35,184 nt of DNA from a virus: IMG/VR virus record IMGVR_UViG_3300030110_000876, positions 1 through 35,184 of that record. The stretch is one strand, 5' to 3'. The notes beneath the pieces are model-generated. The model was not told where the DNA came from and searched no databases. It was given only the letters and a program-made list of their open reading frames with translations. Shown in pieces: positions 1-35,184 of the stretch. Numbering within the stretch: position 1 is the first letter of the stretch; each line of letters starts with the position of its first letter. The translations under genes were made by a program, and so were the position numbers.

Positions 1-350
1 CTGGCTTTGCGTATACGACCCTCTTCACGGAGTAGGTCTTCGTAAGCCATTAAGCCATAATGACCAATTAACCAGTTTTTTAATTCTTCTCTTTGTTTCT
101 GTACTTTCTTTTTAGCAGCAAAAGATTCCATTGCAACTTCTTGGACAGAGCCGTTAAATAATTTATCAAATGTAGAAGGATTGTTAGAGTTTTTGTGAAT
201 GTTATCTATGTCTGAAACAGCACCCATCCATTTACCCAAAGTGGCTGTACAATCTTCAAGCTCTTTGCCTGCTTGAACCATAGATACGAAAGTTTTATAG
301 CAAGTCGTAGCTGTACTGACTGCTGCACCTAGTGTGATGGGATCAATCAT
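1..350 (-). CDS. Phage hypothetical protein, 3' part beyond window
   Basis: The gene starts at ATG 350 and stays open for about 116 codons to the window edge, so its C-terminus is missing. The protein begins MIDPITLGAAVSTATTCYKT, a small hydrophobic start, followed by a charged helical part rich in Lys and Glu around residues 80-116 (KKKVQKQREELKNWL). Proteins with this kind of start are common hypothetical proteins near structural genes of marine phages. No function is known to me. It is the last gene seen of the leftward packaging/head operon, one base from the stop of the upstream gene. Confidence 0.75.
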   Translation of the reverse strand, partial: MIDPITLGAAVSTATTCYKTFVSMVQAGKELEDCTATLGKWMGAVSDIDNIHKNSNNPSTFDKLFNGSVQEVAMESFAAKKKVQKQREELKNWLIGHYGLMAYEDLLREEGRIRKA

Positions 351-351
351 A

Positions 352-576
352 TTAAAAATACTTTGTTTGTTTTACCTTACTTACTATTCCCCCTTTGTTA
401 AAACGAAAACCTTTTTGTCCAGTGAAAGGTTCTATGACATAATCTTTTTTATTTTTTCTATTGTATTTTGCATTTTCAGACAATCTACGCATGGCTGCTC
501 TTTGTTTTGGAGTCATACCCTCAAAAAATTTAATTGACTCTTCTATAGTCGGAAATCCTTTTCTGCGATCTGCCAT
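352..576 (-). CDS. Small basic protein with C-terminal FNKGGIV tail
   Basis: A 74-aa basic protein. Residues 1-45 are charged and look helical (EGMTPKQRAAMRRLSENAKY). The C-terminus carries RFNKGGIVSKV, nearly the same tail as the 64-aa protein at 3384-3578 (RFNKGGIVAKT). The gene lies in the tightly packed late operon downstream of the portal, its start directly next to the stop of the 50-aa gene. Function is unknown. The shared tail suggests a common partner or location, perhaps in the virion (inference). Confidence 0.7.
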   Translation of the reverse strand: MADRRKGFPTIEESIKFFEGMTPKQRAAMRRLSENAKYNRKNKKDYVIEPFTGQKGFRFNKGGIVSKVKQTKYF

Positions 577-729
577 TTAGAATGTGCCTTTATACCTCTT
601 TCCTGTCATCTGTGATGATGTACCACCTTTAACAAGACCACCTTTTTTCATAAAGCCCATCTTATTACGAACTTGAGTTGGAAGTTTTTTTAAACCTTTA
701 TTATCTTTAGGAACTGGTTTTAGTGCCAT
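577..729 (-). CDS. 50-aa basic protein with KKGGLVKGG motif
   Basis: ATG at 729 and TAA at 577-579 give a 50-aa Lys/Gly-rich protein beginning MALKPVPKDNKGLKKLP and ending RYKGTF. It carries MKKGGLVKGG, another form of the GG-V motif found in several proteins here, and ends in an aromatic residue like its two relatives (KYF at 352-576, GHF at 3384-3578). A GGAGAAG stretch about 4 bases upstream of the ATG can serve as ribosome binding site. It fills the gap between its neighbours exactly. Function is unknown. Confidence 0.7.
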   Translation of the reverse strand: MALKPVPKDNKGLKKLPTQVRNKMGFMKKGGLVKGGTSSQMTGKRYKGTF

Positions 730-731
730 AA

Positions 732-947
732 CTACTTCTCCTTCTTTGGTCTGCCTTTTTTCTTTAACTTTGGTTTAGCAATTTTAGGTGTAGCTTTTAC
801 CTCGCCACTGTCAATTACTTTCTCTACTTCAGGTTTTTTTACTTCGTGAAACACTGGTTCAGGAGCAACACCTTGTTTAGCGTTTCTTCTGTCAACCTTT
901 TTTTGTTTCTCAACTTGGTAAATTTTTTCTCTAATTGAACTAACCAC
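732..947 (-). CDS. Lys-rich small protein, GTG start
   Basis: I place the start at GTG 947 because AGGAGA lies about 8 bases upstream and the start overlaps the portal stop by 8 bases. The reading frame is open further upstream but would run deep into the portal gene. The 71-aa product begins MVSSIREKIYQVEKQKKVDR and ends with a run of Lys/Pro/Arg (KPKLKKKGRPKKEK), a tail like AT-hook or histone-like peptides. It is strongly basic and may bind DNA (inference). It is probably translationally coupled to the portal gene. Confidence 0.65.
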   Translation of the reverse strand: MVSSIREKIYQVEKQKKVDRRNAKQGVAPEPVFHEVKKPEVEKVIDSGEVKATPKIAKPKLKKKGRPKKEK

Positions 948-3384
948 TTTGATTTCTCCTATTGTTTGCATTAAATTGTGCAATATCTCTTTGAGTTTCA
1001 ATACGCTCTTCTGCAATACGTGTTTTATCATTTAACGCTTCCTCCGAAATGTCAATTCTTTGTTGATCTACAAGTCTTTGATTTCTTTCTTTCTCTTTAT
1101 CAAGTTCTTGTTTCTTTTTAAATTCTTCTGCTTTTCTTTCTATATCTGCACCTTTTAAAGAAAGTTCTTGTTTTCTTATACTCACTAGTGGGTCTTCTGA
1201 ACTTTCTGGAGCAATAGCTTGTGCATATTTTTCTGTTAGCTCACCAATAATCTCAGCAGCTCTGTTTTGTACTTGATCTTGTATTTGTTGTTGCATCTGA
1301 GGATTTTGTTGCATCATCATTTGTTGCTCTGGTGGAACTGTTTGCATGATCTCAGCTTGTGCCATAGCTTCTGCCATCATACCAATATGTTCCTGTATGT
1401 GACCTTGTAATGTCATAACAATCGTTGCATTAACTTGAGCAACAGGTGTCGATAATATTGCTAAATGAGCTTCAATATGTGCTTCATGGTTCTGTTGTGG
1501 AAAAGCCTGTATTGTCTGACCACGCATAGCCTGTTGATTTTCCTTCGCAGGGTTCATTGGCTGTGGTGGCTGTGGTCGTGGTAATATCTGATCAATATTC
1601 GACACACCTAATGCTTCATACATCTTACGATATGCCTGATACAAACCTTGTTGACCACCATGTATTTCAGGATTACTTTGAACCATTTGAAGTTCTGTCT
1701 GTGCCAATTGAATACGTTGTGACATAGAAAATATGTTTGGATCACTGACAGGTATAACATCTATTCTATCATCAAAATCCATGGGCTTTGCTGTCGGTGG
1801 CAAACCTTGCATCTGATAGGGATATGGTGATGGATTTTCTTTAAATACAGTAGCTAATAACTTAAACTCCTGTTTCTGTGAGTAATGAAGTCGCTTATGA
1901 ATAGCACTCATTACCTTTGTGCCACGTTCCATAATCGCCATTGTTGTACCAACAGGTGTTTCACCACTCATTTCACCTATCTTCATATCAGCCATAGAAG
2001 CGAAACGTCTGCCAGAGTCAACCAAAGTACCTAACAACTGATACAACGTACCTGAAGGTTCTTTAAAAGGCAAAGGCATCAATGATTGACGTATATCCAT
2101 ACCAGCAACATCAATGTCTCTAAATTCACCAGGTGACAAAGGTGAATCTTCATCTCTGATCCTTGCACCTCTTGCTTTGAATCCAGCAGGTAAGTTACTC
2201 AATGTACCTGCATCAATTAACTGTCTAAGTAAACTCGTAGATGCCTTTGCTAATCCACCCATCATATGTGTTAAGCCAAATCCATAGAAACCAAGACCTG
2301 GTAGAAACTTGTAATGAACAAAATATTGCTTCTTATTTAAAAGTGGATCATTCTCCTTGTAATTTCTTCTTATGGATAGTATCTCACCTGTTTTTTCAAT
2401 CATTGAAACAATATAAGGGTATTGTAATCCTGTTTCCTCTCCGTTTTCGTCCTTATCTTCAAAACCCTCAATCTCTAAATTTGTATGAATTTCATGGACA
2501 ACAATATCTTCATCATAAGATGAAGGTGACATACCATAGTTCTTATCAAGCTCTTCTTTGACATCACTGTTGGTAGCTCCATCACTGCCTGATGTCGGAA
2601 TATCTATGTTTTTGTAAAATTTTGTTAATTGAAGTTTAATAATATCGTTTTTACTCATAGTTAAAACATGAGTAACACGAGTAGCAGTTAGTAAATCTAT
2701 TGCAGAATAGGGAACTATTATGTCTTCAGCATGGACAAACTTACTAACTGCTCTTTGTAAAAGAGGATCAAAGTAAATTTTTTTAAATGTTGAACCTACA
2801 ATAGGAAGATAAAACAACATTTGGTCAAGTTCAGGATCAAACTCTTCCATGTTATTTGTTATCTCATAATTCATGTAGTCTTTAACACGTTCTGCCTGTG
2901 CAACAACTTCAGGTGTTTCTGTGCCTACTATTTGTACTCTAATTGGGCCACCTGAAGGTAAAAGTTCACGATAAGCCTGTGCTTGAAACTGTGTAATTGA
3001 CTCAGAAAGCAATGGATGTATAACACCAGTTGCTCCTTCAAAAGGTTCAGTTCTGTCCTCATAACTAACGCCTAACAACTCTAATCCAGACTTATATACC
3101 TGTTCCCACTCACTTCTTGATGAAATATCGTCTTGTACAGATTGTTTTAAATCAGATGATATTCTTCCTAGCTCATCATCACCTATAAACTCAGCTAAGT
3201 TAGCATCAAAAGGTATTTGATCAGAAGCCATACCTTCTTCTTCTGGAAGATCGCCAATAATAGCACTACCATCTTCTAATTCTGTGACATTAGGCTGTGC
3301 AGGCATTTCAACAATATCAAGCTGTTCTGCCATTTGTTGTAGTTGTTCTTCAGGCCCACCTGCCCCTAAAGGTATTTCAGCCAT
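940..3384 (-). CDS. Portal protein (P22-like)
   Basis: The portal is the dodecameric ring at the capsid vertex through which DNA enters and leaves. This 814-aa protein lies downstream of terL with one 64-aa gene between, the usual portal place. Its length fits the large P22-type portals (about 700-800 aa). After an acidic N-terminus of about 60 residues comes a conserved-looking body (RTEPFEGATGVIHPLLSES, FLPGLGFYGFGLTHMMGG). From about residue 615 it is rich in Gln and Met (PPEQQMMMQQNPQMQQQ) and then a long charged coiled-coil tail, as in portal barrels. It starts at ATG 3384 in a TAATG overlap with the upstream stop. Assignment rests on context and general sequence look, not a database search. 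Confidence 0.85.
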   Translation of the reverse strand: MAEIPLGAGGPEEQLQQMAEQLDIVEMPAQPNVTELEDGSAIIGDLPEEEGMASDQIPFDANLAEFIGDDELGRISSDLKQSVQDDISSRSEWEQVYKSGLELLGVSYEDRTEPFEGATGVIHPLLSESITQFQAQAYRELLPSGGPIRVQIVGTETPEVVAQAERVKDYMNYEITNNMEEFDPELDQMLFYLPIVGSTFKKIYFDPLLQRAVSKFVHAEDIIVPYSAIDLLTATRVTHVLTMSKNDIIKLQLTKFYKNIDIPTSGSDGATNSDVKEELDKNYGMSPSSYDEDIVVHEIHTNLEIEGFEDKDENGEETGLQYPYIVSMIEKTGEILSIRRNYKENDPLLNKKQYFVHYKFLPGLGFYGFGLTHMMGGLAKASTSLLRQLIDAGTLSNLPAGFKARGARIRDEDSPLSPGEFRDIDVAGMDIRQSLMPLPFKEPSGTLYQLLGTLVDSGRRFASMADMKIGEMSGETPVGTTMAIMERGTKVMSAIHKRLHYSQKQEFKLLATVFKENPSPYPYQMQGLPPTAKPMDFDDRIDVIPVSDPNIFSMSQRIQLAQTELQMVQSNPEIHGGQQGLYQAYRKMYEALGVSNIDQILPRPQPPQPMNPAKENQQAMRGQTIQAFPQQNHEAHIEAHLAILSTPVAQVNATIVMTLQGHIQEHIGMMAEAMAQAEIMQTVPPEQQMMMQQNPQMQQQIQDQVQNRAAEIIGELTEKYAQAIAPESSEDPLVSIRKQELSLKGADIERKAEEFKKKQELDKEKERNQRLVDQQRIDISEEALNDKTRIAEERIETQRDIAQFNANNRRNQSG

Positions 3385-3578
3385 TAAAAATGCCCTTTAA
3401 ATTTTGAATTTGTTTTTGCTACAATTCCACCTTTGTTAAACCTACCTAAACCCATATCACGTAATAAATCTCTTATACCAATTTTTTTTGGTTTTTTTAT
3501 TAAAGAATTTCTAATTTTTTTATCAAATTCTTTAAGTAATTGTTGTCTTTCTAAATTATCTTCTGTTTTAAAGTCCAT
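3384..3578 (-). CDS. Small protein with FNKGGIV tail between terL and portal
   Basis: A 64-aa basic protein. Residues 1-45 look helical (EDNLERQQLLKEFDKKIRN) and the C-terminus is GRFNKGGIVAKTNSKFKGHF, clearly related to the tail of the protein at 352-576. It starts at ATG 3578 overlapping the terL stop (TAATG) with an AAAGGAG ribosome binding site upstream, and its own stop overlaps the portal start. Unknown function. The position between terminase and portal suggests a role in packaging or head assembly (inference). Confidence 0.75.
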   Translation of the reverse strand: MDFKTEDNLERQQLLKEFDKKIRNSLIKKPKKIGIRDLLRDMGLGRFNKGGIVAKTNSKFKGHF

Positions 3579-5056
3579 TAGTAATACTCCTTTTTATCAC
3601 GATAATACTCTTCATCTTCATAGTCGGATGGTGTTATGATAAACCCTCCTTGACGAAAACGCAAGATAGCTTGTGTCATACTATCTGCTAAATCGTCATG
3701 TTCCCCATTTGGAAACGCTGCACATTCTTCTACAACCTCGTCTGCAAAACGCTTGTCAGGTCGCCAAACCATACCACTTTCAAAGACAGGAGCACAGGAA
3801 TTCATACGTGTAAACTTGTCTGCACCACGACTTGGTGTAAAAGGTGTCACAGGAATACCCATTCTCCTCAGTTCATGTGTCAAAGGCGTACCTGTTGCCT
3901 TTTGCTCTATTAATATCATATCTGGATCATATTCACGATATAATTTTTGTGCAACTTCTTTTAATTCTGGAAAATCCCAACGTCCTCTTTCAGCATCAAG
4001 CAGTATAATTGCTTCAGTATCACCCTCTTCAGGACTGAATATACCCCAAGTGGTAATAGCAGAATAATCGGCTCTTTCTGATTTACTATATGCCGTATCA
4101 TAAGATTGTATGATATAACTAACTTGTGGTGGTTCATCATTCTCCCAGATGTTCCACCACTCCCTTTTGATAATTGCACCTTCTTCAGCAGTTGGATTCT
4201 GCAAATACTGTGCGTTCCATTTACCAATAGGTATAGAAGAACGTACTGCTTCAAGCTCTTCTCTCTTCCAATACTCGGGCCATAAAACATTGTCTGTATC
4301 AGGAAATATCGCAGGAAACTCTACAACTTCCCAATTGTCTGCTCCACCCTCTGCCTGTTTCTTGAGAACTTTAGCTGTCAGATCACGAACACTCCATCGT
4401 GTCATAACAATAATAATCGAACCACCCGGTTGTAATCTTTGTCTTGGGCCTGAAGTATACCATTCGTAAATATTGTCCAAAGCAGAAGGAGATAAAGCAT
4501 CTTGTTCAGAAACTGGATCATCAATGATAAGCAAATCAGCACCACGTCCAGCCAACGCACCACCCACACCAACAGCATAATATTCACCACCCTTATTGGT
4601 AGACCAACGACCAGAAGCTTTCGCATCAGATGCTAGATTTACATCAGGGAAAATGTCAGAGAACTCTGCACTGTCAATCAAGTTCTTAACCTTACGTCCA
4701 AAACCTACAGCCAACTCAGATGTGTGTGTTGCCTGTATAATCTTACTTGTCGGCTTTCTTCCCATCAACCAAGAGGGAAACAGATAACTTGCAAACTCGG
4801 ATTTCGTATGTCTTGGTGGCATATTCACAATCAAACGATTAGATTTACCATCAGCAACATTCTGTAGCTTCTCTGCATAAATTTTATGATGTTTACCTTC
4901 AATAAATGCGGGCCATACGTGTTTAACAAAATCTATAAATTTTGTCTGATACGTATCTCTATTGTTTAAATCTTCAAGTCGGGTAACGATCTCACCTAAC
5001 TTTGCCATCTCATCATCTGTGAGATATTCTGTCGGAATGTTAAAGTTATTCGTCAT
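3578..5056 (-). CDS. terL: Terminase large subunit
   Basis: TerL is the ATPase and nuclease that cuts concatemers and pumps DNA through the portal. The N-terminal ATPase domain has a divergent Walker A (PPRHTKSE, about residues 80-87) and Walker B (LLIIDDP, about 175-181). The C-terminal RNase H-like nuclease has its acidic residues at D320 (SYDTAYSK), E384 (MILIEQKATG) and D454/D455 (GEHDDLADSM). I chose ATG 5056; a TTG at 5071 in the same frame would add five residues, and neither has a strong ribosome binding site. The gene overlaps its upstream neighbour by 11 bases. Its small-subunit partner lies about 7 kb away at 12126-12662. Confidence 0.95.
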   Translation of the reverse strand: MTNNFNIPTEYLTDDEMAKLGEIVTRLEDLNNRDTYQTKFIDFVKHVWPAFIEGKHHKIYAEKLQNVADGKSNRLIVNMPPRHTKSEFASYLFPSWLMGRKPTSKIIQATHTSELAVGFGRKVKNLIDSAEFSDIFPDVNLASDAKASGRWSTNKGGEYYAVGVGGALAGRGADLLIIDDPVSEQDALSPSALDNIYEWYTSGPRQRLQPGGSIIIVMTRWSVRDLTAKVLKKQAEGGADNWEVVEFPAIFPDTDNVLWPEYWKREELEAVRSSIPIGKWNAQYLQNPTAEEGAIIKREWWNIWENDEPPQVSYIIQSYDTAYSKSERADYSAITTWGIFSPEEGDTEAIILLDAERGRWDFPELKEVAQKLYREYDPDMILIEQKATGTPLTHELRRMGIPVTPFTPSRGADKFTRMNSCAPVFESGMVWRPDKRFADEVVEECAAFPNGEHDDLADSMTQAILRFRQGGFIITPSDYEDEEYYRDKKEYY

Positions 5057-5720
5057 TATACAAGTTATCAAAAATCTTATTTACGTCTAGTGTATAGTCT
5101 AAATCTGATTTTGAATAGTGTGTATGTTGTGACGGTCTGAAATCTGGTGCACCCTCACCTGTTTGAAACCAAGCAGGGTGCGTAACTCTCACTCTATTGT
5201 TCGGTAAAGCAACAAGATTACCTGTCCACTCTCCAGCATCAAGAAGATACATCACATGACTCTGCTTATGCTGTGCAGGATCATCAGCAATCTCACTGTC
5301 TGTATAATCAACTGTAAATAAATATTTCGCTGGATACATCTCACCACCTATCTTTGCTAACCAAGGACAAGGAGTGGCTCTGTCCATAACATAAACAGCA
5401 TGAGTGTGAGATGAACAATCCCAAGGCTGTGCATCATGTGTTGCCATCGGCTCGGGCCATTCCTCTACAGGAATATCTGCCATCATACCAGTAATTGGCA
5501 TCCTCGCCCACATAGCTCCACCATGAACATTAGGACTTTTTGTTCCATCTGTCTCACAACCTGTAAAAATAACCTGAAAACTTAAACATCTGTTCGGCAT
5601 AGTCGTAACGGCTATTGCCATAGCGTGTATAAATTCTCCGTGGTACTTTTCGTGATTACAGGTGTACTCTCTCCTCACCCAACACTTGAAGTGAGGAATG
5701 TTACTCTGTAAATACGGCAT
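5046..5720 (-). CDS. Conserved-looking hypothetical protein upstream of terL
   Basis: A 224-aa protein rich in Trp, His and Cys (for example FKCWVRREYTCNHEKYHGEF near the N-terminus and AQPWDCSSHTHAVYVMDRAT in the middle). No signal peptide or membrane segment is seen, and the residues do not form a familiar metal-site pattern. It overlaps terL by 11 bases and its ATG overlaps the stop of the basic GGKV protein. I have the impression of similar hypothetical proteins beside terL in marine phages but know no function. Two copies of the dispersed TGTTCGG word fall in this gene (5197, 5591), the only two left of 9 kb. Confidence 0.8.
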   Translation of the reverse strand: MPYLQSNIPHFKCWVRREYTCNHEKYHGEFIHAMAIAVTTMPNRCLSFQVIFTGCETDGTKSPNVHGGAMWARMPITGMMADIPVEEWPEPMATHDAQPWDCSSHTHAVYVMDRATPCPWLAKIGGEMYPAKYLFTVDYTDSEIADDPAQHKQSHVMYLLDAGEWTGNLVALPNNRVRVTHPAWFQTGEGAPDFRPSQHTHYSKSDLDYTLDVNKIFDNLYNDE

Positions 5721-5917
5721 TACTTCTTTTTGCTTTTAGCCTTTACCTTCTTGATGGCTTTTTTAAGATTGTTAACCTTACCACCCATCTTCATGCCTTT
5801 AGCCATCATTTTACGTGGTGAAACTTTACCACCCATAGCGTAGCCTTTTTTCTTAACCTTGCCACCCATGTTCATTTTGACCTTACCACCTTTTTTATAA
5901 CCTTTTTTCTTCATCAT
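5720..5917 (-). CDS. Lys-rich protein with repeated GGKV motifs
   Basis: A very basic 65-aa protein built of repeats: KKGGKV, MNMGGKV, YAMGGKV and MKMGGKV, ending in KKVKAKSKKK. I chose the ATG at 5917 because AAAGGAGC sits 8 bases upstream. The same frame can also start at ATG 5971, overlapping the upstream stop (TAATG), which would add MTISRSKIPQQIKKGANS but has only a weak AGG. The charge suggests nucleic acid binding, perhaps DNA condensation or a virion peptide (inference). The GG-V motif links it to five other products of this genome. Confidence 0.7.
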   Translation of the reverse strand: MMKKKGYKKGGKVKMNMGGKVKKKGYAMGGKVSPRKMMAKGMKMGGKVNNLKKAIKKVKAKSKKK

Positions 5918-5970
5918 GCTATTAGCTCCTTTTTTAATTTGTTGTGGGATTTTTGATCTCGATATTGTCA

Positions 5971-8130
5971 TTACCTAACAGAACTTAGAAAATTATCAAT
6001 AGCACTGTCAAGTGTATTAACAGAACCACCTTGATTCATCGCTGTTGCAGGAACACCCTGTAACTTAAATAAATTTCTTAGTAACTCTGGTGATATACCT
6101 TGTGGTAACAACGGTGATGTAGATGGTAAGACAGGTAATGGAGGAATACTGAAATTTGGTGCTCTGTCTGATGGAACAATAACATCTTGTGGATTTACTA
6201 GAGTTGCTACAGCAGGAGCTTCAGCAATCGGAGCAGTCGGTGTTGTTGTTGTCTCAGGAGCAGGTGGCATCATGCTTTGTATCATAGCACGAAGTCGTTG
6301 TTCTTCAGCCAGTTTTCTCTCTGCACTTTCTTGATCTTTTAATCTGTCTCTTGCAATACTTGATTGCATACTGTCATCAGCTAATGTAGCTTGTGTTGCT
6401 TTATATAAATCATATGGATTATCATAACCCATAATCCCACCTAATTTGTTAACAAAAGGTGCAAACATACTCTTTTGTGACTTCATAAAACCTTCATCAA
6501 AATATTCTTCTGGTGGTGCAGGTGCATCTGCTGGTCTGTAGTAACCAGATACGTCTTTTGAAATAGGATTAACATCTCCAGACATGAAATCAGAGAAATT
6601 ACTACCTACTGGTGAAAATACTTGTTCATCCTCACTTATACGTAACTCATCTGGTTCTCGTAATTTTGCTGAACGATCTAATTCAGTCTGTAAGTTTGTT
6701 CCATATCCAGAGCCATATTTACTACCAGCTCCTGTAGCTAAAACTTTATCGTAAGCTCCATAGTCATCAAATCTTTGTCCACGAGGAGAAGAAGCTATAG
6801 CAATTGCTTTCTCTACATCTTTAGCAGTTTCTTGTTCTTTTGGTGTAGATTCTCTAGCTCTCAAATTTGTTGTAAATCCACCATTTCTAAATCCTTGAAC
6901 AATGCCACCTTCATTTTTGTTACGAATACCACGAATTCCATACTTTAAAAAATTCATTAACCTAGATTCTTTTTTATCCTCTTCTCCTGAAGAAACCAAC
7001 GGAGTCTGTGATGCCATAATTAATTTAGCAATATCATCTATCGTTAAATCTTTTTTTGGAGTCTCAGGATATATACCAACTGTACCTGTCTCTGCTTCAC
7101 CCATCTCCTCTCCATATGTCTCACCTATAGGAGAAATGTTTAACATATCAAATACATCAACTTCAGGTCCTGATAGTTTTTCACCCTCTGTAACCATCCT
7201 CGCTATTTGTTCCATTCCTTCTGGAGAAAGTCTTCTCTTCGCTAATTCTCTTTCAAGAATAAACGGATCAATCACATCTATCGGTTTAAAAGTATATTCA
7301 CCTGTAGCTTCATCATAAACACCTTCAACTGGTTTATCCATCAATGCTTGTCTTTCTGCACCACCTGAATATGCATTAAATCCACCTGTATCTACACCTC
7401 TTGACTCTGTTCCTAAGTCATCAATATCTTTTATTGTTCTGTTTTCTGTACCCAAATCATCAATGTCTTTGATCATTCTTTCTTCTGTGCCTAGATCATC
7501 AATGTCTGTTAAAATACTTGCTACACTAGGCTTTGAAACAGGTACTTCAATGTCACTAAATTCTGGTTTTGAAACAGGAAGTTGAATTTTAGGCTTTTGA
7601 ACTGGAATAGCAATATCAGAAGTATCTGATTCAATAACTGTCTGTGCAAAAGGTATATCACGTTCAGATTCATCAGCCTTCATAGCATTTTCTATAACTT
7701 TATTTTGTATTTGCTGTGATAAAGAAATTTCTGGTTCTTCCAAACCCTCTGTGGCTTTTGCCATGTCTTCCATAGCCTGATTAGACAATATTTTGGATAC
7801 AACACGTCCTGTATTCTCATCAACAACAGGAGTTGTGTTAATCTTACCACCTTCACCCGTTGTAAAGACAAATCCACCCTCATTCATGTACCTTGGATCA
7901 AAAACATCAACCATACCACCCATATTCATTGGCATCGGTGGCATCATCGGAGGTTGTTGTGGCATCATCGGTGGTTGCATGGGAGGTGTTGCAGATTTTG
8001 ATCTTACTCCCTCTAAAAATCCAGCAAACTTTGCTCTGCTCTCTGGAGAAACATTCATGTTCAATGATTGTGGCTGTTGTGGAGAAGGTTGTGGTGGTTG
8101 ACCACCCATTTGACCCATGTAATTTGCCAT
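5971..8130 (-). CDS. 719-aa Pro/Met-rich putative virion protein
   Basis: A long low-complexity protein. Residues 1-70 are rich in Pro, Gln and Met (QPPQPSPQQPQ, PMMPPMPMNMGG). GG motifs occur at MNMGGMV (about 68-74), MNEGGFV (82-88), KNEGGIVQGFRNGG in the middle and MNQGGSV near the end. A 13-residue IDDLGTE unit is repeated three times at residues 209-247. The rest is acidic and probably partly disordered. No enzyme motif is seen. The position at the head of the terL/portal operon and the composition suggest a structural or scaffold-like role, unproven. Its ribosome binding site (GAGGA) is buried in a strong hairpin, see 8132-8170. Confidence 0.8.
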   Translation of the reverse strand: MANYMGQMGGQPPQPSPQQPQSLNMNVSPESRAKFAGFLEGVRSKSATPPMQPPMMPQQPPMMPPMPMNMGGMVDVFDPRYMNEGGFVFTTGEGGKINTTPVVDENTGRVVSKILSNQAMEDMAKATEGLEEPEISLSQQIQNKVIENAMKADESERDIPFAQTVIESDTSDIAIPVQKPKIQLPVSKPEFSDIEVPVSKPSVASILTDIDDLGTEERMIKDIDDLGTENRTIKDIDDLGTESRGVDTGGFNAYSGGAERQALMDKPVEGVYDEATGEYTFKPIDVIDPFILERELAKRRLSPEGMEQIARMVTEGEKLSGPEVDVFDMLNISPIGETYGEEMGEAETGTVGIYPETPKKDLTIDDIAKLIMASQTPLVSSGEEDKKESRLMNFLKYGIRGIRNKNEGGIVQGFRNGGFTTNLRARESTPKEQETAKDVEKAIAIASSPRGQRFDDYGAYDKVLATGAGSKYGSGYGTNLQTELDRSAKLREPDELRISEDEQVFSPVGSNFSDFMSGDVNPISKDVSGYYRPADAPAPPEEYFDEGFMKSQKSMFAPFVNKLGGIMGYDNPYDLYKATQATLADDSMQSSIARDRLKDQESAERKLAEEQRLRAMIQSMMPPAPETTTTPTAPIAEAPAVATLVNPQDVIVPSDRAPNFSIPPLPVLPSTSPLLPQGISPELLRNLFKLQGVPATAMNQGGSVNTLDSAIDNFLSSVR
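7390..7506 (-). repeat. Three tandem 39-bp units coding IDDLGTE repeats
   Basis: Within the 719-aa gene, three in-frame 39-base units encode DIDDLGTEERMIK, DIDDLGTENRTIK and DIDDLGTESRGVD (residues 209-247). The units differ at several synonymous and non-synonymous positions, so the duplication is not recent. Just upstream, three related segments also recur (IPVQKPKI, LPVSKPEF, VPVSKPSV). Such arrays can change in copy number between relatives. Confidence 0.85.
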
Positions 8131-8131
8131 A

Positions 8132-8170
8132 CGTAGTGTCCTCTTAAATAGCTATTAAAAGAACACTACG
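8132..8170 (-). promoter_or_regulatory. Hairpin burying the ribosome binding site of the 719-aa gene
   Basis: In minus-strand RNA, CGTAGTGTTCTTTTAA (8170-8155) pairs over 16 bp with TTAAGAGGACACTACG (8147-8132), with a 7-base loop. Fourteen pairs are Watson-Crick and two are G-U. The stem ends one base before the ATG at 8130 and the Shine-Dalgarno GAGGA is inside the 3' arm. On the plus strand the two G-U positions become C-A mismatches, so the structure is better as minus-strand RNA. It may hold back translation of this late gene, be an RNase III site, or end early transcription; no U-run follows on the minus strand. Confidence 0.75.
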
Positions 8171-8179
8171 ATATTTTTT

Positions 8180-8560
8180 TTATTTTGACAATATGTTATC
8201 GAATTCTTTTATTGCCTGACGACACATTCTAAAAATTTGACTGAATTGTGGGTCTTTTTCACCCTTGTCTAGTTCTTTTGCTATGCCATCACGCAATCTT
8301 TCCATACGATCACGTTCAAAAGGTGTGAGCTTAGCAAATTCTTCCTTACTAAACTCACTTTCTACTAAATATTTCATTGCATACTCCATTGCTCTAGATA
8401 TTGGAGTTCTACCACTCTCATAATACCTATACATTCTAGAACTTACACCCAAGGTTTCTCCCATCTGAGTAGGAGTCTTGTTTATTTTTAAACGATACTC
8501 TTTTAAATTTTTAGGATTCCAAGAACTGTAAGCGGCTCTACTGTTTATCTGTTGTTTCAT
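8180..8560 (-). CDS. HTH (Xre/Cro-like) transcriptional regulator
   Basis: A 126-aa protein with a lambda-repressor-type helix-turn-helix at about residues 18-65: LKEYRLKINKTPTQMGETLG is followed by VSSRMYRYYESGRTPI, the usual scaffold with Q/M-x-E-T-L-G turn and Y-E-S-G-R. The C-terminal half is charged and helical, with no peptidase motif, so it is not a LexA/CI-type cleavable repressor. It is the second gene of a two-gene unit whose promoter (8828-8856) carries a GAA-N6-TTC operator. This protein is the best candidate to bind that operator family and control itself (inference). The start overlaps the upstream gene by 23 bases. Confidence 0.85.
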   Translation of the reverse strand: MKQQINSRAAYSSWNPKNLKEYRLKINKTPTQMGETLGVSSRMYRYYESGRTPISRAMEYAMKYLVESEFSKEEFAKLTPFERDRMERLRDGIAKELDKGEKDPQFSQIFRMCRQAIKEFDNILSK

Positions 8561-8795
8561 TTGAAATCTCTCTCAATAATCCAGCAGACATCAAGTCTTG
8601 AGCAAAGTTTTCTCTAGAATCATACCTAATTGTGTGTCCTGACCAAGAAGTATTGGACAAAGCTCTCGATCTCAAGAAGTCATTGTCATCTTCATCAGCG
8701 TAAAAACATTGTTTTCGCATAATATCCAGTACGGCACTAGGTGCTTCAGCTTCAAACACCACCTTTTCACCGTTATTTAGTTCAAATTTTCTCAT
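8538..8795 (-). CDS. Hypothetical protein upstream of the HTH regulator
   Basis: I chose ATG 8795 because GGAGG lies 5 bases upstream; an in-frame ATG at 8807 has no ribosome binding site. The 85-aa acidic product begins MRKFELNNGEKVVFEAEAPS and has no motif I recognise. It is the first gene after the promoter at 8828-8856 and is co-transcribed with the HTH gene, so it may be a regulator partner or a small early protein. Confidence 0.7.
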   Translation of the reverse strand: MRKFELNNGEKVVFEAEAPSAVLDIMRKQCFYADEDDNDFLRSRALSNTSWSGHTIRYDSRENFAQDLMSAGLLREISNETTDKQ

Positions 8796-8827
8796 AAACA
8801 CCTCCATTTGTAGTTATAGTTAACTTT

Positions 8828-8856
8828 AATATGAACTATATTTCATAAAGTGTCAA
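8828..8856 (-). promoter_or_regulatory. Sigma70-type promoter with GAA-N6-TTC operator
   Basis: On the minus strand there is a perfect -35 TTGACA (8856-8851), a 17-base spacer and CATATT as -10 (8833-8828). A palindrome, ATGAACTATATTTCAT in plus orientation at 8831-8846, covers half the -10 and most of the spacer. A protein bound there would block RNA polymerase. It drives the genes at 8795 and 8560. The same operator type recurs at 10471, 11416, 11480 and 15613. Confidence 0.8.
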
Positions 8857-8910
8857 TATTTTTTTAAAAAATTTTTTTTGGTGATTGTTTTGGTGAACAT
8901 TTGAGGAAAA

Positions 8911-9122
8911 CTGGGCGTGGCGGTTGCCCGTTGCTCGCCCAGAATAGGGGGGGAGCATACACGGTCCCCCCGATCTGGCTGTTTTCAGCCATTTTTGGCA
9001 GGGTACCTGCGGACCCGAACAATTGTTAGAGATTATAACACCTGCAAAAAAAAGTATATTTATTGCAAAATAAATGCGGCCGCCGTTGGCGGTCACATAT
9101 ACAGCCGCCGTAGGCGGCGGCC
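8911..9122. other. GC-rich cluster of stem-loops
   Basis: This stretch between the HTH-operon promoter and the amidoligase terminator holds no gene. Plus-strand inverted repeats follow each other: CTGGGCG/CGCCCAG (8911-8942), GGGGGGA/TCCCCCC (8948-8971), TGGCTG-TTTT-CAGCCA followed by five T (8976-8996), GCAGG-GTA-CCTGC (8998-9010), the palindrome CCGAACAATTGTT (9015-9027), then CCGCC-GTT-GGCGG and GCCGCC-GTA-GGCGGC enclosed by GGCCGCCG/CGGCGGCC (9078-9122). The GC content is far above the surroundings. It could be a structured RNA, a replication origin or a nest of terminators. Confidence 0.6.
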
Positions 9123-9156
9123 CCCTTTAATCGTGATATAAAGCTTGTGTGATAGG

Positions 9157-9187
9157 CAAAAAAAATGACCCGCATATTGCGGGTCAT
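9157..9187 (-). terminator. Rho-independent terminator after the amidoligase gene
   Basis: On the minus strand a 10-bp perfect stem (ATGACCCGCA/TGCGGGTCAT) with a 3-base loop is followed by a run of eight T. It lies about 25 bases past the stop of the amidoligase gene. Confidence 0.9.
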
Positions 9188-9210
9188 TTGGTTTGGTTGT
9201 TGTTGCTGTG

Positions 9211-10377
9211 TTAGCTTCTAGCAGACCTTTTTAAGTGCTCTATTCTATCTTGCCACTGTTCAAACAAGCTATCACTAACATTCAACCAAGGTGACGTGGT
9301 AGGTATTTGGTTGGCACGTTTTAAAACTGGTTCAGTTGTACCAGTGGTAAAACTTTCAAGTATTTTATAAGAACAATAATTGTCTCCTGAACCGTAGCTG
9401 TGACCGTTGGCTTGCTGTGTGCTAGTCACAATAGCTTGGTCACCAAAACGTGATCTCATTTCAGAAATTCTACCCGCAATATTTTGTCTAGAGGTACCCG
9501 TTGCAATTTGCATTTCTTGAACGGTTGCACCGTTTTCTGATCTACACATATTCCAAATAGTTGCAAGGCGGGTTCCATTTGAATACGGTTGAACGGGTGT
9601 GTTATGTGTTTGCAATGACCTAGAATAATCTAAACGTTGACTGTCACTTGTTTCAAACATATTGAACATAAGCTTTAAAAACATCCATAATTTATCAATT
9701 TCAATATTACTTGTATTCTGTCTTATCTCAATTGTACCATGTGTATTATAATGTTTTAAAGTCACCGCCAAATATTTATAATCTAAACCCATTCTAACAA
9801 GATCACTTATTGATGTAGAATTGTTTATTCTTTCCGCATAGCTAGATAATGAACGGGCCATACTGTGATTAGTTCTAGATTTTGGTTGAATTGAGTTCAT
9901 TATATCTTGGTGTGCGGAATACCTTCTGAAAAAATCAATAGCTAGAGCATTTGGCATTTGGTCATCGTAGTGACCGCCATTGTAAAAAGTTTTACCTTCA
10001 TGAAAATTATCACGGAATGAAAATTGATCTCTAACAGCGGTTAACATATGATTTTTTGAATTGTGAAAGAAATCACTTTTAGATATCCCCATTACTTTAC
10101 GATTTGATATATGAACGTGACCGCCGCAAGCTTTTGTGACTTTTGCACCGTTGGCTTGGTACAATTCTAAAACGAACTTAATATCATTGTAAGCTTCAGT
10201 ACACAGTGGATAATTTGGAAAGTTTATTTCAAAGTCTACACCCGCTGTTCCGTCTTGTTTAACTATTATGTGTTTTAGATTGTTATCTCTAGCAAGCTGT
10301 TGAGCTGTGTTCAAAGAAATACCTGTTCCCTCAAATTCATATCCAAATGTTAAGTATCCATTTTGTAAGTAAGTCAT
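9211..10377 (-). CDS. Amidoligase-family (COOH-NH2 ligase) protein
   Basis: Amidoligases of the glutamine-synthetase-like fold join a carboxyl and an amine using ATP. Family signs here are GYEFEG (residues 12-17), DFEINFP (48-54), CGGHVHIS (84-91) and HGTIEIRQ (213-220), which place the expected acidic, His and Arg active-site residues. A C-terminal winged-helix-like segment (GATVQEMQIATGTSRQNIAG, about residues 283-302) is unusual. The gene has its own terminator; no clear promoter was found, but an operator-like TGAAATATAGTTCA lies upstream at 10471. A gamma-glutamylcyclotransferase-like gene is the next unit upstream; that pairing is known for phage amidoligases. Substrate unknown. Confidence 0.8.
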   Translation of the reverse strand: MTYLQNGYLTFGYEFEGTGISLNTAQQLARDNNLKHIIVKQDGTAGVDFEINFPNYPLCTEAYNDIKFVLELYQANGAKVTKACGGHVHISNRKVMGISKSDFFHNSKNHMLTAVRDQFSFRDNFHEGKTFYNGGHYDDQMPNALAIDFFRRYSAHQDIMNSIQPKSRTNHSMARSLSSYAERINNSTSISDLVRMGLDYKYLAVTLKHYNTHGTIEIRQNTSNIEIDKLWMFLKLMFNMFETSDSQRLDYSRSLQTHNTPVQPYSNGTRLATIWNMCRSENGATVQEMQIATGTSRQNIAGRISEMRSRFGDQAIVTSTQQANGHSYGSGDNYCSYKILESFTTGTTEPVLKRANQIPTTSPWLNVSDSLFEQWQDRIEHLKRSARS

Positions 10378-10697
10378 TGTTTTTATTCCTTTTTTTTAAA
10401 AATTAATGTTTATGTGACATATGCCACACCCTACTCTAACACAGTACACACAACAAAAAAAGCTTTTTTTTGAAATATAGTTCACTTTTTTTTATTAGGT
10501 AAAAAAGCCGCCGCAACGGCCCCACCTTAAAAAATTTTTTTTTATAAGTTTAAAACGTGTGTACACGTATATGTATACACATTGTAGTGGGTTACTAAAT
10601 CCTGCTAGAGCAAAATCCGATGCAGGACTCCCCGATGCAGGATTCTCCGATTCCGAACAATTGTTCGGATATAACGCTGGCAACCTGACCTGCTGGC
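10378..10697. other. Non-coding stretch with operator, tandem repeat and palindrome
   Basis: No gene seen. It holds TGAAATATAGTTCA (10471-10484), the same operator type as at 8831; a near-palindrome GTGTACACGTATATGTATAC around 10557; two tandem 15-base units CCGATGCAGGACTCC and CCGATGCAGGATTCT (10617-10646) followed by CCGATTCCG; and the perfect 16-base palindrome CCGAACAATTGTTCGG (10653-10668). A GC-rich patch GCCGCCGCAACGGCC (about 10507) lies in the middle. No convincing -35/-10 pair for the amidoligase gene could be found. Confidence 0.6.
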
Positions 10698-10727
10698 AAA
10701 AAAAAAGGGCTGGAAAATTCCAGCCCT
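10698..10727 (-). terminator. Rho-independent terminator after the GGCT-like gene
   Basis: On the minus strand AGGGCTGGAA-TT-TTCCAGCCCT, a perfect 10-bp stem, is followed by a run of nine T. It ends the unit 11374-10756. Confidence 0.92.
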
Positions 10728-10755
10728 GTTAATACGAACAAGTCTTTGTCCGATG

Positions 10756-11220
10756 CTACTGTTTGTTAATGAAGATTGGTCTGAACCTTTTCTTTGGTGC
10801 ACTCCAATCATATTGTTTACTTGTATAGTGCGACCAACCAAGTGCTTCGTACAAATGATTCGTGTCTAAATCGAAATCGTTGTACCCCTCAAGGATTGAG
10901 TTGAAGTAAGATTGTGATGGTGGCATAACATTTTTCTTATTCATAATGTATGTCATGTTACCATTTACCGTAATCTTTTTGTACAAATTAGGATAACCTT
11001 CATAGGCATCTAGTCTTTTTTCACACTCATCTGTAATTTCCCAAATACCAATCGGAAGTAGATCATCTGACTTACCGCTGTGTTCAATATCAGCTACACC
11101 TCTGAATACTAACCTCCAATTTGGTAGATATGCAGAACCAAGTTGTTTTGCATTAGGACATCTAGTTGCCATTTGGGTCAAATTAAGATTTGACCCATAA
11201 GCAAAATATAATTTACCCAT
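10756..11220 (-). CDS. Gamma-glutamylcyclotransferase-like (AIG2/GGCT) protein
   Basis: GGCT-fold enzymes release 5-oxoproline from gamma-glutamyl amides. The 154-aa product starts MGKLYFAYGSNLNLTQM, the family's substrate-binding YGSNL loop at residues 8-12, and has the likely catalytic Glu74 in LDAYEGYP. I chose ATG 11220, which has AAAGGAAT upstream, over a longer reading frame that lacks family similarity. It overlaps the upstream 53-aa gene by 8 bases. A 10-bp hairpin (TGGGTCAAAT/ATTTGACCCA, 11174-11197) lies in its first codons. With the amidoligase it may make or edit a gamma-linked amide; the substrate is unknown. Confidence 0.85.
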   Translation of the reverse strand: MGKLYFAYGSNLNLTQMATRCPNAKQLGSAYLPNWRLVFRGVADIEHSGKSDDLLPIGIWEITDECEKRLDAYEGYPNLYKKITVNGNMTYIMNKKNVMPPSQSYFNSILEGYNDFDLDTNHLYEALGWSHYTSKQYDWSAPKKRFRPIFINKQ

Positions 11221-11374
11221 TATTCCTTTTCTCCTTTCTTTCTGTTTTAGTTTTTTGATAACCAACGTCATCACCGTATTCTTTTTGATTGAAAATAAAT
11301 TTTGGATCAGCATATCTTTCACGAAACTGTCTGATTAGCTGTCTGTCTTTTCTGTTAATACTGTTTACTCTCAT
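11213..11374 (-). CDS. 53-aa basic hypothetical protein
   Basis: ATG 11374 has an excellent AAAGGAG six bases upstream; TAA is at 11213-11215. The product begins MRVNSINRKDRQLIRQFRER and is rich in Arg and Lys, with a charged tail (KTKTERKEKRNNG). It is the first gene after the promoter at 11410-11438 and its stop overlaps the GGCT-like start, so the two are translationally coupled. Function unknown. Confidence 0.72.
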   Translation of the reverse strand: MRVNSINRKDRQLIRQFRERYADPKFIFNQKEYGDDVGYQKTKTERKEKRNNG

Positions 11375-11409
11375 AGCAAACTCCTTTCTTTTTATTAAAT
11401 TATATTATA

Positions 11410-11438
11410 TATATAATGAACCATAGTTCATAAGTCAA
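11410..11438 (-). promoter_or_regulatory. Sigma70-type promoter with operator in the spacer
   Basis: Minus strand: TTGACT (11438-11433), 17 bases, TATATA (11415-11410). The spacer is filled by ATGAACCATAGTTCAT (11416-11431), a 16-base near-palindrome of the operator family also found at 8831. It drives the 53-aa gene and the GGCT-like gene, divergently from the promoter at 11473. Confidence 0.8.
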
Positions 11439-11472
11439 CACCTTTTTTAATTTTTTTTTATTTTTTTTTATA

Positions 11473-11501
11473 TTGACATCGGAAACATAGTTCAGTATAC
11501 T
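11473..11501 (+). promoter_or_regulatory. Strong sigma70-type promoter, plus strand
   Basis: TTGACA (11473-11478), a 17-base spacer and TATACT (11496-11501) are close to consensus. The spacer ends in CGGAAACATAGTTCAG (11480-11495), a weaker member of the GAA-N6-TTC operator family. It serves the plus-strand gene at 11535 and is divergent from the promoter at 11410-11438, about 35 bases away. Confidence 0.88.
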
Positions 11502-11534
11502 ATATATATATTTAATTAAACGAAAGGAAAGTAT

Positions 11535-11774
11535 ATGAAACATGAAGATAAATTAATCTCTATTTGGGAAGATTTTTGTAGAGAACAAAAATTACCACTT
11601 GTATCGGCAGATGAAATTGAAAGCATCGAAATTAATGATTCTGAAATTAAATCTAGATACCCTCAGAGAAGAAAAGAAAATAATTCTACTTTTATGGAAA
11701 TCTCACAAGAAGAAAAAGATTTTGCAAGAGCTTATGTAAAAGTGTGGTGCTATTTTCAGAACAATGGATTTTAA
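11535..11774 (+). CDS. Hypothetical acidic protein on the plus strand
   Basis: A 79-aa acidic protein beginning MKHEDKLISIWEDFCREQKL, with GAAAGGAAAG ribosome binding site, its own near-consensus promoter and its own terminator (11809-11838). It runs against the surrounding minus-strand genes, as regulators and accessory genes often do. Contains no motif I recognise. The strong promoter suggests immediate-early or constitutive expression, and the operator in that promoter suggests control by the phage regulator. Confidence 0.75.
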   Translation: MKHEDKLISIWEDFCREQKLPLVSADEIESIEINDSEIKSRYPQRRKENNSTFMEISQEEKDFARAYVKVWCYFQNNGF

Positions 11775-11808
11775 TACCTGCTGGTTTGCAGGCTGGGAAT
11801 AGTCAACT

Positions 11809-11838
11809 AGCTGGGAGTTCGCTCCCAGCTTTTTTTTT
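11809..11838 (+). terminator. Rho-independent terminator with TTCG loop
   Basis: AGCTGGGAG-TTCG-CTCCCAGCT, a perfect 9-bp stem with a very stable TTCG tetraloop, followed by eight T. It ends the transcript of the gene at 11535-11774. Confidence 0.94.
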
Positions 11839-11845
11839 AGGTACA

Positions 11846-11861
11846 CCGAACAATTGTTCGG
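11846..11861. promoter_or_regulatory. Perfect palindrome CCGAACAATTGTTCGG beside a -35 box
   Basis: The 16-base palindrome ends two bases before the TTGACA of the promoter at 11863-11891, a good position for a regulator site. Identical or near-identical copies lie at 10653-10668, 9015-9027 and 12049-12064, and a half copy at 11972-11981. The core CGAAC-N4-GTTCG has the layout of LexA boxes of the Bacillus/actinobacterial type. Confidence 0.75.
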
Positions 11862-11862
11862 G

Positions 11863-11891
11863 TTGACAGGATGCAGGTGAACAGGTAGATT
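11863..11891 (+). promoter_or_regulatory. Sigma70-type promoter for a short transcript
   Basis: TTGACA (11863-11868), a 17-base spacer, TAGATT (11886-11891). There is no open reading frame downstream before the terminator at 11934-11967, so it seems to drive a small RNA. A palindrome adjoins its -35. Confidence 0.7.
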
Positions 11892-11897
11892 GCAGGT

Positions 11898-11967
11898 ACA
11901 TTCTCATATTATTTCCTCCGAGAATTAAACTTACCCCAGACACGAATCCCGATCTGGGGTTTTTTTT
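11898..11967 (+). ncRNA. Candidate small RNA of about 70 nt
   Basis: The stretch lies between a promoter (11863-11891) and a clear intrinsic terminator (11934-11967). It has no start codon with a ribosome binding site. Its 5' half is unpaired-looking and contains ATTTCCTCCGAG, whose CCTCC is complementary to Shine-Dalgarno sequences such as GGAGG, a typical feature of antisense-acting small RNAs. The 5' end is inferred from the -10 position and could differ by a few bases. Family not recognised. Confidence 0.6.
11934..11967 (+). terminator. Rho-independent terminator, plus strand
   Basis: CCCCAGA (11934-11940) pairs with TCTGGGG (11953-11959) across a 12-base loop and is followed by eight T. 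Confidence 0.88.
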
Positions 11968-12125
11968 GGACAATTGTTCGGGTTAATCCTGCTGGATGTT
12001 ACTCCGAGCAGAAAATCTCCGATCCGACCTGCCTGCCAGCCAAAAATTCCGAACAATTCTTCGGGATTTCTGCTGGACGCTGGGATTTTGAAACATCTGC
12101 TGGGCGTTTGCCCGCTGGGACCGTA
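11968..12125. other. Non-coding stretch downstream of terS with hairpins
   Basis: No gene seen. It holds a half palindrome ACAATTGTTCGG (11970-11981), the near-palindrome CCGAACAATTCTTCGG (12049-12064), several CTGCTGG words and the hairpin GGGC-GTTT-GCCC (about 12103-12114). In minus-strand RNA the copy at 12049-12064 forms a 5-bp stem followed by AATTTTT, so it could act as a weak terminator after terS. Confidence 0.5.
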
Positions 12126-12662
12126 TTATTTCCCAGAATCTCCCATCTCTTTGCTACTATCGACTATCTTTACCCGAACATCTTCTGCTGGCGTGACGTT
12201 ACGCATCCTGCCTTGGGCTAATTTTTGAAATTCTTCCAGTTTCTCAAGGATTTGCTCCCGATTAAGTCCGTTCATATCCTCGTGCATTATGTGCTGTTTG
12301 TTAACCAGTAGTCCTGTCGCCTTTAATCTTAGCTCTTCTGCACGTATTGCTTCTCCGATCTTACCGTTTTCCCATGCTTCGTTACGCATCTTCAATAAAT
12401 CCCGAACAGATTTCTCAACAGTCACTCCGAACCTCGCATTAGCTTCCATACGCATCTCTTGATATCGCTCCTGTACCACAGGGTTACGCAACAACCGAAC
12501 AGCATCGACTGTCGGGTTACTATATCCCGCTTCTCGTGCTGAAGCTGTTTGTGTCATATCCCGATACATAAAGTTATCCAAGAACCTCTGCTGTTTCGCT
12601 GTCAGTCTCTTCCATCCCGCTTTGCTCTGTTCTTTCGTTAGTGTTTCGCCTACCTTACTCAT
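12126..12662 (-). CDS. terS: Terminase small subunit
   Basis: TerS binds the packaging site and hands DNA to TerL. The 178-aa product has the family's N-terminal pattern: LTAKQQRFLDNFMYRDMTQ then ASAREAGYSNP, an HTH-like DNA-binding region at about residues 20-55, followed by LLRNPVVQERYQEMR. A helical oligomerisation part follows at about 70-150. ATG 12662 has AAAGGAAAG upstream and overlaps the stop of a 43-aa frame as ATGA. It is about 7 kb from terL, whereas the two are adjacent in most phages. A repeat and palindrome tract lies upstream at 12858-13059. Confidence 0.88.
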   Translation of the reverse strand: MSKVGETLTKEQSKAGWKRLTAKQQRFLDNFMYRDMTQTASAREAGYSNPTVDAVRLLRNPVVQERYQEMRMEANARFGVTVEKSVRDLLKMRNEAWENGKIGEAIRAEELRLKATGLLVNKQHIMHEDMNGLNREQILEKLEEFQKLAQGRMRNVTPAEDVRVKIVDSSKEMGDSGK

Positions 12663-12790
12663 TGTCTTTCCTTTGTTAGTTGTTTGTTAAACCTTCTATC
12701 CTTTGCCTTCGATTGTTTCTTCTGTTCCTTCTCCCAACCTCTTGACGTTGAATGTGTCTTATCTCTTTTTATTTTATATGTGCTACTCAC
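12659..12790 (-). CDS. 43-aa basic peptide coupled to terS
   Basis: A GTG-started frame (GTG 12788-12790, TGA 12659-12661) gives MSSTYKIKRDKTHSTSRGWE followed by a Lys/Arg/Gln-rich tail, 43 aa. A strong AGGAGG lies upstream but at the long distance of about 12 bases. The stop overlaps the terS start as ATGA, typical of coupled phage genes. Highly basic, function unknown. It may be an untranslated leader instead. Confidence 0.45.
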   Translation of the reverse strand: MSSTYKIKRDKTHSTSRGWEKEQKKQSKAKDRRFNKQLTKERQ

Positions 12791-12857
12791 GGTGTAAATG
12801 TTCCTCCTTCGTAATCATTAACTCCGAACAATTTATCGTGCTAAACGCTAAAAAAAA

Positions 12858-13059
12858 TATAGGGGGAGGTGGTGGGTTACTTACCACCCCCCTATACCCC
12901 CTATAGGGGGTAAGTCTCGGTAAGTTGGTAAGTAGCAATAAAATCAATGACTTAACACCCATAATTAACTTACCATAACAAGATGTAACCACCGTAACCA
13001 CTTCCCGATTAACGTAACAAAAACAAACACTTAACAAGTTACCGACCAATCTACTTACC
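12858..13059. repeat. TATAGGGGG palindromes and GGTAAGT repeats upstream of terS
   Basis: TATAGGGGGAGGTGGT (12858-12873) pairs with ACCACCCCCCTATA (12883-12896) with a small bulge, and CCCCCTATAGGGGG (12897-12910) is a perfect 14-base palindrome directly next to it. Six copies of GGTAAGT/ACTTACC follow or lie inside: 12879 (reverse), 12909, 12919, 12927 (direct), 12968 and 13053 (reverse). The region codes for nothing convincing. Iteron-like repeats plus cruciform-forming DNA suggest an origin or a terminase recognition (pac) site; TATAGGGGG recurs at 14195. Confidence 0.65.
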
Positions 13060-13089
13060 GTGGTAACTTCGTAACCCGTAACCTGTTTT

Positions 13090-13281
13090 TCACGTTTCGT
13101 ACTCATTATCCCCATTTTCATAACTACAATCGACACATAAATATTTACCATTTTTGTATGTATAAAACCAATCATCTTCTTTTAATTTTTGGCATTGAGG
13201 ACAACGTAATTTTTGTGCAAAAACTAAATCCTCCTGCATCTTTTTATTTTTTCCAATAGGAAATGCTATAACTTCGCCCAT
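13090..13281 (-). CDS. 63-aa zinc-ribbon-like protein
   Basis: ATG 13281 directly follows the stop of the cell wall hydrolase gene (TAAATG), with GGGAG upstream. Two CxxC pairs, CPQC (27-30) and CVDC (49-52), spaced by 18 residues, look like a small zinc ribbon. The N-terminus MGEVIAFPIGK is of a type often seen in small phage proteins. Such proteins often bind nucleic acid or RNA polymerase, but the role here is unknown. Confidence 0.7.
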   Translation of the reverse strand: MGEVIAFPIGKNKKMQEDLVFAQKLRCPQCQKLKEDDWFYTYKNGKYLCVDCSYENGDNEYET

Positions 13282-13713
13282 TTATTGCTCCCATCTATAA
13301 AAACAATGTGTATCAATACACACTGTTTGAGTAAACGAACTAGCCCAATACGGGCTAACGTAATTAGCATGATAATGTGTTGAACCATCGGTAACGTCAA
13401 TACTAATTTGTTCGTTTAAGACAACCCAAGCTATCGACTCAGCCCAATCATAAGCCCGAACATCATTGATATTTTCTGGTTTACCATCACAATAAAAGCT
13501 AAAAGCACATTGATCCCGAACAATTTTACTTGTATCCCAAGAGTATCTTAACCCATCGGTAACAACTCCACACACTGTGTTCGGAAATCTATGGTCGTTA
13601 ACTCTATTATAGATTGTTTGTGCAACTGCCAACTGTGCTAAAGTGCTCTCCGATCTGCTCTCGAAATAGATAGCATAACTCATGCAAACCAAAGCTGTTG
13701 CTGTTTCAAGCAC
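13282..13713 (-). CDS. SleB-like cell wall hydrolase
   Basis: This 143-aa protein matches the SleB (Hydrolase_2) peptidoglycan-cleaving fold: IYFESRSES with likely catalytic Glu18, AVAQTIYNRVND, FPNTVCGVV, QCAFSFYCDGK, THYHANYVSPYWA and DTHCFYRW, in family order. It starts at GTG 13713, overlapping the upstream gene by 8 bases. The N-terminal hydrophobic stretch (ATALVCMSYAIYF) belongs to the fold and is not a clear signal peptide. It would help degrade the wall at lysis or entry. The genome also encodes a GH24 lysozyme at 27705-28151. No holin was recognised nearby. Confidence 0.85.
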   Translation of the reverse strand: MLETATALVCMSYAIYFESRSESTLAQLAVAQTIYNRVNDHRFPNTVCGVVTDGLRYSWDTSKIVRDQCAFSFYCDGKPENINDVRAYDWAESIAWVVLNEQISIDVTDGSTHYHANYVSPYWASSFTQTVCIDTHCFYRWEQ

Positions 13714-13915
13714 TCTTCTTACCTTTTATGTAGACGATCCTTCTCGCTTGACCAACTGTAAGCTTAAAATGTTCGGCTAAATCCTCCAGAGTAAACTTTC
13801 TATCAATCGTTACTTGTCTGTGGACACCACCTGCTTTTTTATATTTGATATCGTTTTTGTGTTCGTGCCAATAATTTTGTACTTCTTCTATAAAATCATC
13901 GTTAAATTTTGTCAT
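13706..13915 (-). CDS. Small HTH-like DNA-binding protein
   Basis: A 69-aa basic protein with a helix-turn-helix-like segment at about residues 42-62 (TLEDLAEHFKLTVGQARRIV). ATG 13915 has AAGGAG upstream. It is the first gene of the unit that continues into the SleB-like hydrolase and zinc-ribbon genes and may regulate it, though it could also be a recombination-directionality-type or terminase-related factor. One TGTTCGG word (13770) lies in the gene. Confidence 0.65.
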   Translation of the reverse strand: MTKFNDDFIEEVQNYWHEHKNDIKYKKAGGVHRQVTIDRKFTLEDLAEHFKLTVGQARRIVYIKGKKSA

Positions 13916-14278
13916 TATCTTCTCCTTATTAGGTGCATTGGAAGGATTTGGTTATACCTCCAAGAACTGTATATCGAACTACCATTCTGATCACTGTTCT
14001 ACCATCCTATTGTCCGCTAAGACCGAACCGCTAAGCCCTAAGATGTGCCTTATCTACGTTCCATAGATTATTCAGCCACAATGCTATTTCGCCCGTCAGC
14101 GAAAACTTAAAAACTTTGTGTGGGTATTCTACAGATTTGATTGTTGCTATTTAAAGTACACTCAATCTTTTACACTAAAAATAAAACTATGCCTTATAGG
14201 GGGAAATTTTATTTATGTGATCTATAGTTAAAGACATACCCACTTGCCTTATGCGAAAGGAATAACGTGTACTCCCCC
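13916..14278. other. Non-coding stretch with short repeats
   Basis: No gene or tRNA could be supported on either strand. Visible elements are three copies of TGCCTTAT (about 14046, 14190, 14244), two direct copies of CCGCTAAG around 14015-14035, the hairpin TTTCGC-CCGTCA-GCGAAA (about 14088-14105), and a TATAGGGGG (14195-14203) shared with the tract upstream of terS. It could hold the promoter of the unit starting at 13915, but no good -35/-10 pair was seen. Confidence 0.5.
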
Positions 14279-14500
14279 TTACCCTTTCAACAACTTTAAT
14301 GTTTTCCCAATCTCTTTTTTAAGATAGAGAATATGTTGTTTTTTTCCTTTAGGCGGAATAATAAATATATCCCGCCCAACTGCTTTACATAAATAATCTA
14401 AAGACATCTCTAAATTATTTATTGTTTCATCTTTCTTAAAATCGCTAAATGTTTTCTCTAGCAAATTTATTGAAAAACTTACGTCATTTTCTATGGACAC
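14279..14500 (-). CDS. Hypothetical 73-aa protein
   Basis: A GTG-started frame (GTG 14500, with GAGG 8 bases upstream) overlapping the metallopeptidase stop by one base. The product begins MSIENDVSFSINLLEKTFSD and looks all-helical with a basic C-terminus (YLKKEIGKTLKLLKG). No motif is recognised. It is the last gene of the 15565-14279 early-type unit. Confidence 0.65.
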   Translation of the reverse strand: MSIENDVSFSINLLEKTFSDFKKDETINNLEMSLDYLCKAVGRDIFIIPPKGKKQHILYLKKEIGKTLKLLKG

Positions 14501-14937
14501 TATGCCACCTCACTATTGTTATTAATTTCATCGGCTCTAACGGTTAATGCAAAACTAACACATTCTTTTAAAATGCCACTATATTGACCATCTGTAATAC
14601 CGTAAGACATTAAAGCTTTCTTCATGATCTTATCGGCTGTATCTGTCCATACAATAGCATTACACATAGCAAACTTCCATGCACCGATTTCTCTCTCAAT
14701 CGTGTCATAATTAGATGTTTGATTAGAACCAAGAATGTGACCAATCTCGTGTAAAGCGGAAACGTAATAACCCGTATTCTTTGTAGGTCTAATGCAAATT
14801 GTTCTAGTTTTTTGATTTGCATAATAACGTGGTAACACTTCTTTTAAAGATTGATATTTTACTGTGATGTTATGCTTTGCACATAACTCTTGTACGTGCA
14901 AAGCCATATCAATACGTTTTACTAATGCTCTATTCAT
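14500..14937 (-). CDS. HExxH zinc metallopeptidase (ImmA/IrrE-like)
   Basis: The 145-aa protein carries YVSALHEIGHILG, the zinc-binding HExxH at His63-Glu64-His67, and a downstream EREIGAWKFA whose Glu81 or Glu83 is the probable third ligand. This spacing is like gluzincins of the ImmA/IrrE group, which cleave repressors. It starts at ATG 14937 in a TAATG overlap with GGAGG upstream. It sits beside a predicted cysteine peptidase in a unit with its own regulated promoter, so it may attack host or phage regulators (inference). Confidence 0.75.
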   Translation of the reverse strand: MNRALVKRIDMALHVQELCAKHNITVKYQSLKEVLPRYYANQKTRTICIRPTKNTGYYVSALHEIGHILGSNQTSNYDTIEREIGAWKFAMCNAIVWTDTADKIMKKALMSYGITDGQYSGILKECVSFALTVRADEINNNSEVA

Positions 14938-15347
14938 TATGCCACCTCCTTTGTATAATAAGATGAAACAGTACGTTCATCTAACCAAGTATCTCTTTGA
15001 ACATTGTCAACAACTGCAACTAAATGTTCTCTTGTTAAAACAAGCACAGAACCACTAGGTGCATCTGCCGACCAATTTCTAATTGAAATCTTTCTACCCA
15101 TTTTATCTTTTGGAGTGCTATGCCGAACAAAACCTTTTTGCTCAGCATATTTTCTCCAAACAACTTTACTATTTGGTAAGTCACCCATCTCTAAACCAAG
15201 ATTAAATAAATCTTTCATCGTAACCTTGTAATCTTGATCTAATGCAATAGAAAAGGCTCTAATCACACAATCACTAATCTTTGTTTTAGAAAAATACTTT
15301 GATCTACCACCGTCATCTTGGGTGTATTTACCTTTAAATTTACTCAT
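14937..15347 (-). CDS. Papain-like cysteine peptidase, predicted
   Basis: This 136-aa protein has SDCVIRAFSIALDQDY near the N-terminus (Cys27 as likely nucleophile) and REHLVAVVDN followed by RDTW, with His108 and Asp119 as likely partners. The Cys-His-Asp order and the spacing fit the papain-like fold seen in several phage proteins. It lies between the promoter-proximal 72-aa gene and the metallopeptidase, with GGAGG-NNN-CATAATG junctions on both sides. Target unknown. Prediction rests on motif reading only. Confidence 0.6.
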   Translation of the reverse strand: MSKFKGKYTQDDGGRSKYFSKTKISDCVIRAFSIALDQDYKVTMKDLFNLGLEMGDLPNSKVVWRKYAEQKGFVRHSTPKDKMGRKISIRNWSADAPSGSVLVLTREHLVAVVDNVQRDTWLDERTVSSYYTKEVA

Positions 15348-15565
15348 TATGAAACCCTCCTAACTAAAATGTTATCGCCATATGTTTTAGTGATAACTTT
15401 CTTGCCAACATCAAGATTGCTTACGTTGATTAAATCTTTTCTATCAAGATCAAATACTTGAGAATTAAAAGCACTTCCTAATACAATGTCATTAGTACGA
15501 CCATTAAATGGAATGTCATAAACAACCTCAAATTTTCTATCATTATCAATAATAATCTGTCTCAT
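15347..15565 (-). CDS. Hypothetical 72-aa protein, first gene of early-type unit
   Basis: ATG 15565 has AAAGGAG upstream. The product begins MRQIIIDNDRKFEVVYDIPF and looks beta-rich, with no recognised motif. It follows the strong promoter at 15606-15634 by about 40 bases and is translationally coupled to the cysteine peptidase gene (TAATG). Confidence 0.7.
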   Translation of the reverse strand: MRQIIIDNDRKFEVVYDIPFNGRTNDIVLGSAFNSQVFDLDRKDLINVSNLDVGKKVITKTYGDNILVRRVS

Positions 15566-15605
15566 AATATAACTCCTTTCGCTTTGTTTCGGTTAATATA
15601 AGATA

Positions 15606-15634
15606 GTTATATCGGAACAATAATTCAATGTCAA
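15606..15634 (-). promoter_or_regulatory. Sigma70-type promoter with operator-like spacer
   Basis: Minus strand: TTGACA (15634-15629), 17 bases, TATAAC (15611-15606). The spacer reads CGGAACAATAATTCAA in plus orientation (15613-15628), a GAA-N6-TTC member of the operator family at 8831, 11416 and 11480. The -35 overlaps the TGA stop of the upstream zinc-finger gene. It drives the unit 15565-14279. Confidence 0.82.
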
Positions 15635-15807
15635 ACGGTTTTTTTATTTTTTTTATCTTTTTTTTCTTTTTGTAGGTAAACCAGAACAAAACTCTCACAT
15701 TCTGGACATGATAAATTAGTAACCATACTATATTCTGACTCTTCTTCTTCTTCAATATCGTGATCACCACCCCAAATTAATTCTTTACTACAATGCCAAC
15801 AATTCAT
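15631..15807 (-). CDS. 58-aa zinc-finger protein
   Basis: ATG 15807 and TGA 15631-15633 give a product starting MNCWHCSKELIWGGDHDIEE, with CWHC (3-6) and CPEC (34-37) as a zinc-binding four-cysteine set, an acidic run in between, and a basic Lys-rich tail. The start overlaps the stop of the CmoA-like gene by 4 bases. Small zinc proteins with this CWHC...GGDHD look are frequent in phages; the function is not known. Confidence 0.78.
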   Translation of the reverse strand: MNCWHCSKELIWGGDHDIEEEEESEYSMVTNLSCPECESFVLVYLQKEKKDKKNKKTV

Positions 15808-16454
15808 TTTCTACCTCCCACTGCATAGCCCATAAAATTATATGACTGCCAAATCTTAGATACATTACCCAATTGTTTTAATTCTTCATTTAATTCTTTT
15901 TCTGTTTTACAAAACATTGAAACAGCCAACTGGGTGTCTTTATCCAGAATCTCCTGATCTTGAAAATTTGTTCGCTTTTCCTGTATATGCATTTTGTGTA
16001 TCAGGGTCTGTATGATTGTATTATCCAGATATACTTTCTCAGCAATCAATAATATTGCACCTCGATTGATACGTTCTTTTATTAACTTGAGCACACGCTT
16101 ACGTTTTTCTGATCCGAGGAACTGAAGCGTAAACATAGATATAATAACTGAAATATTGTTCGGCTCTGCTGGCAGGATTTCTTCTACATCTCCTAACCTG
16201 AAACCAAAACCTGAATGTATTTTTTTTAATTTATGTTTATCAACTCCGATATATTCACAATCGTCAGCCTTTGGCATCTGAGATAAAAACCGACCTGTTG
16301 AGCATCCGATGTCGATGACTGTGCTCTCTGGTTGAGCATATTCACATCCGATACCTGTAAATATTTTTGTTAACGAAGAATAGTTCGGGATCGACAACTC
16401 TATGTGTTTGTCAAAATCATCAATAGACGCAAAGTCAAATACCTTATACATCAT
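15804..16454 (-). CDS. cmoA-like: CmoA-like SAM-dependent enzyme (candidate carboxy-SAM synthase)
   Basis: CmoA converts SAM plus prephenate to carboxy-SAM. The 216-aa product follows the E. coli protein (247 aa) from memory along its length: SIPNYSSLTKI, motif I VIDIGCSTG (46-54), MFTLQFLGSEKR (107-118), LLIAEK (135-140), KMHIQEKRTN, and IWQSYNFMGYAV at the end. The N-terminus is shorter. At the place of E. coli Arg199, which binds the carboxylate, hand alignment gives Asp173, a serious caveat. It overlaps the DNA methyltransferase by 11 bases. It may make carboxy-SAM or another SAM analogue for that enzyme, or be a plain methyltransferase. Confidence 0.7.
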   Translation of the reverse strand: MMYKVFDFASIDDFDKHIELSIPNYSSLTKIFTGIGCEYAQPESTVIDIGCSTGRFLSQMPKADDCEYIGVDKHKLKKIHSGFGFRLGDVEEILPAEPNNISVIISMFTLQFLGSEKRKRVLKLIKERINRGAILLIAEKVYLDNTIIQTLIHKMHIQEKRTNFQDQEILDKDTQLAVSMFCKTEKELNEELKQLGNVSKIWQSYNFMGYAVGGRK

Positions 16455-17595
16455 TGTCTTGAACCTGTTTTATTCTTGTTCCGAGCCATTCCATAACATT
16501 GATAGACATTGCTCTACCACAAGCTTCATATCTTTTTGATACTGGAGCTTCTTCTTTTGGTTTACCTCTATAAGGTATTTGTGTGTAATTATCAGGTAAA
16601 CCCTGAAGCCTTTCGCACTCCAGTGGTGTTAACCTGCGAACAATCGTATTTCTAGCTACGCAGGGTTGTCTGTTACCACCTGTCATAGCTGTTAATGTAG
16701 GTGAAACCTCTTCTTTTTTAACTCTGGGAGCTCCTCCATCAGGTGATCTGGGTTCAAATACAACACAGGGAGAATTGTTCGGGTTCCTGACCAGCACAGA
16801 ATGATGATCATTAGCCGTAATTGTATACATAGCTCCATTTTGATTTAATCCACTGCCATTTGACTTTGAATGACCCGATGCAATAGCTACTAAATCAGTA
16901 GCAGACTTATAATCCCGAGCGGCTATTGTTCCTGCGATGTCGTCTTGAGTGTATTGATCGCTTCTTGTAAGGCGATGCGTAATTGTTCGGGTATCTTCTT
17001 CCCTTTTCTCCCTGCGCGGCGGAGTATCCCATGACAATGCTTCTCCGTTAAATAAAACCTTTGCTGGATTTCTCCAGTTTCTAGAATGTCCGACAACGAA
17101 GATACGCCTTCGCATTTGTGGGATTGCTCTTGGAAATCGTTGTGTTCGTATGTACTGAGTGTCAAGAACCCTGTAGGCGAACCCATACCCGAGTTCTGCC
17201 AACCCTCCAAGGAAGGAAGCAAGGTCTTTTCCTTCGTTAGATGACAAGACACCGGGGACATTCTCCCAAAGTACCCATGTGGGATTAAGTCTTTTAATAA
17301 GACGTATAAACTCAAGTGCGAGATTTCCTCTATCTGATTTAATCCCTTCCCGAAGTCCTGCCACGCTGAAGGTTGCACATGGTGTTCCTCCAACAAGGAC
17401 ATCTGGAGACTGTCCTCCGATGTCTTTCTTTTCGATTTTCGTAAAGTCGCCATAATTTTTCACCTCTGGATAATGATATTGTAAAACAGCGGAACGAAAA
17501 GGCTCTATTTCAGATACCCCTATACATTCGTAACCAAGTGGTTCCCAAGCTACACTAGCACTTTCTATTCCGCTACATATTGATAAAAATTTCAC
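16444..17595 (-). CDS. Cytosine-C5 DNA methyltransferase with Arg in motif X
   Basis: C5 methyltransferases flip out cytosine and attack C6 through a Cys. All motifs are present: I FLSICSGIES, IV GGTPCATFSVAG with Cys73, VI WENVPG with Glu111, VIII QMRRRIFVVG (160-169), IX RRLTPLECERLQGLP, X RYEACGRAMSINVM. The target-recognition region is about residues 190-315. Motif X normally has Gly-Asn-Ser/Ala; here Arg361 (codon AGA, 16515-16513) replaces the Asn. A basic residue at the matching place of M.MpeI (N374K) gives carboxy-SAM use. GTG 17595 overlaps the upstream stop with GGAAGG before it. No restriction gene is adjacent. Likely DNA modification; the transferred group is uncertain. Confidence 0.9.
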   Translation of the reverse strand: MKFLSICSGIESASVAWEPLGYECIGVSEIEPFRSAVLQYHYPEVKNYGDFTKIEKKDIGGQSPDVLVGGTPCATFSVAGLREGIKSDRGNLALEFIRLIKRLNPTWVLWENVPGVLSSNEGKDLASFLGGLAELGYGFAYRVLDTQYIRTQRFPRAIPQMRRRIFVVGHSRNWRNPAKVLFNGEALSWDTPPRREKREEDTRTITHRLTRSDQYTQDDIAGTIAARDYKSATDLVAIASGHSKSNGSGLNQNGAMYTITANDHHSVLVRNPNNSPCVVFEPRSPDGGAPRVKKEEVSPTLTAMTGGNRQPCVARNTIVRRLTPLECERLQGLPDNYTQIPYRGKPKEEAPVSKRYEACGRAMSINVMEWLGTRIKQVQDNDV

Positions 17596-17786
17596 GAATG
17601 TAACCTTCCTATTTTTTTTAATTTTTTTATAATTATATATTCTTTTTTATCGAGCTCCTTTAATTGTCTATCGCAAGAACCACAACTGACATCTGTTCGT
17701 CCTTTATAAACCCGACCTCTGGTTTGTTCACCGCACCAATCGCAATCTATATGTTTTACGTAGTATCTCCAATAAGCATCTGTCAT
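17592..17786 (-). CDS. 64-aa zinc-ribbon protein
   Basis: Begins MTDAYWRYYVKHIDCDWCGE with CxxC pairs CDWC (15-18) and CGSC (35-38), a four-Cys zinc ribbon, then a basic tail (IIIKKLKKIGRLHS). It overlaps both the primase-helicase stop and the methyltransferase start by 4 and 4 bases (ATGA, GTGA), so all three genes are coupled. It could be a nucleic acid-binding helper of either neighbour. Confidence 0.78.
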   Translation of the reverse strand: MTDAYWRYYVKHIDCDWCGEQTRGRVYKGRTDVSCGSCDRQLKELDKKEYIIIKKLKKIGRLHS

Positions 17787-19945
17787 ATGTTATCCCTCGC
17801 TGTTATTGCTTCATACTCTCCTCTACTCATTGAACCATTCATTGTACCAAGCCATTTACGACCTCCTGCTGTACTAAAACTAAACTTGTCTATTCGACCC
17901 TCTGTAATCAGTTCCCGAACAATTCCATCAAGCACTCGCTGGGATAGATTCGCCAGTGCTTCTGGTGCATCAGCATCAGTCATCCTACTATTTAAAGAAT
18001 CAGCTCCGCCCTGTTGACACAGAGCTCTGCCTTCACGTTCACAACGACTAATCCATTCATAAAGTGCAGTCTTTCTGGTATCCCGATTAGTTCCAGAGTT
18101 AAGCTGAAGCATATCTTCAGTTCGATCTACCAGCAATCCAGTATCCAAATCCCGAACAAATTTTCTTATCTGGCGTTTTGCTGGGCCATTTGATTTAACC
18201 ACTGCACCATCAAAGCATCTGTTTCTTTGATATTCTATGTTCAGTTCTTTACACTGACGTTTTGCTGTATTCTCATCCAATTGCCATAAAGCAAACGCAC
18301 AACGCACACCATCAACAATCGCTGACGTACCTCTGATAAGATTTCTGGCTTGTTCTGGTGTTGATATAACTGTATCATCTTTAACTTTAGTCATATGATG
18401 ACACATCATCACTGACGCTCCTGTTTCCGAACAAATTTTAGACATCAATCCTGTCAAGGCCGCACCAGCGGCTGGATCAGAGTTCACATCTGCGTGAACA
18501 AACGAAGCTAACGGGTCGAAGATAATAAGCTTCAGGTTATTAATCTGTAATATTTGTTCGTATATACGCTCGAACTCTGCTGAAGTTGTTAGCTCACCAT
18601 GTACGCTTTGCAGTACAGGAAACACACCACCAACATTAGGTAATGATACAACCCGAAGCTCATTCTCATAATCAAACCGTTCATTGTTTGGATCAAGACG
18701 TTCAATACGTCTATGCATCTCCGCTTCATCATCTTCTGCTGTAAATATAACTACATTACCAAACTCTGTAACATTACCCCCAAATGAATTACGCATCGGA
18801 AAAGCACCAGTAACCTTCATCGCTAAATCCAGTGTAAGCATGCCCTTTCCTGCATCACCCGCGGCTGACAATATGATCGGTACTCCCAATGGAAATGTAC
18901 CATCTACAATAAATTTTTGTTCGGGTGCAGAACCAACAAATCTAGATATAAGAAGACTGTCATCTAGTAAATTAATATTTTGTTTTGTAAAAGTGTTTGT
19001 AGTATTTAGAAATTCATTTATGTCAAAGCCTTCTGTTATAGCATCAGCAACATCCCATCTTTCTGGCTTACCTTTAGGTAAAGTAAGCATTTTAACTGAT
19101 TTGACATTTGCGTTCAGGGCTAATTCCTGAACAAGTTCAGCTAATCTTTTACCTGCTGGATCATTATCAGCCCACAGGATAAGTTCTTTACCCTGTAATG
19201 GAGAGAAATCATACTGTGAAGCTGATTTCTTTGTTAACATTCCCGCTCCACCCATTGTACAGGTTGCTGTATATCCTAAATTATTTAAAGCATCAGCACA
19301 TTTCTCACCTTCTACCCATATTACTGTGTCTGAAGCAGAAATGTTCGGGATATTGTACAGGGGTCTGACATCAGGCATACGAGGATATGGGTGGTCGCCA
19401 GTAAACTGCCTAAACTCTTTCTTTGGTTTACCATGTGTATCTAATACAGGATTGCCAGCACCATCACGAACAAGGTATTTACGAACCGAACAAATTATCT
19501 GATTGTCTGAGTTTTTGTATAAATATTCCGAATCGTAAGGTGTTTGTCTGTTAATCTGTACTTTAACTGGGTTTTCAGGAGTTTCATCCCGAACAAATTT
19601 CTGAGGTTCACCTATATACTCAGAAAACATCTCTTTAATTTCAGGAAACCTAAGACCTCTACCCTCCATCAATATCTTAACGATACCTCCGATCCCGACA
19701 CCACCATTGAAGTCTTGTCCTTTCATAAAGTATGGACTTCTTGGATTAATATCTATCTTCAGGGATTTACCCTGTTCTCCTGAAGTTGATCCGATTGTAA
19801 ATAAATCACCAGTTACTCTTCCTTGAGGAAAAGTATTACGAAGCACATCTATCTGTACTTGTCTTGGTACTTTTTGACTAATCTCTTCGACTAATTCACT
19901 TGCTGACATACTAGATTTAGTATTGTCAAATGGTAAAATACGCAT
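17783..19945 (-). CDS. TOPRIM primase / RepA-like helicase fusion
   Basis: A 720-aa replication protein. A TOPRIM primase domain has VIWVEGEKCADAL (Glu212) and LILWADNDPAGK (Asp260, Asp262). A RecA-fold helicase follows: Walker A AAGDAGKGML (361-370), Walker B LIIFDPLASF (473-482) and sensor CHHMTK (515-520). No N-terminal zinc finger is seen. The last part (about 630-720) looks like a winged-helix module. ATG 19945 has AGGAG about 9 bases upstream. It would unwind and prime DNA at the fork, with the SF2 helicase and Cas4-like nuclease upstream in the same unit. The gene carries seven copies of the CCGAACA word. Confidence 0.92.
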   Translation of the reverse strand: MRILPFDNTKSSMSASELVEEISQKVPRQVQIDVLRNTFPQGRVTGDLFTIGSTSGEQGKSLKIDINPRSPYFMKGQDFNGGVGIGGIVKILMEGRGLRFPEIKEMFSEYIGEPQKFVRDETPENPVKVQINRQTPYDSEYLYKNSDNQIICSVRKYLVRDGAGNPVLDTHGKPKKEFRQFTGDHPYPRMPDVRPLYNIPNISASDTVIWVEGEKCADALNNLGYTATCTMGGAGMLTKKSASQYDFSPLQGKELILWADNDPAGKRLAELVQELALNANVKSVKMLTLPKGKPERWDVADAITEGFDINEFLNTTNTFTKQNINLLDDSLLISRFVGSAPEQKFIVDGTFPLGVPIILSAAGDAGKGMLTLDLAMKVTGAFPMRNSFGGNVTEFGNVVIFTAEDDEAEMHRRIERLDPNNERFDYENELRVVSLPNVGGVFPVLQSVHGELTTSAEFERIYEQILQINNLKLIIFDPLASFVHADVNSDPAAGAALTGLMSKICSETGASVMMCHHMTKVKDDTVISTPEQARNLIRGTSAIVDGVRCAFALWQLDENTAKRQCKELNIEYQRNRCFDGAVVKSNGPAKRQIRKFVRDLDTGLLVDRTEDMLQLNSGTNRDTRKTALYEWISRCEREGRALCQQGGADSLNSRMTDADAPEALANLSQRVLDGIVRELITEGRIDKFSFSTAGGRKWLGTMNGSMSRGEYEAITARDNI

Positions 19946-19970
19946 TATATTGTACTCCTATACACCTTTT

Positions 19971-19998
19971 AACCCGAGCAACTAACCTTGTTCGGGTT
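19971..19998. repeat. 11-bp inverted repeat over the nuclease stop codon
   Basis: AACCCGAGCAA (19971-19981) and TTGTTCGGGTT (19988-19998) pair with one G-U in plus-strand RNA; the TAG stop of the nuclease gene lies in the loop. One arm is a CCGAACA word. No T-run follows on either strand, so it is not a classic terminator. Confidence 0.6.
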
Positions 19999-20689
19999 TC
20001 TCCCAGCAACTATTTTTAAACTCACACCTCTTGCATAAAAAGTAATCAGAGTTCATAGCAACTCTGGGTAAAATTTCATTATGCTTAACTGCTGTTAAAA
20101 TTTCAACAGCTTTATCACTTGTCTTTTGAGCCAGAGCTTTATCAAAAGGAACCAACTCATAATAAATTTCACAATTATTTTTGTTAACCACTGTAAATAA
20201 AGCAGGATTATCTGTCAAATCCATGTACGCCTGATACAATGCAATCTGTGAAGCATATGTCAAATTAACCTCCTTTACACCTTTCCGAACAAATTCATTA
20301 AAACTTTTATCATTTGCTGATTTACACTCCCATAGCATAGGATACTTTACCCCCTCAGGTCCAGAACAAATTACACCATCTATGTGACCTTTAACCTGAT
20401 CATCTGCTATTGAGAAACCAAATTGTTCGCCATTTTTGTCTGTAGCTCTTAGATCAAATCCTGCTTTTGTTAACCAACCATGAGCCATGTCCTCAATCAC
20501 ATGACCGAACTGAAATATTCTTAGTAACTTAGCACTGAACTCGCTGTCTTTATCGGGTTCTTGACCCATATACCTATATTGTATTTTACGAGAACAAGCA
20601 TCACCCAAAGAAGAAGCACCAAGATAAGTTCTTTTCTTTTGCTTTTTATTATAATCTTGTATTGATAAATCAACTGCTTCTTGTATCAT
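19982..20689 (-). CDS. Cas4/RecB-like PD-(D/E)XK nuclease
   Basis: A 235-aa nuclease: GASSLGDACSRK with Cys32, FGHVIEDM (61-68), GHIDGVI with Asp104, and LWECKSAN with Glu121 and Lys123, the PD-(D/E)XK core. Near the C-terminus CKRCEFKNSCW adds Cys219, 222 and 228, which with Cys32 form the iron-sulphur cluster pattern of Cas4-type exonucleases. I chose ATG 20689; the frame is open to 20782 but that would overlap the upstream gene by over 100 bases. Likely processes DNA ends for recombination or replication together with Sak4. No CRISPR is present. Confidence 0.82.
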   Translation of the reverse strand: MIQEAVDLSIQDYNKKQKKRTYLGASSLGDACSRKIQYRYMGQEPDKDSEFSAKLLRIFQFGHVIEDMAHGWLTKAGFDLRATDKNGEQFGFSIADDQVKGHIDGVICSGPEGVKYPMLWECKSANDKSFNEFVRKGVKEVNLTYASQIALYQAYMDLTDNPALFTVVNKNNCEIYYELVPFDKALAQKTSDKAVEILTAVKHNEILPRVAMNSDYFLCKRCEFKNSCWEKPEQG

Positions 20690-20945
20690 CTTGTACGTTT
20701 TTTCCAAATGGGAACTCTGCTTCTTTGTCACTGATGTTAAATTTGAGCCAGATTGCTGCCAAATAAGTTTCGATAAGTTCATTTTCTATTCCTTCCATTC
20801 TTTGTATAGACATGATCAAGTATAACACATCTTGTTCATCAAGTTCCGTAAACTTCTTGTTCCAGCCAATTTGACCGAACAATTTTCCAACTTTCTTTAG
20901 TGTATTGTCGGATCGTTCTCCGAGTCCACCATGTGATTTCTCCAT
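20670..20945 (-). CDS. Hypothetical 91-aa protein
   Basis: ATG 20945 with AAAGGAG about 10 bases upstream. The product begins MEKSHGGLGERSDNTLKKVG and has a hydrophobic helical middle (DEQDVLYLIMSIQRMEG). Its start overlaps the upstream gene by 49 bases and its stop overlaps the nuclease by 20. No motif is recognised. Confidence 0.6.
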   Translation of the reverse strand: MEKSHGGLGERSDNTLKKVGKLFGQIGWNKKFTELDEQDVLYLIMSIQRMEGIENELIETYLAAIWLKFNISDKEAEFPFGKNVQDDTRSS

Positions 20946-21202
20946 TGCAAACCAACTCCTTTCTCATCCTTTATTGTTATGAAAGAGAAAGTAAACAATT
21001 CATCTCCCTGCCACAAAACAATTGCATATCCTGATTCTGGAAAATCTTCTTCAGGAATTTTATCTAACATATCATCAATCTTTTTAGTAATTCTGTCGAT
21101 TATCTCATCTTCTGAACCATTCACATCTATAGATGTAAAAAAATTTATATTATCTGGTTCGCCATTACTATTAACTACCATCTTTACTTCTACTACAGAC
21201 AT
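20897..21202 (-). CDS. Hypothetical 101-aa protein
   Basis: An acidic, mixed alpha/beta protein beginning MSVVEVKMVVNSNGEPDNIN, with AIVLWQGDELFTFSFITIKD later. Its ATG overlaps the helicase stop (TAATG). It has no motif I recognise. It may be a small partner of the helicase or nuclease judging by coupling alone. Confidence 0.65.
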   Translation of the reverse strand: MSVVEVKMVVNSNGEPDNINFFTSIDVNGSEDEIIDRITKKIDDMLDKIPEEDFPESGYAIVLWQGDELFTFSFITIKDEKGVGLQWRNHMVDSENDPTIH

Positions 21203-22878
21203 TACGCTACATCCTTTTTTATAACATTATTGATCATTGCATCTATTCTATCTTTATTCCAAAGATAATTAAGATAACAAGCACCTCTATATTTAGTCCA
21301 AGAAAAATCAAAACCCGATATTACTACACCTGACTTTGACAACATATCTTTTTGCTTATCACTTATTCTTTCATTCAACCATCTTTTACCTTTCTTGGCA
21401 CTGTTACCATCTTCAATCTCTCTAAGAAAGTCATCAGCAGATGCAATAGCTTGTTGCTTTGTTCCAATACTAACCATTCTTAATTGACCACCAGAACGCT
21501 TTACAATACCACAAGACAATTCGCCAATATCAGCAACAAGTGCAAAACCATTAAATCCCGTTGCAGATAAACATTTACCTGTACCAAATAAATCCATCCA
21601 TCTAAAAGGAGAACGATCAATTAAGTCAATCTCTGTCATGTTAAATTCTTCTAAATCTGTGTCTTGATTCTGACCAAACTCAAATCCACAAATAGGACAT
21701 TCACGAACCCCTAAAGGAACAACAGACTTACACTCTGGACAAACTTTTTCTGGAGCTTGACCTTGTAAATCTGATTCTGATCCTTCAAGATTGACATCAT
21801 CCTCTAATGAACCATGTGTTAAAACAGATGTGCCAAAGTCTAATACGACACAATCTGTTTTAATTATGTTCGGGTATTCATCTGGATCAATGGTACGAAG
21901 ACCTCTACCAATCATCTGAACCATAGTAGCTTTGTAAGAACAGGGTCGAGTTAAAACAATGCAGGATACAGGTGGTGCATCAAAGCCTTCTGTAAGAACA
22001 GCTACGTTGACTACAACTTGAACATCACCATTAGCTAAATCATTCAGGATATTAGACCGAACATTTTTGTCTGTTTCACCAGTAACTATTTCTGCTCGTA
22101 TTCCTTTATTTATAAATTCATCACATAAATCTTCTGCGTGTGCAACAGTAGAACAAAATACAACTGTTTTACGATTTGATGCTTTTGACAGCCATTCATC
22201 AACTACACGTTGATTGATTGCTCGTTTATTCATAATACGAGCTACTTGATCCATATCAAAATCAACCACTGTTTTCCGAACATTTTGTAATTCAGAACGT
22301 ACACCCACGTCAATGACGTAGGTTTTTGGGGGGACAAGAAAACCCTCACGAATGAGTGTTGATATTTCGATCTGATGGGAACAATTGGTGAAGACTTGAC
22401 GTAAACCTTTCTTATCCCCCCGATTAGGCGTAGCAGTGAACCCAACGATCTCAACTTTATCGTTAACTTCTTTAGCATGGTTAATAATCCGAGTGTAAGT
22501 ATCTGCAACAATGTGATGACTTTCATCAACAACCACCATATCTATTTTTTTCATGTTATCTAAATTTTTCGGTCTTGATAGTGTTTGCACCATCGAAAAC
22601 ACAGCATCTCCATCCCAATCTTTTTGTTCAGCATTGACTATGCTAGTAGATATGTTCGGATTTATACGCTGGAACTTACTTATATTTTGATTAACCAGCT
22701 CATCTCTATGCTGGAGAACCAGAACATTTTTCCGTGATTTGTAACGCTTACCAATAAGAGAGGACAACATTATCGTTTTACCCGCACCTGTCGGAGCAAC
22801 AACAACAGTATTGCCATGCTTATCTAAAGCTTCCGATGCAGAATTAACTGCGATTTCTTGATACGGTCTTAATAACAT
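21202..22878 (-). CDS. SF2 DEAD/DEAH helicase with zinc ribbon
   Basis: A 558-aa superfamily 2 helicase: motif I APTGAGKT (28-35), II DESH (118-121), III FTATP (147-151), V VLTEGFDAP and VI QMIGRGLR (321-328). After the helicase core a four-Cys zinc ribbon follows (Cys380, 383, 394, 397; CPEC...CPICGFEFG), then a C-terminal domain of about 150 residues. The whole resembles phage helicases of the SSL2/UvsW type, which remodel branched DNA in replication and repair. ATG 22878 has GAGG close upstream. Upstream lies a 770-base non-coding region. Confidence 0.9.
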   Translation of the reverse strand: MLLRPYQEIAVNSASEALDKHGNTVVVAPTGAGKTIMLSSLIGKRYKSRKNVLVLQHRDELVNQNISKFQRINPNISTSIVNAEQKDWDGDAVFSMVQTLSRPKNLDNMKKIDMVVVDESHHIVADTYTRIINHAKEVNDKVEIVGFTATPNRGDKKGLRQVFTNCSHQIEISTLIREGFLVPPKTYVIDVGVRSELQNVRKTVVDFDMDQVARIMNKRAINQRVVDEWLSKASNRKTVVFCSTVAHAEDLCDEFINKGIRAEIVTGETDKNVRSNILNDLANGDVQVVVNVAVLTEGFDAPPVSCIVLTRPCSYKATMVQMIGRGLRTIDPDEYPNIIKTDCVVLDFGTSVLTHGSLEDDVNLEGSESDLQGQAPEKVCPECKSVVPLGVRECPICGFEFGQNQDTDLEEFNMTEIDLIDRSPFRWMDLFGTGKCLSATGFNGFALVADIGELSCGIVKRSGGQLRMVSIGTKQQAIASADDFLREIEDGNSAKKGKRWLNERISDKQKDMLSKSGVVISGFDFSWTKYRGACYLNYLWNKDRIDAMINNVIKKDVA

Positions 22879-23062
22879 TTTACCTCGCTTTCTCTTTTAT
22901 GTGGGAAGTTTTGCGTCCTACGTACTTCCCAAACGTAGCTCTAGCACACACGGAGGTCTGACGCTAGAAACTCAAAAAACTCTATATTTACAGGGTACAA
23001 TCATACACGGATATGTCAATTGCACCCTCTCACAGCCTTTAAAACAAGCCGTTTTTTACCAG
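22879..23062. other. Non-coding stretch with two stem-loops before the helicase gene
   Basis: No gene. TGGGAAGT (about 22902-22909) pairs with ACTTCCCA (about 22924-22931) across 14 bases, and TCTAGC (about 22940) pairs with GCTAGA (about 22973). In minus-strand RNA both lie in the 5' leader of the helicase gene. Possibly the edge of the pentamer array that follows. Confidence 0.45.
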
Positions 23063-23648
23063 AACAGCCTTAACTCACCCCAAATCAATCTAACTCAGCC
23101 AACCTCAACATATCGAAACCCAACTGCCTAAACATGACTAATCGCACCTCTCCCCTACATACAATATCTCAACTGCCTGAACTTAACTCACCACTGTTCA
23201 ACTCACCAGATCACAGAATAAAACAACTCAACTTTACACAACGTACCTGAACTGCCTGAACTTATCGCACCCCAAAATAACATATCGCAACTCACCCCAA
23301 CTGCCACAACGCAACGCAACTGACCTGAATGGAACTCACCTCACCCAACAATAACTGCCGTAACGCAACCAACTCGAACTAACAAGACCACAACTGCCTA
23401 AACTAAACTGAACGGAACTTAATTCACCTCTTCACAGAATAACACACCTCAACAGAATTGAACTGCCATACCGAAACATAAAAGAACTTAACCAAGAGAA
23501 CCCTAGCCGACCCAAACGAACTGCACCATAACTGCCTTAACTGAAACTAACTGAACCAAGAAAACCCAACCCCTGCTGAACTGCCTTAACATAACGCAAC
23601 GCTGACTATCCTAACTGACCTGACCCCACCTCGACACGACACAGAACA
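23063..23648. repeat. Phase-locked NNAAC pentamer array with nine AACTGCC units
   Basis: The plus strand is rich in A and C and falls into five-base steps of the form NN-A-A/C-C (for example TGAAC TTAAC TCACC, GCAAC GCAAC, TAAAC TAAAC TGAAC GGAAC). Exact AACTGCC occurs at 23122, 23171, 23250, 23299, 23353, 23392, 23461, 23530 and 23579; the spacings 49, 79, 49, 54, 39, 69, 69, 49 are all 4 modulo 5. A variant AACAGCC at 23063 fits too (59). No frame codes protein across it. The minus strand reads GTTNN repeats with GGCAGTT. Not a CRISPR. Candidate origin, packaging site or multivalent protein-binding track. Confidence 0.85.
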
Positions 23649-24182
23649 TTAACTAGCTTCGCTAGAAACACTTTCTGATTCTAATAAGTCAACAACTTCT
23701 TTAAGTGACTCAATATCAATATTTTTTAAAGCACAGATACCATCATGCCTATTAATCCATGCTCTTAATTCTCTACAAGATTGACGACATAATTCAGCAA
23801 CAACCTCTGGGTTTTCTAAATCAAATCTTTGATAGCCACCACCTTGTGCACGATTATCAATAGGAGAAATATAAGTAGGAAACCGAACAACTTTTGCATC
23901 TTCAACTATAATTGAATCATTTGCGTCTAATTTTTCTGTTGGTAAATCTCTATATTGAACTGTAATTTTACAACCTGTAGCAAATTGTCTAGCCATCTGA
24001 ATACGATACTTTAAAGCCATCTTTGCATCATCGTCAAAACCGAACAATTTATAAACAGGATGCTCTGGATTGTCTTTTATCCACTCGACAAACTCAGCAG
24101 GAACATAACTGTTCCTGCCTGTCTGGTTAAGGTAATCGTTGATTATCTTTTCACGATCCTTCTTACCAAATCTTTTTCCCAT
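23649..24182 (-). CDS. Hypothetical 177-aa protein
   Basis: I chose ATG 24182; an in-frame TTG at 24191 would overlap the upstream stop. The protein begins MGKRFGKKDREKIINDYLNQ, a basic helical start, has an aromatic-rich middle (FPTYISPIDNRAQGGGYQRF) and an acidic, Ser-rich end. It lies at the 3' end of the recombination unit, coupled to the gene at 24184. Function unknown; similar proteins seem common beside phage recombination genes, but I cannot name a family. Confidence 0.7.
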   Translation of the reverse strand: MGKRFGKKDREKIINDYLNQTGRNSYVPAEFVEWIKDNPEHPVYKLFGFDDDAKMALKYRIQMARQFATGCKITVQYRDLPTEKLDANDSIIVEDAKVVRFPTYISPIDNRAQGGGYQRFDLENPEVVAELCRQSCRELRAWINRHDGICALKNIDIESLKEVVDLLESESVSSEAS

Positions 24183-24183
24183 A

Positions 24184-24960
24184 CTATGCAACTTCTTTCA
24201 GAAGAGAAGCTCTTTTAATTCTTTCTTCTTGCATTGCTTCGTATAATTGATGACTTGTATTGTCATGTGACTCAATCTCTGGATTTTCTAGAGCAAGTTT
24301 TTGACAAGTAGCACCTTCTTCTTTGGTCAACTCATCCCAAAGTTTTTGATCTGAGGAAGTAAAGAGTTTATAACCACCCATAGGGCCACCTTTCTCAATT
24401 CTCCAATCGCCTAAACCACATAATGTTCCTGCGTTAGTCAATAGAGAAGTAATATTTCTTTGACTAAAGGTAGGATTAATATATCGAATAGTAACTTCAG
24501 AACACCATCTAGGTAATTTAGCTCTGGTACGAATATCTGGAGTTCTGTTTATATCAGAAGAACGAACTACAGACATATTCATATAAGGCTTACCCCAGAT
24601 ATTAATGTGCTCGCCTACAACGTAGATACCACGATTAATACCTGCTTTAGTTACACCTTCAGTTTCAAGAGCAGAAGTTGCCATACCTCTCTTGATACCT
24701 GTGGAAGGAAAGCTTAAAAAAGCACCGTTTTGACCATTAACGTAACAACTATCCACAAACTCTTCTTCTGGATTGTGTTTAATATCCTTCTTTTGTGCGG
24801 CTGTTTTTTTAGCGGCTCCCATAAACAATGTGCTCATAGCCTTTAAAGACATTGAATTATAAATTAATGGGCCCGTACCAACAATCTTCAAAGTAATTTC
24901 AGATTGCTTTAATTGTTCAACAATTAAACCTGTTGATTTAGTCTCTTTTTTTGATGTCAT
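24184..24960 (-). CDS. Hypothetical protein in recombination module
   Basis: A 258-aa protein. The segment LKIVGTGPLIYNSMSLKAMS (about 24-43) is like a recurring start of phage proteins found near recombination genes (I-x-G-T/S-x-PL). The middle (FLSFPSTGIKRGMATSALET) also fits that group. No catalytic motif is seen. AAAGGAGG lies upstream of ATG 24960. It could act with the ssDNA-binding and Sak4 proteins encoded just upstream (inference from context). Confidence 0.7.
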   Translation of the reverse strand: MTSKKETKSTGLIVEQLKQSEITLKIVGTGPLIYNSMSLKAMSTLFMGAAKKTAAQKKDIKHNPEEEFVDSCYVNGQNGAFLSFPSTGIKRGMATSALETEGVTKAGINRGIYVVGEHINIWGKPYMNMSVVRSSDINRTPDIRTRAKLPRWCSEVTIRYINPTFSQRNITSLLTNAGTLCGLGDWRIEKGGPMGGYKLFTSSDQKLWDELTKEEGATCQKLALENPEIESHDNTSHQLYEAMQEERIKRASLLKEVA

Positions 24961-24987
24961 AATTGACCTCCTTTCTCAAAGTTAAAG

Positions 24988-25587
24988 TTATTTCGCCCAA
25001 CTTGGTACATTATTGTCAGCTTGGCTGACGTTAGGTTGTGGTGCAGTGTTAGGCTGTGTAGTGCTAGTTACACTTCCTGCAATATAACCTTGCATATTAG
25101 GAGTTAAAGGTGCAATTAATTTATTACGATCTGCGTAACCATTAGTGCCTTCTTCAATACCAATCTTAATACATAATTCCATACCATTTAATTGCTCAAT
25201 ACTATTAAGCTGTCTGCCCTGTTGGGCTTGTGGTGAATTATCATCGGGATTGATTCCCCTAGAGCTTTCGATTATCAAACGCATTGTTCTTAAACCAATT
25301 TCTTTGGCTACAGGAACTCCACGTTCTGACATCTTATCGCCATCGACAAATAGTCTATGCCAGACTTTTCGTCCATTATGTCCACCACCTATAATAGTAA
25401 ATTCTAGTGGTAGCCATTTTGCTCTTTTACCTGTTTGGCTAGACTTAAAAAAATTACCTTGACCAAACTCTGGTATTTGCGTGTCACCACCTTGTAAACT
25501 AAGCATGACACGAGCAACTGTATTATTTGGAATTAACTCAAATTCCCCCGTACTGTTATCGGGTTGTACTTCATTAAAATTAAGCAT
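24988..25587 (-). CDS. DUF669-like putative ssDNA-binding protein
   Basis: A 199-aa protein with the pattern of DUF669-type phage proteins: LIPNNTVARVMLSLQGG, LPLEFTIIGGGHNGRKVWHR, then ELCIKIGIEEGTNGYADRN. The C-terminus is Pro/Gln-rich and ends DNNVPSWAK. In other phages such proteins occupy the SSB slot next to a Sak4-type ATPase, as here, where its start shares one base with the stop of the Sak4-like gene. The binding activity is inferred from that position. Confidence 0.72.
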   Translation of the reverse strand: MLNFNEVQPDNSTGEFELIPNNTVARVMLSLQGGDTQIPEFGQGNFFKSSQTGKRAKWLPLEFTIIGGGHNGRKVWHRLFVDGDKMSERGVPVAKEIGLRTMRLIIESSRGINPDDNSPQAQQGRQLNSIEQLNGMELCIKIGIEEGTNGYADRNKLIAPLTPNMQGYIAGSVTSTTQPNTAPQPNVSQADNNVPSWAK

Positions 25588-26441
25588 TATTTTACCTCAC
25601 TTTCTTTATTTGCTAGATCAAAATTTAGTGGTCGATTATCAATCGGATTATCAACAGACATTTTTTGCAATAGTTTACCAAGATGTGGTTCTTCTATTAA
25701 ATCTAATCTACCCGATCTGTCTTTTGCAGGATAAGACCATTCATTTAATGTTTGACAAACAAATGCCCTATATGCAGGAGTATTTTCATCACCCGGCATT
25801 ACTGCCATAGTAATTACTTCATCTACAATACCCGGAAGTTCTCGACCTGTTTTAGAACCTTCAATTTGAAGGTCATGAATAGGACGACCAAAATCATCCG
25901 TCCTACTATCAAGGATGCCTACAAATATAACATTTTTATCTCTTATATGTTGTAGATGTGTTAACCACCCCATCATCTCTCTGCCTTGCATACCATAAGC
26001 AGCTCTTGTATCTAATCGACCATTCGATGTTCTACAATCGGGTTGACTTTGACACCATTGAAAACACAATCTTCCCGCAACAGTAATACTGTCAATAAAG
26101 ATTGAGTCATATTTTTTAAGTAATTCTTTTGGACTACCATATGTTTGACATACAGAGTCATAATGTGCTTCAGAATAAATTTGATCTTCATTTATAGCAG
26201 GGTTTGCACCACCAAGCAGACAAGCAAAATCACGACATTCTTGCCAAGTTCTAGGGCGAATTACATCTATGGGCCAACCTTGAATAGCCGCATCTCCCGC
26301 TTCTAAATCCATAAACAAAGTTCTATCTGAATCCATTGTTCGCACAAGTGAAGTTTTACCAACTCCACTTGGGCCAACGATAACCATTTTATGACCTCTT
26401 TGTTCTGCCATTCTTTTTTCGGCTGAAATAATATTTAACAT
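25587..26441 (-). CDS. Sak4-like RecA-fold annealing ATPase
   Basis: A 284-aa P-loop protein: Walker A IVGPSGVGKTSL (21-32), Walker B YDSIFIDSITVAG (111-123) and DLEAGDAAIQGW after the first strand, the look of AAA_24/Sak4 proteins. These are shortened RecA relatives that anneal single strands with a partner SSB. The neighbouring DUF669-like gene would be that SSB and the Cas4-like gene a resecting nuclease. It is coupled on both sides by TAATG. No UvsX/RecA-type full recombinase is present. Confidence 0.85.
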   Translation of the reverse strand: MLNIISAEKRMAEQRGHKMVIVGPSGVGKTSLVRTMDSDRTLFMDLEAGDAAIQGWPIDVIRPRTWQECRDFACLLGGANPAINEDQIYSEAHYDSVCQTYGSPKELLKKYDSIFIDSITVAGRLCFQWCQSQPDCRTSNGRLDTRAAYGMQGREMMGWLTHLQHIRDKNVIFVGILDSRTDDFGRPIHDLQIEGSKTGRELPGIVDEVITMAVMPGDENTPAYRAFVCQTLNEWSYPAKDRSGRLDLIEEPHLGKLLQKMSVDNPIDNRPLNFDLANKESEVK

Positions 26442-26863
26442 TACTCATCTCCCTCAAATGTTACCTTTACACCTTGCAAAGAAACTGTACGAAATTCTTT
26501 TAATTTCTGTTGCATAGCGGGTAAAGCATTTGTGAACTTAGCTTCGGGAACACTAATAGTAAATTTAGCTAAATGATTAGCTTCCTCAGTAGTAAGGTTA
26601 TTAAGATAATTAGTTAGTTGTTCTTGATCCCACTCAACTTTCTTACGTAACTCAACCTTAACTTTCTGATTGCCATCAAAGATATTAGTTGTACCAAAAT
26701 CTTTTCCTTCTTCATTAAGCTTTTCTTTAGCCTTATCTAAGTAACGATCTTCCAAAAACTTATTAAACTCTTGAACCTTTTTTTGAACTTCTTTAAGTTC
26801 CTTTTGTAAATTAGCTTGTGTTAAAGCTAAATTAAACTCATCAACGTATCTAACTTGTGTCAT
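26441..26863 (-). CDS. Coiled-coil hypothetical protein of recombination unit
   Basis: A 140-aa protein, first gene after the promoter at 26918-26946. Residues 10-50 are a heptad-like coiled coil (LTQANLQKELKEVQKKVQEF). The remainder is charged and mixed. AAAGGAGG lies 7 bases before ATG 26863. No catalytic motif was seen. Its position upstream of Sak4 suggests a helper in recombination, unproven. Confidence 0.7.
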   Translation of the reverse strand: MTQVRYVDEFNLALTQANLQKELKEVQKKVQEFNKFLEDRYLDKAKEKLNEEGKDFGTTNIFDGNQKVKVELRKKVEWDQEQLTNYLNNLTTEEANHLAKFTISVPEAKFTNALPAMQQKLKEFRTVSLQGVKVTFEGDE

Positions 26864-26917
26864 ATAATGACCTCCTTTCTCTTAAAAATTAATATTTCTA
26901 ATTATGTGTGCTTTGTT

Positions 26918-26946
26918 AATATGGGAAATTCCCATAACAATGTCAA
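26918..26946 (-). promoter_or_regulatory. Sigma70-type promoter with GGGAAATTCCC operator
   Basis: Minus strand: TTGACA (26946-26941), 17 bases, CATATT (26923-26918). The perfect palindrome ATGGGAAATTCCCAT (26921-26935) covers the -10 edge and most of the spacer. The layout is the same as at 8828-8856 (same -35, -10 and placement of the palindrome), but the operator sequence differs, so a second regulator is likely. It drives the recombination unit from 26863. The -35 overlaps the stop of the upstream gene. Confidence 0.82.
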
Positions 26947-27317
26947 CTACTTTTTTTAGAAATTTTTATTTCTATATCAAAAACAGCCTTCATTAATTTT
27001 TTTTTTAGTTTAAAATCAGATGTTTGCACACCTTTCGCATCTTCAACAATTTTTTCTTTTTTTCCGTTTTCTTGTATTAATATGTAAACAAAGTCAGCAA
27101 TATATTTACATATTTTACAGTCATTTACTATAATATCAAACTTAACTTGTCTTTCTAAATTCTCAATAATCCCTGCCATTTGCATAGATGCAAGTTGACC
27201 ATAACGCTCTGCTTCCCATTTGGAATCAAACTTATATCCCATAAACTCAGTTTTTTTAGCGTTATATTTATTATACTTCCCATATCGTGTGGGATAGTGT
27301 ATAGTTTTTTTAAGCAT
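26943..27317 (-). CDS. DUF1064-like endonuclease
   Basis: A 124-aa protein of DUF1064 type, phage proteins thought to have a PD-(D/E)XK-like fold and to act as Holliday-junction-type nucleases. Matching parts are KYNAKKTEFMGYKFDSKWEA (17-36), AERYGQL, ENLERQVKF, YIADFVY and KIVEDAKGVQTSDFKLKKKL. Its start is 21 bases from the divergent RHH gene's start, and an inverted repeat (TCCCA/TGGGA, 27278-27294) lies in its first codons. Its weak ribosome binding site suggests low expression. Confidence 0.78.
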   Translation of the reverse strand: MLKKTIHYPTRYGKYNKYNAKKTEFMGYKFDSKWEAERYGQLASMQMAGIIENLERQVKFDIIVNDCKICKYIADFVYILIQENGKKEKIVEDAKGVQTSDFKLKKKLMKAVFDIEIKISKKSS

Positions 27318-27338
27318 ATCTTAGAAAGGGTACAACAA

Positions 27339-27533
27339 ATGGCATCAAATGAAAAGTGGAAAAGTGTTAGTGTTGGAATAAAAACATATAAACAATTGGT
27401 AAAAATTGCAGATGAAGAAGATCGCAAAGTTGGTCAACAAATAGCTAATTTAGTAAAAAAAGAATACGAAGCAAGGTATGGTAATAATATTTCTGAACTT
27501 GGATTAGGCTCTGCTAAATCTAATATAAGTTAA
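27339..27533 (+). CDS. Ribbon-helix-helix (CopG/Arc-like) regulator
   Basis: Plus strand, ATG 27339 with AAAGGG about 7 bases upstream. The 64-aa protein begins MASNEKWKSVSVGIKTYKQL and continues VKIADEEDRKVGQQIANLVK: a short beta strand (VSVGIK) followed by two helices, the RHH fold. It is divergent from the recombination genes. It is a candidate to bind the TCCCA/TGGGA repeat at 27278-27294 and the ATGGGAAATTCCCAT operator at 26921 (inference). It is coupled with the next small gene. Confidence 0.75.
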   Translation: MASNEKWKSVSVGIKTYKQLVKIADEEDRKVGQQIANLVKKEYEARYGNNISELGLGSAKSNIS

Positions 27534-27534
27534 T

Positions 27535-27708
27535 ATGATGGATCAAAAACCAATAGTATATGCAACACAAGAAGGTAAAGATGATCCTATTTACATTAAT
27601 ATTCTTAGAAGAAAAGAAGATTTTGAAAGAATAAAAATATCTAAAAAACAAGCTATGAGGTTAGTAGTTGAGATAACACAAATGTTACAATTACATATAA
27701 AAGATTAA
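27535..27708 (+). CDS. 57-aa hypothetical protein after the RHH gene
   Basis: ATG 27535 one base after the RHH stop and TAA at 27706-27708 give a product starting MMDQKPIVYATQEGKDDPIY, with a helical C-terminus (KQAMRLVVEITQMLQLHIKD). Its stop overlaps the stop of the convergent lysozyme gene by 4 bases. It may be the partner of the RHH protein, for example in an antitoxin-like or regulatory pair, but it does not look like a known toxin. Confidence 0.65.
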   Translation: MMDQKPIVYATQEGKDDPIYINILRRKEDFERIKISKKQAMRLVVEITQMLQLHIKD

Positions 27709-28151
27709 ACTTCTACCTCTTCCATACGTTTACATAAACGCTCAGCTCTGTTTGTTACCTGGCGATACCACCTCGAATCTCGCATTTGGTTTGCACTTTC
27801 CTGCCAGTTGCCATCCATAACAGCTTGTATATGTTTTCTAAACTTGCTGTATCTTGGTCTGCCTAGGTTAAACATCATGTTTGCTACAATCTGTTTTACT
27901 TCTTCTGGTAAGTTATCCCAATCATCATAAACTTTTTTACAATCTATAATGACACTTTGTATATCTTGTTCAAAGAGTTCTGTAACTCTGTCCTCGGATA
28001 TTTCTGCACCTAACTCTAAATCGTATTCTGGTTCATCCTCTCTGCACAAGTGTCCGATGCCGCAAGTTTTTAAGGAAAGGTGATCGAGGTAAGTCTCATA
28101 TTTTACGCCCTCATCAATGATGAGTTGATCTTTTAATTTTGATATATCCAT
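27705..28151 (-). CDS. GH24 lysozyme (T4-type endolysin)
   Basis: A 148-aa muramidase. DEGVKYETYLDH and LKTCGIGHL place Glu14, Asp23 and Thr29 at the exact spacing of T4 lysozyme E11/D20/T26. MMFNLGRPRYSKF and the Trp/Arg-rich end also fit (NQMRDSRWYRQVTNRAERL). There is no signal peptide or membrane anchor, so release would need a holin, not recognised here. It starts next to the stop of the 957-aa virion protein gene, so it belongs to the late unit. It is a second wall hydrolase besides the SleB-like protein. Confidence 0.9.
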   Translation of the reverse strand: MDISKLKDQLIIDEGVKYETYLDHLSLKTCGIGHLCREDEPEYDLELGAEISEDRVTELFEQDIQSVIIDCKKVYDDWDNLPEEVKQIVANMMFNLGRPRYSKFRKHIQAVMDGNWQESANQMRDSRWYRQVTNRAERLCKRMEEVEV

Positions 28152-31025
28152 TTAAATTTTACCTCGTAATGCTAAAGTTTGTGCTAATGCTTGAGTTTTA
28201 GGATTGGTAATAATAGAAGGATTTGTTGCTAAACTTGATGATGGTTGACTTACATTTACCTGTGCTAAATTTGAAGAATTGTTCGGGATTGATATATTCT
28301 GCTGGAGTTGAGATAATTGATCCGTCATGCCAGTATTGTCCATAAAAGCTTGCACTTGCTTATCAGCTTCATTAATTCCTTCTTGTGTTAATTGTGGTGT
28401 TGCTTGTGTCATAGATTTACCAATTACACTAGCTATTATTCTACCTAATCCAGCCGCTTTATCTTTATTACCTAGTTGATTATATTGTTTAAGAACTTGA
28501 TTGTAATAACCACCTGAAGATAACAATCTTCCTAATAATACAAACTTTGCTAATTTACCAAGATTTTGCAAAGGACTAGCAGCTATATTAGCTGCAACCA
28601 AATCACCACCAGCCGCTGTTCTTGCATTAAAAGATAATATTTGTGCAAACTCAGACATTTCTTTACCTACGGTGTCACCAAATATTGCTGATAATTTACC
28701 ACCCGCATCCGCTTTTGTTAATCTGTCTGCAAATTGTCTTAATGTTTTTGCATCTGTAAAAGCAGTTGATCCAAAATCATCAATCAAAGAGTTCATAAAG
28801 TAACCCTTTATTTTATTAGTCGCTACTGCATCATTAGCAAAATAAGTCATCATTCTTTGCACATCAGATGCTGTAGTAGCTGTTGACGATATAGACTCAG
28901 CCGCTTGAGTTGAATTTAATCTACCTTCAGCTAAATTTCTTAATGCTGTTGCTTTACTTAAAACACTTTGTTCTTTTTGTGTTTTTAATACTTGTTGTAA
29001 TGTTCCTATTAAATTAGCGTCAGCTCCTTCTGTAACAAATTGTTTAATTGTATTTTCATTAATATTTGTTAAAGACGTTCTGCCAATTTGATCAGACAAT
29101 TTTTTAATTTGATCAAAGTTTTTACCAAATAAAACTTTACCTGTGTCTCCTAAATCATCTATGGCATTTGAAAAAGCTTTACCATTAAATGTTCCAGACG
29201 GTGCATTACTAATATTTCCTTTTGACAATGCATTTCTTAGCCAATTACCAGCTAATAATTTTCTAAAATTTTCTCTACCACCTAGTGATGTAGCTTCAGC
29301 ACTAACATCTAATAATTTAATTAATCTGTCTGGTCTATTATCTTTTATAAAACTCATGGCTAAACCATCAGCATCAATTGTCTTTTTAGCTTTTATTTGT
29401 TCTCTAAAGTTTTTTAATACTGACAATTGTTCAACATCTTCAAATTTGTCCATAAATTCTTTGTATTGACCACGAGCGTTTGGCAATTCTGAAGCGGCTT
29501 TTCTAATAGCTTCTTTGTCTGCTTTGTTTAAAGTTCTGCCAGCTGCTTTTATAGAAGCTTCTACGTTGTTTGACATGAACATATTGTCTATCATCTTAAT
29601 AGCGTTTTCTATTTGTTCACGACCAGTTGTTGTTACTTTTCCACTCGGTGTACTGTATTTTAAACTAAGTAAATCATTTAATGATTTTCTTGTACGATAC
29701 ATCTGAGTAAAAGATTCTATTGGATTTTTAGATATTTCTTTTACAACAGATTTTAATGCTTCTATATCTGGGTTTGTTTTTTTAGTTACTCTAAATTCTA
29801 CATCTAAATCTTTAGCTAATGATTTTAAATTAGCCGTGCTTAAAAAACCTTTTTTACCAGTGGTTGCTTGGATTACGTCATCAATTGGTTTAAATGTTGC
29901 TTCACTTATGTCATCCATAGCTTTAAAAGCTTCTGTTAAATAATCTAACGCTAAATTATCAACATTAGAATCTTTTTTAGCGGCCGCACCAAGACCTTGC
30001 ATCAAATCATCAATTTGTTTTATAGCTGACTCTCGAGCTTGTTTAGTAGCTTTGTCAGCAGAAGCAAACAAATCTTCAGCACCTTTTATCAATACACCTC
30101 CTGCATCATCTGGAGCAGATGTTCCAAATTTAGCTCTAAAATCAGCCATTTTTTGTGCTAATACATCGTTATTTTTTTTCAATCTATCAGATGTACCAAA
30201 TATTTTTTCTCCAATAGCTTGTGCTCTAGCAGCTAACGATGGTGCTCTTATAGCACTTAATGTAGGATTAAGACCCATACTAATAGATTTACCTGCTGTT
30301 TCTAATTCTTCCTTTGTTAAACTTTTACCAGCACTAAATGATTTACTTAAAGCAGATATACCTTTAAACGCAACTCCTGCTACACCTTCAGCCGCGGCTC
30401 CTATAAGAGCTTCTTTACCAACATCTTTAGCGACTTCACCAAAAGTTTGTGCTTGTGTTCCAGCGATTGTCTCTCCTAATTCCTCTGCTGCTTTACCAGT
30501 ACCAGTACCCACACCAGCACCAATCATAGCACCCACTATTGGTATGGGTATTAAAACTTGACCAGCTATTGCTCCAGCAACACCACCAGCAATTTCAGGA
30601 GCAACTCCTAAGAGGTCAGCACTAAAATCATATCTACTAAGTCCTTCTTCATCAATCAGTGTAGACTGATCTAAATCAATTCCTAATTTTTTACCACCTT
30701 GTTTAGTTACAGCTAGTCTACCTCGTTTGTCACGGGCAAAATCACCATCAGATAAACCAAATTTTTTTAATACATTGACCTGTTCTTCATCATTTTCTGC
30801 TGTAGCTAAAGCACTTCTTAATTTAAAATTCTGCACTCCAGATTTGGTGTCGAACTCTTGTTCGGGTTTTGCACCAGATAATTGTTGTTGAGTTGCTGGA
30901 GGTGAACCTCTTTTTCTTTCTCTAATAAGTTTATTAATTGCTATTTGATCTTTAACAGTTGGTGTATCACCCTCTATATCAACATAGAAAGACTCATTTG
31001 GTAATTCTATTTTTATTCTACCCAT
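28152..31025 (-). CDS. 957-aa putative internal virion / ejection protein
   Basis: A very long, mostly alpha-helical, Ala/Lys/Asp-rich protein. It begins MGRIKIELPNESFYVDIEGD; at about residues 135-185 is a Gly/Ala-rich hydrophobic stretch (GGVAGAIAGQVLIPIPIVG, MIGAGVGTGTG) that could insert into a membrane. Such large late proteins with glycine-zipper segments are typical internal or ejection proteins of podovirus-like phages. No transglycosylase motif was noticed. It lies between a 627-aa virion-type gene and the lysozyme. The role is inferred from size, composition and place. Confidence 0.75.
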   Translation of the reverse strand: MGRIKIELPNESFYVDIEGDTPTVKDQIAINKLIRERKRGSPPATQQQLSGAKPEQEFDTKSGVQNFKLRSALATAENDEEQVNVLKKFGLSDGDFARDKRGRLAVTKQGGKKLGIDLDQSTLIDEEGLSRYDFSADLLGVAPEIAGGVAGAIAGQVLIPIPIVGAMIGAGVGTGTGKAAEELGETIAGTQAQTFGEVAKDVGKEALIGAAAEGVAGVAFKGISALSKSFSAGKSLTKEELETAGKSISMGLNPTLSAIRAPSLAARAQAIGEKIFGTSDRLKKNNDVLAQKMADFRAKFGTSAPDDAGGVLIKGAEDLFASADKATKQARESAIKQIDDLMQGLGAAAKKDSNVDNLALDYLTEAFKAMDDISEATFKPIDDVIQATTGKKGFLSTANLKSLAKDLDVEFRVTKKTNPDIEALKSVVKEISKNPIESFTQMYRTRKSLNDLLSLKYSTPSGKVTTTGREQIENAIKMIDNMFMSNNVEASIKAAGRTLNKADKEAIRKAASELPNARGQYKEFMDKFEDVEQLSVLKNFREQIKAKKTIDADGLAMSFIKDNRPDRLIKLLDVSAEATSLGGRENFRKLLAGNWLRNALSKGNISNAPSGTFNGKAFSNAIDDLGDTGKVLFGKNFDQIKKLSDQIGRTSLTNINENTIKQFVTEGADANLIGTLQQVLKTQKEQSVLSKATALRNLAEGRLNSTQAAESISSTATTASDVQRMMTYFANDAVATNKIKGYFMNSLIDDFGSTAFTDAKTLRQFADRLTKADAGGKLSAIFGDTVGKEMSEFAQILSFNARTAAGGDLVAANIAASPLQNLGKLAKFVLLGRLLSSGGYYNQVLKQYNQLGNKDKAAGLGRIIASVIGKSMTQATPQLTQEGINEADKQVQAFMDNTGMTDQLSQLQQNISIPNNSSNLAQVNVSQPSSSLATNPSIITNPKTQALAQTLALRGKI

Positions 31026-31032
31026 AATTTGC

Positions 31033-32916
31033 CTAACTTATTTTATAAACTGCAAGACCATCATCAGCAAGTTCTGAACTTAACCCATATATATCTGAGC
31101 CAGCACCTTTATTAAATATACTATTTAAATTTCGTTGTGCTTGTAAGAAACTTTCCTCATTAGCCCACATATCTTTATTACCCATATCTGTTAATATAGT
31201 TTCAAATTGACTTTCTACATTACCAAATATTTCAGATACTTCTTTTAATCTAAATTTAGCTTCTTCTGGATTACCAAAGAAATTTAATTCACCTATTAAT
31301 TCTTTTAATCTTTTAACGTCATCATTAGATATGCCATTGCCTTTTTCTTGTGTAAGAAAACCTTTATATTCTGCAATCAAACTATCTTGCATTGCTTTTA
31401 ATAATCCTTCTCTTGAAATACCTTCTTTAACTTGTAATTGTCCATCAACAGTAATAACAGCATCACCAAATACTTTTTTAGGATTAAGCAAACCAATTCC
31501 AACACCGATGTTTTTAGCTCTATCAAGTAATCTAGTTGCTAAAGGTCCTTCTGGAGCATTTTGAATTTGTGTTAATAAATCTGTCATATCTGAAATAGAA
31601 TTTTGTGCTCTTATAATTTTTTCGTAACCATTTCCTATTTTATTAATATCTTGAGGAAGAGCATATTTCATTGCTTGACTTGTCTTATCATAACCCATTT
31701 GAACATCAAAAAATTGTTCGCCTTTAATTGTAGATATATTTTTTATTCTTTGAAGGTCTGCTTTTCCTGAATCACCTTGTTTTAATAATTCTTTTTCATA
31801 ATCACTTGTAGCTTTAAGTTTTTCAATATCTAATTGATATTGATGTTTTTGAGCTTCAATTGCCATTTTTTGTTTAAAATCAAGGTCTTGAGTATTAATT
31901 GCGTTAAGAGCGTTTCTACCTTCTCTTGCCAAAGCTTCTCTAGCTTTTGTATCTTTTGCTTTTTCTGCAAGAGCATATTTACCAGCAGCTAATTGACCTG
32001 CTTTAGCTTCTTTACGAGCCGCATCAGCAAGTGGTAACGCTTTCTCTCCTGCTTCACCAACAGCACCTAGTAGTTTACCAACATTAAAACCTTTACCCGC
32101 TTTGTTTTGCATTAATGCTAAACCTAAAGCAGTCATAGTTGTTCTCATGTCAGGTTTACCTGATATATCTATACCTGTTGCTTTAGCAAATTCTTTTTTG
32201 TAATCACCTATTGTTCCTACTTTATATTCTTCACCTTTTAAAGCATCTACATATGATTTAGCAGTATCTTCTGTCAATTGTTCAAGATAACTTTTACCTT
32301 TTTTTTCTTCTTCACCGCTTGGTTGTTCAGTGTCATCAGATGGCAATCCTTCATCCTCTGGTGCTATTGACTCTTTTGCTACTTCAGTTAATCCAAAAGT
32401 CTCATCATCAGCCATTTCAAGTTCTGTGTCTGTAGATGTATCTGTAGATGTAGATGTGTCTGTTTGATTTTTATCATCTTGAACAGGTTGAGGGTCAGAT
32501 TCTGGACCTGTTACCGTAGGTTTAACTCCTATAGAATTTAATTGAGCTTGTATTGTATCACTTAAACTTGAAAAATCTGAATATTTATCTTTTAATTGTT
32601 TTTGTTTTAATTTATCAACAGTAGATTGAGGTTTATCCATAAGATAATTGTAAACATTACTACCTCCATAATAAAGTTCTTTACCCAATTGTGCTGGAAA
32701 TTCAAGAGCTTGATCTAATTTAGAGCTTACTCCTTTATCAAAATTCATTCCAAATTTACCTAATCTTGTTTGTGGTAAATATGGAGTACCATCAGGACTA
32801 TCTGGGTAAAAAATTTTTTTACCTAAACCAGATATACCTTTGTCCTCACCGATCATCATTTGTTGATCTTTTGGTAAACGTTGAAAAAACTCAAAATAAT
32901 CTAATATTCCTGCCAT
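31033..32916 (-). CDS. 627-aa putative virion protein
   Basis: Begins MAGILDYFEFFQRLPKDQQM. At about residues 145-210 is an acidic Thr/Ser/Asp low-complexity linker (TSTSTDTSTDTELEM). Then a Gly/Ala/Lys-rich helical part (MTALGLALMQNKAGKGFNVG) and a long coiled-coil-like stretch follow. This suggests an elongated structural or internal virion protein co-expressed with the 957-aa and 327-aa proteins. No enzymatic motif found. Confidence 0.72.
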   Translation of the reverse strand: MAGILDYFEFFQRLPKDQQMMIGEDKGISGLGKKIFYPDSPDGTPYLPQTRLGKFGMNFDKGVSSKLDQALEFPAQLGKELYYGGSNVYNYLMDKPQSTVDKLKQKQLKDKYSDFSSLSDTIQAQLNSIGVKPTVTGPESDPQPVQDDKNQTDTSTSTDTSTDTELEMADDETFGLTEVAKESIAPEDEGLPSDDTEQPSGEEEKKGKSYLEQLTEDTAKSYVDALKGEEYKVGTIGDYKKEFAKATGIDISGKPDMRTTMTALGLALMQNKAGKGFNVGKLLGAVGEAGEKALPLADAARKEAKAGQLAAGKYALAEKAKDTKAREALAREGRNALNAINTQDLDFKQKMAIEAQKHQYQLDIEKLKATSDYEKELLKQGDSGKADLQRIKNISTIKGEQFFDVQMGYDKTSQAMKYALPQDINKIGNGYEKIIRAQNSISDMTDLLTQIQNAPEGPLATRLLDRAKNIGVGIGLLNPKKVFGDAVITVDGQLQVKEGISREGLLKAMQDSLIAEYKGFLTQEKGNGISNDDVKRLKELIGELNFFGNPEEAKFRLKEVSEIFGNVESQFETILTDMGNKDMWANEESFLQAQRNLNSIFNKGAGSDIYGLSSELADDGLAVYKIS

Positions 32917-32918
32917 GT

Positions 32919-33902
32919 TTAGCTACTCGTAGTTCCACGGGGTTGAACACCTTGTAAAGCTGTATATGCACCTACTCCTGATAAGAAAGGATTAGCATCA
33001 GGTGTTGTAACTGATTTAAATGTACTAGCTATACCAGAACTTGGCATACCAGAAAGAAAGTTAGAACCTAATTGTAATCTTGTAAATGGTTCCATAATAC
33101 CTTGCATTTGATTTTGACGACTAGCATCAAGCATTTGTTGTTGATAACCTCTACCAAACTGACCTAAATTCATCAATGTTCCTAAATCAGCTCTACCTAA
33201 TTCAGAACCTAATCTACCTAAATCTCCAGTAGTTCCAGCAAATTGATTATACATACCACCAACTTGACCTAACGTGCCACCCAAACCACCGAGCAATTGT
33301 GAACTTTTAAGCATATTACCCATAGCACCTTGAAAACCACTTGATCTTAATCCACTTAATGTTCTTGCTTTTTGATCTGCTGTGTTTCTAGCTAATTCTG
33401 CTTCTAATACAGCACTACGACCACTACGTTGTCCTGAACCAATTCCCTGACCCTGACCTTGTAGACCACTTAACATTTTTTGACTTTGTAAGGTAGCGTT
33501 TCTATCAATATCTGCTTCTGTAGCTTTTACAACATCTTCAAGATACGGGTCCATATATTTTTTATAACTGGTGCTAGGGTCAGCTAACTGTCCAAGACCA
33601 GCACCAATACCAGTAGACGCCGCGCCAAGAGTTCCTAATCCAGCACCAATTTGTCCTTGTGCACCTTGCATATATGGTTGGTAAGACCCGAACATTTGTG
33701 GAGCGTATGATAAAGCCATCTGCTGTAGTGGGTCCATACCAGCAAGTTTAAAATCAGGAAGAGTAATAGGTTTATCAATAAGACCTTGTGCTGTTTGATC
33801 CTCTCCGTCAAAAGTTCCAAAAACACTTTGTAAAAGACGTTTTTGCAAACCTTCCATGTAAGGAGGAAGTCTACTAATTGATTCTACAGTTTGAACTGCC
33901 AT
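32919..33902 (-). CDS. 327-aa Gly/Gln-rich putative virion protein
   Basis: Begins MAVQTVESISRLPPYMEGLQ. The middle is rich in Gly, Gln, Leu and Met (GQIGAGLGTLGAASTGIGAG, GLQGQGQGIGSGQRSGRSAV), with ADIDRNATLQSQKMLSGLQ and AELARNTADQKARTLSGL as related helical segments. Gly-rich late proteins of this kind sit next to tail or ejection proteins in several marine phages. Its start shares one base with the upstream stop. Role inferred from context. Confidence 0.72.
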   Translation of the reverse strand: MAVQTVESISRLPPYMEGLQKRLLQSVFGTFDGEDQTAQGLIDKPITLPDFKLAGMDPLQQMALSYAPQMFGSYQPYMQGAQGQIGAGLGTLGAASTGIGAGLGQLADPSTSYKKYMDPYLEDVVKATEADIDRNATLQSQKMLSGLQGQGQGIGSGQRSGRSAVLEAELARNTADQKARTLSGLRSSGFQGAMGNMLKSSQLLGGLGGTLGQVGGMYNQFAGTTGDLGRLGSELGRADLGTLMNLGQFGRGYQQQMLDASRQNQMQGIMEPFTRLQLGSNFLSGMPSSGIASTFKSVTTPDANPFLSGVGAYTALQGVQPRGTTSS

Positions 33903-34696
33903 TATGCTTTCTCCTCTAAATCACCCATCATATCATAAGCTCTTTGTATACCAAGTCTTTGATTACCATTACCTAAACCTTTTACAGCATCTTTTGTCAA
34001 TACAAACTCACCAGCCGTTAACATAGCTGGTACATCATCTTTTGTTCCAGAACCCTCTGATGGATCAATGCCACCGTCACGTCTAGGAAAAGCCATACCA
34101 CCTTGATTATAGTTTATGCCACCTATTCTGCCACTTGGTCCGCCATATCCAAAAGGTCTTCTTTCAAAAGCACTTCTTTCGTCTACTTCTTCATCAGTCA
34201 TATTTGCTAGTAATTGAGCAATTAAACCAGCCGCTACTCCTTCACCAATCGGATTATTTAATAATTTAAATAATGTATTATCATCTTTCATTCCAAGACC
34301 TTGAAGTAATCCAGCAGACATTGTTTTAGGTTCAATTACTCCTGTAGCAGCCACTGGCGCCGCACTTGTTGATGCACCTGTAGTCATACCTTCATTTAAA
34401 GAACCAGTTAATTGTTGTGAAGAGGTGGCATTAGTTGGAACATTACCCGCCCGAGGGAATTTTTCTTGCAATACTGTTCCTCCAATGCCACCTAATAAAG
34501 CTGATTTTAATGCATCTTTTGGTTTTCCACCTAATGCTAAACTACCAAGACCACTTGTTAAAGCATTTGTAATAAACGGGTTAGCCGCCGCTTTTGTCAT
34601 GCCTAAAGCAGACAATCCTTTACCAGCCATAGGTCCTAAAAAGTAACTCCCAGCTACTGGTAAAACAACTTTCTTTAATATATCGCTTAAACCCAT
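33902..34696 (-). CDS. 264-aa putative virion protein with GG and GEFV motif
   Basis: The N-terminal half is hydrophobic and Gly/Ala-rich (PVAGSYFLGPMAGKGLSALG). Near the C-terminus is NYNQGGMAFPRRDGGIDP, then DDVPAMLTAGEFVLTKDAVK. The D-x-V/I-PAxLxxGEFV pattern is known from tail and tape-measure-type phage proteins, usually just after a GG motif as here. This gives the small GG-V proteins at the other end of the window their most informative relative. It is probably a tail or connector component. Confidence 0.72.
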   Translation of the reverse strand: MGLSDILKKVVLPVAGSYFLGPMAGKGLSALGMTKAAANPFITNALTSGLGSLALGGKPKDALKSALLGGIGGTVLQEKFPRAGNVPTNATSSQQLTGSLNEGMTTGASTSAAPVAATGVIEPKTMSAGLLQGLGMKDDNTLFKLLNNPIGEGVAAGLIAQLLANMTDEEVDERSAFERRPFGYGGPSGRIGGINYNQGGMAFPRRDGGIDPSEGSGTKDDVPAMLTAGEFVLTKDAVKGLGNGNQRLGIQRAYDMMGDLEEKA

Positions 34697-34705
34697 GACT
34701 TTATC

Positions 34706-35029
34706 CTAACTTATTTCTAAATAACTTACAACCAAATGTAAACGATTAGCTGTAGCTGCTGTTGCTTTTAATATTTCAGAGTCTTGTAAAACCAATGGTT
34801 GAGTCAACAACTCAACTGTTGTATTAGCACCAACAGCCTTTACTTTAAATAAACTAAATACTGCACTTGCTGTATCTGTAATAGTTAGTGTAATTGTATC
34901 TGCATTTCCACTATCTTCTGAAGCCAAAATAGATTTTATTATATTTGTAGAACCAACAGGTGTTGTCAACACAGTCGTTGCATTAGTGGTTGTTAAATCT
35001 ACTTTAGCATTTTTATATGTATTAGCCAT
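34706..35029 (-). CDS. 107-aa Thr/Ala-rich putative structural protein
   Basis: I chose ATG 35029, which overlaps the upstream stop (TAATG) and has CAGGA before it; a longer frame to 35044 lacks a good start. The product begins MANTYKNAKVDLTTTNATTV and looks all-beta (SILASEDSGNADTITLTITD). Small beta-rich Thr/Ala proteins of this type are often head-decoration, connector or tail parts in phages. The exact role is unknown. Confidence 0.7.
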   Translation of the reverse strand: MANTYKNAKVDLTTTNATTVLTTPVGSTNIIKSILASEDSGNADTITLTITDTASAVFSLFKVKAVGANTTVELLTQPLVLQDSEILKATAATANRLHLVVSYLEIS

Positions 35030-35184
35030 TATCCTGTAAACCAACCAAATGCTTGTGCATCATCCTCAACAGTGCTCGTTGTTTGTTGAGAAATAAACAA
35101 TTCTAATGCTCTTATCAAATCTTCTACGTACTGTCTATCAATTTGTTCGGGTGGTTCAGGTAATCTTGGAGGTATAACAACTGA
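35029..35184 (-). CDS. C-terminal end of a hypothetical protein, 5' part beyond window
   Basis: The last 51 codons of a minus-strand gene run in from the right edge and end at TAA 35031-35029. The visible protein includes PPRLPEPPEQIDRQYVEDLI, a Pro-rich then helical piece, and ends AQAFGWFTG. It belongs to the virion unit. One CCGAACA word lies in it (35143, as TTGTTCGG). Confidence 0.7.
   Translation of the reverse strand, partial: SVVIPPRLPEPPEQIDRQYVEDLIRALELFISQQTTSTVEDDAQAFGWFTG

Follow-up and report, generated by a model that had tools for sequence, protein, structure and literature searches.

A predicted phage gene pair for DNA cytosine carboxymethylation appears to belong to a lineage that evolved apart from the cyanophage enzymes

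Described carboxymethylation systems and the gene pair of the window

Carboxymethylation of DNA cytosine has been described from Synechococcus phage S-B43, whose CmoA, CmoX and CmoY proteins (here SpCmoA, SpCmoX and SpCmoY) make 5-carboxymethylcytosine (5cxmC) and its glycyl amide (Nat Commun, Dec 2025, PMC12783734). SpCmoA produces carboxy-SAM, ten times faster than the E. coli CmoA, SpCmoX transfers the carboxymethyl group to the C5 of cytosine at GC sites, and SpCmoY is a glycine ligase that acts on the 5cxmC carboxylate (PMC12783734). In the crystal structure 8YF3, Arg350 of SpCmoX, at the position of HhaI Asn304, touches the carboxymethyl group; the wild-type enzyme takes carboxy-SAM only, and modification by the S-B43 enzymes blocks HhaI (PMC12783734). 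A basic residue in place of the motif X Asn also lets the engineered M.MpeI N374K, another C5 methyltransferase, use carboxy-SAM (cited in PMC12783734). The published census of 5cxmC systems retained only sequences with the motif SPPC (PMC12783734). In the E. coli enzyme, a salt bridge joins Arg199 to the carboxylate of carboxy-SAM (PMC3663124).

The stretch of DNA analysed here (the window, 35,184 nucleotides of the IMG/VR virus record IMGVR_UViG_3300030110_000876) carries two overlapping ORFs that the initial annotation had proposed as a similar pair. Both were found in place on the minus strand (383 and 216 aa), in the order CmoX–CmoA and with 11 bases in common (16444–16454). The features of this region are:

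16444–17595, minus strand: predicted CmoX-like DNA cytosine C5-carboxymethyltransferase, 383 aa, GTG start (PF00145, motifs, Arg361)
16513–16515, minus strand: codon 361, Arg361 of CmoX, numbered from the GTG start
15804–16454, minus strand: predicted CmoA-like carboxy-SAM synthase, 216 aa, with Asp173 at the E. coli Arg199 column and the invariant Lys172 (CmoA chains, TIGR00740, fold, residue table)
15631–15807, minus strand: zinc-ribbon-like ORF of 58 aa directly after CmoA

A small zinc-ribbon-like protein of this kind recurs near CmoX in 15 loci.

The assignment of the larger ORF to the C5 methyltransferases, with an Arg in motif X, is borne out by the family profile search, in which PF00145 covers residues 2–376 (E=8e-50). 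Motifs I, IV (PC), VI (ENV), VIII, IX and X of the family are present, including GGTPCATFS with the catalytic Cys73 in motif IV, ENV with Glu111 in motif VI and QMRRR (QxRRR) in motif VIII. Motif X reads ACGRAMS, where Arg361 replaces the Asn of the family, and in the alignment this residue stands in the column of SpCmoX Arg350 and HhaI Asn304. The parallel with M.MpeI N374K that the initial annotation had drawn holds at this column, and PMC12783734 draws the same one for the cyanophage enzyme; that protein is, however, a laboratory mutant with Lys and a CG target, whereas the enzyme of the window is natural, has Arg and comes with its own cofactor gene. Compared to the S-B43 system, the window also combines a phage gene for a carboxy-SAM synthase with a C5 methyltransferase carrying Arg at the HhaI Asn304 position, but its CmoX is only 25% identical to SpCmoX and has GGTPC instead of the GSPPC found in 87 of 87 SpCmoX relatives. 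It lacks SPPC, which is a filter of the survey and no catalytic requirement.

The second ORF had been read as CmoA-like, and three kinds of search agree with this. Against PDB sequences the good matches were CmoA/YecO chains exclusively (E=3e-14, for 4iwn, to 6e-14; next best 0.04). The best NCBIfam model was TIGR00740 (CmoA) at 77.5 bits, a value under the 193.3-bit equivalog cut-off, as is that of the experimentally proven SpCmoA (115.6 bits). Finally, an AlphaFold2 model (pLDDT 88.6) gave the six CmoA/YecO chains (4iwn/4gek/1im8) as its top six PDB matches in a fold search. With the E. coli CmoA (4gek, 4iwn) the protein shares the fold and the motifs FTLQFL, EK, H..KR and EI..K, although the identity is 26% and Arg199 is replaced by Asp; moreover, the partner of the E. 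coli protein is the tRNA enzyme CmoB, while here it is a DNA cytosine enzyme. A search with an alignment led by E. coli CmoA returned enterobacterial CmoAs exclusively, which served as a host-type outgroup, and one built from diverse phage CmoAs varied too much to be used for scanning.

The replacement of Arg199 by Asp173 had been put forward against carboxy-SAM as the donor. The substitution itself stands in the alignment, but the argument falls, because the active SpCmoA has Glu in this column and Asp or Glu is common to both phage lineages (76 of the 76 distinct CmoAs of the window and S-B43 lineages), so that Arg199 is evidently not needed for activity in phages. In these same 76 proteins the residues matching Lys198 and Lys165 never vary, and the one matching Glu164 hardly does. 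Elsewhere among phage CmoAs the Arg199 column varies, the jumbo phages of Erwinia and Yersinia having Arg, and others Gln, Ala or Thr.

Phylogeny of the Arg enzymes and their association with CmoA

The enzymes most similar to the CmoX of the window are not those of the cyanophages. Its identity to Asn-type (Gly-Asn) enzymes is 42–47%, versus 25% to SpCmoX, and its nearest named relatives are methyltransferases of Pseudanabaena phage Pan4, Roseobacter phage CRP-821 and Caudoviricetes ct2os315 (42–44%), which differ from it in having Gly-Asn in motif X and in coming from genomes without CmoA. In a maximum-likelihood tree computed with the motif X columns taken out, the window lineage (17 rows, support 100/100) nests within the Asn-type methyltransferases, while the S-B43 lineage (6 rows, 100/99) is found elsewhere in the family, beside enzymes that have Leu or Met in this position. 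A tree constrained to keep the Arg enzymes as a single clade was worse by 206 log-likelihood units (AU test, p-AU 2.4e-50), with the caution that SpCmoX and its neighbours sit on long branches, although the identities given above point the same way. A single origin is ruled out by this test, with that same caveat, and therefore Arg was gained at least twice, each time together with CmoA. From sequence comparison, the CmoX of the window appears to represent a lineage that evolved apart from the cyanophage CmoX and arrived at the same trick. GGTPC is found throughout the lineage wherever motif IV is readable and the census required SPPC, so the published criterion excludes it and the census would omit the whole lineage. 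The chemistry is already published, and what is new here is the independent origin and a lineage outside that criterion.

The change of the motif X Asn into a basic residue, made in the laboratory with Lys and found in cyanophages as Arg, would be a path to a new DNA base that evolution can take repeatedly. The Asn and Arg relatives offer material for dissecting cofactor choice, and for DNA labelling the lineage provides natural enzymes whose target-recognition region is different.

Relatives of the window CmoX were drawn from 2.9 million viral contigs, and searches of bacterial and archaeal genomes found none. Motif X has Arg in 62 of 62 readable rows (contigs fetched twice are counted). The initial annotation had named the same Arg occurring as often without a CmoA-like neighbor as evidence against the pair. 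This is not what the viral contigs show: CmoA was found in 49 of 54 distinct loci (duplicate contigs removed), mostly directly beside CmoX, and with the constant Arg this speaks against a chance pairing, although these counts are not independent, since most loci are of one ancestry and, within the lineage, repeat a single evolutionary event. Three of the five loci without CmoA lie on short contigs, and the other two on 59-kb contigs where a giant ORF at another place contains a CmoA-like domain. By comparison, none of the 83 nearest Asn-type methyltransferases has CmoA within 4 kb, nor a SpCmoY-like ligase, and CmoA was absent from nine phage genomes with Asn-type enzymes, one of which has just an interrupted fragment scoring 24 bits. 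Outside the window lineage, Arg occurs in six of the seven phages examined that have both CmoA and a C5 methyltransferase (S-B43, S-CRM01, Moraxella Mcat8, Erwinia Yoloswag, Erwinia SNUABM_46 and Yersinia fHe-Yen9-02), the seventh being a Staphylococcus phage with Gly (see below).

Several loci depart from the common arrangement. The two 59-kb contigs (those of L037 and L029) have an Arg CmoX and no stand-alone CmoA, and the CmoA-like domain is found in ORFs of 1230–1507 aa (L307:1-2091 and L308:1-2094; TIGR00740 E=6e-7). At L036:3-2292, CmoY and CmoX are of the window lineage and the CmoA upstream of CmoX comes from another lineage, grouping with that of Moraxella phage Mcat8 (support 100/100); the partner was therefore replaced, not lost. 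Three loci (L021:7758-9392, L020:2278-3912 and L052:2503-4137) encode a CmoX of 544 aa with more than 100 extra residues before motif IX, including a helix-turn-helix-like part. A ThyX-like thymidylate synthase gene directly follows CmoX in two contigs (L021:9379-10008 and L029:11106-11735), and in L021 it lies between CmoX and CmoA. At L015:8936-10011 (the same contig as L056) a frame change, either a sequencing error or a broken gene, divides CmoX into two ORFs, and the CmoA after it is intact.

Proposed pathway, ligases and alternative explanations

Very likely, the two genes of this marine phage constitute a pair for DNA carboxymethylation that makes and uses carboxy-SAM. We infer the activity of the window pair, its target sequence and its benefit to the phage; gene content, residues, the predicted CmoA fold, phylogeny and co-occurrence were established in this analysis, and both reactions and the contact between Arg and the carboxymethyl group were established elsewhere for homologues. 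CmoA (15804–16454) would convert SAM and prephenate into carboxy-SAM. The target cytosine would then be flipped out by CmoX (16444–17595), with Cys73 attacking C6, Arg361 holding the carboxylate of carboxy-SAM and the carboxymethyl group passing to C5, leaving 5cxmC in the phage genome, where it would probably protect the DNA from host nucleases. In some relatives a CmoY ligase probably amidates the carboxylate with glycine or another amine, whereas in the window subgroup the pathway may end with 5cxmC, or another enzyme may extend it. 5-Carboxymethylcytosine as the product had been suggested from the sequence, and the activity shown for the S-B43 CmoA and CmoX, including resistance to HhaI (PMC12783734), supports that suggestion by analogy.

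The ligase adds to this picture. As in S-B43, CmoY homologues adjoin CmoX in more distant relatives of the window, about 16 out of 54, and are 44–51% identical to SpCmoY, a much higher identity between the two lineages than that of CmoA (29%) or CmoX (25%). This suggests that the CmoY gene moved between the lineages and that its substrate, 5cxmC, is made in both; short of an assay, it is the best evidence, drawn from sequence likeness, that 5cxmC is the product in the window lineage. Unlike S-B43, CmoY was found neither in the 35.5-kb record (a partial genome) nor in a 59-kb near relative (G003, CmoX 93% identical). The terminase of the window resembles those of Pelagibacter phages HTVC023P and HTVC027P (56–61%), and genomes of this type average about 58.8 kb (PMC9599517). 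The record is thus probably about 60% of a genome, and for this reason the absence of CmoY from it is not final. If the host is a SAR11-type bacterium, as the terminase alone suggests, abundant viruses of the ocean may carry the modification.

An ordinary SAM-dependent enzyme making 5-methylcytosine, with the Arg simply tolerated and CmoA serving instead to modify host tRNA or to deplete SAM, would fit the fact that the closest homologues (42–47% identity) are ordinary Gly-Asn enzymes and that the lineage is known from sequence alone. However, the strict linkage of Arg with CmoA, the gene overlap, the CmoY homologues beside CmoX in relatives and the exclusive use of carboxy-SAM by wild-type SpCmoX, which has the same Arg (PMC12783734), make this explanation very improbable. 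We give still less credence to a CmoA-like protein that produces a different SAM analogue, from which CmoX would transfer another acidic group. Apart from the missing Arg199, the pocket of the window CmoA differs at two residues that bind the adenosyl and methionine parts in E. coli, Asn90 and Asn132, which are Lys and Met here; but these are Leu and Leu in SpCmoA, which also lacks Arg199 (Glu) and yet makes carboxy-SAM efficiently, and the equivalents of Lys198 and Glu164-Lys165 are retained in the window protein.

The carboxymethylation pair may also be only the first part of a longer pathway, with 5cxmC as an intermediate that an amidoligase turns into an amide. This would extend the proposed reading without denying it, and concerns two further genes of the window:

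9211–10377, minus strand: Amidoligase_2 protein with a conserved C-terminal winged-helix-like region (PF12224 E=4e-6, alignment, low-confidence model)
10756–11322, minus strand: gamma-glutamyl cyclotransferase-like protein (GGACT), the usual partner of the amidoligase (PF06094 E=1e-6; phrog_2520; pairing)

The first of these belongs to a family of amide ligases, its C-terminus resembles a DNA-binding domain, and it is present in the close relatives where this could be checked, which also have no CmoY. On the other hand, some 5.4 kb separate it from CmoA and some 6 kb from CmoX, its catalytic part is poorly modelled, and among relatives with CmoX 92–95% identical it is just 37–42% identical. 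The amidoligase–GGACT pair (9211–11322) is found in many viral contigs whether or not CmoX is there, and CmoA is absent from 16 other amidoligase-carrying records, several of them 35–59 kb, so that no link between amidoligase and CmoX can be claimed. We rejected the amidoligase as a substitute for CmoY on these grounds, together with the poor model, and regard the extended pathway as unlikely.

For the carboxymethylation pair as such, a probable scenario is that DNA cytosine carboxymethylation evolved at least twice, with the motif X Arg and CmoA gained independently by a lineage of ordinary Asn-type phage methyltransferases, represented here in a pelagiphage-like virus, and with a CmoY-type ligase common to both origins. 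A third arrangement with Gly in place of Arg may exist in a Staphylococcus phage, and the final base in the window subgroup would be either 5cxmC itself or a product that some still unrecognised ligase makes from it.

CmoA and C5 methyltransferases in other phages

In Staphylococcus phage vB-SscS-F1 (MW589261.1, L401:3974-6492), CmoA, a CmoY homologue (E=2e-49) and a C5 methyltransferase stand in a row. Motif IV of this methyltransferase is GSPCQSFS, and the column of SpCmoX Arg350 is occupied by Gly-Gly (VVGGVINQL). From its sequence the enzyme is a possible carboxymethyltransferase without Arg, which may thus not be the sole solution. The Arg enzymes, the Asn enzymes and this Gly enzyme beside CmoA and CmoY are natural comparisons that make the cofactor switch testable.

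Phages Melnitz-1, LoVEphage and FPSV-S3 (L310, L311 and L312) have C5 methyltransferases of the SPPC type with Leu or Met at the Asn/Arg place, and no CmoA in their genomes. In Pseudomonas phage SM1 (NC_041877.1, L406:1201-6328), a genome in which no C5 methyltransferase was found, a CmoA-like gene adjoins a ParB_N-Methyltransf_23 fusion, and carboxy-SAM may serve a different target there.
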